From contig NZ_CP020663.1 of NCBI RefSeq assembly GCF_002381345.1, forward strand, positions 124,001-188,000: 64,000 nucleotides of DNA. Reading direction: 5' to 3'. The position numbers and the translations under genes were made by a program. Positions 1 through 64,000 of this stretch are shown piece by piece; position 1 is the stretch's first letter; the number at the start of each line of letters is the position of its first letter. The stretch is from Candidatus Enterovibrio altilux (GTDB lineage Bacteria; Pseudomonadota; Gammaproteobacteria; Enterobacterales; Vibrionaceae). The notes under the pieces are model-generated. The model searched no databases. It saw nothing but the letters and a program-made list of their open reading frames with translations, and was not told the DNA's origin.

Positions 1-58
1 GTACTAATAGAAACGATGAGTCTGACGTAAGTTGCATTTAACGGTAGATATAAATACG
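1..58 (+). mobile_element. Fragment of the window's common IS (IS5-type), internal part
   Basis: These bases match, with scattered changes, the mid-transposase stretch found in the other copies (for example 985-1048 and 48061-48122), which encodes the 'KLHLAVD.NTHEI' region of IS5-type transposases. The fragment is cut off by the window edge on the left and stops just before the tRNA on the right. Confidence 0.6.
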
Positions 59-89
59 CCTAACATAAAAACGACTAAATAATTTAACG

Positions 90-166
90 TGGCTACGGGA
101 GCTGGATTTGAACCAATGACCTTCGGGTTATCAGCCCGACGAGCTACCAAACTTCTCCATCCCACG
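90..166 (-). tRNA. Initiator-type tRNA with anticodon GAU (probably a decaying tRNA-fMet copy)
   Basis: The minus strand folds as a 77-nt tRNA that lines up without gaps with bacterial initiator tRNA. It keeps two initiator hallmarks: the unpaired C1 x A72 at the acceptor end, and three G-C pairs (GGG/CCC) at the base of the anticodon stem. CCA is encoded. The anticodon loop reads CTGATAA, giving GAU (bases 130-132) instead of CAU, so C34 has become G. Other damage: an A13 x G22 mismatch in the D stem, A49 x C65 in the T stem, two G-U pairs in the acceptor stem (2-71, 3-70), and G73 instead of A73. Because the body is initiator-like, a normal tRNA-Ile is unlikely. A non-functional relic is most likely; an initiator reading AUU/AUC is the exotic alternative. 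Confidence 0.75.
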
Positions 167-395
167 CTACTATAAAAGTGTATTCTGGAACAGAACTGAA
201 GTACACAAAATTGCAATTAAATGCACAACTACTCTTTAGCAGCTTCCTTTTAACTTTACTTGAAGGAGTATACCTTTCACTATCGTATGAATCAATATTT
301 TATAAATTTACATCATCTAGCCAACACAAATGAGTTAAAAAATTCATTCACTTAAATTCACAGTATAAATAATATAACATAGTATGGTCACAAAA

Positions 396-1549
396 GTGGT
401 ACTAATCTGAGTTATGTGATCCCTTAGGTTCAATGTCCCTACCAGTAGTTTTTTTGACTCTAACCATTGCTGTCTCTGCTAGGGACGTTTATGGTAACCG
501 GTTTTATTTTTTACATAAGGGAACTACATTTTCAATCCACACTCTACACAATTAGGCTAACTTAAATATTCAGGTCTATGAACAATTTTCACTATAAAAC
601 CACTAACTGGAAGCGGTGTAATCAAACTTTAATGAATCGTGGCTCACTAACATTCTAGGTTAATGAAAAAAGTTATTTAGCTATGGAATCAAACTAAGCA
701 GGGTAATCATGGAAAACCTTATATATTTAGCAACTTAACCACTACGACGGCCCTCATGGTTAAATGCGTATTTTCAATGACATTGAGAAGTCTGCAAGCA
801 TGATTAATTCTGTTTGCAAACTGATTCAACTGCCTTTGTCGTGCCTTCACTATTCATACATTAGCAAGTGATCCAAAACGGTTAATGTCACGTTTAAAAC
901 GAAGAATAAAGAGGCATATAGCACTTATCCATTAGTTTTACGGAGCTAAAAGTTTACGATGAAGGAGAATGGAAAGCAAAAAAGTATGGTATTAATGGGA
1001 AATAGTAAGTCTAGCACAAGTTGCAGTTAGCGGTAAATATAAATACGTATGAAATCAGTGTTGCTGAGTTAAGCGCCTCAAATGTGACTGACGATGCAGT
1101 GCTGCCTAGTTTGCTCAAACAGCCCCGCTGAGAAATTAATGCAATATCAACGAATGGTGCTTACGACACCAAACAATGTTACGAACTTGTTCGGATGAAA
1201 TAAGCAGTTCCAATTATACCACCAAAAAAAGGAACAATTTTTTAGGAACGCGGTCATCCGTGTAATTTAGCGGTCAGTTACTAGAAGTTATACGGTTCCA
1301 ATCAATATTGGGAAACGAAGTATGCTTATACTAAACGTTCCCTATCAAAAACGGCAATGTTTCAAATCAAAAAATTACTGGGAGGGATATGGAGCTTAAT
1401 AGCTTATAATGCTCAAATTAGCAAAACTTACACCATGATAAAAGCGTTAAATAAGCTGGCAGAGCTAAGTGCATCTAAAACAAAAGCGATTGTTTAATCT
1501 TTAATCATGTTAAAATTTGTTATTTGAACTAGAATGAGAAAATAAAACC
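396..1549 (+). mobile_element. Degenerate IS5-type element, composite form (inverted 3' arm + full copy)
   Basis: Bases 501-1549 are a near full-length plus-strand copy. Conceptual translation with frame repairs gives an IS5-family DDE transposase: an N-terminal 'QLWNQTK.GNHG' part near 685-715, a central 'KLHLAVD.NTHEI' part, 'ISADGAYDTKQCYE' near 1150-1180, and a C-terminal 'SLSETAMF' and 'MIKALNKL' part near 1340-1460. Stops and frameshifts leave no ORF. Bases 396-500 are the 3' end of a second copy in inverted orientation, joined directly to the 5' end of the first. The same join recurs at five other loci. The right end carries a degraded terminal repeat; the left arm has lost its tip. 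Confidence 0.85.
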
Positions 1550-1842
1550 ACATAGAACGATAATTTAGCTCTCTACTTTAGGAAGCAGGGCCATAATTTA
1601 AAAATCATCTCTTTTTGCATATTGTGGCTGCGCAATATGCATTTTAATGGATAAAGTAAAAGTTCTACCCCGTGATCACATTTTTACTTTGTTAACGGTG
1701 TTATACTAAAAATAGTAAAAGCCTATATCAAATATAAACTAACCCAAGATCACAGTTCTGAGAATGTTACGTCTATGTACCTGTACTCATCGAACGTAGG
1801 TTTACATTTACATTGCTCAAAAAATTCAGGAATGAACACTCA

Positions 1843-2556
1843 ATGATAAATCAGGCCAATGTAGATCCAGTTGAAATGCAAAAATTTAAAAATATAGCTT
1901 CTAGCTGGTGGGATTTAGAGGGAGCATTTAAAGCCTTACATCAAATCAATCCACTTCGTCTGAATTATATCATTGAGCATAGTAACGGGATCTTTGGTAA
2001 AAACATTCTTGATGTGGGTTGCGGTGGTGGCATTCTTACAGAAAGTATGGGGAGAGAATACGCTGATGTTACGGGTCTTGATATGTGTAAAGAGCCTTTA
2101 ATGGTTGCTCGCTTGCATGCCGTAGAAACTAATATACAAGTAAAATACATCCAATCGACAGCAGAAAAACATGCAACATCAAATATTAAACAATATGATA
2201 TCGTTACCTGTATGGAAATGCTTGAACATGTACCTGACCCAGCTTCGGTCATTACCTCTTGTGCTCGCATGGTAAAATCAGGCGGACATGTATTTTTTGC
2301 AACACTAAATCGTAACATTAAGTCTTGGCTTTTCGCCATTGTGGGTGCCGAGAGCATAATGAAAATAGTTCCGAAAGGAACGCATAACTATAATAAATTC
2401 ATTCGTCCTTCCGAATTATTGCGGATGATAGATTCAACCCGACTAAAAGAACGTCATATAACCGGACTGCACTATAACCCGCTCACTGAACGATATTGGT
2501 TGTCTCCAAAAAACGTGGATGTTAACTACATCATACATACTGATCACCCAGCATGA
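1843..2556 (+). CDS. ubiG: UbiG, ubiquinone biosynthesis O-methyltransferase
   Basis: A 237-aa class I SAM methyltransferase that performs both O-methylations of ubiquinone synthesis (2-polyprenyl-6-hydroxyphenol and 3-demethylubiquinol steps). Visible features: the UbiG N-terminal 'SWWDLEG.FK.LH.INPLRL' block (residues 21-40), the SAM-binding 'ILDVGCGGG' (about 55-63), 'TGLDM' after strand 2, and 'EMLEHVPDP' near the middle. Length matches E. coli UbiG (240 aa). The ATG at 1843 was chosen over an upstream TTG (1813) because family similarity starts there and an AGGA lies 11 bases ahead. In many gammaproteobacteria ubiG sits next to gyrA; here about 7 kb of IS wreckage, RNA genes, rplY and gapA intervene. 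It stands alone, bounded by IS copies. Confidence 0.95.
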
Positions 2557-2728
2557 GTCGAAATTTTTTAAATTGTGTATTCAATAAACTCGACTTAGTG
2601 TAATGTCCCATTTATTGAGAGATGATTATTGTTGCTACCATAATCCAAACATACTGAATAGGTCATACTCAACACTAACGCTACCATTGAAAGCAATGCT
2701 GTCAATCTTTTTCGCTTAAACATACGGA

Positions 2729-3594
2729 TTTGTTTCCTAATTCTAGGTATAGAGCAAATCCAAACATGATTTACTGTTAAACATTGCTTTCAGTTTAGAC
2801 ATACCTCGCTCTGTCAGCTTATTTAATGCTTTTATCACTTCGTCACCTGGTGGGGAATAGTAGTCCCTTAAACTTGTTAATGTTCCTCGCGTAGTTCTGT
2901 TACTAAGGACTTTGCCGTTTGTAATAGGGAACGTTTATAGTAACCATACCTCATTTTTCAATGCCAATTTGAACCGTATAACTTCTGGTAACTGACCGTT
3001 AAATTATGCGAATGACTCCGTTTTTCTAAAGTTGCCCCTTTTCTTAGTGGGATGAATGGAACCTCTTGTTTAATACGAACGGTTTTGTAATGTTTCTAGT
3101 GTAGTAAGTGCTATCGCCTCATACTTCATTGATTCTTAAGCTGGTCTGTTTGAGTAAGTCAGGTAGTGCTCACCGGCAGTCACATTTAATGAACTTAACT
3201 CAGCAACAATGATTTCATGCATATTGATATCTGCCACTCAATGCAGCTTATGCTAACTCCCCCCGTTTCCCGTAAATGCCACGCTTTTTTACTTATCATT
3301 TGTTTTCACCGTAGCCTTTCAGCCCATGGCCTTGGTAGTTGAACGAGTTTAACAAGAGAATTAATGAATTCTTGTAAACCTCTCAATGGCATTGAAAGCA
3401 CTTGTTTAACCATAAAAATCGTCGTAATAGTTAAGTAGCTAAATAAACAAGGGTTTTCACGATTACCCTGCTTAATTTGATTCCATAGCTGAATGAATTT
3501 TTCATCAATCGGCTTTATTTCTTAATTCAAGTTCAGAGAACAAATTTGCACTTGATTCATTATTAGAGAATCGCTTTTGTTTTAGACATACTGA
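2729..3594 (-). mobile_element. Degenerate IS5-type element, minus strand, plus a second 3'-end fragment
   Basis: Bases 2729-3510 are a minus-strand copy starting with the terminal repeat (TTTGTTTCCTAATT) and running to the transposase N-terminal region near 3510, where the 5' end is missing. It is directly followed at 3511 by another terminal repeat (GGCTTTATTTCTTAATT) and about 85 bp of a second 3' end in the same orientation. Many indels; no transposase ORF remains. This looks like one IS inserted into or recombined with another. Confidence 0.75.
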
Positions 3595-4002
3595 GTTTTA
3601 TCAAATTAGCAAAATTTATCCTTATTTGCCAATAAGTTATGTTAATAACTGTAGGGATACTGCCATTAATAAACTGATATAACGTGGGAGCAACATGAAG
3701 TTATTATAGCTCTTACGAATAGTTTCTATACATGTTATAATAGATATATAAAAGCAGCACTATATAGTAAATTGTAGATAGCATGCGTAATCCGAATCAA
3801 AGTCTGTAATTTGACTCCGGGCAATCTAAATCATTAGCAATCGTGGATCTGACTGCCGTAGTGTATTCATAACTGAGATGAAATCATAACATGGCAACCC
3901 TAGTGTAACCTTAGAATTTATAATCTTTTTAATAATATTATTTTTGCAGGTGTCCATACAGGTTGATAAGTAAAAATATAATTGAAGTCTTAAAAACTTT
4001 AT
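3595..4002. other. Intergenic stretch with no recognised gene
   Basis: A+T-rich DNA between IS wreckage and the tRNA-like sequence at 4003. I see no ORF with family similarity, no RNA fold I can name and no clear promoter. Confidence 0.5.
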
Positions 4003-4080
4003 GCGTTTGTTGTTCGCTTAGTTGGGAGAGCCCTCCTCACCAGGAAGAGGATCATTGTTCGAGGTTAGTATTACCCACTA
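4003..4080 (+). pseudogene. Degenerate tRNA (closest by eye to tRNA-Val)
   Basis: The stretch has a tRNA-like D arm (CTTAGTTGGGAGAGC), a T-loop-like TTGTTCGAGG and a 3' end ACCCACTA resembling the ACCCACCA of tRNA-Val. The acceptor stem does not pair, the anticodon stem is irregular and CCA has become CTA. It lies 74 bp before an intact tRNA-Ala, so the two may once have been a tandem tRNA operon. The identity is uncertain; decay is well supported by the broken stems. Confidence 0.4.
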
Positions 4081-4154
4081 TTTAATTTTGAGGTTGCTAC
4101 CATTGATAAACTAAATGTTAAAATGCAGTTTTTACATAAAGAAAAGCTTAATTT

Positions 4155-4230
4155 GGGGCTATAGCTCAGAAGGGAGAGCGCTTGTATGGCATACAAGAGG
4201 TGGATGGTTCGATTCCGTCTAGCTCCACCA
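4155..4230 (+). tRNA. tRNA-Ala (anticodon GGC)
   Basis: A 76-nt tRNA beginning GGGGCTATAGCTCAG and ending CTCCACCA. The anticodon stem CTTGT/ACAAG encloses the loop ATGGCAT, giving anticodon GGC. Acceptor, D and T stems pair well, with one G-U in the T stem, and CCA is encoded. It reads the alanine codons GCC/GCU. A 66-bp IS-end palindrome begins immediately after the CCA. Confidence 0.93.
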
Positions 4231-4297
4231 CTTTCTAATTCGAGTTCAGATAGTGAATCATGTTAAAATTTATTATCTGAACTCGAATTAGGAAACA
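4231..4297. mobile_element. Miniature IS derivative: two inverted IS 3' ends forming an 18-bp hairpin
   Basis: Bases 4235-4252 and 4274-4291 are perfect 18-bp inverted repeats separated by 21 nt. Each arm is the 3' terminal repeat of the window's IS (CTAATTCGAGTTCAGATA), and the spacer is also IS 3'-end sequence. This is what an internal deletion of the composite IS form, which has 3' ends on both sides, would leave. It abuts the 3' end of tRNA-Ala and could act as a hairpin after the tRNA, but it has no T-run. Confidence 0.75.
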
Positions 4298-4426
4298 CAA
4301 CTGAATATTGCATCTATAACACGCGATGAATTAACAATTAATGCATAATGTTTATTTTAAAAGTAAACGTTATTTCAAAGAGGTTACTACATCATTTTTC
4401 ACCGGTAATTTTTTTACAATTTGCAA

Positions 4427-4499
4427 GTTCTTTGACGTCCCGCATAAATGATAAGTTTCTGGTGTTCCAACCTGCATCTGCAAATTAGTTGAATATAAG
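4427..4499 (+). repeat. Dispersed ~70-bp intergenic repeat, copy A
   Basis: The sequence runs from 'TTCTTTGACGTCCC' through 'ATAAATGATAAGTTTC' and 'AACCTGCATCTG' to 'TAGTTGAATATA'. The same order of blocks appears at 51469-51545 (plus) and, reversed, at 8221-8300 and 36547-36615. All are in gaps between genes. It is distinct from the IS family. Confidence 0.6.
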
Positions 4500-4608
4500 C
4501 TGGTTAAAATCCTCCACGTAAACTTCCATAATCTCTTGCATTGGTCGCAAAATTTTTACATAATATATTAAATTTAAAAATTTATTTGATTTAATGTATT
4601 AAATCTAT

Positions 4609-4719
4609 GGAGGCCTCGTTAGTTCTCCCGCAACATTATCTTGTGAAATGGGTCAGATCCGGAAGGAAGCAGCTCGTACTTGTGGTATGTGTGCAGGGAT
4701 GTAGCTGGTGAGGCTTCCA
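4609..4719 (+). ncRNA. ffs: 4.5S RNA (signal recognition particle RNA)
   Basis: The RNA core of the bacterial signal recognition particle, which binds Ffh and targets membrane proteins during translation. The universally conserved apical region is present: 'GGTCAGATCCGGAAGGAAGC' and, on the return strand, 'GCAGGGATGTAGCTGG'. The 5' end GGAGGCCTC pairs with the 3' GAGGCTTCC to close a long hairpin, as in E. coli 4.5S RNA (114 nt); here about 111 nt. 'TTCTCCCGCAAC' near the 5' side also matches. Confidence 0.95.
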
Positions 4720-4811
4720 CTCATGCTGTATTTTACATTTTCAAAAGTATACATTTTTTTAAACTCACGCATAATATAGTGCGACAACTAAAATAAATAG
4801 TATTGGAATAC

Positions 4812-4855
4812 CTGCAACCTATTATTTACGCGGGACGCTAAAGAACCTGTTTTGT
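4812..4855 (-). repeat. Partial copy of the dispersed intergenic repeat
   Basis: Read on the minus strand the segment gives 'GGTTCTTTAGCGTCCCGCG' followed by 'TAAATAATAGGTTGCAGG', matching the first half of the ~70-bp repeat seen at 4427, 8221, 36547 and 51469. The second half is missing. Confidence 0.4.
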
Positions 4856-6038
4856 CCCTAATTCAAGTTCAGATAGCAAATCCCAATACATTTCACTATT
4901 AGACAATCATTTTCGTGTTAAGCATACTTAGTCCTGTCAGCTTATTTAATACTTTTACCATGGTTAGATTTCGCTAATTAAAGTTATGTGATCCTTTAGA
5001 TTCAATGTCTCTCCCAGTAATTTTTAATTAGTATTTTAAATAACTAAGCTCACTTAAATATTCAAGTCTATGAAAAAGTTTCCCTGTATAGCAACTAACT
5101 GTATGCAGTATAATGAAATTTTAATCAATCGTGGCTAACTAACATTCTAGATTGATGAAAAAGCTATTCAGCTATGGAATCAAACTCAGTAGAGTAATCA
5201 TGGAAAACCTAATGTATTTAGCGATTGAGCCATTACGACGGTCCTGATGATTAAATGCGTATTTTCAATGACATTGAGAGGCCTGCAAAAATTCATTCAT
5301 TTTGTTTTTAAATTTATTCAACTGCCATTGTCATAACCTCACTATTCATGCATTAGCAAGCAAGCCAAAATGGTGAATGTCACTGTTCAAGGTTCAAGAC
5401 GAAAAATAAAGGAACCATCCAACACTTAGTCATTGATTTTACGGTGAAGGCTAATAACAAACAAAAAACATGGCACTGATGGGAAACAACGAGTCTAGCG
5501 CAAGTTACACTTAGGTGGTAGCAGATATAAACACGTATGAAATCATTGCTGCTAAGTTAAGTGAATCAAGTGTGGCTGACGGTAAAGTTTTACCTAACTT
5601 ACTCAAGCAAACCCATCGCAGAATCAATGAAATACTGACCGATAGCACTTACGACACCAGACAGTGTTTATGCACCCGATCATATTAAACGAATGGTTCC
5701 ACTCATTCCACTAAAAAAAGAAACCACTTTTAGGGACAGAGGGTATTAGCGTAATTTAGCACTCAGTTACCAGAAGTTATACGGTTCAATTCAGCATTGC
5801 AAACGAGGTATAATTATTATAAACGTTCCCTATCAGAGACAACAATGTTCCGAGTCAACAAATTTTTAGAAAGAACATTGTGCTTAAGAAATCACAATAC
5901 TCCAAGTAGCGAAACTTACGCCATGATAAAAGTGTTAAATACGCTAACAGAGCTATGTATGCCTAAAATAAAAGAGAACGTCTAATCGTGATTCATGTTG
6001 AGATTTGTTATCTTAACTTGAATCAAGAAATAAAGCTG
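4849..6038 (+). mobile_element. Degenerate IS5-type element, composite form with damaged junction
   Basis: Bases 4849-5020 are an inverted 3' arm starting with the terminal repeat. They are followed by a plus-strand copy from about 5035 to the right terminal repeat at about 6038. The 5' tip of the plus copy and the arm's inner part are deleted, so the standard junction is missing here. A C-terminal transposase piece (5797-5985) is still open and reads 'YNYYKRSLSETTMFRV', with 'MIKVLNTLTEL' near its end. The rest is full of frameshifts. Confidence 0.8.
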
Positions 6039-6336
6039 TGTTAATGCAATAATTGGAGAAGTTAAATGATAGCAAATGCTTAAAAAAATAGATAAAAAAC
6101 ATGGGTGGCATATTCATTTGTGCAAATTTTATGCATTAGCGACTGAATTGTATTCTACTAATAAAGATGTAGTTTTTAACAGTTTAATTATAAATATTTT
6201 TAAAGATAAAAAAGATGCGAATTAATGACATGTAACAACTTAAATAGTATTAAAACATATTTAAATTAATCAATGGAGTAAATAATAAGTTTAAAAAACG
6301 TCTACTAGGCACTTTTACTTACAGACAAAAAATCAA
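6039..6336. other. Intergenic stretch, nothing recognised
   Basis: A+T-rich sequence between the IS end and the 3' end of rplY. No ORF with family similarity and no clear terminator for rplY was found. Confidence 0.5.
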
Positions 6337-6615
6337 TTAAATACGGATGAAATCCATATGCATAACTTTTGGCTTAAATGGATGACGTTGTATGTCTTGT
6401 GGTTTCACGTTCACTTCTTGGCCGTCAATTATAAGAGTAATACCTTCGTAAAACTTAGCCTTATCCATTTGGTTGATTATGGTGTTGTGCTGCAAAGAGA
6501 TTGCAATTGGCGCTATTCCGCCACCGTAAATTACAGCGGGCAATTGCTCAGAGTGGCGCAGGCGGCGGCTCGCACCTGTACCATGTTCCGTACGTATTAT
6601 TGCTTCGAATTTCAT
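6337..6615 (-). CDS. rplY: 50S ribosomal protein L25
   Basis: A 92-aa protein of the large ribosomal subunit that binds 5S rRNA. It aligns over its whole length with E. coli L25 (94 aa): 'GTGASRRLRH' near the N-terminus, 'LPAVIYGGG' around residues 25-33, and the C-terminal 'VKPQDIQRHPFKPK...HMDFIRI'. The start ATG at 6615 follows AAGGG at a spacing of about 8. This is the short, single-domain form; no CTC domain is present. It is a single gene with its own upstream region on the minus strand. Confidence 0.95.
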   Translation of the reverse strand: MKFEAIIRTEHGTGASRRLRHSEQLPAVIYGGGIAPIAISLQHNTIINQMDKAKFYEGITLIIDGQEVNVKPQDIQRHPFKPKVMHMDFIRI

Positions 6616-8093
<1,478 letters not shown>

Positions 8094-8220
8094 TTAATAT
8101 AAAACTGCCGCTAAAGAATGAGTAATAAAAGATAATTTATTAATTAATACTGGTCATTGTAAGTGGTTTAATGATTTTAAAAATGATTGCAGGTTACTAC
8201 TGTATTATTGCAAATAAAAT

Positions 8221-8300
8221 CAACCTTAATCAACTCACAGATGCAGGCTTAAACACCTAAAACTTATCATTTATTTGGGGTGTTAAAGAGCCTGCAATTT
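8221..8300 (-). repeat. Dispersed ~70-bp intergenic repeat, copy C
   Basis: On the minus strand the blocks are 'GGCTCTTTAACACC', 'AAATAAATGATAAGTTTTAG', 'AAGCCTGCATCTG' and 'GAGTTGATTAAGG', in the same order as at 4427 and 51469. In this copy the two ends of the unit pair strongly, so the repeat forms the hairpin annotated as the gapA terminator. Confidence 0.6.
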
Positions 8301-8304
8301 TTTA
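8242..8304 (+). terminator. Probable rho-independent terminator after gapA
   Basis: TGCAGGCTTAAACACC (8242-8257) pairs with GGTGTTAAAGAGCCTGCA (8279-8296), with a small internal bulge. A run of T follows (8298-8304). It lies about 150 bp past the gapA stop and is built from a dispersed repeat. Confidence 0.65.
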
Positions 8305-8505
8305 AAAATCATAGTAAAAATAGTTCACAGCTTCTTTAAATCAATTTTCAGCTTCAAAGTAAAAATTATTTCTAAGCTATTCATTCATCGCCTTATATGG
8401 CCGCACTATTAAGTTAAACTTTAGGCTATATAGAAGAAAGAAAGTAGTGAAGTTTAATATTAAGCATAAATGTTGTATTTTTGACGAAATTATTTTTATA
8501 TATCT

Positions 8506-9474
8506 GCTTTGTTTTCTAATTCAAGTTCAGATAGCTAGTTTCAAAAGGACTAACGATTAAATAATTGCTTTTATTTTAGGCATACCTGCCCTGTTAGTTT
8601 CTTTAACGTTTGTACCATGGCGTAAGTTTCGCTAATCTGAACATTATGAGCCCTTAAACTCAATGTCTCTCCCAGTGATTTTTTTACTTGAACCATTGCA
8701 ATTCTTAATAGGGAACGTTTATGGCAACTATACCTCGTTTTTCAATGCTGAGTGGAGCCGCATAGCAATGATTTCATCCGTATTTATATCTACCACTAAA
8801 TATCACTTACGCCAGATTCGTCGTTTTTCATCAATACCATGCTTTTTTACTTTCCATTATTCTTCATCGTGGACTTTGAGTCCCATAGAATTAATAGTCA
8901 AGTGCTGGATGCTTCATTCATTCTTCATCTTGAACGTGACGTTAACCGTTTTGGCTCGCTTACTAATGCATGAATAGTAAGGATATGACAATGGCAGTTG
9001 AGTGAGTTTGAAAACAAATTTAATGAATCCTTTCAGACCTCTCAATAGCATTAAAAATACACTGTTAACCATGCAGACCATCGTGATGGCTAGTCGATAA
9101 ATAAACGAGGTCTTCCATAATTACCCAGTTTAGTTTGATTCCAGTTAGTTGCTTTGTAGCGAACATTATTCATAGACTTGAATATTTAAGTGAGTCTAAC
9201 TGTTTATAGTGTTGATTAAAAATTTAATTTTTTATTTAAAAAAGAAAGCCGATTACCATAAACGTTTCATAGCAGAGACAGCAATGGTGCAAGTCCAAAA
9301 ACTACTCAGCGGACATTGAGTTTAAAAAATTACACAATTCATATTAGTGAAACCAGCACCATGATAAAAGCGTTCAATAAGCTGACCGAGATAAAGATGT
9401 TTAAAATGGAAGCGATTATCTAATAATAAACCATGTTGAGATTTGTTATCTGAGCTCGAATTAGGAAACAAAGC
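8506..9474 (-). mobile_element. Degenerate IS5-type element, composite form, minus strand
   Basis: Both ends carry the terminal repeat (GCTTTGTTTTCTAAT at 8506; AATTAGGAAACAAAGC ending at 9474), so the ends are intact. Bases 8506-9250 are a minus-strand copy with an internal deletion near 8755. Bases 9251-9474 are an inverted 3' arm. The join near 9251 (GAAAGCCGATTACCATAAAC) is the reverse complement of the joins near 500, 18537 and 47589. No ORF for the transposase survives. Confidence 0.85.
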
Positions 9475-9641
9475 TATTTTAAATAGGTTATGAAACAATT
9501 TTTTACTGTGGCTCTTCCTGCCATTGTAGACTACAAAATACCCATAATATATAATAGGTTTAAGATGATTACGTTTGTACCTTTAAGTTAATTGAGTATA
9601 CGAATTTTATTTGTGTAAAATTTTTGATGAAAATATGAACA

Positions 9642-9671
9642 AAAAACACTTACTTAAAAGTAAGTGTTTTT
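9642..9671 (-). terminator. Rho-independent terminator of gyrA
   Basis: AAAAACACTTACT and AGTAAGTGTTTTT form a near-perfect hairpin with a 4-nt loop and flanking A/T runs. It lies 40 bp beyond the gyrA stop codon. The A-run on one side and T-run on the other would let it work in both directions. Confidence 0.8.
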
Positions 9672-9710
9672 AAGTAAATGCTGCGTATGCATTGATGACA
9701 CTAAATAAAA

Positions 9711-12362
9711 TTAATCTTTGTTTTTTTCATCATCGTCTATATCTTCCATCAGCCCGATTTCTTCTGGTTCATCAATATGTTGAAGACCAACAACTGCTTC
9801 ATTTTGGCTAGTACGTATCAGAGTAACGCCTTGAGTATTACGGCCAACTTGACTCACTTCAGATGCGCGAGTACGAACCAATGTGCCCGCGTTGGTGATC
9901 ATCATAAATTCATCACCTTCGCTCACCTGAATGGCGCCTACTACAGAGCCATTACGTGCAGACACCTTAATAGATACAACGCCTTGTGTTGCACGGCTCT
10001 TAGAAGGGTACTCAACTAGTGCGGTACGCTTACCATAACCATTCACTGTGACGGTAAGAATATCACCATTAGCACGCGGAACAATTAGTGAAACCACCTT
10101 ATTATTTGGTGCAAGTTTAATACCGCGTACACCCGCAGCTGTACGTCCCATTAAACGTACACCTTTAAACTTGATCTCTGGATTACCATTCTCATCAAGT
10201 GCTGGCTTACCATTCTCATCTAAAACTGGAAACTCTTCAGCTTCTTTAAAACGAACAACTTTACCCGCATCAGTGAATAACATGATTTCATCATCACCAT
10301 CAGTGATATCAACACCAATAAGTGAATCACCTTCGCGTAAATTCACAGCAATAATACCAGCACTACGTGGACGGCTAAAATCAGTCAATGATGTTTTCTT
10401 GACGGTACCATCTGCAGTTGCCATGAAGACAAATTTGTCATCTGCATACTCTCTGACGGGCAGAACCGCAGTAATGCGTTCGTTCGGTTCTAAAGGCAGA
10501 ATATTAACAATTGGTTTACCACGCGCTGTCCGAGACGCTAGAGGTAATTGATATACTTTCATCCAATACATGCGACCGCGGCTTGAGAAGCACAGAATAG
10601 TATCGTGGGTGTTAGCAACTAACAGACGCTCGATGAAATCTTCTTCTTTCATGCGAGTCGCGGACTTACCTTTACCACCACGACGTTGTGCTTCATAGTC
10701 ATTCAGAGGTTGATATTTCACATAACCTTCATGAGACAATGTAACAACCACGTCTTCCTGATTGATAAGATCTTCAATGTTGATGTCTGCACTTGCCACA
10801 GTGATTTCAGTGCGACGTGCATCACCATATCCATCACGAATCGTTTCAAACTCTTGACGGATAACTTCCATGAGACGAGTTGGAGTAGACAGGATATACA
10901 TTAACTCTCCTATCAGTTTCAGCAGTTCTTTGTATTCCTCCAAAATTTTCTCGTGTTCGAGACCAGTCAGTTTGTGTAGCCGCAAATCTAAGATAGCTTG
11001 TGCTTGTTGCTCAGTTAAGAAATACTTCCCGTCACGAATACCATATTCATCTTCTAACCATTCAGGGCGAGCTACATCAACACCTGTCGTTTCAAGCATT
11101 GCCGCAACAGTTCCCAAATTCCAACCACATGGTTGAAGCTGTTCACGAGCGATTGCCGGAGTTTGTGTGTTACGAATCATTTCTATAATTTCATCGATAT
11201 TTGCAAGTGCAATTGCTAAGCTTTCCAAGGTATGTGCGCGATCACGCGCTTTGCGTAATTCATAAATCGTACGTCGCGTTACTACTTCACGTCGATGATT
11301 GACAAAACACTTCAGCATGTCTTTCAGACCAAACAAGCGGGGTTGGTGATTATCCAACGCGACCATGTTAATACCAAAAGAGGTTTGAAGTTGCGTTTGA
11401 GAATACAAGTTATTGAGAATCACTTCACCGACTGCATCACGCTTACATTCGATAACGATACGCATACCATCTTTATCAGATTCGTCACGCAGCGCATTAA
11501 TACCCTCGATTTTCTTATTTTTAACCAGCTCGGCCATCTTTTCGATCAGGCGCGCTTTATTTACTTGGTAAGGGATTTCATAAACAATAATCGTTTCTTT
11601 ACCGTTCTTATCGACTGCAATCTCAGCACGAGAACGCAAGTAAATTTTACCACGGCCAGTGCGGTAAGCATCTTCAATGCCTTTTCGGCCATTAATCATC
11701 GCTGCAGTTGGGAAATCTGGCCCTGGAATATGAGCCATCAATTCTTCAAGAGTAATGTTTTCATTTCTAATATATGCCAAACATCCGCTCATAACTTCAG
11801 TCAAATTGTGCGGAGGAATATTGGTTGCCATGCCTACAGCAATACCCGACGAGCCATTAATCAACAAGTTTGGCACACGAGTTGGCATAACTTCTGGGAT
11901 CTGTTCTGTACCATCATAATTGGGTACATAATCAACAGTATCTTTATCCAAATCCATCAATAATTCATGGGCAATTTTCGACATACGCACTTCTGTATAA
12001 CGCATTGCTGCCGCGGAGTCTCCGTCAACTGAACCGAAGTTACCTTGTCCGTCGACTAGCATATAACGCAGCGAAAAAGGCTGTGCCATACGGACGATGG
12101 CATCATAGACCGCACTGTCACCATGTGGGTGATATTTACCAATCACATCGCCGACAACACGTGCAGATTTTTTATATACTTTATTCCAGTCGTTGCCCAA
12201 CACATTCATCGCGAAAAGAACACGGCGGTGTACCGGCTTTAAACCATCACGCACGTCAGGAAGAGCTCGGCCAATGATGACTGACATCGCATAGTCTAGG
12301 TAAGAGCTTTTCAGCTCATCTTCAATGTTGACGGGCGTAATCTCTTTAGCAAGATTGCTCAT
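9711..12362 (-). CDS. gyrA: DNA gyrase subunit A
   Basis: An 883-aa GyrA (E. coli 875 aa), the DNA-cleaving subunit that introduces negative supercoils together with GyrB. The catalytic Tyr122 is in '[10 protein letters not shown]'. The quinolone-resistance region keeps wild-type Ser83 and Asp87 ('[13 protein letters not shown]'). The GyrA box 'QRRGGKG', needed to wrap DNA, is in the C-terminal domain, and the protein ends in an acidic tail ('IDDDEKNKD'). It is transcribed divergently from cmk and ends in a clear terminator at 9642. Residues '[14 protein letters not shown]' form a typical variable insert in the C-terminal beta-pinwheel. Confidence 0.98.
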
Positions 12363-12744
12363 GGAGCCAATATCCCTCAGGTAAGTATGTCAAAAATGAC
12401 TACGTGCAAGCTAATAAGAATATCATAAAAGTGGTCAAATAGTTACAGTCTAAACTAGAGATAATTCATGGAATACTCTTTTTTAAATACTCTGACGTTC
12501 GGCGTGGCCAACAAATATTCAACTTCATGGTAGAAATTGAAAACATAATGATCATCGAATAAAAGAGCACTGGTTATTTATTATGCTTAGTACAAAACAC
12601 ATTGAACTCACAAAAAAACATGTAAACAAATAAAATAGATGCAAAATTTATTTTCTGCATCTTTCAGTTGCTTCAGTATATGCGGAGTGTTTGTGGATAC
12701 ACTGCTTAACTTATTCAAAATATAAATTAGATTTGGAGAAAAGA
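12363..12744. promoter_or_regulatory. Divergent gyrA/cmk promoter region
   Basis: About 380 bp between the two start codons, with no IS sequence. It must hold the gyrA and cmk promoters. I could not single out convincing -35/-10 pairs by eye. Confidence 0.4.
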
Positions 12745-13431
12745 ATGTCTACCCAAGCGCATATAATTACCGTTGATGGTCCAAGTGGAGCTGGGAAGGG
12801 AACTCTATGTATGCTTTTAGCGAAGAAGCTGGGCTGGAATTTACTGGACTCAGGGGCGATTTATCGTGTTCTTGCTCTAGCGGCCATTCATCATAGTCTT
12901 GACTCTACATCTGAAGATGAGCTGGTACCTCTGGCTACTCATCTTGATGTGCAATTTAAAGCGGAAGGTAAACTTATAAAGGTTATTTTAGAAGGTAAAA
13001 ATGTTTCCGATGAATTACGTAAAGAAGAAACAGGCATGGCGGCTTCAAAAGTAGCTGAATTGCCACGCGTGCGTGAAGCATTACTGCGTCGTCAACGTGC
13101 ATTCGCTGAGGCGCCAGGCTTAATCGCTGATGGTCGTGATATGGGAACAGTTGTTTTTCCTAAGGCAGAAGTAAAAATTTTCTTAGATGCTAGCACAGAA
13201 GAGCGCGCTACACGTCGCATGAACCAGTTGCAACAAAAGGGGTTAGATGTTAAATTTAATTGCCTTTTACATGCAATCAAGGAACGTGATGATCGAGATC
13301 GCAACCGCTCAATTGCGGCATTACGTCCCGCAGACGATGCATTATTGCTAGATTCAACCGTTATCAATATTGAGAAGGTACTTGAGTATGCTTTGTCTTA
13401 TATTGAAAGTAAATTTACCGTCACTTTTTGA
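12745..13431 (+). CDS. cmk: Cytidylate kinase
   Basis: A 228-aa kinase that phosphorylates CMP and dCMP with ATP (E. coli 227 aa). The P-loop 'GPSGAGKGT' is at residues 12-20, and '[13 protein letters not shown]' and 'RDDRDRNRS' are typical of the family. The ATG at 12745 was chosen because GGAG lies 6 bases upstream and the family N-terminus starts there; the frame is open 18 codons further up. It heads the cmk-rpsA-ihfB-lapA-lapB-pyrF block that is widely conserved in gammaproteobacteria. Confidence 0.97.
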
Positions 13432-13533
13432 AACAGCGGTAACTTCTTTGGTCGCAAGGATGATGACCAACATTAATATCAACCCCATACGGTAGGATAC
13501 CAGTGGACGTTTAAATAATTGAAGATCAAATTA

Positions 13534-15204
13534 ATGACTGAATCTTTTGCTTCACTCTTTGAAGAATCTCTAAGAGAGATTGAAACTCGCCCTGGTGCCA
13601 TAGTTAAAGGTACTATCATAGCTATTACGAACGGTTACGTCCTTGTTGATGCTGGCCTGAAATCTGAGTCTTCTATCCCTGCAGAACAATTCAAAAATGC
13701 TGCTGGCGAGCTAGAAGTTGTAGTTGGTTCTGAGGTTGACGTAGCGTTAGACGCGATCGAAGATGGTTTCGGTGAAACGCAGCTTTCTCGTGAAAAAGCA
13801 AAACGTCATGAAGCTTGGATCCAACTAGAAACAGCTTACGAAGAAGCTGAAACTGTTCTTGGTGTTATTAACGGTAAAGTTAAAGGCGGTTTCACTGTTG
13901 AGCTAAATGGTATCCGTGCGTTCCTCCCTGGTTCACTGGTTGACGTTCGCCCAGTTCGTGACACTTCTCATCTAGAAGGCAAAGAGCTGGAGTTTAAAGT
14001 TATCAAGTTAGACCAGAAACGTAACAACATTGTTGTTTCTCGTCGTGCTGTGATCGAATCCGAAAACAGTGTTGAGCGTGATGAACTGCTTGCATCTCTA
14101 CAAGAAGGTATGGAAGTTAAAGGTATTGTCAAGAACTTAACTGACTACGGCGCATTCGTAGATTTAGGAGGTGTTGACGGCCTGCTTCACATCACTGATA
14201 TGGCTTGGAAACGTGTTAAGCATCCATCAGAAATAGTTAACGTTGGAGGCGAAATTTTAGTTAAAGTTCTTAAATTTGACCGTGACCGTACACGCGTATC
14301 ACTAGGTCTTAAACAACTTGGTGAAGATCCATGGGTAGCAATTGCTAACCGTTACCCAGAAAGCCACAAATTGACAGGGCGGGTAACTAATTTGACTGAT
14401 TATGGGTGCTTTGTAGAAATCGAAGAAGGAGTTGAAGGGCTAGTACACGTTTCTGAAATGGACTGGACTAATAAAAATATTCACCCATCTAAAGTTGTTA
14501 ACGTGAATGATGAAGTTGATGTTATGGTTCTGGACATTGACGAAGAGCGCCGCCGCATCAGCTTAGGTCTGAAACAATGTAAAGCTAACCCTTGGCAGTC
14601 GTTTGCAGAAACGCAAAACAAGGGTAATCATGTTACTGGTAAGATTAAATCAATCACTGACTTTGGGATATTCATCGGTTTAGACGGTGGCATCGATGGT
14701 CTGGTACACCTGTCTGATATCTCTTGGCATATTATAGGCGAAGAAGCAGTACGCGACTTCAAAAAAGGTGATGAAATTTCTGCAGTAGTTCTTCAGGTTG
14801 ATGCTGAGCGTGAACGTATCTCACTTGGCATTAAGCAAATGAAAGAAGACCCATTCAACAGCTATCTGGTTGATTTTAAGAAAGGTACAATTGTTAAGGG
14901 CAAAGTAACTGCTGTTGATGCTAAAGGCGCAACTATTGAACTTATTGAAGGCGTTGAAGGCTATCTACGTGCTTCTGAAACATCACGTGACCGTGTTGAG
15001 GATGCAACTCTTATTTTGGCTGTTGGTGACGAAGTTGAAGCGAAATTTACTGGTGTAGATCGTAAGAATCGCATGGTTAACCTCTCTATTCGAGCGAAAG
15101 ATGAAGCCAACGAGCAAGAAGCTATGACAACTCTTAATAAAGTAGATGATACTGTCTTTGGTAATGCAATGGCTGATGCTTTCAAAGCTGCGAAAAGTGA
15201 ATAA
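13534..15204 (+). CDS. rpsA: 30S ribosomal protein S1
   Basis: A 556-aa protein (E. coli 557 aa) that brings mRNA to the 30S subunit. Six OB-fold S1 repeats are visible. Examples are '[17 protein letters not shown]' type cores in repeat 3, '[15 protein letters not shown]' in repeat 4 and '[11 protein letters not shown]' in repeat 5. The ATG at 13534 matches the E. coli start ('MTESFA.LFEESL'). There is no strong Shine-Dalgarno just ahead of it, which is also true of E. coli rpsA, where S1 controls its own translation; the same control here is inference. It is 103 bp downstream of cmk. Confidence 0.98.
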
Positions 15205-15273
15205 TTTAGTGCCGTGGAAAAAATATTTTTCTATGATTATGCTGTTGATAAACTTACTAAAAGTGGGGTATCC

Positions 15274-15555
15274 ATGACCAAGTCTGAGTTAATCGAGAGA
15301 CTATGTAGTCAGCAAACTCATCTTTCTGCCAAACGAATAGAAGATGTCATCAAGGAGATCCTTGAACACATGGCCACTGCACTCGAAGAGGGTAACCGAA
15401 TTGAGATCCGTGGCTTCGGTAGTTTTTCATTGCACTATCGCGCTCCTCGCATTGGGCGCAATCCAAAAACTGGTGATAAAGTTGAGTTGGATGGTAAATA
15501 CGTTCCTCACTTCAAACCAGGAAAGGAGCTTCGTGATCGCATCAACCTTAGTTGA
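15274..15555 (+). CDS. ihfB: Integration host factor subunit beta
   Basis: A 93-aa DNA-bending protein (E. coli 94 aa) that works as a heterodimer with IhfA in recombination, replication and sigma-54 transcription. The signature '[20 protein letters not shown]' is present at about residues 46-65, including the Pro of the intercalating arm ('GRNPKTG'). The ATG at 15274 follows the family start 'MTKSELIE'; the frame is open 20 codons upstream but without similarity. It is 69 bp after rpsA, as in many relatives, and is followed by a strong terminator. Confidence 0.97.
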
Positions 15556-15570
15556 TTTGCTTTTGAATAA

Positions 15571-15603
15571 AAAAACGGCATATGTTATGTATGCCGTTTT
15601 TTT
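15571..15603 (+). terminator. Rho-independent terminator after ihfB
   Basis: AAAAACGGCATA and TATGCCGTTTTT are perfect inverted repeats around a 7-nt loop, followed by more T. They start 15 bp after the ihfB stop. The unit is symmetrical and may act on both strands. Confidence 0.88.
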
Positions 15604-15714
15604 ATATCTCATGGAATGGTCTGACAAACCAAATTACGGAATAATCAGACATAAATAGTATGACTACTATTTAGTGAATGTTTATTGTTTACTGAAATTT
15701 TATAGGAAGTGATT

Positions 15715-15999
15715 GTGAATATTATTGGTATAGTAATACTCGTTCTGTGTTTTTTTATCACGCTAGCCCTTGGTGCTCAAAATCAAGAAATAGTTAAAAT
15801 TAACTATTTAGTCGCTCAGGGAGAGTTCAAACTATCTTTACTTCTGGGTGTCATATTCGGCACCGGATTCACACTCGGTTGGTTAATATGCAGTATTCCT
15901 TATCTCAAAGTTTGTATGTCTGCGGCTATACTCAAGAAACAAGTAAATAAACAGCGCAAAGAACTGGATAAACTCCGTACTGACCCAGTTAAGGAATAA
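15715..15999 (+). CDS. lapA: LapA family inner-membrane protein (lipopolysaccharide assembly protein A, YciS)
   Basis: A 94-aa protein with two membrane helices (residues about 1-20 and 40-62) and a short basic, coiled C-terminal tail ('KKQVNKQRKELDKL'). 'LGAQNQEIVKINYL.AQGEF' and 'LGWLICSIPYL' match E. coli LapA (102 aa). LapA works with LapB to tune LpxC turnover and so LPS synthesis. The GTG at 15715 is preferred because AGGA lies 7 bases ahead; another GTG at 15709 almost touches the AGGA. It is 6 bp upstream of lapB. Confidence 0.88.
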   Translation: MNIIGIVILVLCFFITLALGAQNQEIVKINYLVAQGEFKLSLLLGVIFGTGFTLGWLICSIPYLKVCMSAAILKKQVNKQRKELDKLRTDPVKE

Positions 16000-16005
16000 T
16001 TTTAA

Positions 16006-17175
16006 ATGCTTGAACTGTTGTTTCTATTACTACCGATCGCCGCTGGATATGGTTGGTACATGGGTAATAGGAATACTCGTTACCGTCGTCAGGATCAATC
16101 TCATCATTTGTCACGCCAATATGTAGCTGGTCTTAATTTACTCTTATCAGATCAATCTGATAAAGCAGTCGACCTATTCATTGAACTGCTCCAAGTTGAC
16201 AATGAGACAATCGATACTCACTTAACACTCGGGAACCTGTTTCGTTCTCGTGGCGAAGTCGATCGTGCTATCCGTATCCACCAAAATTTAATTGCTCGTC
16301 CAAACCTCACACAAGATCAACGTAATCTTGCCTTACAACAACTTGCCAAAGACTATATGGTTGCAGGTTTCTTTGACCGTGCAGAAAAAATTTTCCACCA
16401 GTTAATTGGAGAGCCTGATTATAAAGAATTTGCCTTGCAACAACTACTTGCTATTTATCAGCAAACTCGTGAATGGGAAAAAGCGATTGAGATTGCTAGT
16501 CGATTAGTTAAAGCGGGAAAAAATAAACTTAAGCGTGACATCTCTCATTTTTACTGTGAACTTGCAATGCAGTCCACTACGGATAGTGATGATAAGGTTG
16601 TCAGGCAACTCCTTCGTAAAGCATTGTCAGTAGATAAATCATGTGTGCGAGCATCGTTAATATTGGCACGCTTAGACATTGATGAAAAAGACTATAAAGG
16701 TGCTGTAAAACTATTAGAATCGGTGCTCGATCAAGATCCTGACTTTGTCAGTGAAGCACTTCCAATGCTTGAAGGCTGCTATCACGATATGGAGAAAAAC
16801 ATGGCATTCGTCCGTTTCCTTAAACTTTGTATCGAAAAAAATACCGGTGTATCTGCTGAATTGATGATGTCAGATATTATTAACTGCCATGAAAACGCAG
16901 CAATGGCGCAGACGTTTCTCACTAGGCAATTGACGAAAAATCCTACAATGAAAGGTTTTCATAAGCTTATGGAACTTCATGTAGAGCAAGCGGAAGAAGG
17001 CCGTGCAAAATCGAGCTTAAATACACTAAAGCATCTCGTTGAAGAACAGCTCAAAATAAAGCCTAATTATCGTTGCTGGAAATGTGGTTTTTCAACGCAT
17101 GCGTTGTACTGGCACTGCCCTTCTTGTAAAGGGTGGGGCTTAATTAAACCTATCAAAGGGTTAGATGGAGAATAA
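16006..17175 (+). CDS. lapB: LapB (YciM), lipopolysaccharide assembly protein B
   Basis: A 389-aa protein (E. coli 389 aa), membrane-anchored by an N-terminal helix (residues 1-18, 'MLELLFLLLPIAAGYGWYMG'), with a cytoplasmic TPR superhelix and a C-terminal rubredoxin-like metal knuckle ('CWKCGF...CPSCKGWG'). In E. coli it recruits FtsH to degrade LpxC and is essential under most conditions. All four knuckle cysteines are present. It follows lapA by 6 bp and precedes pyrF by 6 bp, so the three are probably one transcript. Confidence 0.95.
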   Translation: MLELLFLLLPIAAGYGWYMGNRNTRYRRQDQSHHLSRQYVAGLNLLLSDQSDKAVDLFIELLQVDNETIDTHLTLGNLFRSRGEVDRAIRIHQNLIARPNLTQDQRNLALQQLAKDYMVAGFFDRAEKIFHQLIGEPDYKEFALQQLLAIYQQTREWEKAIEIASRLVKAGKNKLKRDISHFYCELAMQSTTDSDDKVVRQLLRKALSVDKSCVRASLILARLDIDEKDYKGAVKLLESVLDQDPDFVSEALPMLEGCYHDMEKNMAFVRFLKLCIEKNTGVSAELMMSDIINCHENAAMAQTFLTRQLTKNPTMKGFHKLMELHVEQAEEGRAKSSLNTLKHLVEEQLKIKPNYRCWKCGFSTHALYWHCPSCKGWGLIKPIKGLDGE

Positions 17176-17181
17176 GTAAAA

Positions 17182-17877
17182 ATGCTGGACCCAAAAATAA
17201 TTGTTGCATTGGATTACCCAAATATTAATAATGCACTAACATTTGTTGATCGCATAGAACCTGGTAGTTGCCATCTGAAAGTGGGAAAAGAAATGTTTAC
17301 CCTATATGGCCCAGATTATATACGCCAATTACACACGCGCGGTCACACCGTGTTCTTAGACCTTAAGTTTCATGATATTCCAAATACGTGTGCGCGGGCC
17401 GTTGCTGCGGCAGCTGAATTGGGCGTGTGGATGGTTAATATTCATGCCATTGGTGGCGAGCGAATGATGGTTGCAGCACGTGAAGCATTAGAGTCTTATG
17501 GTAAAGACAAACCATTATTGATTGGTATTACGGTACTAACTAGTATGGAACAAAGTGACCTTGATGGTGTTGGTATTAGTCACGCTACTCAAGTCCACGT
17601 TATGTCTTTGGCAACCTTAATGTATAACAGTGGTTTAGATGGTGTCGTTTGTTCTGCACATGAGTCCAGCATGCTTAAATCAGCATTGGGAGCTGAATTT
17701 CAGTTGGTAACGCCAGGTATTCGCCCAGTAGGCAGTGATGCTCATGATCAGCGTCGAATTATGACACCAGTTGAAGCTGTTGCTGCTGGTTCTGACTATC
17801 TCGTAATAGGACGTCCTATTACGCAAGCGGATGACCCAATGTCAGTGTTGACAGCAATTAACGCTATGTTAGCGTAA
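17182..17877 (+). CDS. pyrF: Orotidine 5'-phosphate decarboxylase
   Basis: A 231-aa TIM-barrel enzyme (E. coli 245 aa) making UMP from OMP, the last step of de novo pyrimidine synthesis. The catalytic motif '[12 protein letters not shown]' is at about residues 58-69. The phosphate-binding 'VTPGIRP' and C-terminal 'YLVIGRPIT' are present. Its presence suggests that de novo pyrimidine synthesis is kept. It ends the lapA-lapB-pyrF run; the next 430 bp hold no gene. Confidence 0.97.
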
Positions 17878-18311
17878 TTCTTACTATACAAAATATCCAA
17901 CAAATGGCTTGTAACGGAATGAGCTGCAATGCAACCTACATATATAGTAATGTCAATCGAATGAAGACATTGAATACTCCTAGGATGGCTTCATCATAAA
18001 TCTCTCACTCTTGAGATACTCGCTTTAAAGTGGCTCGAAGAGGCTATTCAGCAAACTAAACATATCTTGGTGCGTAAATATTATTTACCTCCAAGCAAGT
18101 TATGCGGATGGTTTTAGACATTGGGCTATTCCGTAATTGCTCTATTCTAAGATTCTGCGTAAGCAATTAATAAACCTTATATACCAATCAGTCACATGCT
18201 TTAACATAGTGTTTTCGTTACAAGAAGAACTAAAAACTAAGAACAAAAATACGCATATTGAGCAATAAAAACAAAGCCACTGTCCAAGCAAGCAATTTAG
18301 CATGGATAATG
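17878..18311. other. Intergenic stretch with no recognised gene
   Basis: About 430 bp between pyrF and an IS wreck. One frame near 18025-18090 reads 'LALKWLEEAIQQTKHI' but soon meets stops and matches no family I recognise; it could be a fragment of a dead gene. Confidence 0.4.
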
Positions 18312-19558
18312 GGCTTTATTTCCTAATTCAAGTTCAGGTAGCAAATTACAACATGATTAGCTATTAGATAATCGCTTTCGTATTAAGCATACCTAGTCTT
18401 GTCAGCTTATTGAACGCTTTTATCATGATCAAAGTTTCGCTAGTCTGAGTTTCATAATCCCTTAGGATCAATATCCCTACTAGTAGTTTTTGACTCGAAC
18501 CATTACTGTTTTTGCTAAGAAACGTTTATGGTAGTCAGCTTTATTTCTTAGATAAGGGGACTAAATTTTCAATAAGCATTCTAAACAGTTAGGCTCACTT
18601 AAATGTTCAGATCTATGAATAATCTTCACTACAAAACAAATAACTGGGAGCAGTACAATGAAGCTTTAATCAATTGTGGCTCACTAACATTCTGGATTGA
18701 TAAAGAAGCCACTCAGCTATGGAGTCAAACTAAGCGGATGGTCATCATGAAAGACCTCGTTTATTTAGCCACTTAACCATTACAACAGCTCTCATAGTTA
18801 AACGCTTGTTTTCAATGCCATTGAAAGATCTGCAAAAATTCATTGATTCTGTTTTCAAACTTGCTCAACTGCTGTTGTCATACCCTCACTAGTCATACAT
18901 TAGTAAGCGAGCTAAAACAGTGAACATTACGTTCAAAACGAAGACTAAAGGCACTATCTAACACTGAACCATTAATTTTACAGAGCTCAAAGTATACGGT
19001 GAAGACGAATAAAAAGTAAAAAAAGCATAGCAATGATGGGAAACGGTAAATATAAATGCACATGGGATCATTGCCGTTAAATAAGTGTATTAAATGTGAC
19101 TGACAGCGCAGTGTTACTTAACTGACTCAAACAGACCCGCCGAAGAATCCATGCAATACCAAGCGATGAGTGTTCATGACACCAGACAATATCACGAAAC
19201 CACTCGCATTAAATAAGCGGTTCCCATCATTCCACAAAAAAATAGCCACTTTTGGGGAACGAAATCATCCACGTAATTTAGCGGTCAGTGACCAGAAGTT
19301 ACACGGTTCCAATAAGCGTTAGAAAATGAAGTGTGGTTACCATAAATGTTCCTTGTAAGAGATAGTAATGGTTCGAATCAAAAAATTTCTGAGAAAAACA
19401 TTGAGCCTGAGGGATCAGAATGCTCAGATGAGTGAGACTTACGCCATGATACAAGCGTTAAACAAGCTGACAGAACTAAGCATGCCTAAAACAAAAATGG
19501 TTGCCTAATAGTGAATCATCTTGGGATTTGCTATCTAAATCCGAAGTAGGAAATAAAA
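18312..19558 (+). mobile_element. Degenerate IS5-type element, composite form (best-preserved architecture)
   Basis: A 1247-bp unit with terminal repeats at both ends (GGCTTTATTTCCTAATT at 18312; a decayed GTAGGAAATAAAATC at the right). Bases 18312-18537 are an inverted 3' arm, followed by a complete plus-strand copy whose own 5' terminal repeat starts near 18538. The transposase is in pieces: the N-terminal zone near 18700-18760, 'NVTDSAV'-type sequence near 19090, and the C-terminal 'MIQALNKLTELSMPKTK' near 19447-19500. Both arms are the same IS 3' end, so the unit has roughly 200-bp inverted terminal repeats. Confidence 0.88.
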
Positions 19559-19607
19559 TCATGTGGGACCCTCAAAATACGTCGTTTTTTTCATTCAAAA
19601 TGGAAGA

Positions 19608-20249
19608 TTAGAAGGCAAATGCAATACCGCTAAAGAAGCCATTATTTTGGAATTTACCGTTATTAGTACCGAAGTAATTGAATTTATAATTTTGAATACG
19701 GTAACCCACCCTGAAATTTAAGTCTGCCGCAACTAAGCCTAGAGTAAACAAAATACCCGCTTCACCATCAACGGTGTTGGTTTCATTGTAACTACCAACA
19801 CTACAGCTACCAAATAGAGAAACAAGCGTTGTTGGAATGCCTAGACGTACATCACTGTATATGTTTGGCTGCCATTCGTCGAAGTTTAGGTTGTTAAAAC
19901 GGCCTGTAAATTTTTGCAAGTTCAAGCCGATGTCAAAAGAGATGAGATTATTATCTAAAATTTCATAATACGTAATGAAATCATATTGCGTAAAATCAGT
20001 CTTAGATTTTTCTGACGCAACACCAGTGTAACGCACTTTTGCATTAGGGATCAGCGGAATAAAGTGCTCAAACGCAATGTAATAAGAAGATTGAATACTG
20101 GCATCATCCACATGAATATCATTGGTTTTAGCACCCGCGTACCAAGCATCAGTACCGATTTTGGCCCCTAGAAGTACTGCAGATTGCGCTGGTATTGCAA
20201 ATGCTCCAGCAGCTGCTAACACGACAATAGAAAGATTAATTTTTTTCAT
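19608..20249 (-). CDS. Outer-membrane beta-barrel protein (TIGR04219-like)
   Basis: A 213-aa protein with a clear signal peptide (residues 1-23, 'MKKINLSIVVLAAAGAFAIPAQSA', cleavage after AQSA). Alternating polar and hydrophobic strands follow, ending in a C-terminal Phe ('GIAFAF') as in proteins inserted by BamA. The overall pattern, including 'AKIGTDAWYAG' near the mature start, recalls the TIGR04219 outer-membrane barrels of Vibrionales, which have no assigned function. GGGA lies about 8 bases ahead of the ATG. Two cysteines ('FGSCSVGSY') are unusual in such a barrel. Function is unknown. Confidence 0.65.
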   Translation of the reverse strand: MKKINLSIVVLAAAGAFAIPAQSAVLLGAKIGTDAWYAGAKTNDIHVDDASIQSSYYIAFEHFIPLIPNAKVRYTGVASEKSKTDFTQYDFITYYEILDNNLISFDIGLNLQKFTGRFNNLNFDEWQPNIYSDVRLGIPTTLVSLFGSCSVGSYNETNTVDGEAGILFTLGLVAADLNFRVGYRIQNYKFNYFGTNNGKFQNNGFFSGIAFAF

Positions 20250-20438
20250 TGAAAGGGTCCCGCCTAACTTTATTAAAATATGTTTATACTAACTATAGCA
20301 AAATATAATTAGTTATTAAAACCACTGGATATTTATGCGAGACAGTTCATATTAATAACAGTGTAAACCTTTGATTTTAAATTAATATCCGCTTGCTCAT
20401 TGATAGAGACGAGCACGCTTTGAGTATTAATCACGGTA

Positions 20439-20648
20439 CTAAGTTGCATGCTTATTACTGCCTTTCAACAACCACATCACCACTACAATCAATACAAGCC
20501 AAAACAGCAGTTTAAATATCAGGTCAATCATGCCAACAAGCGCCATTATAACGAATCCAAATGCTACCGCGACAATAATACCGATAAGGCTCCACCCCAT
20601 CGCCAGCAATACAATTGTAAATCCTACCAAAAATAAAGATACAATCAT
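20439..20648 (-). CDS. pspG: PspG-like phage shock protein (small inner-membrane protein)
   Basis: A 69-aa, almost wholly hydrophobic protein with two membrane segments (about 3-25 and 30-62) and a basic C-terminus. 'MGWSLIGIIVA', 'IMALVGM' and 'LLFWLVLIVVVMWLLKG' correspond to E. coli PspG (80 aa). Position supports the call: pspG follows dusA in E. coli, and here the next gene upstream on the same strand is dusA. A sigma-54-type promoter lies 33 bp ahead, as expected for a Psp member controlled by PspF. Members of the Psp system answer stress to the inner membrane. AGGA sits about 8 bases ahead of the ATG. Confidence 0.75.
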   Translation of the reverse strand: MIVSLFLVGFTIVLLAMGWSLIGIIVAVAFGFVIMALVGMIDLIFKLLFWLVLIVVVMWLLKGSNKHAT

Positions 20649-20680
20649 TATATCATCCTAACACTCCTTGATCGATTAGA

Positions 20681-20698
20681 TTGCAGGAAGCGATCCAA
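20681..20698 (-). promoter_or_regulatory. Putative sigma-54 promoter of pspG
   Basis: On the minus strand TTGGATCGCTTCCTGCAA has the invariant GG and GC spaced by exactly 10 bases, the -24/-12 layout of RpoN promoters (TGGCAC-N5-TTGC). It ends 33 bases before the pspG start codon. E. coli pspG is RpoN/PspF dependent. Confidence 0.6.
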
Positions 20699-20729
20699 CT
20701 TTAATAGTTAAATAATATACATTATAAAT

Positions 20730-20787
20730 AAAGCCCTGTTTAGAGTATGGCTTAATAATTTAGTTCCCTAATTTAGGAAACGAAACC
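20730..20787 (-). mobile_element. Solo 5'-end remnant of the common IS between dusA and pspG
   Basis: The minus strand reads CGTTTCCTAAATTAGGG then AACTAAATTATTAA and 'ACTCTAAACAG', the first ~55 bp of the common IS (compare 30576-30640). The rest of the element is gone. It lies upstream of the sigma-54-like site, where an activator such as PspF would bind. Confidence 0.7.
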
Positions 20788-20815
20788 CAACTAACTTAGT
20801 CGTACTCGTTCACAC

Positions 20816-21841
20816 TTATATATTCAGCTCAGAGGATATTTTTGTCAGTGCAGTTTCTAACACTTCAATGCCTGAACCAGGCTTGTGAGCATTCTCACTG
20901 ATGTAACGACGCCATTGACGTGCACCAGGAATATTTTGAAAAACACCAAGCATATGGCGACTAATATGGTTCAAGTAAGAACCATTACTCAGTTGTACCT
21001 CAATGTATGGGAACATCGCTTTTACCGCATCACTACGCTTGATGATTGGAGCATTACTACCAAACAGACGCTGATCCACTTCTGCCAACATATATGGATT
21101 TTGGTATGCTGCACGACCAATCATTACACCATCCATGAACATCAGGTGTGTTTTCGCTTCTTCAAGTGATTTAATACCGCCGTTAATGCCAATAGTTAGG
21201 TGTGAGCAATCTTTCTTTAATTGGTAAACGCGCGAGTAATTCAGTGGTGGAATTTCACGGTTTTCTTTCGGACTTAAACCAGAGAGCCATGCTATACGCG
21301 CATGAATGGTGAAATTACTGCAACCGGATCTCTCGTGAACAATGCGCACAAAATTTATCAAAAATTCGTAGCTGTTTTGGTCATCAATACCAATGCGAGT
21401 CTTCACTGTCACTGGGATATCCACCACTTCTTTCATAGCGGAAATGCACTGCGCCACTAGATTAGCTTCACCCATCAAGCATGCCCCGAAGCGACCATTT
21501 TGCACACGGTCAGATGGGCAACCAACATTTAGGTTAATTTCATCATAACCACGTTCAACCGCCAGCTTGGCACACATCGCCAGATCAATCGGGTTGGAAC
21601 CACCTAACTGTAATGCAACCGGATGATCTTCATCATTACAGCGCAAAAGATTTTTTTTACCATGGATCATGGCACCCGTGGTTACCATCTCTGAATAAAG
21701 TAGTGTATTTTTAGAAAAAAGACGGTGGAAATGTTGACAATGATGGTCAGTCCAATTCAGCATTGGTGCAACAGAAAAATGGGTAGTAGTGAAAAACGGC
21801 TCTAAATCAGGTGTAACCTGTGTATTCGATAGTTGAGTCAT
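20816..21841 (-). CDS. dusA: tRNA-dihydrouridine synthase A (U20/U20a)
   Basis: A 341-aa flavoenzyme that reduces uridine 20/20a in the tRNA D loop. Visible: '[16 protein letters not shown]'-type FMN site ('[11 protein letters not shown]'), the catalytic-Cys loop '[21 protein letters not shown]', 'VKTRIGID' and 'IGINGGI', all typical of DusA. The ATG at 21841 is favoured; a TTG three codons upstream, closer to AGG, is an alternative start. Upstream lies an IS wreck; downstream, after an IS-end remnant, is pspG, the same pair as in E. coli. Confidence 0.94.
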
Positions 21842-21892
21842 ATTTTTCAATTGCCTATAATTACTGTAAAGTCACTAATTTTTTGTATATTT

Positions 21893-22805
21893 CTGGTTGG
21901 TTTCCTAATTTAAGTTCCGATAGCAAATCCCAACATAATTCACTATTAGACAATCTCTTTCGTTTGAAGCATACTTAGCCCTGTCAACTTATTTAACGTT
22001 TTTATCATTATGTAGGTTTCTTTAATCTGAGCATTGTGATCCCTTAGGCTTAATAGCCCTCCGAGAAGTTTTTTGACTCGCAACATTGCTGTCTCTGACA
22101 GGGGACGTTTATGACAACTATGCCTCACTTTACAATGCTAATTTGCACCGTATAACTGCTGGCAACTTTGTTTCCAAAAGTTGCTCCTTTTCTTGGTACA
22201 ATGAGTAGAAACGCTCGTTTAATACGAATGGTTGCATAACATTGTCTGGTGTCGTAAGCTCCATTACCTGATATTTTATCAATTCTTTAGCGAGTCCATT
22301 TGAATAAATCAGGTAGCATTCATCGCCAGTCACAGTTGATGCATTTGACTCAGCCGTAATGATCTCATGCGTCTTTATATTTACCGCTAAATTTAATTTA
22401 CACCAAACTCGTTGTTTCCCATAAATACCATGCTTCTTTAGTTACCATTCGTCTTTACCGTAGATTTTGAGCCTCGTAAAATCAATGGTTAATGCTGGCT
22501 GGTTCCTTTATTCTTCGCCTTGAATACGACGTTAACTCTTTTAGCGCACTTGCTAATGCATGAGTAATGAGGGCATAATCACGGCAACTGAGCAAGTTTT
22601 AAAATATAACTGATGAATCCTGACAGACCCCTCAATGGTATTAAAAATACATATTTAACCACGAGGGCTGTCGTAATGGCTAAGTCACTCAATAAACGAG
22701 GTCTCTCATTATTACTCAGCTTAGTTTGATCCCATAGCTGGATGGCTTCTTCATCACTCCAACATGTTAGGATCTGCTATCTGAACTTGAATTAAGAAAC
22801 AAAGC
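21893..22805 (-). mobile_element. Degenerate IS5-type element, minus strand
   Basis: The left terminal repeat (GGTTTCCTAATTTAAGTTC) starts near 21893 and the right end GAATTAAGAAACAAAGC stops at 22805. The minus-strand copy runs to about 22770, where its 5' end is replaced by about 35 bp of a 3' end in the opposite direction. Two open pieces of the transposase survive: the C-terminal part at 21946-22128 ('KRPLSETAMLRVKKLLGG') and a central part at 22130-22333. They are out of frame with each other. Confidence 0.82.
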
Positions 22806-22875
22806 TCGTCTTCATAGAATTTAGTCATTACTTAAAATAGTCAGCATTAAATTTTTATACCCCGGTTTTTTATCT

Positions 22876-24552
22876 TCAATGATTAGCTTTCATTTTAGCC
22901 CAGGTATCGCGAAGACCAACTGTTCGATTAAAAACAAGTGTATCTTCATTACTGTCTTTGCGATCAAGACAAAAATATCCTATGCGCTCAAATTGGAATG
23001 CGCGTTCTTTGTCTGCTATTTTAAGGCTTGGTTCAACGTATCCGCGCATTACAATGAGAGACTTATGATTTATTAGTGACGCAAAATTATTTGCAATGTT
23101 TGGATTTGCTTCTGTAAATAAATAATCATACAAACGTATTTCAGCTTCAACACCTGCATCAGCAGATACCCAATGGATAACCCCTTTAGGCTTATGGTCA
23201 TCTATAGGATCTTTACCTAAGGTTTCTGAATCATAGCTACAGAAAATAGTTGTAATATTGCCATCTTCATCTTTTTCACAGTGCTCAGCTTTCACCATAT
23301 ACGCATTACGCAAACGAACTTTTTTCCCTAATACCAAACGCTTGTACTTCTTATTCGCTTCTTCGCGAAAATCTTCACGTTCAATCCAAATTTCACGGCT
23401 GAACGGAATTTCACGAGTACCCATGTCAGGTCTATTCGGGTGGTTCGGTACAGTTAATATTTCAATCTTATCTTTTGCATAATTTTCGATAACCACTTTA
23501 ACGGGATCAAGAACAGCCATGGCGCGTGGTGCATTTTCATTTAAATCATCACGTAAACATGATTCCAATGCACTCATTTCAATGGTATTGTCTTGCTTCG
23601 TTACACCGATTCGCTTACAGAATTCACGAATTGCCGCAGGCGTATAACCTCGGCGACGTAAACCGGCAATGGTCGGCATACGCGGATCATCCCAACCATT
23701 AACCAAGTTTTCACTCACCAGTATACTCAGCTTACGCTTTGACATCACAGTATATTCAAGGTTTAGGCGGCTAAATTCGTACTGGCGTGGATGACGTTCA
23801 ATCATAATATTATTCAGTATCCAATCGTAAAGACGACGGTTATCTTGAAATTCTAATGTACACAGGCTGTGAGTAATCCCTTCAAGAGCATCTGAAATAC
23901 AATGAGTGAAATCATACATCGGGTAAATACACCATTTATCACCAGTTTTATGGTGCTTCGCAAAACGCACACGATAAAGAACGGGATCACGCATCACCAT
24001 AAATGAAGACGTCATATCAATCTTGGCACGTAGGCATGCTTTACTTTCTGCAAAATCTCCGTTTCTCATTTTTTCAAATAACGAAATATTTTCTTCTACG
24101 CTTCGATCTCGGTATGGACTGTACTTCCCTGCTTCCGTCAACGTCCCGCGGAATTTTCGTATTTCCTCGGGACTCAACTCTTCAACATATGCCAAGCCTT
24201 TTTCAATTAGCTCGATAGCATAACCATGCAGACAATCGAAGTAATCTGATGAATAACACACTGCACCATCCCACTGAAAACCAAGCCAATTAACATCTTC
24301 TTTGATTGATTCAACAAACTCTATATCTTCTTTTGCAGGATTTGTGTCATCAAAACGCAGATTACACTGACCTTGATAGTCTTTTGCAATGCCAAAATTC
24401 AAACAAATAGATTTAGCATGACCAATATGTAAATAGCCATTTGGTTCAGGCGGAAAACGCGTGTGGATGGTCACATGAGCACCACTCGCTAAGTCTTTGT
24501 TGATGATTTGGCGTATAAAGTTGCTTGAATAAGCCCCACATTCACTCATCAA
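22876..24552 (-). CDS. glnS: Glutaminyl-tRNA synthetase
   Basis: A 558-aa class I synthetase charging tRNA-Gln (E. coli 554 aa). The HIGH motif '[15 protein letters not shown]' lies at residues 34-48 and the KMSKS-like 'VMSKRKL' near 268. The C-terminal anticodon-binding beta-barrels are complete. GAGG is 7 bases ahead of the first of two tandem ATG codons (24552), so that one is used here. An IS copy ends 70 bp past the stop codon, and another begins 139 bp upstream of the start. Confidence 0.98.
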
Positions 24553-24691
24553 AATACCTCATAAGAAGATCAGCATTTAGCTTATTAAAAATATTATTAA
24601 ATAATCTCAGATTCTGGTTATTTACTCAACCACTCCTAAGTGTTGAAGCACCAATCAAGCAAAAAAATAGGCTAAGTACAGGATTCATGTA

Positions 24692-25600
24692 GCTTTGTTT
24701 CCTAATTTGAGCTCAAATAGCAAATCCCAACATGATTCACTATGAGACCATCGCTTCTGTTATTAGGCATACCTAGCCCTTGTAAACTTATTTAACGCTT
24801 TTATCATGCCGCAGGTTTCGCTAATCTGAACATTGTAATTCCTTAAGCTCAATGTCCTTTGAAAAATTTTTTAACTCGAGATATTACCATCTATGATAAG
24901 GAACATTTATGGTCACTATGTTTGCCAATGCTACTCTGAACCACATAACTGCTGGCAATTAACTACTAAATTATACGGATAACATAATTTCTCAAAAGTT
25001 ATTCTTTATTTTGGGTGGGATGGTTGGAGCTGCTCATTCAATTCGATGAGTTCGTAATATTACCGGGAATCATAAGCACCATTGCCTATATTTTATGAAT
25101 TCTCTGGCAGGTCTATTTGAGCAAGTTAAATAGCACTACACCATGAGTCATATGTAATGCACTTAACTCAGCAGCAATGGCTAAGTACTAGATGGTTCCT
25201 TCCGTCTTCGTCTTAAACACAACGTTAACCGTTTTGGATCACTTGCTAATGCATGAATAATGAGGGCACAGTCACGGTAGTTGAACAAGTTTGAAAACAA
25301 AATTAATTGATTCTTGCAAACCTCACCATGGCCTTGATTGGCAATACAAGCCGTCATAATGGCTAAGTTGCGAAATGAACGAGGTCTCCCATGATTACTT
25401 TGTTTAGTTTGATCCTATAGCCGAATGGTTTTTTTTATAAATCCAGAATGTTACTGAACTAGAATTGATTAAAGCTTGGTTATACTGCTCTCAGTTAGTT
25501 CTTTTGTAACGGAACTTGTCCATAAACCTGAATATTTAAGCAAGTTTAGCTATTTTGAGCATAAATTGATAATTTAGCTTCCTTATTTAAAGAGCAAAGC
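24692..25600 (-). mobile_element. Degenerate IS5-type element, simple form, minus strand
   Basis: A single copy with both terminal repeats recognisable: GCTTTGTTTCCTAATTTGAG at 24692, and the 5' end (AGCTTCCTTATTTAAAG, then AGCAAAGC) ending at 25600. At 909 bp it has lost internal sequence, including much of the central transposase region near 25170. No ORF remains. It has no inverted 3' arm. Confidence 0.82.
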
Positions 25601-25634
25601 CACTGGCTATTTGAGTAACAATGAGACAATAGAG

Positions 25635-26303
25635 TTATTGCATAATATTATTACATTTTTTATTGATATAGCTATTTAAGCCTTTTTGACGCAACTTGCA
25701 AGCAGAACAATCACCACAACCGCTTCCGATAACACCATGATAACAAGTTAATGTATTATCACGAATATACTCAAATTTATTGAGCTTGTCGGCTAATGCC
25801 CACGTTTCTGCTTTGTTCAGCCACATTAGAGGGGTGCGTATTTCTAGTTGGTGATCCATGCCAAGTACCAAGGCCTTATTTATTGCCTGAACGAAATCAT
25901 TCCGGCAATCTGGGTAGCCGGAAAAATCTATTTCACACAAGCCAGTAATAACGGTTTCTGCACCTAACTGATACGCATAAATACACGTCAAAGTGAGAAA
26001 CAAGATATTACGTCCAGGTACGAAAGAATTAGGTAATCCATTCTCTTGCAATTCATGGGATACAGGAATATTGTCACACGTCAGCGAGCTGCTCGTCAAC
26101 TCATTTAATAGGCTAACATTCATAATTTTGTGCGATGTCGCACCAAGTTCTTTGACCACAGCTTCAGCAACCTTAATCTCTTGTTTGTGTCGCTGGCCAT
26201 AATCGAAGGTCATGCAATGTACTTCGTCAAATTCAGGCAATGCCTGAACTAGACAAGTGGTAGAGTCCTGCCCACCACTAAATGCAATTACGGCTTTTTT
26301 CAT
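25635..26303 (-). CDS. queC: 7-cyano-7-deazaguanine (preQ0) synthase
   Basis: A 222-aa ATP-dependent enzyme that converts 7-carboxy-7-deazaguanine to preQ0, the precursor of queuosine in tRNA. The PP-loop 'FSGGQDSTT' is at residues 8-16, '[10 protein letters not shown]' follows, and the Zn-binding cysteines lie in '[16 protein letters not shown]' at the C-terminus. The ATG at 26303 was chosen over a TTG six codons upstream: AAGGA lies 7 bases ahead and the E. coli start aligns. Slightly shorter than E. coli QueC (231 aa) at the C-terminus. It is flanked by IS copies on both sides. No other queuosine gene is in the window. Confidence 0.96.
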
Positions 26304-26408
26304 AACAAAATCCTTAACCAATTTGTAGAGAGCTTCTTAATTGTGGAGTTTAGCGCAGAAGTGAAAGCAGCTCCACGGGTATCGTGCTTTTGAATAAGTT
26401 ATATCAGT

Positions 26409-27354
26409 GGATTTTATTTACTAAACCAGGTAACTAAATCATTAATCTACGTTTTAGACAGCTTAAATCCACTGAAATATTTAAGTTTATAAGCAAATTT
26501 AGCTACAAAACAACCAACTGGAAGCAGTCCAATTGAACTTTAATCAATTGTAGCTAATTAGCATGCTAAATTTGTGCAGAAATCATTCAGCTATGAAATT
26601 AACTTAAGCATGATAATCGTGGGAGACCTCGTTTATTTCGTAACTTAGCCATTAAGATTGCTTTCATGGTCAAACAAATATTTTCAATGCAGTTGCAAGG
26701 TCTGTAAAAATTCATAATTTTATTTTACGCTTGCTTAACTGCTGTTGTCATGCTCTCATTATTCATGCATTAGTCAGCAAGCAAAAAGGATTAATATCGC
26801 GGTCAAAACGAAGAATCAAGGAATAATCCAGTACTTACCCATTAATTCTATGGTCCAAAAATCTACGGTTAAAGCGAATGAAAAATCAAAAAGCATGGCA
26901 CTGATGGTTAAGTGCTGCTTAACTGCTCAAACCGCCACGCCAGAGAAGCAATGAGATAGCAGGAGATGATGCTTACGACACTAAACTGTGTTACGAAGCC
27001 GTTCGTATTAAACAAGCGACTTCACTCATCTCACCAAGAAAAGACGCTTCTGTTTGGGAACGAAGTCATCCGCGATAATGTAGAAGTTAGTTACCAAAAG
27101 TTATATGGTTCAAAGCAGTATTGGCAAACATGGTTACCATAAACGTTCCCTATCAGAGACGGCAAGATTCCGTGCTAAAAACTGCTCAGAAGAACATTGA
27201 ACCCAAGGAATAATAATACCCAGATTAGCAAGGCCTACGTAATGATAGAAGCATTAAATAGGCCAACAGGATGGTATGCCTAAAATGCAAACCATCGTCC
27301 GAGAGTTAATCGTGTTGAAATATTTTATCTGAACTCGCATTAGGAAGCACAGCC
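26409..27354 (+). mobile_element. Degenerate IS5-type element, simple form
   Basis: A plus-strand copy from a decayed 5' end (GGATTTTATTTACTAAACC at 26409) to a decayed 3' end (ATTAGGAAGCACAGCC ending near 27354). Transposase landmarks occur in order: 'VIMLSLFMH' zone near 26745, 'AYDTKLCYE' near 26970, 'YHKRSLSET' near 27127 and 'MIEALNRP' near 27240, in different frames. It ends 38 bp before the dnaB start codon. Confidence 0.82.
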
Positions 27355-27391
27355 AATATAATGACAGTACAACGACAAGGTATTAAGTAAT

Positions 27392-28801
27392 ATGGCAGAG
27401 CAACGCAACAAGCAATTTAACTCTAATCAACCCAAAGATCGTCAGATTGATGCCCTGAAAATGCCGCCACATTCTTTAGAAGCCGAACAATCAGTATTAG
27501 GGGGGTTAATGCTGGATAATGATCGCTGGGAAAATGTGGCTGGAAAAGTGGTTGCATCTGATTTTTACAGTCATTCACATCGCATGATCTTTGAAAGTAC
27601 GAAACAGTTGCTTGATAGCGGTAATCCTCTAGATCTTATTACTCTGTCGCAACACCTCGAAAAACAAAATCACTTGCATGATGTGGGTGGTTTCGCTTAC
27701 CTAGCAGATCTTGCCAAAAATACACCGAGTGCTGCTAACATTATCGCATACACTGATATTGTTCGTGAACGAGCGATAGTACGTAACCTTATCAGAGTCG
27801 CAAATGAAATTGCAGATGCAGGTTATGAACCTGAGGGACGTTCATCAGAAGATCTGCTTGACATGGCAGAGAGTAGAGTATTTGCTATCGCTGAAGAGCG
27901 TACCAGCGAAGGTGAAGGGCCTCAAAACGTTGAAGTAGTGCTGGAAAAAACCTTAGCGCGGATTGAATCACTGCTCAAAATTCCACATGATGGTGTGACA
28001 GGAGTGTCCACAGGTTTTACCGACTTGAATAAGAAAACAGCCGGCTTGCAAGAGTCAGATTTAATCATTGTCGCAGCTCGCCCATCCATGGGTAAAACAA
28101 CTTTCGCGATGAATTTATGTGAAAATGCCGCAATGGATCAGGAAAAATCTGTTCTTATCTTTTCTCTAGAAATGCCGGCAGAACAGTTGATGATGAGAAT
28201 GCTTGCGTCGTTCTCTCGTGTTAATCAAACCAAAATTCGGACTGGCCAGTTGGACGATAATGATTGGGCGCGTATTTCAACAACAATGGGTGTATTAACT
28301 CAAAAGAAAAACATGTACATTGATGATAGTTCAGCTCTGACGCCAACGGCTTTACGCTCACGCGCACGCCGTATTGCTCGTGATTGCGGTGGTCTTTCAA
28401 TGATCATGGTTGATTATCTTCAATTGATGCGCGTTCCTGGCATGCAATATAATCGTACGTTAGAAATTGCTGAGATTAGTCGCTCTTTGAAGGCATTAGC
28501 AAAAGAACTGCATGTACCTGTTGTTGCTTTATCACAGCTTAACCGATCATTGGAGCAACGTGCCGACAAACGCCCAATTAACTCTGATTTGCGCGAATCA
28601 GGCGCGATAGAGCAAGACGCTGACCTTATTATGTTCATCTATCGTGATGAAGTTTATAATCCTGAGAGTCCGTTGAAAGGTATTGCCGAAATTATCATCG
28701 GTAAACAGCGTAATGGCCCTATTGGTTCAGTACGCTTGACCTTCCAAGGTCAATATTCACGTTTTGACAATTATACAGGCCCTGCGTTTCACGAAAAATA
28801 A
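27392..28801 (+). CDS. dnaB: Replicative DNA helicase DnaB
   Basis: A 469-aa hexameric 5'-3' helicase (E. coli 471 aa) that unwinds DNA at the fork. The N-terminal primase-binding domain ('PPHSLEAEQSVLGGLM', residues 26-40), a linker, and a RecA-like motor are all there: Walker A 'RPSMGKTT' at 230-237, 'IFSLEMPAEQL', Walker B 'MIMVDYLQLM', and the arginine-finger region near the C-terminus. No intein. The start ATG lies only 38 bp from the end of an IS copy, so the native promoter region has been invaded. It is 12 bp ahead of alr, the usual partner. Confidence 0.98.
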   Translation: MAEQRNKQFNSNQPKDRQIDALKMPPHSLEAEQSVLGGLMLDNDRWENVAGKVVASDFYSHSHRMIFESTKQLLDSGNPLDLITLSQHLEKQNHLHDVGGFAYLADLAKNTPSAANIIAYTDIVRERAIVRNLIRVANEIADAGYEPEGRSSEDLLDMAESRVFAIAEERTSEGEGPQNVEVVLEKTLARIESLLKIPHDGVTGVSTGFTDLNKKTAGLQESDLIIVAARPSMGKTTFAMNLCENAAMDQEKSVLIFSLEMPAEQLMMRMLASFSRVNQTKIRTGQLDDNDWARISTTMGVLTQKKNMYIDDSSALTPTALRSRARRIARDCGGLSMIMVDYLQLMRVPGMQYNRTLEIAEISRSLKALAKELHVPVVALSQLNRSLEQRADKRPINSDLRESGAIEQDADLIMFIYRDEVYNPESPLKGIAEIIIGKQRNGPIGSVRLTFQGQYSRFDNYTGPAFHEK

Positions 28802-28813
28802 TGACGAGGTATT

Positions 28814-29890
28814 ATGAAGGCGGCAACCGCTTATATTCAACTAAACAACTTGGTGCATAATCTTGGCATTGTTCGTACAAAAACAGCTAATAGTCGTGTA
28901 TGGGCCACGATAAAAGCGAATGGCTACGGTCATGGTTTGTTGACTGTCGCGAATACGCTTGCATTCCATGCAGATGGGTTTGGTGTTGCTCGTTTAGAAG
29001 AAGCTCTGGCGATTAGAGCAGATAGCATAGAAACACCAATTTTATTACTTGAAGGTTTTTATGCTGCGAAAGACTTATCCCTATTGGTTAAGCATCAACT
29101 GCAAACTGCAGTGCATTGCATAGAACAGTTAGAAGCGCTTGAGCAAGCTATATTGGTAAGACCTCTACGAGTGTGGTTAAAAATCGATTCAGGCATGCAT
29201 CGTATCGGTGTGCGTCCTGAGAATGTCAACATGTTCATCAAAAGATTAAATGCATGTCCAAATGTGGCGAAACCACTGCATTTTATGAGTCATTTTAGCT
29301 GTGCTGATGAGCTTGAAAATTCGGTAACACAGAAACAAATGATAGTGTTTTTTGATGCTATTGCAGGGCAGAAAGGTTACCGTTCACTGGCGGCATCATC
29401 AGGATGCTTCTTTTGGCCAAAGAGTCATTTAGACTGGGTAAGACCCGGTATTTGTCTTTATGGGATCTCATCGGTCTCATCTATCACGAGTAAAATACTT
29501 GGTTTGAAACCCGTGATGACCATGACGTCAAGTTTGATTGCCATTAAAAAAATAAAAAAAAGAGAATCGGTTGGTTATGGCGGGCGTTGGATAGCCGAAA
29601 ATGATACCAGTATTGGTGTTGTCGCTATTGGCTACGGGGACGGATACCCGTACGTTGCTCCGGATGGCACGCCAGTGATAATTAACGGGAGAAGAGTGCC
29701 ATTGGTTGGACGTATCTCAATGGACATGCTAACCATCGATTTAGGCTCGTACTCGCAGGATTGTGTAGGTGATGAAGTAATCTTGTGGGGAGAAAATCTC
29801 CCTGTTGAGGAGGTAGCTGCTCATATTGGAACAATTGGTTACGAGTTGGTCACCAGCATCACTTCGAGAGTTAACCTTGTATATACTTAA
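28814..29890 (+). CDS. alr: Alanine racemase
   Basis: A 358-aa PLP enzyme (E. coli Alr 359 aa) making D-alanine for peptidoglycan. The PLP Lys is K34 in 'ATIKANGYGHG'; the catalytic Tyr is in 'ESVGYGGRW'; 'RISMDMLTIDL' is intact. GAGGT lies just ahead of the ATG. It follows dnaB by 12 bp, as in other gammaproteobacteria, and is probably on the same transcript. Retention shows that cell-wall synthesis is still self-supplied. Confidence 0.97.
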   Translation: MKAATAYIQLNNLVHNLGIVRTKTANSRVWATIKANGYGHGLLTVANTLAFHADGFGVARLEEALAIRADSIETPILLLEGFYAAKDLSLLVKHQLQTAVHCIEQLEALEQAILVRPLRVWLKIDSGMHRIGVRPENVNMFIKRLNACPNVAKPLHFMSHFSCADELENSVTQKQMIVFFDAIAGQKGYRSLAASSGCFFWPKSHLDWVRPGICLYGISSVSSITSKILGLKPVMTMTSSLIAIKKIKKRESVGYGGRWIAENDTSIGVVAIGYGDGYPYVAPDGTPVIINGRRVPLVGRISMDMLTIDLGSYSQDCVGDEVILWGENLPVEEVAAHIGTIGYELVTSITSRVNLVYT

Positions 29891-30463
29891 ATCATGTAAT
29901 CGGTAACTTTAAAAACGTCATCACTATTGTTAACTGCAACAACGGTTGCAGCTTGCTTATGTTTATCACTAAGCTAGAGTGAAAGTGATAAAATTACTGC
30001 CTAGGATATTGCAGTAACTTTTTTCAAAAGATCTAATGAAATTTTTACGAGTTATATTTTCTATAAGTTGATTATGGTTTAAAGGTAATACTCACATTCA
30101 ATGAATGTAACCATGACTTTGCCGTGCATCTTTGCTGATTTTAAATACGCGCTAATTTTTCTATCAAGGTGTTTCAAACAAGTACAGGAGAGCCGACTTT
30201 CCCTCTCAATACATTGCATATAGAGTTACCAACAGTATGTTTATACTAAAAAATTGTATGCAGTAAAATCATCTGTACACCATAACGTAACTTTACATAT
30301 AGATAAAATAATCGCAAAGTACATTGAATATTTTTTCTATGATAATCAAATACGCAAGCATTGATTTTTTAATCGGAATTCCCATGCAGACCAAAAACAA
30401 CTGTCTCCTAATTTTCAAACATGACAGCCACATTAATACTAATGTGTAATACTAATGTGCAAT
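29891..30463. other. Intergenic stretch after alr with a dispersed-repeat core
   Basis: No gene recognised. A weak hairpin (CTGCAAC/GTTGCAG, 29934-29951) could follow alr but has no T-run. Bases 30063-30109 match 49634-49680 closely (ATAAGTTGATTATGGTTTA and AGGTAATACT blocks, then CATTCAAT), marking a second small dispersed repeat. Confidence 0.45.
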
Positions 30464-30540
30464 ACTTAACACTTAACACTTAACACTTAACACTTAACAC
30501 TTAACACTTAACACTTAACACTTAACACTTAATACTTAAT
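30464..30540 (+). repeat. Heptanucleotide tandem repeat, 11 units (9 x ACTTAAC + 2 x ACTTAAT)
   Basis: Nine exact copies of ACTTAAC run from 30464 to 30526, followed by two copies of ACTTAAT to 30540. Just before it, TAATACTAATGTG occurs twice (30434-30460). The array is between alr and an IS copy and lies in no ORF. Perfect units in otherwise decayed DNA suggest recent slippage. Confidence 0.95.
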
Positions 30541-30573
30541 GCTGATTGCTAATATCGAATCGGTTATAGTCAT

Positions 30574-31337
30574 ACTTTTCTTCCCTAAATTAGGGAAATC
30601 AATTATTAACCTACGTTCTAAACAGTTAGCTTCACTGAAATATTCAAGCCTATAAACAAGCTACGTTACAAAAAAACCAACTGGAAGCAGTATAATCACG
30701 CTTTAATCAATCGTGGTTCACTCACATTCTTGATTGATGCAGAAGCTATTTAGCTATGAAATCAAACTAAGCAAGGCAATAATGGACGACCTCGTTCATT
30801 TAGCCACTTAACCATTACAACAGCACTCATGATTAAATGCGTATTAAATCATTGTTGCTAAGTTAAATGCATCAAATGTGACTGACGGTGAAATCCTACC
30901 TAACTTACTCAAATAGATCCGCCGAACAATTAACAAAATATCAGCCGATGGTGCTTACGACTAGACAATATCACGAAACCGTTTGTATTAGACGACCGGT
31001 TCCACTCAAACCACCAAGAAAAGGAGTAACTTTTAAGAACGAGGTCATCGCGCAATTTAGCGGTCAATTATCAAAAATTATACGGCTCAGATAAACACTA
31101 AAAAACGAGGTATGGTTACCATAAACGTTCCCTATCAGAGACAGCAATGTTTCGAGTCAAAAAGATACTTGAAGGGACATCAAGCTTAAGAAATTATAAT
31201 ACTCAGATTAGCGAGGCTTACACCATGATAAAAGCGTTAAATAAGCTGACCGGCTAAGTATGCCTAAAATAAAAGTAATTATTGAATCGTCAATTATGTT
31301 GAAATTTGCTCTTTAAATTCAAATTAGGAAATAAAAC
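30574..31337 (+). mobile_element. Degenerate IS5-type element with a large internal deletion
   Basis: The 5' end (CTTCCCTAAATTAGGGAAAT) starts near 30574 and the 3' end ATTAGGAAATAAAAC stops near 31337. The section encoding the first third of the transposase catalytic region is deleted between about 30845 and 30855. 'QPMVLTTRQYHETVCIRRP' remains open at 30888-31094. It abuts the 3' end of lysS by 8 bp. Confidence 0.82.
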
Positions 31338-31344
31338 GTAACCT

Positions 31345-32853
31345 TTAGGCTTTGCTTTGTGGGCGCATAGACGGGAATAGAATCACGTCACGAATGGTGT
31401 GCGTGTTAGTGAACAGCATAACCAAACGATCGATACCAATACCTTGACCTGCTGTTGGTGGCAGACCATATTCTAGCGCTGTAATATAATCCCCATCATA
31501 AAACATTGCTTCTTCATCTCCATATTTTTTTGCATCAAACTGAGCTTTAAAACGGTTATCTTGGTCTTCTGCATCATTCAACTCAGAAAATCCATTCGCC
31601 ACTTCACGGCCAGCAATGAAGAACTCAAAACGATCGGTAATGAAATTATTTTCATCGTTACGACGAGCTAGTGGAGAAATGTCCGCTGGATATTCAGTAA
31701 TGAACGTCGGCTGAATCAGATTAGGTTCAACTGTTTCACTGAAAATTTTTTCAAGCAACTGACCATAAGTCCAAAATTTTTTGACGTAAATACCAAGATT
31801 AGTCGCAATACCAGCCATCAGGTCACGATCTTGCACGCCTTCGTAAGTTAGCGCTTGGATAATTACATTATTAAGATTATATTCCTTAATAGCCTTCAAC
31901 ATGCTTATACGTGTGTATGGGTAATTAAAGTCTATATCTATTTCTCCATAAGGTATGATAGCGCACCCTAGAACGCTAAGTACTATACTCTGCAGCATTT
32001 TTTCGGTCAGATCCATCAGATCATGATGATTTGCATAAGCCATATAGAATTCCATCATAGTGAATTCTGGATTGTGACGTGGAGACACACCTTCATTACG
32101 GAAGCTACGGTTAATTTCAAATACACGCTCAAAACCACCCACAATCAAGCGTTTTAAATAAAGCTCCGGTGCAATACGCAGGAACATTTCTTGATTCAGC
32201 ACATTATAATGAGTCACGAACGGACGTGCAGAAGCTCCACCTGGGATGCTTTGCATAATTGGAGTTTCCACTTCCATGAAACCTCTTTCCGTCATAAAGT
32301 TACGAATAGCCATAACAACTTTAGAACGTATAACGAACACATTACGAGAATTTTCATTAACTATAAGATCAACGTACCGCTGGCGATAACATTGTTCTTG
32401 GTCTGCAAGACCATGAAACTTTTCTGGTAATGGGTGCAGTGATTTAGTGAGTAGTTGACATTCTTCTATGTTCACATAAAGATCACCTTTACTTGACTTA
32501 TGCAATGCACCCTTCACACCGATAATGTCACCAATATCTAGACCGTGAAATTTTTTTTTCAGATCATTCTGTACCTTTTTTGATGCATAAGATTGAATAC
32601 GACCGGAAGCATCTTGTAATACAATAAATGGTCCACGTTTCGCCATGATACGGCCAGCAATGCTTACTTTATGACCAAGCCTATTTAGTTCTTCCTTGCT
32701 CTTATCGTTAAATTCCACTTGAAGCTCTGCAGCTATATGCTCACGACGAAAATCATTCGGGTGGCCATTTGCGTTACAAGTTTGACGAATGTGGTTCAAC
32801 TTAGTACGACGCTTCGCAATTAACTTGTTTTCATCTAGTAATTGATTAGTCAT
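31345..32853 (-). CDS. lysS: Lysyl-tRNA synthetase (class II)
   Basis: A 502-aa class II synthetase (E. coli LysS 505 aa). The N-terminal OB-fold ('[19 protein letters not shown]'), motif 2 ('[22 protein letters not shown]') and motif 3 ('[12 protein letters not shown]') are all present. AAAGG lies 6 bases ahead of the ATG. It follows prfB by 24 bp on the same strand, the standard prfB-lysS pair. An IS wreck begins 8 bp after the stop, so any native terminator has been removed. Confidence 0.98.
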
Positions 32854-32877
32854 AATTAACCTTTAATCAACGTGAAA

Positions 32878-33976
32878 TTACAACCCAGATTTCAGGCTGG
32901 CTTCAATAAATTTATCGAGATGACCATCAAGCACGGCTTGAGTATTCCGGTTTTCTACGCCAGTGCGCAAGTCTTTGATTCGTGAATCATCCAGAATATA
33001 AGAACGAATTTGGCTTCCCCAACCAATATCCGCTTTTGCATCTTCGCTCGCTTGTTTCTCAGCGTTTCTCTTATACATTTCTAGCTCAAACAGTTTTGCG
33101 CGAAGTTGTTTCATCGCTTGATCTTTATTTTTATGCTGACTGCGATCATTCTGGCACTGAACCACGGTATTTGTCGGTACGTGTGTGATACGTACGGCTG
33201 ATTCAGTAGTATTTACGTGCTGTCCACCTGCACCAGAGGCACGATAAACGTCAATACGTAAATCAGAAAGATTAATATCAATATCAATGTTGTCATCAAC
33301 TTCAGGGTAAATAAACACTGAAGCAAACGATGTATGACGACGACCACCTGAATCAAATGGTGATTTACGCACTAAGCGATGAACACCAGTTTCAGTACGC
33401 AGCCAGCCATAAGCGTATTCACCACTAACAAGAATTGTAGCTGATTTCAATCCAGCCACATCGCCAGCTGACACTTCAATAACTTCTGATTTGAAGCATT
33501 TTGTATCAGCCCATCGCAAGTACATACGCAACATCATAGATGTCCAATCTTGCGCTTCTGTACCACCTGAACCTGCTTGCAAATCGATATAGCAATCAGA
33601 GTCATCATGCTCCCCCGTGAACATACAACGGAACTCTAGTTTCACCAGTTTCGCTTCTAATTCACTTAAATTAGGTTCAATTTCATCAAAGGTGTCTTGG
33701 TCACTTTCTTCCACGGCCAATTCCAGCAAATCGTTAATATACCCGCCACCCTGATCTAATAAATCAATGGTTACTACTACTGCTTCAAGCACAGAGCGCT
33801 CGCGACCTAGCATTTGAGCATGCTCTGGTTCGTTCCAAATATCAGGTTGTTCAAGTTCGACATTAATTTCTTCTAGACGTTCTTGCTTAGTGCCATAGTC
33901 AAAGATACCCCCGAAGGATATTTACACGTTCAACAATGTTCACTAAGCGATTTTTAATAGGATTGATTTCAAACAT
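32878..33976 (-). CDS. prfB: Peptide chain release factor 2, with programmed +1 frameshift
   Basis: Translation starts at ATG 33976, reads 25 codons ('[19 protein letters not shown]...'), and reaches an in-frame TGA at 33899-33901 in the context GGGGGTATCTTTGAC. A +1 slip on CTT lets it continue as '[11 protein letters not shown]' for 340 more residues, 365 in all, exactly the E. coli length. This is the classic autoregulation: when RF2 is scarce, TGA is read slowly and frameshifting rises. The SPF anticodon motif ('[10 protein letters not shown]') and the GGQ motif ('[11 protein letters not shown]') are intact. It precedes lysS. In E. coli recJ lies upstream; nothing like it is seen here. 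Confidence 0.97.
33890..33912 (-). promoter_or_regulatory. Programmed +1 frameshift site of prfB
   Basis: Minus strand: the internal Shine-Dalgarno-like GGGGG, three bases, then the slippery CTT-TGA-C. Spacing between the G-run and CTT equals that of the E. coli site (AGGGGGTATCTTTGAC); only the base before the G-run differs (C for A). Confidence 0.93.
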
Positions 33977-34510
33977 GGTCACTTCTCAATTCAGAACAAG
34001 CTTTAACTGCAGAATTCTATCGAATTACGAACAAAATAAACAGAGTGTCCTGAAAATCAAAAAAATTTTTGCAGACAAAAACATAAATGTACACAAGGAT
34101 CTAATTGCAAGAGGTCGAACCAGAGAATGTTTGATTAACGAAATATGTTAACAAGCCAGTAGCACTCAGCTTCTGCGCTATCTCTGCGTTTTCTGTTCTC
34201 TCTAGTAATCCCACATCTAAAGACTTAAAAAGCTACGATACGTTCTTCCATTAATTATGTGGTTCTCATTATAGATTACCGCATTATTTTAATGGGTTTA
34301 ACACACACGAACTTTAGGTATGATATTTCAAAGAACCTATTAAATATAGGTTTTAGAAATTTTTATCCACTTGAGACACCAGACTGCAAGATTTTTTCAC
34401 TTCTAACAAATCCTTGTCGGCAACGATTAAACATTTAAAAAATGCATATTTTTAATTCATCTTCGCTAATAGAGTTTCTAACAGAGCCATCAAACATATG
34501 ACAGAAACGA
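33977..34510. other. Region upstream of prfB, no recognised gene
   Basis: About 530 bp. A short minus-strand frame near 34110-34220 reads 'LLERTENAEIAQKLSATGLL' without a start codon or family match and may be the tail of a dead gene. It should contain the prfB promoter. No recJ-like sequence was recognised. Confidence 0.4.
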
Positions 34511-35700
34511 GCTTTGTTTCCTAACTAGAGTTCAGAGAATAAATTTCAACATGATTAATAATGAAACAATCATTTTTATTTTAGGCATACCTAGCTAGGT
34601 CAGCGTATTCAACGCTTTTATCATGGCGCACGTTTCACTAATCTGAGTGTTGTGCTCTCTTAAGCTCAATATCCCTCCAAGTAGTTTTTTAACTCGGAAC
34701 GTTGCCGTCTCCGATAAGAAACATTTATGGTAACGATACCTCGTTTTTCAATGCTTCTTTGAACCATATTGCTTATGATAACTGACCGCTAAATTACGCG
34801 GATGATCTCGTTCCCACAAAATGACTCCTTTTCTTGATGGCATGATCGGAACCGTCGCTTAATACGAACGGTATCGTAAGCACCATCGGCTGACATTGCA
34901 TTAGTTTTTCGGCGGGCTGTTTGAGCAAATTAAGTAGCACTTCACCATCAGTCACATTTAATGCACTTAACTTAGAAACAATGATTTTATGCGTATTTGT
35001 ATCCGTTGCTAAATATAACTTACGTCAGACGCCGTTTTCCATCAGTACCATGATTTTACTTTCCATTCGCCTTCATCCTAGACTTTCAGCCCTGTAGAAT
35101 CCATGGCTAAGTGCTGCATGAATAATGGGGGACATGACAATAGCAGTTTAACAAATTTGAAGATAGAATTAATGGATCCTGGCAAATCTCTCAATCGCAT
35201 TAAAAATACGCATTTAACCATGAAGGCCATCGTAATGGCTAAAGCGCTAAATAAATGAGGTCTCCCATGATTACCCTTCTCAGTTTGATTCCATAGCTGA
35301 ATAGCTTCTTCATAAACCCAGAATACTAGTGAGCCACGATTGATTAAAGATTGATTATACTGCTTTCAGTTAGGTCTTTTGTAGTGAAGCTTGTTCATAG
35401 ACTTGAATATTTAAGTCAGCCTAGCTGTTTAAAATCTTGATTGAAAATTTAGTTCTTTTATTTAGGAAATAAGACTGGTTATTATAAACGTTCCATAGCA
35501 GAGACAGCAATAATTTGAGTTAAAAAAGTATTGGTAGGGACATTGAGTTTAAGGAAGCACACGACTCAGATTAGTGAAACCGGCGCCATAATAAAAGCGT
35601 TAAATAAGTTGACAAGACTAGATATGCCTAACACAATAACGATTATATATAGTGAATCATGCGGAGATTTACTCTCTAAATTAGAGTTAGGAAATAAATC
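34511..35700 (-). mobile_element. Degenerate IS5-type element, composite form, minus strand
   Basis: Starts with an intact terminal repeat GCTTTGTTTCCTAACT at 34511 and ends with GAGTTAGGAAATAAATC at 35700. A minus-strand copy occupies 34511-35476 and an inverted 3' arm occupies about 35477-35700. The join (GGAAATAAGACTGG, then TTATTATAAACG) is the recurring one. The transposase frame is broken throughout. Confidence 0.86.
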
Positions 35701-35732
35701 CAAATAAAATCATAAGTATGAGCTCTTATCGA

Positions 35733-36509
35733 CTAACGCATGGCCGTAGAAAAAAGTTTAAAAAAATTTTCAGTAGTGATCTTTGCCACCTCATCACCTG
35801 ACACACCTTTTAATAAACCAACATATTCGGCTACATCACGAACATACGCGGGCTGATTCTGTTTCCCACGGTGAGGAATCGGCGCCAAATAAGGAGAGTC
35901 CGTCTCTACCAATAATTGATTTAGCGGTAGACGACTGACTACGTCTTTTAACTCATACGCATTATTGAACGTCACAATGCCAGAAATAGAAATATAAAAG
36001 CCAAGTTCAATCACCGCTTCTGCCATCTCATAACTTTCAGTGAAGCAGTGCAAGACTCCTCCCACTTTCTCTGCATGTTCTTCACGGAGAATACGTACGG
36101 TGTCTTCACGTGCCATGCGAGTATGGATGATTAATGGCTTACTGAGTTCAACAGACAAGCGAATATGTTGACGAAATATATCTTTCTGTATATCAGCTAA
36201 ATCAGGCTGGTAATAATAATCCAATCCTGTTTCACCGATGGCAACAACACGATCATCCGATGCCAAGGCTCTCAGTTTCTCGTAATCAAAACCTTCAGCA
36301 ATCTCCAAAGGATGAACACCACAAGATGCAAAGACATTTGTATATGGACGAATTAAATTCATCATTACTGGAAAACTACGCAGTGTAACTCCCACAGACA
36401 GTAGATAATCCACACCATGTTTTTTGGCTTTCTCTATGACCTCTGCAACATCTTTATGCAGACCCTCATAATTCAACTTATCAAGGTGGCAATGCGAATC
36501 AACTAGCAC
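35733..36509 (-). CDS. ycfH: TatD family metal-dependent hydrolase (YcfH)
   Basis: A 258-aa TIM-barrel metalloenzyme of the TatD family, putative deoxyribonuclease. Metal ligands are visible: 'DSHCHLD' (residues 4-10), 'GETGLDYYY', 'IIHTR', 'GVLHCFTES' and 'LLVETDSPYLAP'. 'HRGKQNQPAYVRDVAEY' assigns it to the YcfH subgroup, not TatD itself. The start is GTG at 36509, with GGAAG 8 bases ahead. In E. coli ycfH lies near holB and ptsG; here it is alone between two IS wrecks. Confidence 0.93.
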   Translation of the reverse strand: MLVDSHCHLDKLNYEGLHKDVAEVIEKAKKHGVDYLLSVGVTLRSFPVMMNLIRPYTNVFASCGVHPLEIAEGFDYEKLRALASDDRVVAIGETGLDYYYQPDLADIQKDIFRQHIRLSVELSKPLIIHTRMAREDTVRILREEHAEKVGGVLHCFTESYEMAEAVIELGFYISISGIVTFNNAYELKDVVSRLPLNQLLVETDSPYLAPIPHRGKQNQPAYVRDVAEYVGLLKGVSGDEVAKITTENFFKLFSTAMR

Positions 36510-36546
36510 GTTGTTAACTTCCGTATAACTTCAAAGAAGTCTATTA

Positions 36547-36615
36547 TATACTCAATCAACTTTGAGATGCAGATTTTAGTACCTGAAACTTAATATTTAT
36601 TCGGAGTACCAATGC
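36547..36615 (-). repeat. Dispersed ~70-bp intergenic repeat, copy D
   Basis: On the minus strand: 'GGTACTCCGAATAAATATTAA' type head, 'GTTTCAGGTACTAAAATC', 'TGCATCTCAAAGTTG' and 'ATTGAGTATATA'. The block order matches the copies at 4427, 8221 and 51469. It lies just upstream of ycfH. Confidence 0.55.
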
Positions 36616-36626
36616 ACTTATAATCA

Positions 36627-37903
36627 GCTTTGTTTCCTAAATCAGGGAACTACATGATGAATCTATATTCTAAACAGCTAGGTTAACTTAAATACTCAGG
36701 TTTATGAATAAACTTCGCTACAAAACAACAAACTAGTAACAGTACAATAAATTTCAACATGATTCACGATTAAATAATTGCTTTTAGGTTAAGCATCCCT
36801 AGCCCAGTCAAATTATTTAACGCTTTGATCATAGCGAAAATTTTGCTAATCTGAGCACTACGATCTCTTAAACTCAATGCTCCTCCAAGAAGCTTTATGA
36901 CTCGAACCATTACCATCTCTGATAGAGAACGTTTATGGTTACCATAGCTCATTTTTTATGCTTATTTGAACCGTATAATTTTTAGTAACTGATCACTAAA
37001 TTACGCGGACGACCTCGTCTTCAAAAAGTTGTTCCTTTTCTTATTGGGATGAGTGGAACCGCTCGTTGAATACGAACGGCTTAGTAATATTGTCTGGTGT
37101 CGTACACTCCATCGGCTGATATTTTATTGATTTTTCGACAGATCTGTTTGAACAAGTTAAGTAACATTTTATCGTCAGTCACATTTAATGCACTTAACTC
37201 AGTAGCAATGATTTCATGCGTATTTATACCTACCGCTAAATATAATTTGCACCAGATTAGCCGTTTTCTACCAGTACCATATTTTTTTACTTCCATTCTC
37301 CCTCCCCGTAGACTTTGAGTCCCATAGAAGCAATAGCTTAGTGCTAGATGGTTCTTTAATTTTTCATCTTGAACATGACATTAACCATTTTAGTTAGCCT
37401 GCTAATGCATGAATAGTGAAGGTATGGCAACGGCTGTTGAGCAAACTTGAACACAAACTTAATTAATCCTTTCAGATTTTTCAGTGGCATTGAAAATACG
37501 CATTTAACCATATGGGCCGTCGTAATGGTTAAGTTGCTAAATAAACAAGGTCTCCTATGATTACCCAGCTTAGTCTGATTCTATAGCTGCATGGCTTTTT
37601 CATCAACACAGGATGTTAATGAGCCACGATTAATTAAGTCTTGATTATACTTCTCTCAATTAGTTGTTTTGTAGCGAAGCTTGTTCATATACTTGAATAT
37701 TTAAGTTAGCTTAGCTGTTTAAAATATTGGTTAAAATTTAGTTCACTGATTCAGGAAATAAAGCCAGTTATTATAAAAATTTTCTAGCAAAGAGAGCAAT
37801 GGTCAAGTCCAAAAACTACTGGAAGGGACATTGAGCCTAAGGGATTACCATTCCAGATTGGCGACGCCAAAACCATGCTAAAAGCATTAAATAGGCTGCC
37901 AGA
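36627..37903 (-). mobile_element. Degenerate IS5-type cluster: 5'-end piece plus composite copy
   Basis: Bases 36627-36747 are a plus-strand 5' end (GCTTTGTTTCCTAAATC). They run directly into a minus-strand copy (36748-37764) that has lost its 3' tip, and then the recurring join near 37765 with an inverted 3' arm. Central and C-terminal transposase pieces are open at 37081-37296 ('VISADGVYDTRQYY'-like) and 36770-36952. The 3' arm stops at the serS stop codon, with no terminal repeat left. Confidence 0.82.
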
Positions 37904-39232
<1,329 letters not shown>

Positions 39233-39339
39233 TCATACTTACGTTCCGCAAATGTACCAATAACTTTTCATGCATTGACGTCTACTTTAAAGAGCCGCTC
39301 ATTTTTTTATTGCATCATTTCAAGCGAGCACATAGTGCT

Positions 39340-40249
39340 TGGCTTCTAAAACCATAGACCAAAATAATTAATCTACGCTCTTAACAACTAGGTTCGCTTA
39401 AATATTCAGGTCTATGAGCAAGCTTCACTACAAAAAAATAAACTGGCAGCAGTATAATCAAACTTTAATCAATAATGGCTCACTAATATTCTGAATTGAT
39501 GAAAAAGTAATTCAACTATAGCATTAACTTAAGCAGGATAATTATAAAAAATTACGTTTATTTAACGACTTAGCTTAGTCATCACGTAGGATTCTCCTGA
39601 TTAGACGCGTATTTTCAATGCCATTGAAAGGTCTGCATGGATTAATTAATTCTGTTTTCAAATTTGTACAACTATCATTATCATACCTTAATTATTCATA
39701 CATTAGTAAATGAACCAAAACAGTAAACGGTAGATATAAATATGCACGAAGTCATTGCTGCTGAATGAAGTTCATCAAATCTGACTGAAGGTGAAGTACT
39801 ACCTAGCTTGCTCAAACAGACCTCCGAAAAATCAGTGAAACATGAAACAATGATGCTCACGACACCAGACAATCTGACAAAACCATTCGTATTAAACGAG
39901 CGGTTCCACTCACTACACCAAGACAAAAGCAACTTTTAAAAATAAAATCTTTGTGTGATTTAGCGGTCAGTGACCAGCAGTTATACGATTCAAATAAGCA
40001 TTGAAAGACAAGGTATAGTTACCATAAAGGTTCCTTATCAAACATGGCAATATTTTGAATCAAAAAACTACTCGAAGAGACATTGAACCTAAGGGATTAC
40101 AATGCCTTGACTGGCAAAACCTATGCCATGATAAAAGCGTTAAATAAGCTGCCAGAGCTAGAGGTATGCTTAAAACGAAAGCAATCTTCTAACAGTCCAT
40201 TATATTGAGTTTACCCTCTTATTTTTAACTCAAATTAAGAAGCAGAGCC
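39340..40249 (+). mobile_element. Degenerate IS5-type element, simple form
   Basis: A plus-strand copy with a decayed 5' end (GGCTTCTAAAACC at 39340) and 3' end (AATTAAGAAGCAGAGCC to 40249). The centre of the transposase (DNA between about 39720 and 39730) is deleted. 'MIKALNK' near 40128-40150 and 'NLALKYL' type remnants lie in different frames. Confidence 0.8.
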
Positions 40250-40428
40250 ACATGCGGCACCAAAAACTAAACTTTATTGGTCGCTACTAATGCTTTTTTT
40301 TTAACATCCCTTGAAAGACCTCTTCAAGCGCTCCATATCAATTCAATAAGATACAAGGCCTTAACATTCAAGTGGTCTAAGATCAATTATTTTTCTTTTA
40401 TTTTTGACACACTAAGGTTATATTTACC

Positions 40429-41385
40429 ATGCTAGTTAATATATTTCAATGTCTTAACACTTACTTACAAAGTCAGATTATTGGGCAACCTGCTCTCGTC
40501 AAGCAATTACTAATTGCCCTCTTAGCGGATGGGCATATCTTAGTTCAAGGTCCACCTGGATTAGCAAAAACGCGCGCAGTGAAAGTATTATCTGATTGCA
40601 TCGAAGGAGATTTCCATCGTATCCAATTTACGCCAGATTTATTGCCATCAGACCTGACAGGATCAGATATTTATCGTCCTGAACTTGGAGACTTCACCTT
40701 CCAAGCGGGTCCTATCTTCAATTCCATATTGCTGGCAGATGAGATTAACCGTGCTCCAGCCAAAGTACAAGCAGCCATGCTAGAAGCTATGGCAGAAAAG
40801 CAAATTACGGCAGGTCGACAAACTTATGCATTACCAAAACTTTTCCTGGTGATGGCCACACAAAACCCAATTGAACAAGAAGGTACTTATCCACTTCCTG
40901 AAGCACAACTTGACCGTTTTTTATTGCAATTAAATATCGATTATCCGAATGAAGATAGCGAGTTAGAGATACTTCGCCTTAACCGAGGAGAAGCACAGGG
41001 CGTCGTAAAACAAAAACCTATACACATCAATCAGGAAAGTATTTTTGAAGCTCGTAAATCTGTGTTAGGTATTTACATGGCCGACGATGTAGAAAAATAC
41101 ATTATTCGCCTCGTGATGGCGACACGCGAACCAAATCGTTACAGCAACCGACTAACCTTATGGCTTGACATGGGTGTAAGTCCACGCGCAACGTTGGCAC
41201 TCGATCGCTGCGCACGTGCTCATGCGTGGTTAGAAGGCCGTGATTTTGTGACTCCTGATGACGTACAAACCATGACCTACCCTGTGCTACGACATCGCTT
41301 ATTACTTAGCTATGAAGCGCAAGCAGAAGGAATTGATGCAGACAGCGTGGTTAAACACCTACTGAATCAGGTTACCAGTGTATGA
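40429..41385 (+). CDS. moxR: MoxR-family AAA+ ATPase (first gene of the Bat operon)
   Basis: A 318-aa AAA+ ATPase of the MoxR class, chaperone-like proteins thought to mature or insert cofactors into partners bearing VWA domains. Walker A 'GPPGLAKT' at residues 41-48, Walker B 'ILLADEINRAP' at 100-110, sensor 1 'VMATQNPIEQEGTYPLPEAQLDRF', and a C-terminal lid domain ('MGVSPRATLALDRCARAHA'). It heads a six-gene run on one strand; the next gene starts inside its stop codon (4-bp overlap). The upstream 180 bp contain its promoter and no IS. Confidence 0.94.
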   Translation: MLVNIFQCLNTYLQSQIIGQPALVKQLLIALLADGHILVQGPPGLAKTRAVKVLSDCIEGDFHRIQFTPDLLPSDLTGSDIYRPELGDFTFQAGPIFNSILLADEINRAPAKVQAAMLEAMAEKQITAGRQTYALPKLFLVMATQNPIEQEGTYPLPEAQLDRFLLQLNIDYPNEDSELEILRLNRGEAQGVVKQKPIHINQESIFEARKSVLGIYMADDVEKYIIRLVMATREPNRYSNRLTLWLDMGVSPRATLALDRCARAHAWLEGRDFVTPDDVQTMTYPVLRHRLLLSYEAQAEGIDADSVVKHLLNQVTSV

Positions 41386-42371
41386 GTTCAAACAACACCA
41401 ACGACATTTTACTTCCACAAGAGCTACCTGCACACAGTAATGGCGTAAATCTATGTTTAGCTGAGCTGCTTTACTATCGGCAACAAGCAGTGTGTTGGTT
41501 GCCGCCAGCATTTCACATTTGGTCACAACTTAATGGTCAACATGGCAGCCGATATAAAAGCCGCGGCATGAATTTCTCTGAATCACGCCTTTACCAACCA
41601 AGTGATGATATCCGCTCTATCGATTGGCGAGTCACCGCGCGCACTGGGAAAACACACACTAAGCTGTTTATCGAAGAAAGAGAGCATCCAGTAATGTTGG
41701 CTATTGATCTCAGTACCAGCATGAAGTTCGGCTCTCAATTGATGCTAAAATCAGTGCAAGCTGCACACTTTGCTAGTTTACTCAGTTGGTTCACTGTGAA
41801 CCAGCAAGATCGGATAGGGGCAATAATTTATAATGGTATTCGACTACAAGAATGCAAACCGACGGCTCGTCAGCAAGGGCCTCTTACCATCATTCATGCT
41901 TTAACTAAATCCCATGCAGAAATGCTTGCTACTAACCACTCTGCACCATTGCTATCTTCTCCTAAAGCAGACTGGCAGAATATGCTGCGACATTTGCATC
42001 ATCTGTGTCCAAAAGGTAGTGAAATCGCCATCATAAGTGATTTTTATTCATTAACTACGAAAGATGAACGCCACTTAAACCAACTTCGACAACATAACCA
42101 CATCCAGTTTATTCAAATTTTTGATCCGCTAGAACAAGGTAAAACGGCTTTTCGCGGGCAAGAACTAGTCACAGACAATATACAAACCGCATGGTTAAAT
42201 TTTTCGATTCGTAAAACCAGAGATGGCTTGGCTGAACAATATCAACGTCACCAATCCTTTATTACCGATTTAGCTCGTTCGCTAGCGATATCGCAGCATT
42301 CAGTTACAGCATCACAATCGTTATTGCAGCAATTGAGTAAAAAGAAGACTAAGGTAAAGATGTCAAGATGA
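41382..42371 (+). CDS. DUF58 domain protein of the Bat operon
   Basis: A 329-aa protein. The DUF58 signature 'YQPSDDIRSIDWRVTARTGK' (residues 71-90) is followed by a VWA-like fold with the MIDAS-type 'AIDLSTSM' (107-114). No signal peptide or membrane helix is evident, so it is likely cytoplasmic. The gene overlaps moxR by 4 bp and DUF4381 by 4 bp, so translation is probably coupled. DUF58 proteins regularly partner MoxR ATPases; the biochemical role is unknown. Confidence 0.92.
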   Translation: MSSNNTNDILLPQELPAHSNGVNLCLAELLYYRQQAVCWLPPAFHIWSQLNGQHGSRYKSRGMNFSESRLYQPSDDIRSIDWRVTARTGKTHTKLFIEEREHPVMLAIDLSTSMKFGSQLMLKSVQAAHFASLLSWFTVNQQDRIGAIIYNGIRLQECKPTARQQGPLTIIHALTKSHAEMLATNHSAPLLSSPKADWQNMLRHLHHLCPKGSEIAIISDFYSLTTKDERHLNQLRQHNHIQFIQIFDPLEQGKTAFRGQELVTDNIQTAWLNFSIRKTRDGLAEQYQRHQSFITDLARSLAISQHSVTASQSLLQQLSKKKTKVKMSR

Positions 42372-42889
42372 CTACGCAAACGTCCAATACACTGCCACTG
42401 GCGGATATCCACCTTCAAAACGCTCCCGGCATTTGGCCGCTGGCATGGGGATGGTGGTTAGTTATTACCGTAACATTGTCCGTAATAATCTTCTTTATTA
42501 TATGGTATCAAATGCATACTAAAAAAACGTGTGCGCAAAAAGAAGCTCTGCAAACGTTGAATTCATTAACATCATTAGCAGACATCAATTCACTACTTAA
42601 GCGCGCTGCATTAAGCTACTTCGATCGAGAACATGTGGCGGGGCTCACTGGCAACGCATGGATTCACTTTCTAGATGATCAACAACCTGTTGTAGGGGAA
42701 GACAGTTTTGTTGCTCATGAAAGTCTCTGGCAAAAAGGCTCGTTTTCGCAAGAAGGCTTGTCGGATGATGAGTTCAGAACATGTAGAGCATTAGCCGTAA
42801 AATGGCTGAAAAAAGCATTACCACCAAAAACATTTCACACATTCAATAACCCAAAATCCACCGACAGAAAAAAGGTTAACCATGTTTGA
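42368..42889 (+). CDS. DUF4381 domain protein of the Bat operon
   Basis: A 173-aa protein with one membrane helix (about residues 28-48) preceded by 'LADIHLQNAPGIWPLAWGWW', the typical DUF4381 N-terminus, and a soluble cytoplasmic helical part ('ALQTLNSLTS', 'SYFDREHVAGLTGNAWIHFLD'). It is always found between DUF58 and BatA in this operon type. Overlaps the DUF58 gene by 4 bp and batA by 8 bp. Confidence 0.9.
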   Translation: MTTQTSNTLPLADIHLQNAPGIWPLAWGWWLVITVTLSVIIFFIIWYQMHTKKTCAQKEALQTLNSLTSLADINSLLKRAALSYFDREHVAGLTGNAWIHFLDDQQPVVGEDSFVAHESLWQKGSFSQEGLSDDEFRTCRALAVKWLKKALPPKTFHTFNNPKSTDRKKVNHV

Positions 42890-43847
42890 ATTTATATGGT
42901 GGTTAGCATTTGCTTTGCTTCCTGTGCCTTGGCTGGTATTCAAGCTTGCTAAACCTATCACATGCCCTACTATTATCCATTTACCGCGTTTACCAAAAGG
43001 CCTTGGTGAGAAGCAAACCACAACCAGACATCAACATATATTAATGACGCTTTGTTGGTTAAGCCTTGTAAGTGCAATGGCACGGCCCATGTGGTACGGA
43101 GACCCAATACAAATTCAACCCAAACACCGCGACATGATGTTAGTCGTGGATTTGTCCGGTTCAATGGCAATGGCAGATATGGTAACCACCAATGGTAGTA
43201 TCATCGATCGCATCACCGCAGTAAAAAACGTGCTATCCGACTTCATTCAAAGACGCTCTGGTGACCGTCTCGGTCTTGTCTTCTTTGCGGACCATGGCTA
43301 TCTACAGACACCTCTTACCTTTGATAGAAATACTGTCGCTCAACAGCTTGATCGTGTCGTATTAGGCTTGATCGGACAAAGCACTGCCATTGGCGAAGGT
43401 TTAGGTATTGCAATAAAAACCTTTATCTACAGCAAAGCGCCACAGCGCGTAATCATTTTACTCAGTGATGGTGCCAATACCTCCGGAGTAATCGACCCGC
43501 TTGAAGCAGCACAACTTGCTAAAGATAACAACGTGATTATTTACACGATAGGTGTGGGAGCTGAACAAATACGCCAGCGAAGTTTATTTGGGTCTCGCAT
43601 GGTAAACCCTTCGCAAGATCTCGATGAAAAAACCATGACACAAATCGCTAAAATAACAGGTGGGGAATATTTTCGAGCCCGCAGCCCTCAAGAATTAGAA
43701 ACGATTTACTCAATCATTAACAAGCTTGAACCCATTTTTAGAGCAGAACAAACATGGCGTCCTCATGATGAGCTTTTTCGTTTTCCACTGGCGGTTTCAT
43801 TAGTGTTTTCTGTTATAATCGTCATGATAAGGAGGCGTAATGTTTGA
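42882..43847 (+). CDS. batA: BatA-like VWA domain membrane protein
   Basis: A 321-aa protein with membrane helices near 6-22, 52-68 and 298-316 and a VWA domain between them. The metal-ion site 'VVDLSGSMAMADM' is at residues 88-100, with 'SGDRLGLVFFADHGY' and 'ILLSDGANTSG' completing it, so the MIDAS is intact. It resembles BatA of the Bacteroides aerotolerance operon. Overlaps both neighbours by 8 bp. Role by family: part of an inner-membrane complex acting with MoxR; substrate unknown. Confidence 0.92.
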   Translation: MFEFIWWLAFALLPVPWLVFKLAKPITCPTIIHLPRLPKGLGEKQTTTRHQHILMTLCWLSLVSAMARPMWYGDPIQIQPKHRDMMLVVDLSGSMAMADMVTTNGSIIDRITAVKNVLSDFIQRRSGDRLGLVFFADHGYLQTPLTFDRNTVAQQLDRVVLGLIGQSTAIGEGLGIAIKTFIYSKAPQRVIILLSDGANTSGVIDPLEAAQLAKDNNVIIYTIGVGAEQIRQRSLFGSRMVNPSQDLDEKTMTQIAKITGGEYFRARSPQELETIYSIINKLEPIFRAEQTWRPHDELFRFPLAVSLVFSVIIVMIRRRNV

Positions 43848-45645
43848 CGTCACATTGATGTATCCTACATGGTTATTAGCGGCATTACCACTGGTACTGC
43901 TATCCCCATGGATGAGAGGTAAAACACAAAAATCAGGCTTAATTGCTCCACATCTTTTAGCACTGCTTTCTGATAAAGAGGCAACTAAAAATAAACAAAA
44001 ACAATGGCCGCTCATCGCATTAGTGTTGGCGTGGTTATTGTCAGTATTTGCATTAGCTGGGCCTAGTTGGCAGCAAAACGAAATGCCTGCGGTAAGCTTG
44101 TCAGGTGCACGCGTGTTAGTCATGGACATGTCACGTTCTATGTATGCAACAGACATTCTGCCAAACCGATTAACTCAAGCGCGTTTCAAAGCGCTTGATA
44201 TGTTACCGGGTTGGAAAGAAGGCAGTTCTGGTTTAGTAGCTTATGCAGGAGATGGCTATGTTATCAGCCCACTGACTGATGACGCACAAACACTCAAAAC
44301 CCTGATACCAGAACTATCACCTAACATTATGCCTAGTACCGGCAGTAATGCAGCCGGAGGCATTATGCAGGCAATCGAATTACTTACACAAGCAGGCTTT
44401 ACACATGGTGACATTATTTTAATCACCGATGGAATGACAGAACGCGAATCCAAAACCACATTAAATACGCTTAATAGTGGCAAATATCGAGTATCAATAC
44501 TCGTCATAGGCACACAACAAGGTGCACCTATTCAACTGCCAGACGGCAGTTTACTCGAGCAGAACGGTAAACCTGTTATTGCAAAAGTAGCTTTACAATC
44601 ATTGTCTGTAATAACCCAAAAAACAGGTGGTATTTTGCAAATATGGCAACCAACAGACCGTGATGTTGAGAACCTCGTGACCTTTACAAAAAAGCCAATG
44701 GATAGCACAACGAAAAACACAAACCAATTTATAGAAAAACGTTTGAATGCAGGTTTTTGGTTAATCATGCCCGTGATGCTTCTAGCACTGTTTGGCTTCC
44801 GCCGTGGTGCCGTGTTGACAGTAATGTTTATTTTAGTGCCAACACATTCAGTCTCCGCAGCCATTTTTCAAACCAATGACCAACAAGCATATTCCCAATA
44901 TATATCTGGTGATTTTAAGCAAGCTGCAGAGGGGTTTACATCCCCAGAATGGAAAGGCATTGCCCAATATAAGAATGGCAATTATCCAGGTGCAATTGAC
45001 ACTTTATCTACACTAAATGATATGACGTCACGCTTCAACCTTGGCAACGCATATGCTCTATCAGGCGATCTTAAGAAAGCAGCAGAAGCCTTTACATTTG
45101 TATTGCAAAATGATCCTAATAATGCAGATGCTAAAAAAAATTTAAATGTGGTGCAACAAGCGATTGAGCAACAACAGCAAGATCAATCATCTGAGCAACA
45201 ACCATTAGTTCAACAGCAGAACGACCAAAATGACTCAGCACAAGATCAAGTTCAGCAACAGGAACAAAACAGTAAACAATTAGAACAAAAAAATATGTCT
45301 TCACTCTCTGAGAGCCAAACAGCCAATGGCGCGCAAGATCAAAAGAGCGAGGGGAAAAGTCACAATATTAATAACGCAAAGAGCAGTAACAAGACCAACG
45401 AACCAGTGCAATCGTTCCCTCAGCATGAGGCTAACCCAAAAAAAGAAAGTAATAAAAATAGTGAACAAAATCCCAACCCAGTGGGTGAAGCGCCTAATAA
45501 CAGCCAAGATAGCCTTTCCACCAGTCATTCTTTTTTGAACAAGCTAGAACAAGTACATAATGACACCGCGGGACTGATCCACGCACAAATAATTTTACAG
45601 GCTCGGCAAAAAAACAAGCCAGAACCAACTGAAAATTCATGGTAA
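43840..45645 (+). CDS. batB: BatB-BatC fusion: VWA domain plus TPR repeats
   Basis: A 601-aa protein. The N-terminal half is BatB-like: helices near 10-24 and 57-75, and a MIDAS-bearing VWA domain ('VMDMSRSMYATDI', residues 94-106). After helices at about 305-340 comes a TPR region (about 345-430, 'RFNLGNAYALSGDLKKAAEAF') equal to BatC. The last 160 residues are rich in Gln, Asn and Ser and look disordered. TPR and tail should face the periplasm, as 'VSA' marks a likely exported start at about 340. Fusion of BatB and BatC is common in gammaproteobacteria. Confidence 0.9.
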   Translation: MFDVTLMYPTWLLAALPLVLLSPWMRGKTQKSGLIAPHLLALLSDKEATKNKQKQWPLIALVLAWLLSVFALAGPSWQQNEMPAVSLSGARVLVMDMSRSMYATDILPNRLTQARFKALDMLPGWKEGSSGLVAYAGDGYVISPLTDDAQTLKTLIPELSPNIMPSTGSNAAGGIMQAIELLTQAGFTHGDIILITDGMTERESKTTLNTLNSGKYRVSILVIGTQQGAPIQLPDGSLLEQNGKPVIAKVALQSLSVITQKTGGILQIWQPTDRDVENLVTFTKKPMDSTTKNTNQFIEKRLNAGFWLIMPVMLLALFGFRRGAVLTVMFILVPTHSVSAAIFQTNDQQAYSQYISGDFKQAAEGFTSPEWKGIAQYKNGNYPGAIDTLSTLNDMTSRFNLGNAYALSGDLKKAAEAFTFVLQNDPNNADAKKNLNVVQQAIEQQQQDQSSEQQPLVQQQNDQNDSAQDQVQQQEQNSKQLEQKNMSSLSESQTANGAQDQKSEGKSHNINNAKSSNKTNEPVQSFPQHEANPKKESNKNSEQNPNPVGEAPNNSQDSLSTSHSFLNKLEQVHNDTAGLIHAQIILQARQKNKPEPTENSW

Positions 45646-45652
45646 ATGCGCA

Positions 45653-47332
45653 ATGATATTTTTGACAATTACACTGAATGCATGCTCACAATACAAAAAA
45701 GGTTTTGCACTGCTTTCAGCAATAATAATGATAATTATGCCTGGATTAACATTTGCCGCACAAGCCGTTGCTACGGTGTCGAAAAATGTTGTTGCCATCA
45801 ATGAACCATTTCAACTAACTATCTCAGTCGATCAAAATATTGATAATAATGTGCTAGATCTTACGCCGCTTGCTAAAAATTTTATATATGGCAGCCCAAG
45901 TATCAGCAGTAGCACATCGATTATAAATGGCGCTATGACACGTAAGACAGAGTTTAATATCACAGTTGCTGGCAAAGCGGTCGGTACTCTTACTATTCCG
46001 AGCTTTCAGCTGAAAGGCATGCAAACTACACCCATTCAGATACAGGTAATAAAAAGCAGCCAACATGACAAGCATGCTGACGATCAAGCGATTCAGATGA
46101 ACGTGAGCATTGATCGACAAAATGGCTACATTGGTGAAACGTTTACCTATGGCGTTGAACTATTTATTGGCACACGCATTGATTCTCCTACACTACAATC
46201 ACCATTCGGTGATGGTTTAGATATTAAGCAAGTAGGTAAAGACCAGCAAACGGAAATAGTGCGTAATGGTCGTCTATATATCGTTCTCCAACGACAGTAC
46301 CAAATCACCCCAAGAACATCAGGCAATTTCACGTTAGAAGGTCCGATATTCACAGGGACATATGTAACGGGTAATCGTTGGAATTCATCCATAGGTATCC
46401 CACTGAGTCGCCAAGCCAAAAATCTTTCTTTACACATTAAAAAAAAACCTCTAGCTTATACTGGCCTCTGGTTACCTACATCAGATCTTCAATTATCTCA
46501 ACGTTGGGATCCAGATTCACTAGGTTCGGAACTGAATAATCAAGACCAAACAGCTAGAATCGGAGAACCTATCACCCGAACTATTACGCTTAAAATCAAG
46601 AATACTACTCAAAGTGTAATGCCTAATTTTAGCTTAGATTACCCTGTAAATGTGCGCGTATATTCTAATAAAGCAGAATACCATGAAGAAAATAGTTACA
46701 CTGTGATGAAAGTAAAACAGGTGGTTATCCCTCGTGAAGAGGGAAAAGTTATTTTGCCAGCACTCTCAATTAATTGGTTTGATACCAATGCGGGAAAACA
46801 AAAATCAAGCAATATTCCAAGTTTAACGCTGCGGATTATATCAGGAATAAATGACACAATAATACAAAATTTGATAACCTCTAATCCAACTCAATCACAC
46901 GTTATTTCCTCGCAAGCTCCAGTAGCACAAGTAGCTACTTACTGGCGATGGACGACTTATATCTTTGCGATACTCTGGTTGGGAACACTGTTTATGTTTA
47001 TTCGCAAGCTCAAGCAGACAATAAGAACAAGCAACGCACTACACACCCGCACTAAAGCACCGAGCTCTGTTCTTCATGCCTTGGAAACAGCTGTACGTGA
47101 AAATAATGCATTAGTTGTTTCAACACGCTATAGAGAATGGGACTCGCTCTATGTTTTGAAAAAACTTCGTAAAGATATCGATATTGAAGTCACTACTATG
47201 ATGGCAAGTCATTATAGTCACACAAAAACGACGTGGAATAATACAGTTTTATTAAAACTACTTGAAAAAGTCGCTAAAGTAAAACAAGATAATGCAGCCG
47301 TTGGTGCACTAAAACCTCTGGTCCCTAAATGA
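45653..47332 (+). CDS. batD: BatD-like protein (oxygen-tolerance family)
   Basis: A 559-aa protein with an N-terminal export signal ('KKGFALLSAIIMIIMPGLTFAAQA', cleavage near residue 37), a large beta-rich periplasmic part opening with 'ATVSKNVVAINEPFQLTISVD', a membrane helix at about 431-450 ('YIFAILWLGTLFMFI'), and a cytoplasmic helical tail. It is 7 bp after batBC. The exact start is unsure: no good Shine-Dalgarno precedes the ATG at 45653, and translation may depend on coupling. Domain order fits BatD, the partner of the VWA proteins. Confidence 0.87.
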   Translation: MIFLTITLNACSQYKKGFALLSAIIMIIMPGLTFAAQAVATVSKNVVAINEPFQLTISVDQNIDNNVLDLTPLAKNFIYGSPSISSSTSIINGAMTRKTEFNITVAGKAVGTLTIPSFQLKGMQTTPIQIQVIKSSQHDKHADDQAIQMNVSIDRQNGYIGETFTYGVELFIGTRIDSPTLQSPFGDGLDIKQVGKDQQTEIVRNGRLYIVLQRQYQITPRTSGNFTLEGPIFTGTYVTGNRWNSSIGIPLSRQAKNLSLHIKKKPLAYTGLWLPTSDLQLSQRWDPDSLGSELNNQDQTARIGEPITRTITLKIKNTTQSVMPNFSLDYPVNVRVYSNKAEYHEENSYTVMKVKQVVIPREEGKVILPALSINWFDTNAGKQKSSNIPSLTLRIISGINDTIIQNLITSNPTQSHVISSQAPVAQVATYWRWTTYIFAILWLGTLFMFIRKLKQTIRTSNALHTRTKAPSSVLHALETAVRENNALVVSTRYREWDSLYVLKKLRKDIDIEVTTMMASHYSHTKTTWNNTVLLKLLEKVAKVKQDNAAVGALKPLVPK

Positions 47333-47362
47333 TGCTGGAATAAACGGAGTCATACAATTTAA

Positions 47363-48620
47363 ATACTTGATTTCCTATTTTGAATTCAGATGGGGAATCC
47401 CAACATGATGCACTATTAAACAATCGCTTTCGTATTAGGTATACTCAATTCTGTCAGCTTATTTAATGCTTCTATTATGCTGTCGGTTTCACTAATCTGA
47501 GTTGTGTGATTCCTTAGACTCAATGTCCCTACAAGTAATTTTTTAACCTGAAACATTACCGCCTTTGACAGGGAACGTTTCTGGGAAGCGGCTTACTTTC
47601 CTAAATAATGGAATAAAATTTTCAAGAAACACTCTAAATAGTCAGGTCTATTAACAATCTTCGCTGCAAAACAACTAACTCGAAGCAACATAATCAAGCT
47701 TTAATCAATCGTAGCTCACTAACATTCTGAATTGATGAAAAAGCTATTCAGCTATGGAATCAAACTAAGCAGGATAATCATGGAAGACCTCGTTTACTTA
47801 GCTACTTAGTCATTATAACAACCCTCATTGTCAAATGCGTACTTTAATATCATTGAGAAGTCTTCAAAGATTCATTAATTCTATTTTTAAATTTGCTCAA
47901 CTACCATTGTCATGCTCTCACTGTACATGCATTAGCAAGCGAACCAAAACGGTTAGTGTCACGTTCAAAACGAAAAATAAAGGAAGCACACAGCACTTGA
48001 CTATTGACTCTACGGGGCTCAAAATTTAAGGTAAAAGCGAATGGAAAGTAAAAAAGCATGGTACTGATGGGAAACGACAAGTCTGCCGCATATTACACTT
48101 AGCGGTAGATATAAATACGCATGAAATCATTGTTCTGAATTCAGTACATTAAATGCGACTGACGGTAAGGTGCTACCTAACTTACTCAAACAAACCTCCC
48201 AAAAAAAATAATTAAATGTCAGCCGATAGTGCTTACAAAATCAGACAATGTTACGAAACCGTTCATATTAAACGAGAAGGCTCACTCATACAACCAAAAA
48301 AAGGAACACTTTTTGGGAACTAAATCACCTAAATAATTTAGCGGTCAGTTACCAGAAGTTATACGATTCCAAGCAACATAAAAAAACAAGGTATGGTTAC
48401 CAGAAACTTTCCCTATCAGAGACGGGCATGTTTCGAGTCAAAAAACTACTCGAAGGAATATTGAGCTTAAGGGATCAGAGTGCTCAGATTAACAAAACCT
48501 ACGCAACGATAAAAGCGTTAAATAAGCAGACATGGTTAGGTATACCTAACACGAAAACGATCGTCTAATAGTTAATGATGCTGAAATTTATTATCTGAAT
48601 TCCAATTAGGAAACAAAGCC
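47363..48620 (+). mobile_element. Degenerate IS5-type element, composite form
   Basis: A 1258-bp unit: an inverted 3' arm (47363-47588), the recurring join near 47589 (GGAAGCGGCTTACTTTCC), and a full plus-strand copy with an intact 3' terminal repeat (AATTAGGAAACAAAGCC ending 48620). Transposase landmarks: 'FINSIFKFAQLPLSC' at 47870-47910, 'LHLAVDINTHEI' near 48097-48130, 'RSLSET' and 'MFRVKKLLEGILSLRDQSAQI' near 48410-48490. Frameshifts separate them. It ends 3 bp before the mscS stop codon (minus strand). Confidence 0.88.
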
Positions 48621-48623
48621 TAT

Positions 48624-49457
48624 TTACACATCACTTTTTTGAACATGAATATCCATCTGTGGGAATGGAATTTCAATACCGTCTTTATCAAGTCCTTCTT
48701 TAATTGCTTGCAAAAGATCAACATATACACCCCAGTAATTTACTGTTTTAACCCATGGGCGAACAATAAAATTTACAGAAAAATCGCCCAATTCCATCAC
48801 ACCAATAGTTGCTTTCGGTGTCGCAAGAAGGCGAGGTTCCGCAGCTAATACCGACGCTAGCACAGCTTTTGTTTTTTGAAGGTCTGCACTGTATGACACA
48901 CGAATCATAAAATCTATACGACGCGTATTATACCGTGAATAATTCGTAATAGGACTTGAAATCACCGCACTATTTGGCACAATAATCATTTTATTATCAG
49001 GTGTTGTCAATACTGTTGAAAAAATTTGAATAAATTTAACAGAGCCAGATATACTCGCCACTTCAACATAGTCTCCTGACTTGAATGGACGGGAAACAAC
49101 AAGCAATACCCCCGCAGCAAAGTTGGAGAGAGAACCTTGAATAGCTAAGCCAACGGTCAAACCTGCCGCCCCGATAATAGCAACCATAGACGCAGTTTGA
49201 ATTCCTAATTTACTTAGTGCTGCTATGATAACAATGACAAATAGGAAGTAACGCGCAAAAGAATGAAGAAACTCTACAATACTTTTATCGAATTGTTTTT
49301 TGTACATGATTCTCGCCACAGTATTGGTGATTTTTTTAACGACCCAGTTACCGATAATCATAATCAAGAATGCGGATATAACATTAACCGCATATTGTAG
49401 CAGTACATTTTGGTTTTCTGCATACCAATTAACCGCTCCTTGAATCGCATTTTCCAT
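48624..49457 (-). CDS. mscS: Small-conductance mechanosensitive channel MscS
   Basis: A 277-aa heptameric channel (E. coli 286 aa) that opens on hypo-osmotic shock. Three membrane helices lie at about 20-50, 68-90 and 92-125; the pore helix TM3 reads 'GAAGLTVGLAIQGSLSNFAAGVLL', with the Gly/Ala packing pattern kept, followed by 'RPFKSGDYVEV' and a beta domain. The ATG at 49457 is preferred (AGGA 7 bases ahead, E. coli-like start 'MENAIQG'); the frame is open to 49520. Its 3' end abuts an IS by 3 bp. Confidence 0.95.
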   Translation of the reverse strand: MENAIQGAVNWYAENQNVLLQYAVNVISAFLIMIIGNWVVKKITNTVARIMYKKQFDKSIVEFLHSFARYFLFVIVIIAALSKLGIQTASMVAIIGAAGLTVGLAIQGSLSNFAAGVLLVVSRPFKSGDYVEVASISGSVKFIQIFSTVLTTPDNKMIIVPNSAVISSPITNYSRYNTRRIDFMIRVSYSADLQKTKAVLASVLAAEPRLLATPKATIGVMELGDFSVNFIVRPWVKTVNYWGVYVDLLQAIKEGLDKDGIEIPFPQMDIHVQKSDV

Positions 49458-49946
49458 TGCCATGTCCTGTGTAATTGTTATTTCCGTTAATCGCCCTGAG
49501 GCCCATTCAATAACTATCATACTCCCAATACCTGATAGTATCGTTTAGATAAAAATCAGAAAAAGTGTACGACTTAAGCAGCAATAAAAACTATTTCAAT
49601 TAAGAATTGTAAAACTATACGATCATGCATTCAATAAGTTGATTATGGTTTAGAGGTAATACTATCATTCAATACACGTACAGACTATTTATGCATTACT
49701 CTTGATTTTATGTATCTGATTATTCCCCGATTAAGTCATTTTAAGCACGCATGCAAAGTTAATTTTTTTCTTTCCATGCGTTGAGTATACACAGCATTAT
49801 TCATAGCAAGTTTGACAATGTGCTCTGCTATATTTGCCGGACAAGCTATTTAAGCATATACAAGCTGAAGGACTTACCAGGCAGCTTACAACAGCATCGT
49901 CAGTGTTCACAATGCTCAATCTAGTACTTTTATCCTGGACCTGTGT
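49458..49946. other. Region upstream of mscS, with a second copy of a small dispersed repeat
   Basis: No gene recognised. Bases 49634-49680 (ATAAGTTGATTATGGTTTA, AGGTAATACT, CATTCAAT) match 30063-30109. Weaker resemblance may continue for about 100 bp. It should contain the mscS promoter. Confidence 0.45.
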
Positions 49947-51470
49947 ATACTGTACTTCCTAAATGAGGGAACTAAATTATTAAGCTACACTCTAAACAGC
50001 TAGCTGAAAGCAGCATAATCAAGCTTTAATCACTTGGGGCTCACTAACATTCTAGATTGATCAAGAAGCTATTCAGCTATGGAGTCAAACTAAGCCGGGT
50101 AATCATAAAAAAACCTCCTTTATTTAGCGATTTACCCCCCTTGCTCATGGTTAAATGCGTATTTTTAATGCCATTAAAAATTCATTAATTCTGTCTTCAA
50201 ATTTACTCAATTGCCATTGTCATACCCTCACTATTCATGCGTTAACAAGCGAACCAAAACAATTAACGTCACGTTCAAGACGAAAAATAAAGGAAGCATA
50301 CAGCACTTAGCCATGCATTTTACTGGACTTAACGTCTACGGTGAAGGAAAATGAGAAGCAGAAAAGCATGGTCCTCATAGGAAACGAAGAATCTCACGCA
50401 AGTTACATTTAGCGGTAGATATAAATACGCATACAATTATTACTGCTGAGTTAAGTGCATCAAATATAACAGACAGTGAAGTGCTACTTAGCTTACTCAA
50501 ACAGACCGCCAAAAATGAATGAAATATCAGCCGATGGCGCTTGTGACACCAGACCATGTTACGAAACCCTTCGCATTAAACGAGCAAGCCTAGGCAGACC
50601 ACCAAGAAAAGGAGTATTTTTAGGGAACAAGGTCATTCACGTAATTTAGCGGTCCATGCCAAAAATTAGACGATTCCAAGCAGCATTGAAAAACAGGGTA
50701 TGTTTACTATAAGCGTTCCCTATCAGAGACGGCAATGTTTTGAATCAAAAAACTATTTGGCGGGACATTGAGTTTAAGAAATCATACTTCTCAGATTAAC
50801 GAGACTTACGCCATAATAGGAACATCAAATAAACTGACCGGACTAGGTATGCCTAAAACAAAAACGATTGTTTAATCGTTCATCATATTTGATGCACTTA
50901 ACCCAACAGCAATGATTTCATGCGTCTTTATATTTACCGCTAAATGTGACTTGCACCAAATTTGACGTTTTCATAAATACCATACTTTTCTACGTATTAC
51001 TTACCCTTACCGTAGACTCTCAGCCCCATACAATCAATAGCTAAGTGCTGGATGATTCCTTTAAGCTTCGCCTCAGGCACGGATGTGAACCATTTTGGCG
51101 TGCTTGCTAATGCATTAATAATGGGGGCATAATAAAGGTAGTTGAACAAGTTTAAAAATAGCACTAATACATCCTTACAAACCTTTCAATGGCATTGAAA
51201 ATGCTAGTTTAGCCATGAAATCCATCGTATTGGCTAAGCCATTACATAAACGACATTTTCCACAACTATCTTGCTCGGTTTGATGTTATAGCTACATAAC
51301 TTCTACATTAATCCAGAATGCTAGTGAGTCACGATTAATTCAAATTTAATTATACTACTTCCAGTTGGTTGTTTTATAGCGAAGTTTACCCATAGACCTA
51401 GATATTTAAGTAAACCTAGCTTTTAACATGTAAATTACTAATGTAGTTCCCAGGTTCAGTAAACAAAGCC
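49947..51470. mobile_element. Two degenerate IS5-type copies fused tail to middle (plus then minus)
   Basis: Bases 49947-50885 are a plus-strand copy from the 5' end (CTTCCTAAATGAGGGAACTA) through 'KTKTIV*' (50860-50876), with the last ~40 bp lost. At 50886 it joins the middle of a minus-strand copy (AGCAATGATTTCATGCG), which continues to its 5' end near 51470 (CAGTAAACAAAGCC). The second copy has lost its 3' half. No ORF survives in either. Confidence 0.82.
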
Positions 51471-51545
51471 TCTTTGACGTCCTGAGCCAATAATAAATTT
51501 CAGGTTCTCAAACCTGCATCTTTATATTTATTGAATATACAATAA
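51469..51545 (+). repeat. Dispersed ~70-bp intergenic repeat, copy B
   Basis: 'CTCTTTGACGTCCTGAGCC', 'AATAATAAATTTCAGG', 'AAACCTGCATCT' and 'TTATTGAATATA' follow in the same order as at 4427-4499. It abuts an IS end on the left and lies 38 bp before ybgI. Confidence 0.6.
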
Positions 51546-51583
51546 GATGACTCTTCGTACTTTTTCCGCCATTTAGGATGCAC

Positions 51584-52342
51584 ATGAATAATTTTACATT
51601 GGAAACGCTTCTCAACGTATTTTTGAAGACCCATGTCATAAAGGATTATTGCCCCAACGGCATGCAAGTTGAAGGAACATCGAACGTAAAGAAGATTGTC
51701 ACAGGTGTGACGGCCTGTCAGGAGCTAATTGACGAAGCGATTAGCCATACTGCTGATGCAATATTGGTCCATCATGGTTACTTTTGGCGTGGTGAACCTG
51801 AACCGTTGAAAGGCATGAAATTTCGTAGAATTAAAGCCTTAATTGAAAATAATATAAACCTTTATGCCTATCACCTTCCGCTCGATGTGCATCCAGAAGT
51901 AGGTAATAATACACAACTTGCAGCATTATTGGAGATCGACATTAAAGGTAGCATGGAAGACGGAAATCCACAGTCTGTTGCAATTTGGGGCGAGATGAGT
52001 AAACCAATGTCGGTAACTGCCTTCACTGCGCATATTCAGCAACGTCTACATCGTATGCCTCTGTATATTGATGGAAGGATTTTTAATGACATTAAACGTG
52101 TTGGATGGTCTTCCGGAGGAGGTCAGGGCTTTATTGATCTTGCTGCTAGTAAAGGGCTTCATGCCTTTATTTCTGGTGAAGTATCTGAACGAACAACATT
52201 TTCAGCACGTGAACAAGGAATTCATTATTTTGGGGCTGGCCATCACGCTACAGAACGATACGGCGTGAAAGCCTTGGGTGAATGGTTGTCTAGCAACCAT
52301 GGGATTGATGTGACCTTTATTGATATTGATAATCCGGTATAA
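51584..52342 (+). CDS. ybgI: Nif3-like dinuclear metal-centre protein (YbgI)
   Basis: A 252-aa protein of the Nif3/YbgI family (E. coli 247 aa), which forms a toroidal hexamer with a two-metal site. Ligands are visible in 'ILVHHGYFW' (His-His), 'AYHLPLDVHPEVGNN', and near the C-terminus 'GAGHHATERYG'. 'DYCPNGMQVEG' is the family N-terminal signature. Function is not settled; GTP cyclohydrolase I-like and metal-chaperone roles have been proposed. The second ATG (51584) is chosen because AGGA overlaps the first one. Convergent with gltA. Confidence 0.93.
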   Translation: MNNFTLETLLNVFLKTHVIKDYCPNGMQVEGTSNVKKIVTGVTACQELIDEAISHTADAILVHHGYFWRGEPEPLKGMKFRRIKALIENNINLYAYHLPLDVHPEVGNNTQLAALLEIDIKGSMEDGNPQSVAIWGEMSKPMSVTAFTAHIQQRLHRMPLYIDGRIFNDIKRVGWSSGGGQGFIDLAASKGLHAFISGEVSERTTFSAREQGIHYFGAGHHATERYGVKALGEWLSSNHGIDVTFIDIDNPV

Positions 52343-52417
52343 ATATTGATGCATCGCATTCAAAATGCGTCGCATATGCGACGTTTACATGTAACACATA
52401 TACAACAAACATTGCAA

Positions 52418-53707
52418 TTAATCACGCTCGTCAAGAGGCTTGAAATTACGTTTAGCATAACCAGTGTAGAGCTGACGAGGACGACCAATACGATTTTGCG
52501 GATCTTCATGCATTTCGTTCCAATGTGCAATCCAACCAATAGTGCGAGACATCGCAAAAATCACAGTGAACATAGACATCGGGATACCAATTGCTTTCAA
52601 GGTAATACCTGAATAAAAATCGACATTTGGGTACAGTTTCTTCTCAATAAAATACGGGTCTGAAAGAGCAATTCGCTCAAGCTCCATTGCAATATTTAGC
52701 AATGGATCATTGATTTCCAGTTCTTTAAGAACCTCATGACATGCTTCATTCATCACTGTAGCACGCGGGTCATAGCTTTTGTACACACGGTGACCGAAAC
52801 CCATTAAACGGAATGGATCATTTGTGTTTTTTGCTCGTTCAATGTATTCATGAATGTTTTCCACCGAACCTATCTCTTCTAGCATTTTCAAACAGGCTTC
52901 ATTAGCACCACCATGTGCTGGTCCCCAAAGAGATGCAATACCAGCGGCAATACATGCAAATGGGTTAGCACCAGAAGAGCCTGCTAAACGCACTGTAGAC
53001 GTGGATGCATTTTGTTCATGATCAGCGTGTAACGTAAAAATTTTATCCATTGCTCGAGCCAGTATTGGGTTTACGTCATATCTTTCACATGGGGTCGCAA
53101 ACATCATGTGTAAGAAGTTTTCAGCATAATCTAAGTCATTGCGTGGGTAGATAAATGGTTGACCAATTGAGTATTTATAACACATCGCCGCTAAGGTCGG
53201 CATTTTAGAGAGTAGACGATATGCAGTGATCTCGCGGTGAACTTCGTTATTGACATCGAGTGAGTCGTGATAAAATGCTGCCAACGCACCAACCACACCG
53301 ACCATAACCGCCATTGGATGTGCATCACGACGGAAACCACGAAAAAAACTGGCAATTTGTTCGTGAACCATTGTGTGACGACTTACAACTCGACGAAATT
53401 CTGTATATTGCTGGCGGGTGGGTACTTCCCCATACATAAGGATATAACAAACTTCTAAGTAATCTGCGTTATTAGCTAATTGATCAATTGGGTACCCTCG
53501 GTGCAATAAGACCCCAGCATCACCATCAATGTATGTAATTTGCGAGTTACATGATGCAGTTACAACAAATCCTGGATCAAATGTAAAAAATCCATGTGTT
53601 CCTAACGTCCGTACGTCAATAACTTTTGGACCTACTGTGCCTCCTTTAATCGACAGTTCAATAGGTGCTTTCCCTTCTATTTGCAGGATAGCTTTCTGAT
53701 CAGTCAT
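52418..53707 (-). CDS. gltA: Citrate synthase (type II)
   Basis: A 429-aa hexameric, NADH-sensitive type citrate synthase (E. coli 427 aa), condensing acetyl-CoA and oxaloacetate. Catalytic residues are present: His in '[11 protein letters not shown]', His in '[11 protein letters not shown]' and '[15 protein letters not shown]', and Asp in 'VDFYSGI'. Start ATG 53707 follows AGGTGG by 6 bases; a GTG three codons earlier is part of that signal. It is oriented divergently from sdhC, the usual layout, but an IS630-type gene now lies between them. Confidence 0.98.
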
Positions 53708-54299
53708 AATATCCACCTTTAATATTATAGAATCCTATTCTGGATACAAACAACATTGTTGTACCGAGCGCTGAATAAGATGTCAATTTAGAGAAGTGAA
53801 CTTTGTCGGGTACGTGCAAGCATAACAAATATATGTAGTTTAAGTTAATGCTCGGTTTCGGTACTTCCATTAATTTTATTAATTTATGCTTAAATGTTGC
53901 AGGGCATATACTTTGCTGAAGGTCTCTGAATATTATAGAAAGCCGAGATATTTAAGGCTTTATATAATATTTTTCAGCGTAAAGCGCAGCATAAATAGAA
54001 GTAAATGGCAATAGCATTCGTCACGAATAATCAAGATATTATGAGTCTAGACGCTGTAACGAGATATAATATCAGAAAGTCTGATAATAATTGCTCAATG
54101 CTTATGAGTGTACTACACTCATAAGCATTGAAGATGCTGGATCTCTTAATGGTTCAGAACCATATTATAGCTGTGGCAGTTTTCCTAAACTAAAAGTCAA
54201 AAATAAAAACTTGAAATCCAGCATGATAAGGCTCGTGATAGCTAAGTATATGGCTGCATAAATGCAATACTTCTTATATTCTAAGGTTGGAATACTGCC
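53708..54299. promoter_or_regulatory. gltA upstream region with palindromes
   Basis: About 590 bp between gltA and the IS630-type gene. It should contain the gltA promoter and, before the insertion, probably the sdh promoter. Contents: a hairpin ATCAG/CTGAT near 54071-54085, a perfect 17-bp palindrome at 54096-54130, and ATGCTGGAT (54133) repeated inverted as ATCCAGCAT (54217). No gene recognised. Confidence 0.45.
54096..54130. repeat. Perfect 17-bp inverted repeat with a 1-bp centre
   Basis: CAATGCTTATGAGTGTA (54096-54112), one C, then TACACTCATAAGCATTG (54114-54130). There are no mismatches. It has no T-run, so it is not a classic terminator. It may be a protein-binding site or a junction of two inverted element ends. 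Confidence 0.9.
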
Positions 54300-55208
54300 A
54301 TGATTTCTAAAGTTCTACGTATTCATGCAATAACAGCTCTACGTCACCTCAAAAATCATAAGCAATTTGTAACACTAAAACTTAAAAATAATAACACAAG
54401 CAGTCACTTTCATGCCTCCCGGATAATAACCTTTATTGAGAACCTCAGCGAGTTTATTTACCCCCATACCCATCAAACTCTTTTTAATGTTGATGAGCAA
54501 TTTGTAGTGAAACACATGGTAACAATAACGAACCAGTGGCATCAGCATAATACATCCAATGACAATATGGCGAAAGAGATTCCACATCAGTTTGATGCAA
54601 AAAAACAAGAAAATTTTACTTATCACTATGATGCATTAAAAACCGTTTATACTAAGGAAGCATCCAGTTTATTCATTGACACCATTCACCCAATACAAGC
54701 GACACAAATAACGTATGAATGGATACGTAAATCGAAAAATAAAGTCCTTGAAGCGGTGAGTATTCGCAGTCATAATAATATTATGCAAGACTTAGATTTT
54801 AGCGATATTAAGGATCCCTTAGTCAACACTTATAAGGCAATAACCAGTGCACATATCACTCATTTTTCTAGCAAACTAAGAAAAAATTGTCCACCAACTC
54901 ATCAGCTCCATATTGTTCTCGATAAAACGGCATATCATCGAAGTAATTTCGTCAAAAACGCAGTATTCATTCTTAAGATTAAGCTTCATTATTTCCCTCC
55001 CCTTTATAACTCAGATCTCAACCCGTTAAAGCAGCTATGGCAGATAATGAATGAGCAGTCAAGCACCAGTGTGTACTACAAAAATCAACATTGGTTTAAA
55101 GAGGCTATTATACAATTATTTACTGGGACCATTTCAAAGATTACAGGCTATTTAACGTTCAAAGTAAATAATCAGTCTCAGTTTTTCGCCTCTGTATCTT
55201 CAAGTTGA
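54300..55208 (+). pseudogene. IS630-family transposase, full frame but catalytic Glu replaced by Lys
   Basis: A 302-aa open frame. Landmarks of IS630 (Tc1/mariner-type DDE) transposases: first Asp in 'LFIDTIHPIQATQITYEWI' (residues ~125-143), second Asp in 'LHIVLDKTAYHRS' (~203-215), and the block that normally reads 'NLNPIERLW' is 'DLNPLKQLW' near residue 240. The third catalytic acid is therefore Lys (AAG at 55029), which should abolish activity. The body is also a little diverged from active relatives I know. The frame ends 13 bp before the sdhC start. The gene is intact by length, so inactivation is probably recent. Confidence 0.85.
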
Positions 55209-55216
55209 TTGAGTAT
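55193..55216 (+). repeat. Tail of the dispersed intergenic repeat at the IS630/sdhC border
   Basis: 'GTATCTTCAAGTTGATTGAG' then 'TATA' is the terminal block of the ~70-bp repeat (compare 36547-36568 reversed: CTCAAAGTTGATTGAGTATA). It contains the stop codon of the transposase frame and reaches 6 bp from the sdhC start. Confidence 0.45.
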
Positions 55217-55221
55217 ATATC

Positions 55222-55602
55222 ATGAAAGTAACGAAGCAAAGACCGGTAAATCTAGACCTTCATACCATTAGGTTCCCAATTACAGCAATTGCGTCTATTA
55301 CGCACCGTGTATCTGGTGTTATTACTTTAATATCGGTTGCTATCCTACTATGGATTTTAAGCCTATCTCTTTCATCCCCTAGTGGTTTCGAATCTGCTGC
55401 AAATTTTATAGATGGCTTCTTTGCTAAATTTATTCTGTGGGGCATCCTCACAGCATTGGCTTATCACATTGTTGGCGGTATTCGCCACATCTTGATGGAT
55501 ATGAAGTGTTTTGAAACACTTGAAGCTGGCACGTTGAGTGCACAAGTTACTTTTAGTGTAACCTTATTGTTGTCAGTGTTCGCGGGGATTTTAGTATGGT
55601 AA
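55222..55602 (+). CDS. sdhC: Succinate dehydrogenase cytochrome b556 subunit
   Basis: A 126-aa inner-membrane subunit (E. coli 129 aa) of complex II that binds haem b and ubiquinone with SdhD. 'RPVNLDLHTIRFPITAIASITHRVSGV' holds the conserved Ser-x3-Arg quinone-site residues; the haem His is in 'YHIVGGIRHILMD'. Three membrane helices are visible. The Shine-Dalgarno is poor (GAG, about 10 bases ahead) and the leader is only 13 bp from a transposase gene. Overlaps sdhD by 7 bp. Confidence 0.96.
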   Translation: MKVTKQRPVNLDLHTIRFPITAIASITHRVSGVITLISVAILLWILSLSLSSPSGFESAANFIDGFFAKFILWGILTALAYHIVGGIRHILMDMKCFETLEAGTLSAQVTFSVTLLLSVFAGILVW

Positions 55603-55943
55603 AACATGTATCTTCTTTCGGTGGAAGCGGTGTGCATGATTTTATTATGATCCGTGCTACTGCCATTATTATGACACTATATACTCTGTATATGGTTGGA
55701 TGTTTTGCTTTTGGTCCTGAGTTGTCTGGTCAGATCTGGTTCGAATTTTGGGGTCAGACATGGAATAAAGCGTTTACTATGCTGGCTTTGATTTGCGTAC
55801 TTATCCATGCATGGATAGGCATGTGGCAAGTGCTTACTGACTACATTAAGCCTACGCTTCTTCGCGTGTTGATGCAGTTTGGTATTGTTGTTTTATTGTT
55901 TATCTATCTATTAACCGGCTTTTGCGTATTGTGGAGAGTTTAA
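55596..55943 (+). CDS. sdhD: Succinate dehydrogenase membrane anchor subunit
   Basis: A 115-aa anchor subunit (E. coli 115 aa) with three membrane helices. The N-terminal 'GGSGVHDFIMIRATAIIMTLYTLYM' and the haem-ligand His in 'LICVLIHAWIGMWQVLTDY' match SdhD. It overlaps sdhC by 7 bp and touches sdhA directly. Confidence 0.96.
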   Translation: MVKHVSSFGGSGVHDFIMIRATAIIMTLYTLYMVGCFAFGPELSGQIWFEFWGQTWNKAFTMLALICVLIHAWIGMWQVLTDYIKPTLLRVLMQFGIVVLLFIYLLTGFCVLWRV

Positions 55944-57710
55944 GTGAGTATGCTAATTAAAGAATTTGACGCAATTGTCATCGGGGCTGGTGGTGCAGGC
56001 ATGCGTGCTGCATTGCAAATATCTGAAGAAGGTTTATCTTGTGCTTTGCTGTCTAAAGTATTTCCAACACGTTCACATACTGTTTCTGCACAAGGTGGAA
56101 TCACAGTAGCGCTTGGTAATTCCCATGAAGATAATTGGGAATGGCACATGTATGACACCGTTAAGGGATCGGATTATATAGGTGACCAAAACGCAATCGA
56201 ATACATGTGCAAAACAGGACCTCAATCAATCATTGAGCTCGAAAGAATGGGCTTACCATTTTCTCGTTTCGAAGATGGCAGCATTTATCAGCGACCCTTT
56301 GGTGGCCAATCAAAAGCATTCGGTGGTGAGCAAGCGGTACGTACAGCGGCGGCTGCTGATCGTACAGGTCACGCGTTGCTTCATACGCTTTATCAACAAA
56401 ATATAAAAAATAAAACAACTATTTTTTCTGAATGGTATGCTTTAGATTTGGTTAAAAATCAAGATGATGTAATAGTTGGCGCTACCGTCATGTGTATGGA
56501 AAATAGTGAAATTTATTATTTCAAAGCTAAGGCAACTATCCTTGCAACTGGCGGCGCTGGTCGCATTTACCAATCTACCACTAACGCTCACATCAACACT
56601 GGTGACGGTATAGGTATGGCTCTGCGTGCTGGCGTGCCATTACAAGATATGGAAATGTGGCAGTTCCACCCAACAGGTATTGCTGGTGCAGGCGTCCTTG
56701 TTACAGAAGGTTGCCGCGGTGAAGGAGGGTACTTGCTGAATAAAAATAACGAACGCTTCATGGAGCGTTATGCTCCTAATGCAAAAGACCTGGCTGGTCG
56801 TGATGTGGTTGCACGTTCGATGATGGTCGAAATCCGAGAAGGCCGAGGGTGTGATGGCCCATGGGGCCCACATCTTAAGCTTAAACTTGATCACCTTGGT
56901 AGAGATGTGCTTGAAGCGCGTCTTCCTGGCATTCTTGAGCTATCTCGTACATTTGCGCACGTTGATCCAATTAAAGAATCAATTCCTGTTATCCCAACTT
57001 GCCACTATATGATGGGAGGTGTTCCAACTCAAATTTCAGGACAAGTGATTAAGCAAGACCTGCATGGTAATGATGTAGAAATTCAAGGCTTATTCGCATG
57101 TGGTGAAATTGCCAACGTTTCTGTTCACGGAGCAAACCGTCTTGGCGGTAATTCACTGCTTGATCTTATTGTATTTGGACGAGCAACAGGTCTACACCTC
57201 GGTGAAACTTTGTTGACTCAGGTTGAAGTTCGTGATGCATCGGAATCAGACATTGAGGCATCTTTGGATCGAGTTAACCGTTGGAATCTAACACAACAAG
57301 GTGAAGATCCGGTTCAAATACGTAAAGATCTCCAGTCTTGCATGCACAATAATTTTTCAGTATTCCGTGAAGGTGATGCTATGGCGAAGGGGTTAGAAGA
57401 ACTTAAAATAATTCGTGAACGTCTTCAAGAAGCATGCTTAGATGATACATCTAGTGAGTTTAATACTCAGCGCATTGAATGCCTTGAACTAGAAAATTTA
57501 TTAGCAACAGCCTGCGCGACAGCAGTTGCCGCAAATTACCGTACCGAAAGCCGTGGCGCACATGCACGTTTTGATTTCCAAGATCGGGATGATGCTAACT
57601 GGTTGTGTCATACTATTTACAACCCAGAAACAGAAGAGATGACCAAGCGAAATGTTAACATGACACCAATTCATCGCGAGACATTCCCACCTAAAGTGCG
57701 TGTATACTAA
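55944..57710 (+). CDS. sdhA: Succinate dehydrogenase flavoprotein subunit
   Basis: A 588-aa subunit (E. coli 588 aa) that oxidises succinate to fumarate. FAD is bound by '[14 protein letters not shown]' (residues 11-24) and covalently by His45 in '[11 protein letters not shown]'. Substrate and active-site residues are in 'MWQFHPTGI', 'GRDVVARSM', 'PTCHYMMGG' and '[10 protein letters not shown]'. The start is taken as GTG 55944, directly after the sdhD stop and 5 bases past GAG; ATG 55950 is the alternative. Translational coupling to sdhD is likely. Confidence 0.97.
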
Positions 57711-57725
57711 AAAAGGTAGCTAATC

Positions 57726-58436
57726 ATGACATTTAATTTTTCTGTATACCGTTATAATCCCGATGTTGATGATGCACCGCACATGAAAGAATACACCCTT
57801 GAAGTGCCAGATGATTCTGACATAATGGTACTAGACGCATTGATTTTATTAAAAGAGCAAGACTCAACATTGGCATTTCGTCGCTCATGCCGTGAAGGTG
57901 TCTGTGGCTCTGATGGCATTAACATGAATGGTAAGAATGGTCTTGCTTGTGTGACTCCACTTTCTACACTAGCAGATAAATCGAGCATTATTATTCGACC
58001 TCTACCTGGCTTACCAGTAATACGAGATTTAATTGTCGACATGATACAGTTCTATCAAAACTATGAGCGCGTCAAACCATTTTTGATCAACGATGGAATG
58101 CCGTCGTCGCGTGAAAATCTTCAGTCACCTGATGAGCGAGCTCACCTTGATGGTCTCTATGAGTGCATCATGTGTGCGTGTTGTACAACAGCATGTCCAT
58201 CTTTTTGGTGGAATCCAGACAAATTCATTGGACCGGCTGGTCTTCTAGCGGCATATCGCTGGCTTATTGATAGTCGAGATACCGCGACAGATAAACGCTT
58301 ATCAGATTTGGACGACGCTTTTAGTGTTTTCCGCTGTCATAGTATAATGAACTGTATAGATGTTTGTCCTAAAGGACTTAACCCAACAAAAGCAATTGGT
58401 AACATTCGCTCAATGTTGCTTAAAAGAGCTATCTAA
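57726..58436 (+). CDS. sdhB: Succinate dehydrogenase iron-sulfur subunit
   Basis: A 236-aa subunit (E. coli 238 aa) carrying three Fe-S clusters. [2Fe-2S]: 'SCREGVCGSDGINMNGKNGLAC'-type block near residues 54-76. [4Fe-4S]: 'CIMCACCTTACPSFWW' near 149-164. [3Fe-4S]: 'CHSIMNCIDVCPKGLNP' near 206-222. All cysteines are kept; 'CGSDGIN' has Asp where many relatives also have Asp. It passes electrons from SdhA to quinone. It is 15 bp after sdhA. Confidence 0.97.
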   Translation: MTFNFSVYRYNPDVDDAPHMKEYTLEVPDDSDIMVLDALILLKEQDSTLAFRRSCREGVCGSDGINMNGKNGLACVTPLSTLADKSSIIIRPLPGLPVIRDLIVDMIQFYQNYERVKPFLINDGMPSSRENLQSPDERAHLDGLYECIMCACCTTACPSFWWNPDKFIGPAGLLAAYRWLIDSRDTATDKRLSDLDDAFSVFRCHSIMNCIDVCPKGLNPTKAIGNIRSMLLKRAI

Positions 58437-58548
58437 TTTATGAATGAACCAAAGAAAAATTATAAATTTTCTGAAAGAGAATTTTAAAGGAGACCGGATA
58501 ATCCCTGTCATATTATAACACATAACACTAAGTGGTTAAGGGATAACA

Positions 58549-61359
58549 ATGCAAAATGGCGTGATGAAGGCTTGGATTAAGTCTTCTCATTTGGCTGGCG
58601 CCAATGCAACTTACGTAGAAGATCTCTACGAACTATACCTCAATGACCCCAAGTCTATTGATAACGAATGGCAAGCAGTTTTTGATACATTACCAGTTGT
58701 GAATGGTAAAGTACCAGAGCAAACTCACTCTAAAGTTCGTGACTATTTTAGGAGGCTCGCTACCAAAACAGCGTACAATAGTGCATCAATTAGTGACCCA
58801 GATGTAGATGCTAAACAGGTTAAAGTATTGCAACTTATCAACGCTTATCGTTTTAGAGGACATCAACAAGCAAACTTAGATCCATTAGGTATTTGGCACC
58901 GCGATCAAATCCCCGATTTGGAGCCGTCATTTCACTCTCTCAATGAAGATGATTTCGAAAAGACATTTAACGTAGGTTCTTTTGCAATTGGACAAAAGAA
59001 TATGAAACTTTTCGCTTTATATGCTGCTCTCAATAAAACTTACTGTGGTGCTATTGGGGCTGAATATATGCACATCACTGATACCGAAGAAAAACGTTGG
59101 CTACAGCAACGTATCGAGTCTATTGTGGGTCAGCCAGAATTTTCGACTGGAGAAAAACTAACCTTACTTGAAGAATTAACTGCTGCAGAAGGGTTAGAGC
59201 GTTATTTAGGAGCAAAATTTCCTGGTGCTAAGCGTTTTTCTCTTGAAGGTGGTGATGCACTTATTCCGATGGTGAAAGAAATTATTCGCCAAGCGGGAGC
59301 GAATGGAATGAGAGAAGTCGTTATAGGTATGGCTCACCGCGGTCGTTTAAACATGCTAGTCAATGTTTTAGGTAAAAAGCCGTCAGAACTGTTTGATGAG
59401 TTTGCTGGTAAACCCGGTGAATTATGGGGAACAGGGGATGTTAAATATCACCAAGGTTTTTCATGTGACTTTGCAACACCAGGTGGAAATGTTCACTTAG
59501 TCATGGCTTTTAACCCATCACACCTAGAAATTGTAAACCCGGTGGTTATTGGTTCAGTCCGGGCACGTCAAGATCGTCTAGGCGATAAAGATGGCTCAAC
59601 GGTATTGCCAATTACCATCCATGGTGACGCTGCAATCGCGGGACAAGGTGTAGTGCAAGAAACATTTAACATGTCACAAGCTCGTGGTTATTGTGTTGGT
59701 GGTACTGTTCGAATCGTTGTCAATAACCAAATTGGTTTCACAACATCGAACCCACATGATATGCGCTCAACACAGTATTGTACTGATATTGCAAAGATGA
59801 TTCAAGCTCCTATTTTGCATGTAAATGCAGATAATCCTGAAGCCGTCGTGTTTGTAGCGCGCTTAGCCTTGGATTATCGTAATACCTTTAAACGTGATGT
59901 TGTTATTGACTTGGTGTGCTATCGTCGCCATGGTCACAATGAAGCTGATGAACCAAATGCTACTCAGCCATTAATGTATCAAAAAATTAAAAAACACCCA
60001 ACACCACGTAAAATTTATGCAGATGTTTTGTCTGATCAAGGGGTTGCTAATCTTGAAAAGGCAACTTACCTCGTTAATGAATACAGAGACGCTTTGGATC
60101 GTGGTGAGCATGTGGCGAAAGAATACCGTCCAATGACACTTCACTCTGCTGACTGGTCGCCTTACCTTGGGCATGACTGGACAATTGAATGGCCAAATAC
60201 ATTTAATATGAAGCGTCTGAGTGAGTTAGGTCATCGCCTATGTCAGTATCCTAAAAGTCACAAACTTCACAGTCGTGTTGATAAACCTTATAAAGATCGA
60301 ATATTAATGGCGGATGGTGAAAAAGCACTCGACTGGGGCATGGCAGAGTCGTTAGCCTATGCAACACTTGTAGACGAAGGAAAGCGTATTCGTATCAGTG
60401 GTCAAGATTCAGGGCGAGGGACATTTTTCCATCGTCATGCAGTGTTACATAATCAAATTGATGCAAGTACTTATATTCCCCTTGCAAATATTCATGACAA
60501 ACAAGGTCCATTCCAAGTGTTTGACTCTGTATTATCAGAAGAAGCGGTACTTGCATTTGAGTATGGGTATACCACGGCAGAGCCGTGCGGTTTGACCATC
60601 TGGGAGGCTCAGTTTGGTGATTTTGCTAACGGTGCTCAGGTTGTCATTGATCAATTCATTAGCTCTGGTGAGCAAAAGTGGGGTCGTATGTGCGGATTGA
60701 CCATGCTGTTACCACATGGTTATGAAGGTCAAGGTCCAGAACACTCATCCGCACGTTTAGAACGCTACTTACAGCTTTGTGCGGAACAAAATATGCAAGT
60801 TTGTGTGCCATCAACACCCGCACAGATTTATCACACGATTCGTCGCCAAGTACTTCGTCCAATGCGTCGTCCACTTGTGATTATGTCACCTAAATCATTG
60901 CTGCGTCATCCGTTATGCACATCTTCACTTGAAGAACTGGCTAATGGTAATTTTCAAGCTGCAATTGGTGAAATTGACGAGCTAGATCCTCATACAATTA
61001 AACGTGTTGTTATGTGTTCTGGCAAGGTATTTTACGATTTACTTGAAGTAAGACGCAAAGAAAACATTAAAAATATAATTATTGTGCGTATTGAGCAATT
61101 GTATCCGTTCCCGAAAGAGGACTTACAAGCGGCTATAAGTCAGTCCATTAATGCTAAAGATTTTGTGTGGTGTCAGGAAGAGCCTCAAAATCAAGGCGCT
61201 TGGTACAGTAGCCAACATAATTTGCGAATGGTGATCCCAGCTGACGCAACGCTAAGTTATGCGGGGCGTGCTGCATCTGCATCACCAGCTGTCGGCTATA
61301 TGTCTGTCCACTTAAAACAACAAAAGGCGTTGATTGAAGATGCGCTTACTTTAAATTAA
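58549..61359 (+). CDS. sucA: 2-oxoglutarate dehydrogenase E1 component
   Basis: A 936-aa thiamine-diphosphate enzyme (E. coli 933 aa) that decarboxylates 2-oxoglutarate and passes succinyl to SucB. N-terminal SucB-binding segment ('MKAWIKSSHLAGANATYVEDLYELY'), 'MAHRGRLNMLVNVLGK', ThDP motif 'HGDAAIAGQGVVQETFN...VNNQIGFTT', and 'SGQDSGRGTFFHRHAV' are intact. AGGG lies 6 bases ahead of ATG 58549. The 112-bp gap after sdhB is the longest in the run so far and could hold an internal promoter, as in E. coli. Confidence 0.98.
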   Translation: MQNGVMKAWIKSSHLAGANATYVEDLYELYLNDPKSIDNEWQAVFDTLPVVNGKVPEQTHSKVRDYFRRLATKTAYNSASISDPDVDAKQVKVLQLINAYRFRGHQQANLDPLGIWHRDQIPDLEPSFHSLNEDDFEKTFNVGSFAIGQKNMKLFALYAALNKTYCGAIGAEYMHITDTEEKRWLQQRIESIVGQPEFSTGEKLTLLEELTAAEGLERYLGAKFPGAKRFSLEGGDALIPMVKEIIRQAGANGMREVVIGMAHRGRLNMLVNVLGKKPSELFDEFAGKPGELWGTGDVKYHQGFSCDFATPGGNVHLVMAFNPSHLEIVNPVVIGSVRARQDRLGDKDGSTVLPITIHGDAAIAGQGVVQETFNMSQARGYCVGGTVRIVVNNQIGFTTSNPHDMRSTQYCTDIAKMIQAPILHVNADNPEAVVFVARLALDYRNTFKRDVVIDLVCYRRHGHNEADEPNATQPLMYQKIKKHPTPRKIYADVLSDQGVANLEKATYLVNEYRDALDRGEHVAKEYRPMTLHSADWSPYLGHDWTIEWPNTFNMKRLSELGHRLCQYPKSHKLHSRVDKPYKDRILMADGEKALDWGMAESLAYATLVDEGKRIRISGQDSGRGTFFHRHAVLHNQIDASTYIPLANIHDKQGPFQVFDSVLSEEAVLAFEYGYTTAEPCGLTIWEAQFGDFANGAQVVIDQFISSGEQKWGRMCGLTMLLPHGYEGQGPEHSSARLERYLQLCAEQNMQVCVPSTPAQIYHTIRRQVLRPMRRPLVIMSPKSLLRHPLCTSSLEELANGNFQAAIGEIDELDPHTIKRVVMCSGKVFYDLLEVRRKENIKNIIIVRIEQLYPFPKEDLQAAISQSINAKDFVWCQEEPQNQGAWYSSQHNLRMVIPADATLSYAGRAASASPAVGYMSVHLKQQKALIEDALTLN

Positions 61360-61387
61360 GAACTAGAAAGCTAAGGAAAACAATGAT

Positions 61388-62596
61388 ATGACAATCGAAA
61401 TTCTGGTTCCTGACTTACCTGAGTCTGTTGTGGATGCAACAATTGCTACTTGGCACAAAAATCCGGGCGATACTGTTTCTCGAGAAGATGTTTTAGTCGA
61501 TATTGAAACTGATAAAGTAATTATTGAAGTACCAGCACCTGAAGACGGTGTTCTGGAAGTTATTCTTGAAGAAGAAGGTGCGACAGTACTGTCCAAACAG
61601 CTACTCGCGAGAATCAAGAAAGGAACTGTCGCGGGTGAACCCACACAAGATGTACCGGCGTCGTCTGAATCATCACCAAATAAAAGACACACAGCTTCTC
61701 TGACTTCAGAGCAAAATGATACTCTGAGTCCTGTGGCACGTCGCTTGTTGGCGGGTAATAATCTGCGGCCAACACAAGTAAAAGGTACCGGTGTTGGTGG
61801 GCGTATTACACGTGAAGATATTGGCGCTGTTATTAAGCAAGCTGATGTAAACGCAACGAAACCTCAAGAGAAAAAAGAAACACTGTCTTTTGGTTATCGC
61901 AGCGAAAAACGTGTACCAATGACGCGTTTACGGAAGCGTATTGCGGAACGATTACTGGCAGCTAAGAATAGCACCGCGCTACTAACAACCTTTAACGAAG
62001 TGAACATGAAGCCAATAATGGATATTCGTAAGCAGTACAAAGATATATTCAAGGAACGTCACAGTATTCGATTAGGTTTCATGTCTTTCTATGTAAAAGC
62101 GGTTGTTGAAGCATTAAAACGTTATCCGGAAGTAAATGCTTCTATCGATGGGGATGAAATCGTTTACCATAATTTCTTTGATGTGAGCGTGGCTGTGTTA
62201 ACCCCTCGTGGTTTGGTGACACCAGTGCTTCGAGACTGTGATCGTTTAAGTCTTGCGGACATCGAAAAAAGCATCAAAGAATTAGCAATTAAAGGCCGGG
62301 ATGGTAAGTTGACTGTGGACGATTTGACAGGAGGTAACTTTACTATTACGAATGGGGGGGTTTTTGGATCGCTAATGTCGACACCAATCATTAACCCACC
62401 TCAAGCGGCCATTCTTGGTATGCATAAAATCCAAGAACGTCCGATGGTAATCAATGCTCAGATTAACATCCTTCCAATGATGTACCTTGCCCTTTCTTAT
62501 GATCATCGTTTGATCGATGGGCGTGAGTCTGTTGGGTTTTTGGTGGCGATTAAAACGCTTGTAGAAGACCCAATGCGTTTGCTACTTGACATATAA
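61388..62596 (+). CDS. sucB: 2-oxoglutarate dehydrogenase E2 (dihydrolipoyl succinyltransferase)
   Basis: A 402-aa core subunit (E. coli 405 aa). One lipoyl domain with the lipoylated Lys in '[17 protein letters not shown]' (residues ~39-55), a linker, the E1/E3-binding domain ('[14 protein letters not shown]...[15 protein letters not shown]'), and a catalytic domain with '[16 protein letters not shown]', which holds the active His and Asp. It is 28 bp after sucA. AAGGA lies 10 bases ahead of the ATG. Confidence 0.98.
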
Positions 62597-62692
62597 GTAG
62601 TTCAGATTTTGTCGGTATACTGGGGGAGCATACCCACTGTATAAAAAGCAAAATTAAATCAATATAATGGATACTGACACGGATAGAATATC

Positions 62693-63859
62693 ATGAATCT
62701 GCACGAATACCAATCAAAACAGTTATTTGCTGAATACGGGCTACCAGTATCTGAAGGGTACGCCTGCGATACTCCCCAAGAAGCCGTTGAAGCTGCTGAT
62801 AAAATTGGTGGCAAAAAGTGGGCTGTAAAATGTCAGGTACACGCTGGTGGACGCGGGAAAGCAGGCGGTGTAAAGTTTGTTAGCATCAAAGAAGACATCA
62901 AAAAATTTGCACAGAACTGGCTAGGTAAAAACCTAGTAACATACCAAACAAATGTACATGGTCAACTGGTTAGCAAAATTTTAGTTGAAAAATGCACAAG
63001 CATCGCGAAAGAGCTTTATTTAGGTGCGATTATTGACCGTGATACTTATCGTGTTATTTTTATGGCATCAACTGAAGGCGGTGTAGACATTGAAAAAATT
63101 GCGGAAAAAACACCGGAACTTATCCATAGAACTGCAATCGATCCATTCGTAGGTCCCCAACCATATCAAGGTCGTCAGCTAGCATTCAAACTTGGGTTGC
63201 AAGGCAAGCAAATTAAACAGTTCACCCAAATTTTTATGGGAATTGCCAAACTATTCATTGAATACGATGTAGCCTTGGTTGAAGTTAACCCATTGGTTAT
63301 TAATGATAAAGGTAATCTACATTGCCTAGATGTAAAGTTGACTATTGATAGTAATGCAATTTATCGTCAACCAAAAATTCGTGAAATGCATGATCCTAGT
63401 CAGGACGATGCACGTGAAGTGCATGCGGCTCAGTGGGAACTAAACTACGTTGCACTAGATGGAAGCATTGGTTGCATGGTTAATGGTGCAGGCCTAGCGA
63501 TGGGTACAATGGATATTGTTAACCTACACAATGGTAGTCCTGCAAACTTCTTGGATGTTGGTGGTGACACTACGAAAGAACGTGTTACAGAAGCATTCAA
63601 GATCATTCTTTCTGACAATAATGTGAAAGCAGTTTTAGTTAATGTCTTCGGCGGTATCGTTCGTTGTGATCTTATTGCAGACGGTATTATTGGTGCAATA
63701 GAAGAAGTGGGTGTTAAAGTACCAGTTGTTGTTCGATTAGAAGGTCACAATGCAAAACTTGGGCTTCAAAAACTTGCTGAAAGTGGTTTGAACATTATTA
63801 CTGCGACTTCACTGGCTGAAGCAGCGAATAAAGTTGTTGCTGCAGCGGAGAGCAAATAA
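62693..63859 (+). CDS. sucC: Succinyl-CoA synthetase subunit beta
   Basis: A 388-aa ATP-grasp subunit (E. coli 388 aa) of the enzyme that makes ATP from succinyl-CoA. '[19 protein letters not shown]', the nucleotide-binding '[17 protein letters not shown]', 'EVNPLVI' and '[14 protein letters not shown]' are all present. The 96-bp gap after sucB contains an imperfect inverted repeat (GGTATAC...ATACC, 62614-62635). The stop codon overlaps the sucD start by one base (TAATG). Confidence 0.98.
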
Positions 63860-64000
63860 TGTCTATTTTGATCAATAAAGATACCAAAGTTATTTGTCAG
63901 GGCTTTACCGGTGGCCAGGGTACGTTCCATTCGAAGCAAGCGCTTGAGTATGGCACGCAAATGGTTGGTGGAGTCTCTCCAGGTAAAGGCGGTTCAATCC
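63859..64000 (+). CDS. sucD: Succinyl-CoA synthetase subunit alpha (5' part, cut by the window edge)
   Basis: The first 47 codons are in the window: '[20 protein letters not shown]' followed by '[18 protein letters not shown]', the CoA-binding Rossmann start of SucD. The ATG overlaps the sucC stop by one base, as in E. coli, so translation is coupled. The remainder, including the phospho-His, lies beyond 64000. Confidence 0.96.

Follow-up and report, generated by a model that had tools for sequence, protein, structure and literature searches.

The 64,000-nucleotide stretch of DNA analyzed here (the window) corresponds to C2:124001-188000 of a genome of 2,143,356 bases. Of its 4 contigs, the longest has 1,604,691 bases. 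The anglerfish Cryptopsaras couesii carries in its light organ the symbiont "Candidatus Enterovibrio luxaltus" CC26, and the genome published for that symbiont (PMC6020299) is matched by this one. In the available text of that paper, CC26 is reported to have 785 pseudogenes, 689 transposase genes (0 complete; 672 in family IS5), and 36 tRNAs, at 14x coverage. Using the Rfam tRNA model, we obtained 37 matches for the same genome. The genus has one other reduced genome, G012; it gave 39 tRNA matches, the number that the text also gives for Ca. E. escacola (PMC6020299). The left end of the window contains the following features.

1..68, no strand assigned: end of a multicopy repeat remnant that starts left of the window; many own-locus matches, among those listed, end near C2:124058-124080

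90..166, minus strand: initiator-type tRNA gene with a GAU anticodon, very probably a decaying fMet paralogue (ARAGORN; Rfam tRNA, 45.2 bits; 69/77 to the genome's own fMet)

130..132, minus strand: anticodon GAU, with C34>G relative to every CAU initiator compared (sequence)

173..247, ends approximate, minus strand: tRNA-Cys remnant of an ancestral Cys-Gly-fMet cluster (42/74 to tRNA-Cys in relative G004; score 34 versus a maximum of 27 in 2000 shuffles)

248..400, ends approximate, minus strand: remnant of the region upstream of the cluster (85/147 positions to G004)

297..324, minus strand: promoter-like hexamers TTGGCT and TAAAAT, 16 nt apart, at the ancestral promoter place (9/12 to consensus)

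404..1047, no strand assigned: second repeat copy in the same orientation as the first (among the matches listed, C2:123548-123716 = 124404-124574 and 123699-124058 = 124641-125047)

ARAGORN called the 77-nt gene at 90-166 on the minus strand as tRNA-Ile with anticodon GAT. With the Rfam tRNA model it scored 45.2 bits, compared to a gathering score of 29, and this was the second lowest score among the genome's 37 matches. The initial annotation had described an initiator-type tRNA with G at position 34, and the resulting GAU (Ile) anticodon was verified by the sequence and by ARAGORN. The initiator marks on which that description was based, C1·A72 and three anticodon-stem G-C pairs (G29-G31/C39-C41), are indeed present, as are A11-U24 and an encoded CCA. 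The gene shares 69/77 positions with the CAU initiator of the same genome but only 48/81 alignment columns with that genome's tRNA-Ile(GAU). Furthermore, the nearest tRNA with the same anticodon is 33 changes away, while the nearest initiator is 6 changes away. The possibility that this is a normal tRNA-Ile, which had been named as a potential refutation, is ruled out by these distances, the body being closest to initiators. By the criterion of sequence similarity, the GAU gene is an initiator by descent.

As a reference for the individual changes, we used 19 distinct 77-nt CAU initiators from loci taken as best matches. tRNAs that are not 77 nt long or do not start with C were left out, including four tandem 91-nt tRNA-Met (CAT) calls in relative G003 (L043:2014-3001), the first part of which resembles an initiator. 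The 19 initiators are invariant at 66/77 positions, and the genome's own intact CAU initiator is unchanged at all 66 of them. The GAU gene differs from the nearest of the 19 by six changes (3 C>T, 13 C>A, 34 C>G, 49 G>A, 71 C>T, and 73 A>G), every one of which falls on an invariant position, and no compensating changes were found for these six. They break the pairs 13-22 (A13·G22) and 49-65 (A49·C65), turn 3-70 and 2-71 into wobbles, and alter the anticodon and the discriminator base. The two mismatches and G73 had been pointed out correctly in the initial annotation; C3>T and C71>T, which cause the two wobbles, were not in its list. In place of the CAU anticodon of functional bacterial initiators the gene has GAU, and in place of A73, G2-C71, and C3-G70 it has G73, G2·U71, and U3·G70. 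Formylation is determined mainly by C1-A72, with A73, G2-C71, C3-G70, and G4-C69 as minor determinants, and the GAU gene has lost three of the four minor ones listed in the available text of PMC9976931.

The expectation that such a molecule would still fold held in part. The acceptor C1·A72, the anticodon stem, and the CCA are kept, but in a prediction for unmodified RNA the cloverleaf (-13.3 kcal/mol) was less stable than an alternative fold (-19.1 kcal/mol). For the genome's own intact initiator, the cloverleaf was the best predicted fold, at -27.0 kcal/mol. Thus, judging by the predicted fold, the GAU gene lacks the stable cloverleaf of a functional initiator. In 500 simulated trials, six random substitutions broke a mean of 2.46 pairs, compared to 2 in the GAU gene; therefore, the changes fit random hits, although six changes give this comparison little power.

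A CAU initiator elsewhere in the genome had been considered essential in the initial annotation, and an intact one was found at C2:55791-55867, amid tRNA-Cys, -Gly, and -Leu genes and identical to copies in relatives. The genome therefore does not lack an intact fMet gene, as had been contemplated, and the GAU gene has the intact counterpart that a redundant pseudogene is expected to have. Since a normal tRNA-Ile(GAU) is also present, the GAU copy is redundant. Two further CAU tRNAs in the genome are presumably elongator Met and Ile2, as judged by their E. coli counterparts.

Other tRNA copies in this genome have decayed much further. Behind tRNA-Leu(GAG), a remnant of the initiator gene that we call metY lies at C2:71422-71640 (L114:11422-11640), with 27/47 aligned positions and 30 gapped. 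Between tRNA-Cys and the intact initiator, a tRNA-Gly remnant (C2:55868-56003) retains 50/74 positions to relative G006. With 71/77 positions in common with the nearest intact gene, the GAU gene is far better kept than the Cys, metY, and Gly remnants. A single genome thus holds initiator genes at what appear to be three stages: intact, recently damaged with a new anticodon, and almost gone. Ahead of the metY remnant, a promoter-like GATATAAT stretch is kept, perhaps for genes downstream.

In relatives, initiators are found in clusters of the Cys-Gly-fMet type and as a single metY behind tRNA-Leu(GAG), and the same-genus genomes G001-G017 have 1 to 11 matches each. When the sequence preceding the GAU gene was aligned to the relatives' cluster, the score was 106 with G004 (200 shuffles gave no more than 51), and G006, G016, and G013 each scored 84 (eight upstream comparisons in total, with the shuffle control for G004 only). 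The Cys part alone scored above 2000/2000 shuffles. The upstream region and the tRNA-Cys remnant are each ~57% identical to the relatives' cluster. Free-living relatives, compared to G004, share 73 or 74 of the 74 Cys positions and 118 or 119 of the 148 positions in the region before it. The tRNA-Gly gene, which comes next after Cys in relatives, is gone at the GAU locus. Judged from these alignments, the GAU gene is the last recognizable gene of an ancestral Cys-Gly-fMet cluster.

Other origins were also considered. An origin from metY is ruled out, because the metY remnant still sits behind tRNA-Leu(GAG). A cluster ending in tRNA-Leu(UAA) is a less likely source, since its upstream scores (40 to 54) were below those of the other cluster type (84 to 106). 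Conversion by the genome's own intact copy is not supported either, because at positions 17 and 63 the two copies differ, and there the GAU copy agrees with other relatives. No match of CGGGCTGATAACCCGNAGG was found in viral contigs, a result that says little about a phage source; beside this null result, the descent from the relatives' cluster provides positive evidence on the origin.

The surroundings of the gene have changed as well. ubiG lies 1.6 kb from the GAU gene, while in three relatives its distance to the Leu-Gly-fMet cluster is 36 to 38 kb, indicating that the neighborhood was rearranged or shortened; in G012, no UbiG match was found. The repeat that flanks the GAU gene on both sides is probably one of the reported IS5 remnants. 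Farther into the window, ARAGORN detected an ordinary tRNA-Ala(GGC) at 4155-4230, near a bacterial small SRP RNA at 4617-4713 on the plus strand (Rfam, 55.7 bits).

As a control, we compared 36 of the genome's 37 tRNAs (C1:197487-197571 was left out) with the relatives' tRNAs in the loci examined, so that all distances are upper bounds. Most of the genome's own tRNAs had 0 to 7 changes to the nearest relative under this bound. Changes amounted to at most 6 in tRNA-His, 7 each in Ala-GGC, Ala-UGC, and Val-GAC, and 11 in Arg-ACG, and three tRNAs with no same-anticodon comparator had up to 19, 22, and 28. A high change count is thus ruled out as proof of death, since presumably living tRNAs of this genome carry as many changes or more, and the six changes alone do not mark the GAU gene as dead. 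The count of mispairs gained relative to the nearest relative gave a different picture. The GAU gene gained 2, while among 34 other own tRNAs 32 gained 0 and only two gained 1, namely, the second tRNA-Glu copy and Arg-CCU, which has no true comparator. (tRNA-Trp was set aside in this count, because its ARAGORN end misfits the stem numbering and creates 4 false mispairs.) Even in tRNAs that carry 5 to 11 changes, Arg-ACG, Ala, and Val-GAC among them, no pair is broken. The GAU gene therefore shows uncompensated damage, as a pseudogene would, and none of the 34 others compared gained two mispairs. By this comparison it is set apart by the kind of change, not by the number, and the control that weakened the case for decay on change counts strengthened it on gained mispairs. 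The tRNA-Glu copy, at L001:1423-1498, is one of two own tRNA-Glu(UUC) genes and has an anticodon-stem mispair absent from its nearest relative; it is perhaps another redundant copy in early decay.

Compared to the adjacent Cys remnant, the GAU gene has changed little: 6/77 positions versus 32/74 (Fisher p = 4.7e-7, treating sites as independent), or ~0.08 versus 0.65 changes per site after Jukes-Cantor correction. Its divergence is thus not like that of its neutral neighbors. Because it is far less decayed than the other dead copies, either selection on it ended late or some function remains. If rates were equal, constraint would have ended in approximately the last eighth of the time, or it may not have wholly ended.

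We consider it very probable that the GAU gene is a redundant initiator paralogue in recent nonadaptive decay, in which base 34 was hit by chance. The initial annotation had offered, as one of two branches, a dead copy that reveals the loss of one of several fMet genes, and this branch is supported by the intact CAU initiator, the ruined cluster, the two newly unpaired positions, and the dead metY. We infer a loss of function and the following order of events. The starting point would have been the state of free-living relatives, whose initiators are a single metY and those of one or two clusters of the Cys-Gly-fMet type. In the reduced symbiont, one cluster would have retained the intact CAU initiator, while metY and some Cys and Gly copies would have died long ago. 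The second cluster would have lost its Cys and Gly genes and become enclosed by repeat remnants. Its fMet gene probably stayed under selection longer than its neighbors and then acquired six changes without compensation, the switch from CAU to GAU among them. The main cause would be that a shrinking genome sheds redundant tRNA copies, the anticodon change being the rare part.

Several observations stand against decay. The GAU gene has decayed much less than the other dead tRNA copies, its change count is within the range of the presumably living own tRNAs, a promoter-like site is located at the ancestral place, and no damage has reached the CCA, the anticodon stem, or C1·A72. The promoter-like site, the encoded CCA, and the late loss of constraint could also mean that the gene still gives a processed transcript with no part in initiation, such as a weak transcript, a tRNA fragment, or a poor Ile elongator that is tolerated or has a minor role. 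Such a product is unlikely, however, given the damaged predicted fold and the existence of a normal tRNA-Ile(GAU). Moreover, the promoter stretch is not significantly better kept than its surroundings (21/29 invariant positions versus 85/143 elsewhere), and promoter-like sites are common by chance (4 found versus 2.2 expected in the scanned stretch). An error in sequencing or assembly, with the copy in reality being CAU, is hardly credible: the reported coverage is only 14x, but the library was PCR-free with 250-bp reads (PMC6020299, available text), five other changes lie within the same 77 nt, and the locus is visibly decayed.

A working Ile initiator would be charged by IleRS via GAU, formylated by virtue of C1·A72, and brought to the P site by the three G-C pairs, and it would start translation at AUU/AUC. 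By analogy, E. coli initiators with changed anticodons are able to start with Ile, according to the available text of PMC9230714, and the divergence far below that of the neighboring remnants, the change count inside the range of other own tRNAs, and the promoter-like site upstream would be in line with such a role. We nevertheless regard it as very unlikely. G73, G2·U71, and U3·G70 remove minor formylation determinants listed in the part of PMC9976931 available, the gene has two new stem mispairs, and its cloverleaf is not the best predicted fold. In addition, the sister symbiont G012 lacks the GAU initiator, and the initiators found in it have CAU. A history in which the gene was recruited after the death of the cluster, so that selection keeps a natural Ile initiator that starts some proteins of this anglerfish symbiont at AUU/AUC, would leave precisely a much lower divergence than that of the adjacent remnants; the chance of this is very small. 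Isoleucine initiation by the GAU gene would thus be possible but unlikely, and recent decay of a redundant initiator copy is the reading we prefer.

The GAU initiator is rare. The pattern CGGGCTDATAACCCG, which demands exact stems and so misses more damaged copies, occurred in 9/329 genomes of the family, and according to ARAGORN the window's gene was the only tRNA among these matches. A conserved GAU initiator shared across the family is rejected on this search, because the other 8 matches are not tRNAs; with this exact-stem pattern, the 329 family genomes yielded no second initiator-type tRNA in which base 34 is changed. A stricter pattern, also requiring exact stems, matched in 1/394 genomes of the order, the window's own (33 of the 394 are family members, own included, and overlap the set of 329). 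A scan of contigs from 84,980 species, again with exact stems and in a collection from which near-own records may be missing, gave 7 matches, 1 of them a tRNA. This was a GAU initiator-type tRNA beside two CAU initiators in a Leclercia MAG contig (DERO01000042.1; L065:164-240, minus strand); it lies 164 bases from the contig end, so that a fault of assembly is possible. The 84,980-species scan therefore gave only one other tRNA in which an initiator body carries a sense change at base 34. No report of this GAU gene was found in the open-licence papers searched, including the available text of the genome paper (PMC6020299).

Disagreement between the anticodon and the isotype model is flagged by tRNAscan-SE 2.0 (PMC8450103, available text), which should catch a gene like the GAU initiator. 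The gene resembles natural tRNA anticodon shifts, in which the anticodon of an orthologous gene changes to that of another amino acid; the survey of such shifts, as described in the available text, covered high-scoring genes of 61 Enterobacteriaceae and several eukaryote groups and had 0 shifts in initiators (PMC3923123). With bacterial tRNA-fMet, the GAU gene shares C1·A72, A11-U24, the three anticodon-stem G-C pairs, the 77-nt length, the CCA, and 71/77 positions to the nearest intact gene compared, but it differs in having GAU instead of CAU, two new mispairs, two acceptor-stem wobbles, and G73. With tRNA-Ile(GAU), in contrast, it shares the anticodon GAU only; it has just 48/81 columns in common with the genome's own tRNA-Ile(GAU) and differs in G73 as well. 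If shown to be alive, the gene would be the counterpart in nature of the isoleucine initiators made in the laboratory. The primary paper on isoleucine start by anticodon-changed E. coli initiators is said to be that of Pallanck and Schulman from 1991. Like the laboratory mutants of the E. coli initiator described in the available text of PMC9230714, the GAU gene combines an initiator body with the anticodon of another amino acid; unlike those mutants, which were engineered and otherwise intact, it is natural and damaged in its acceptor, D, and T stems.
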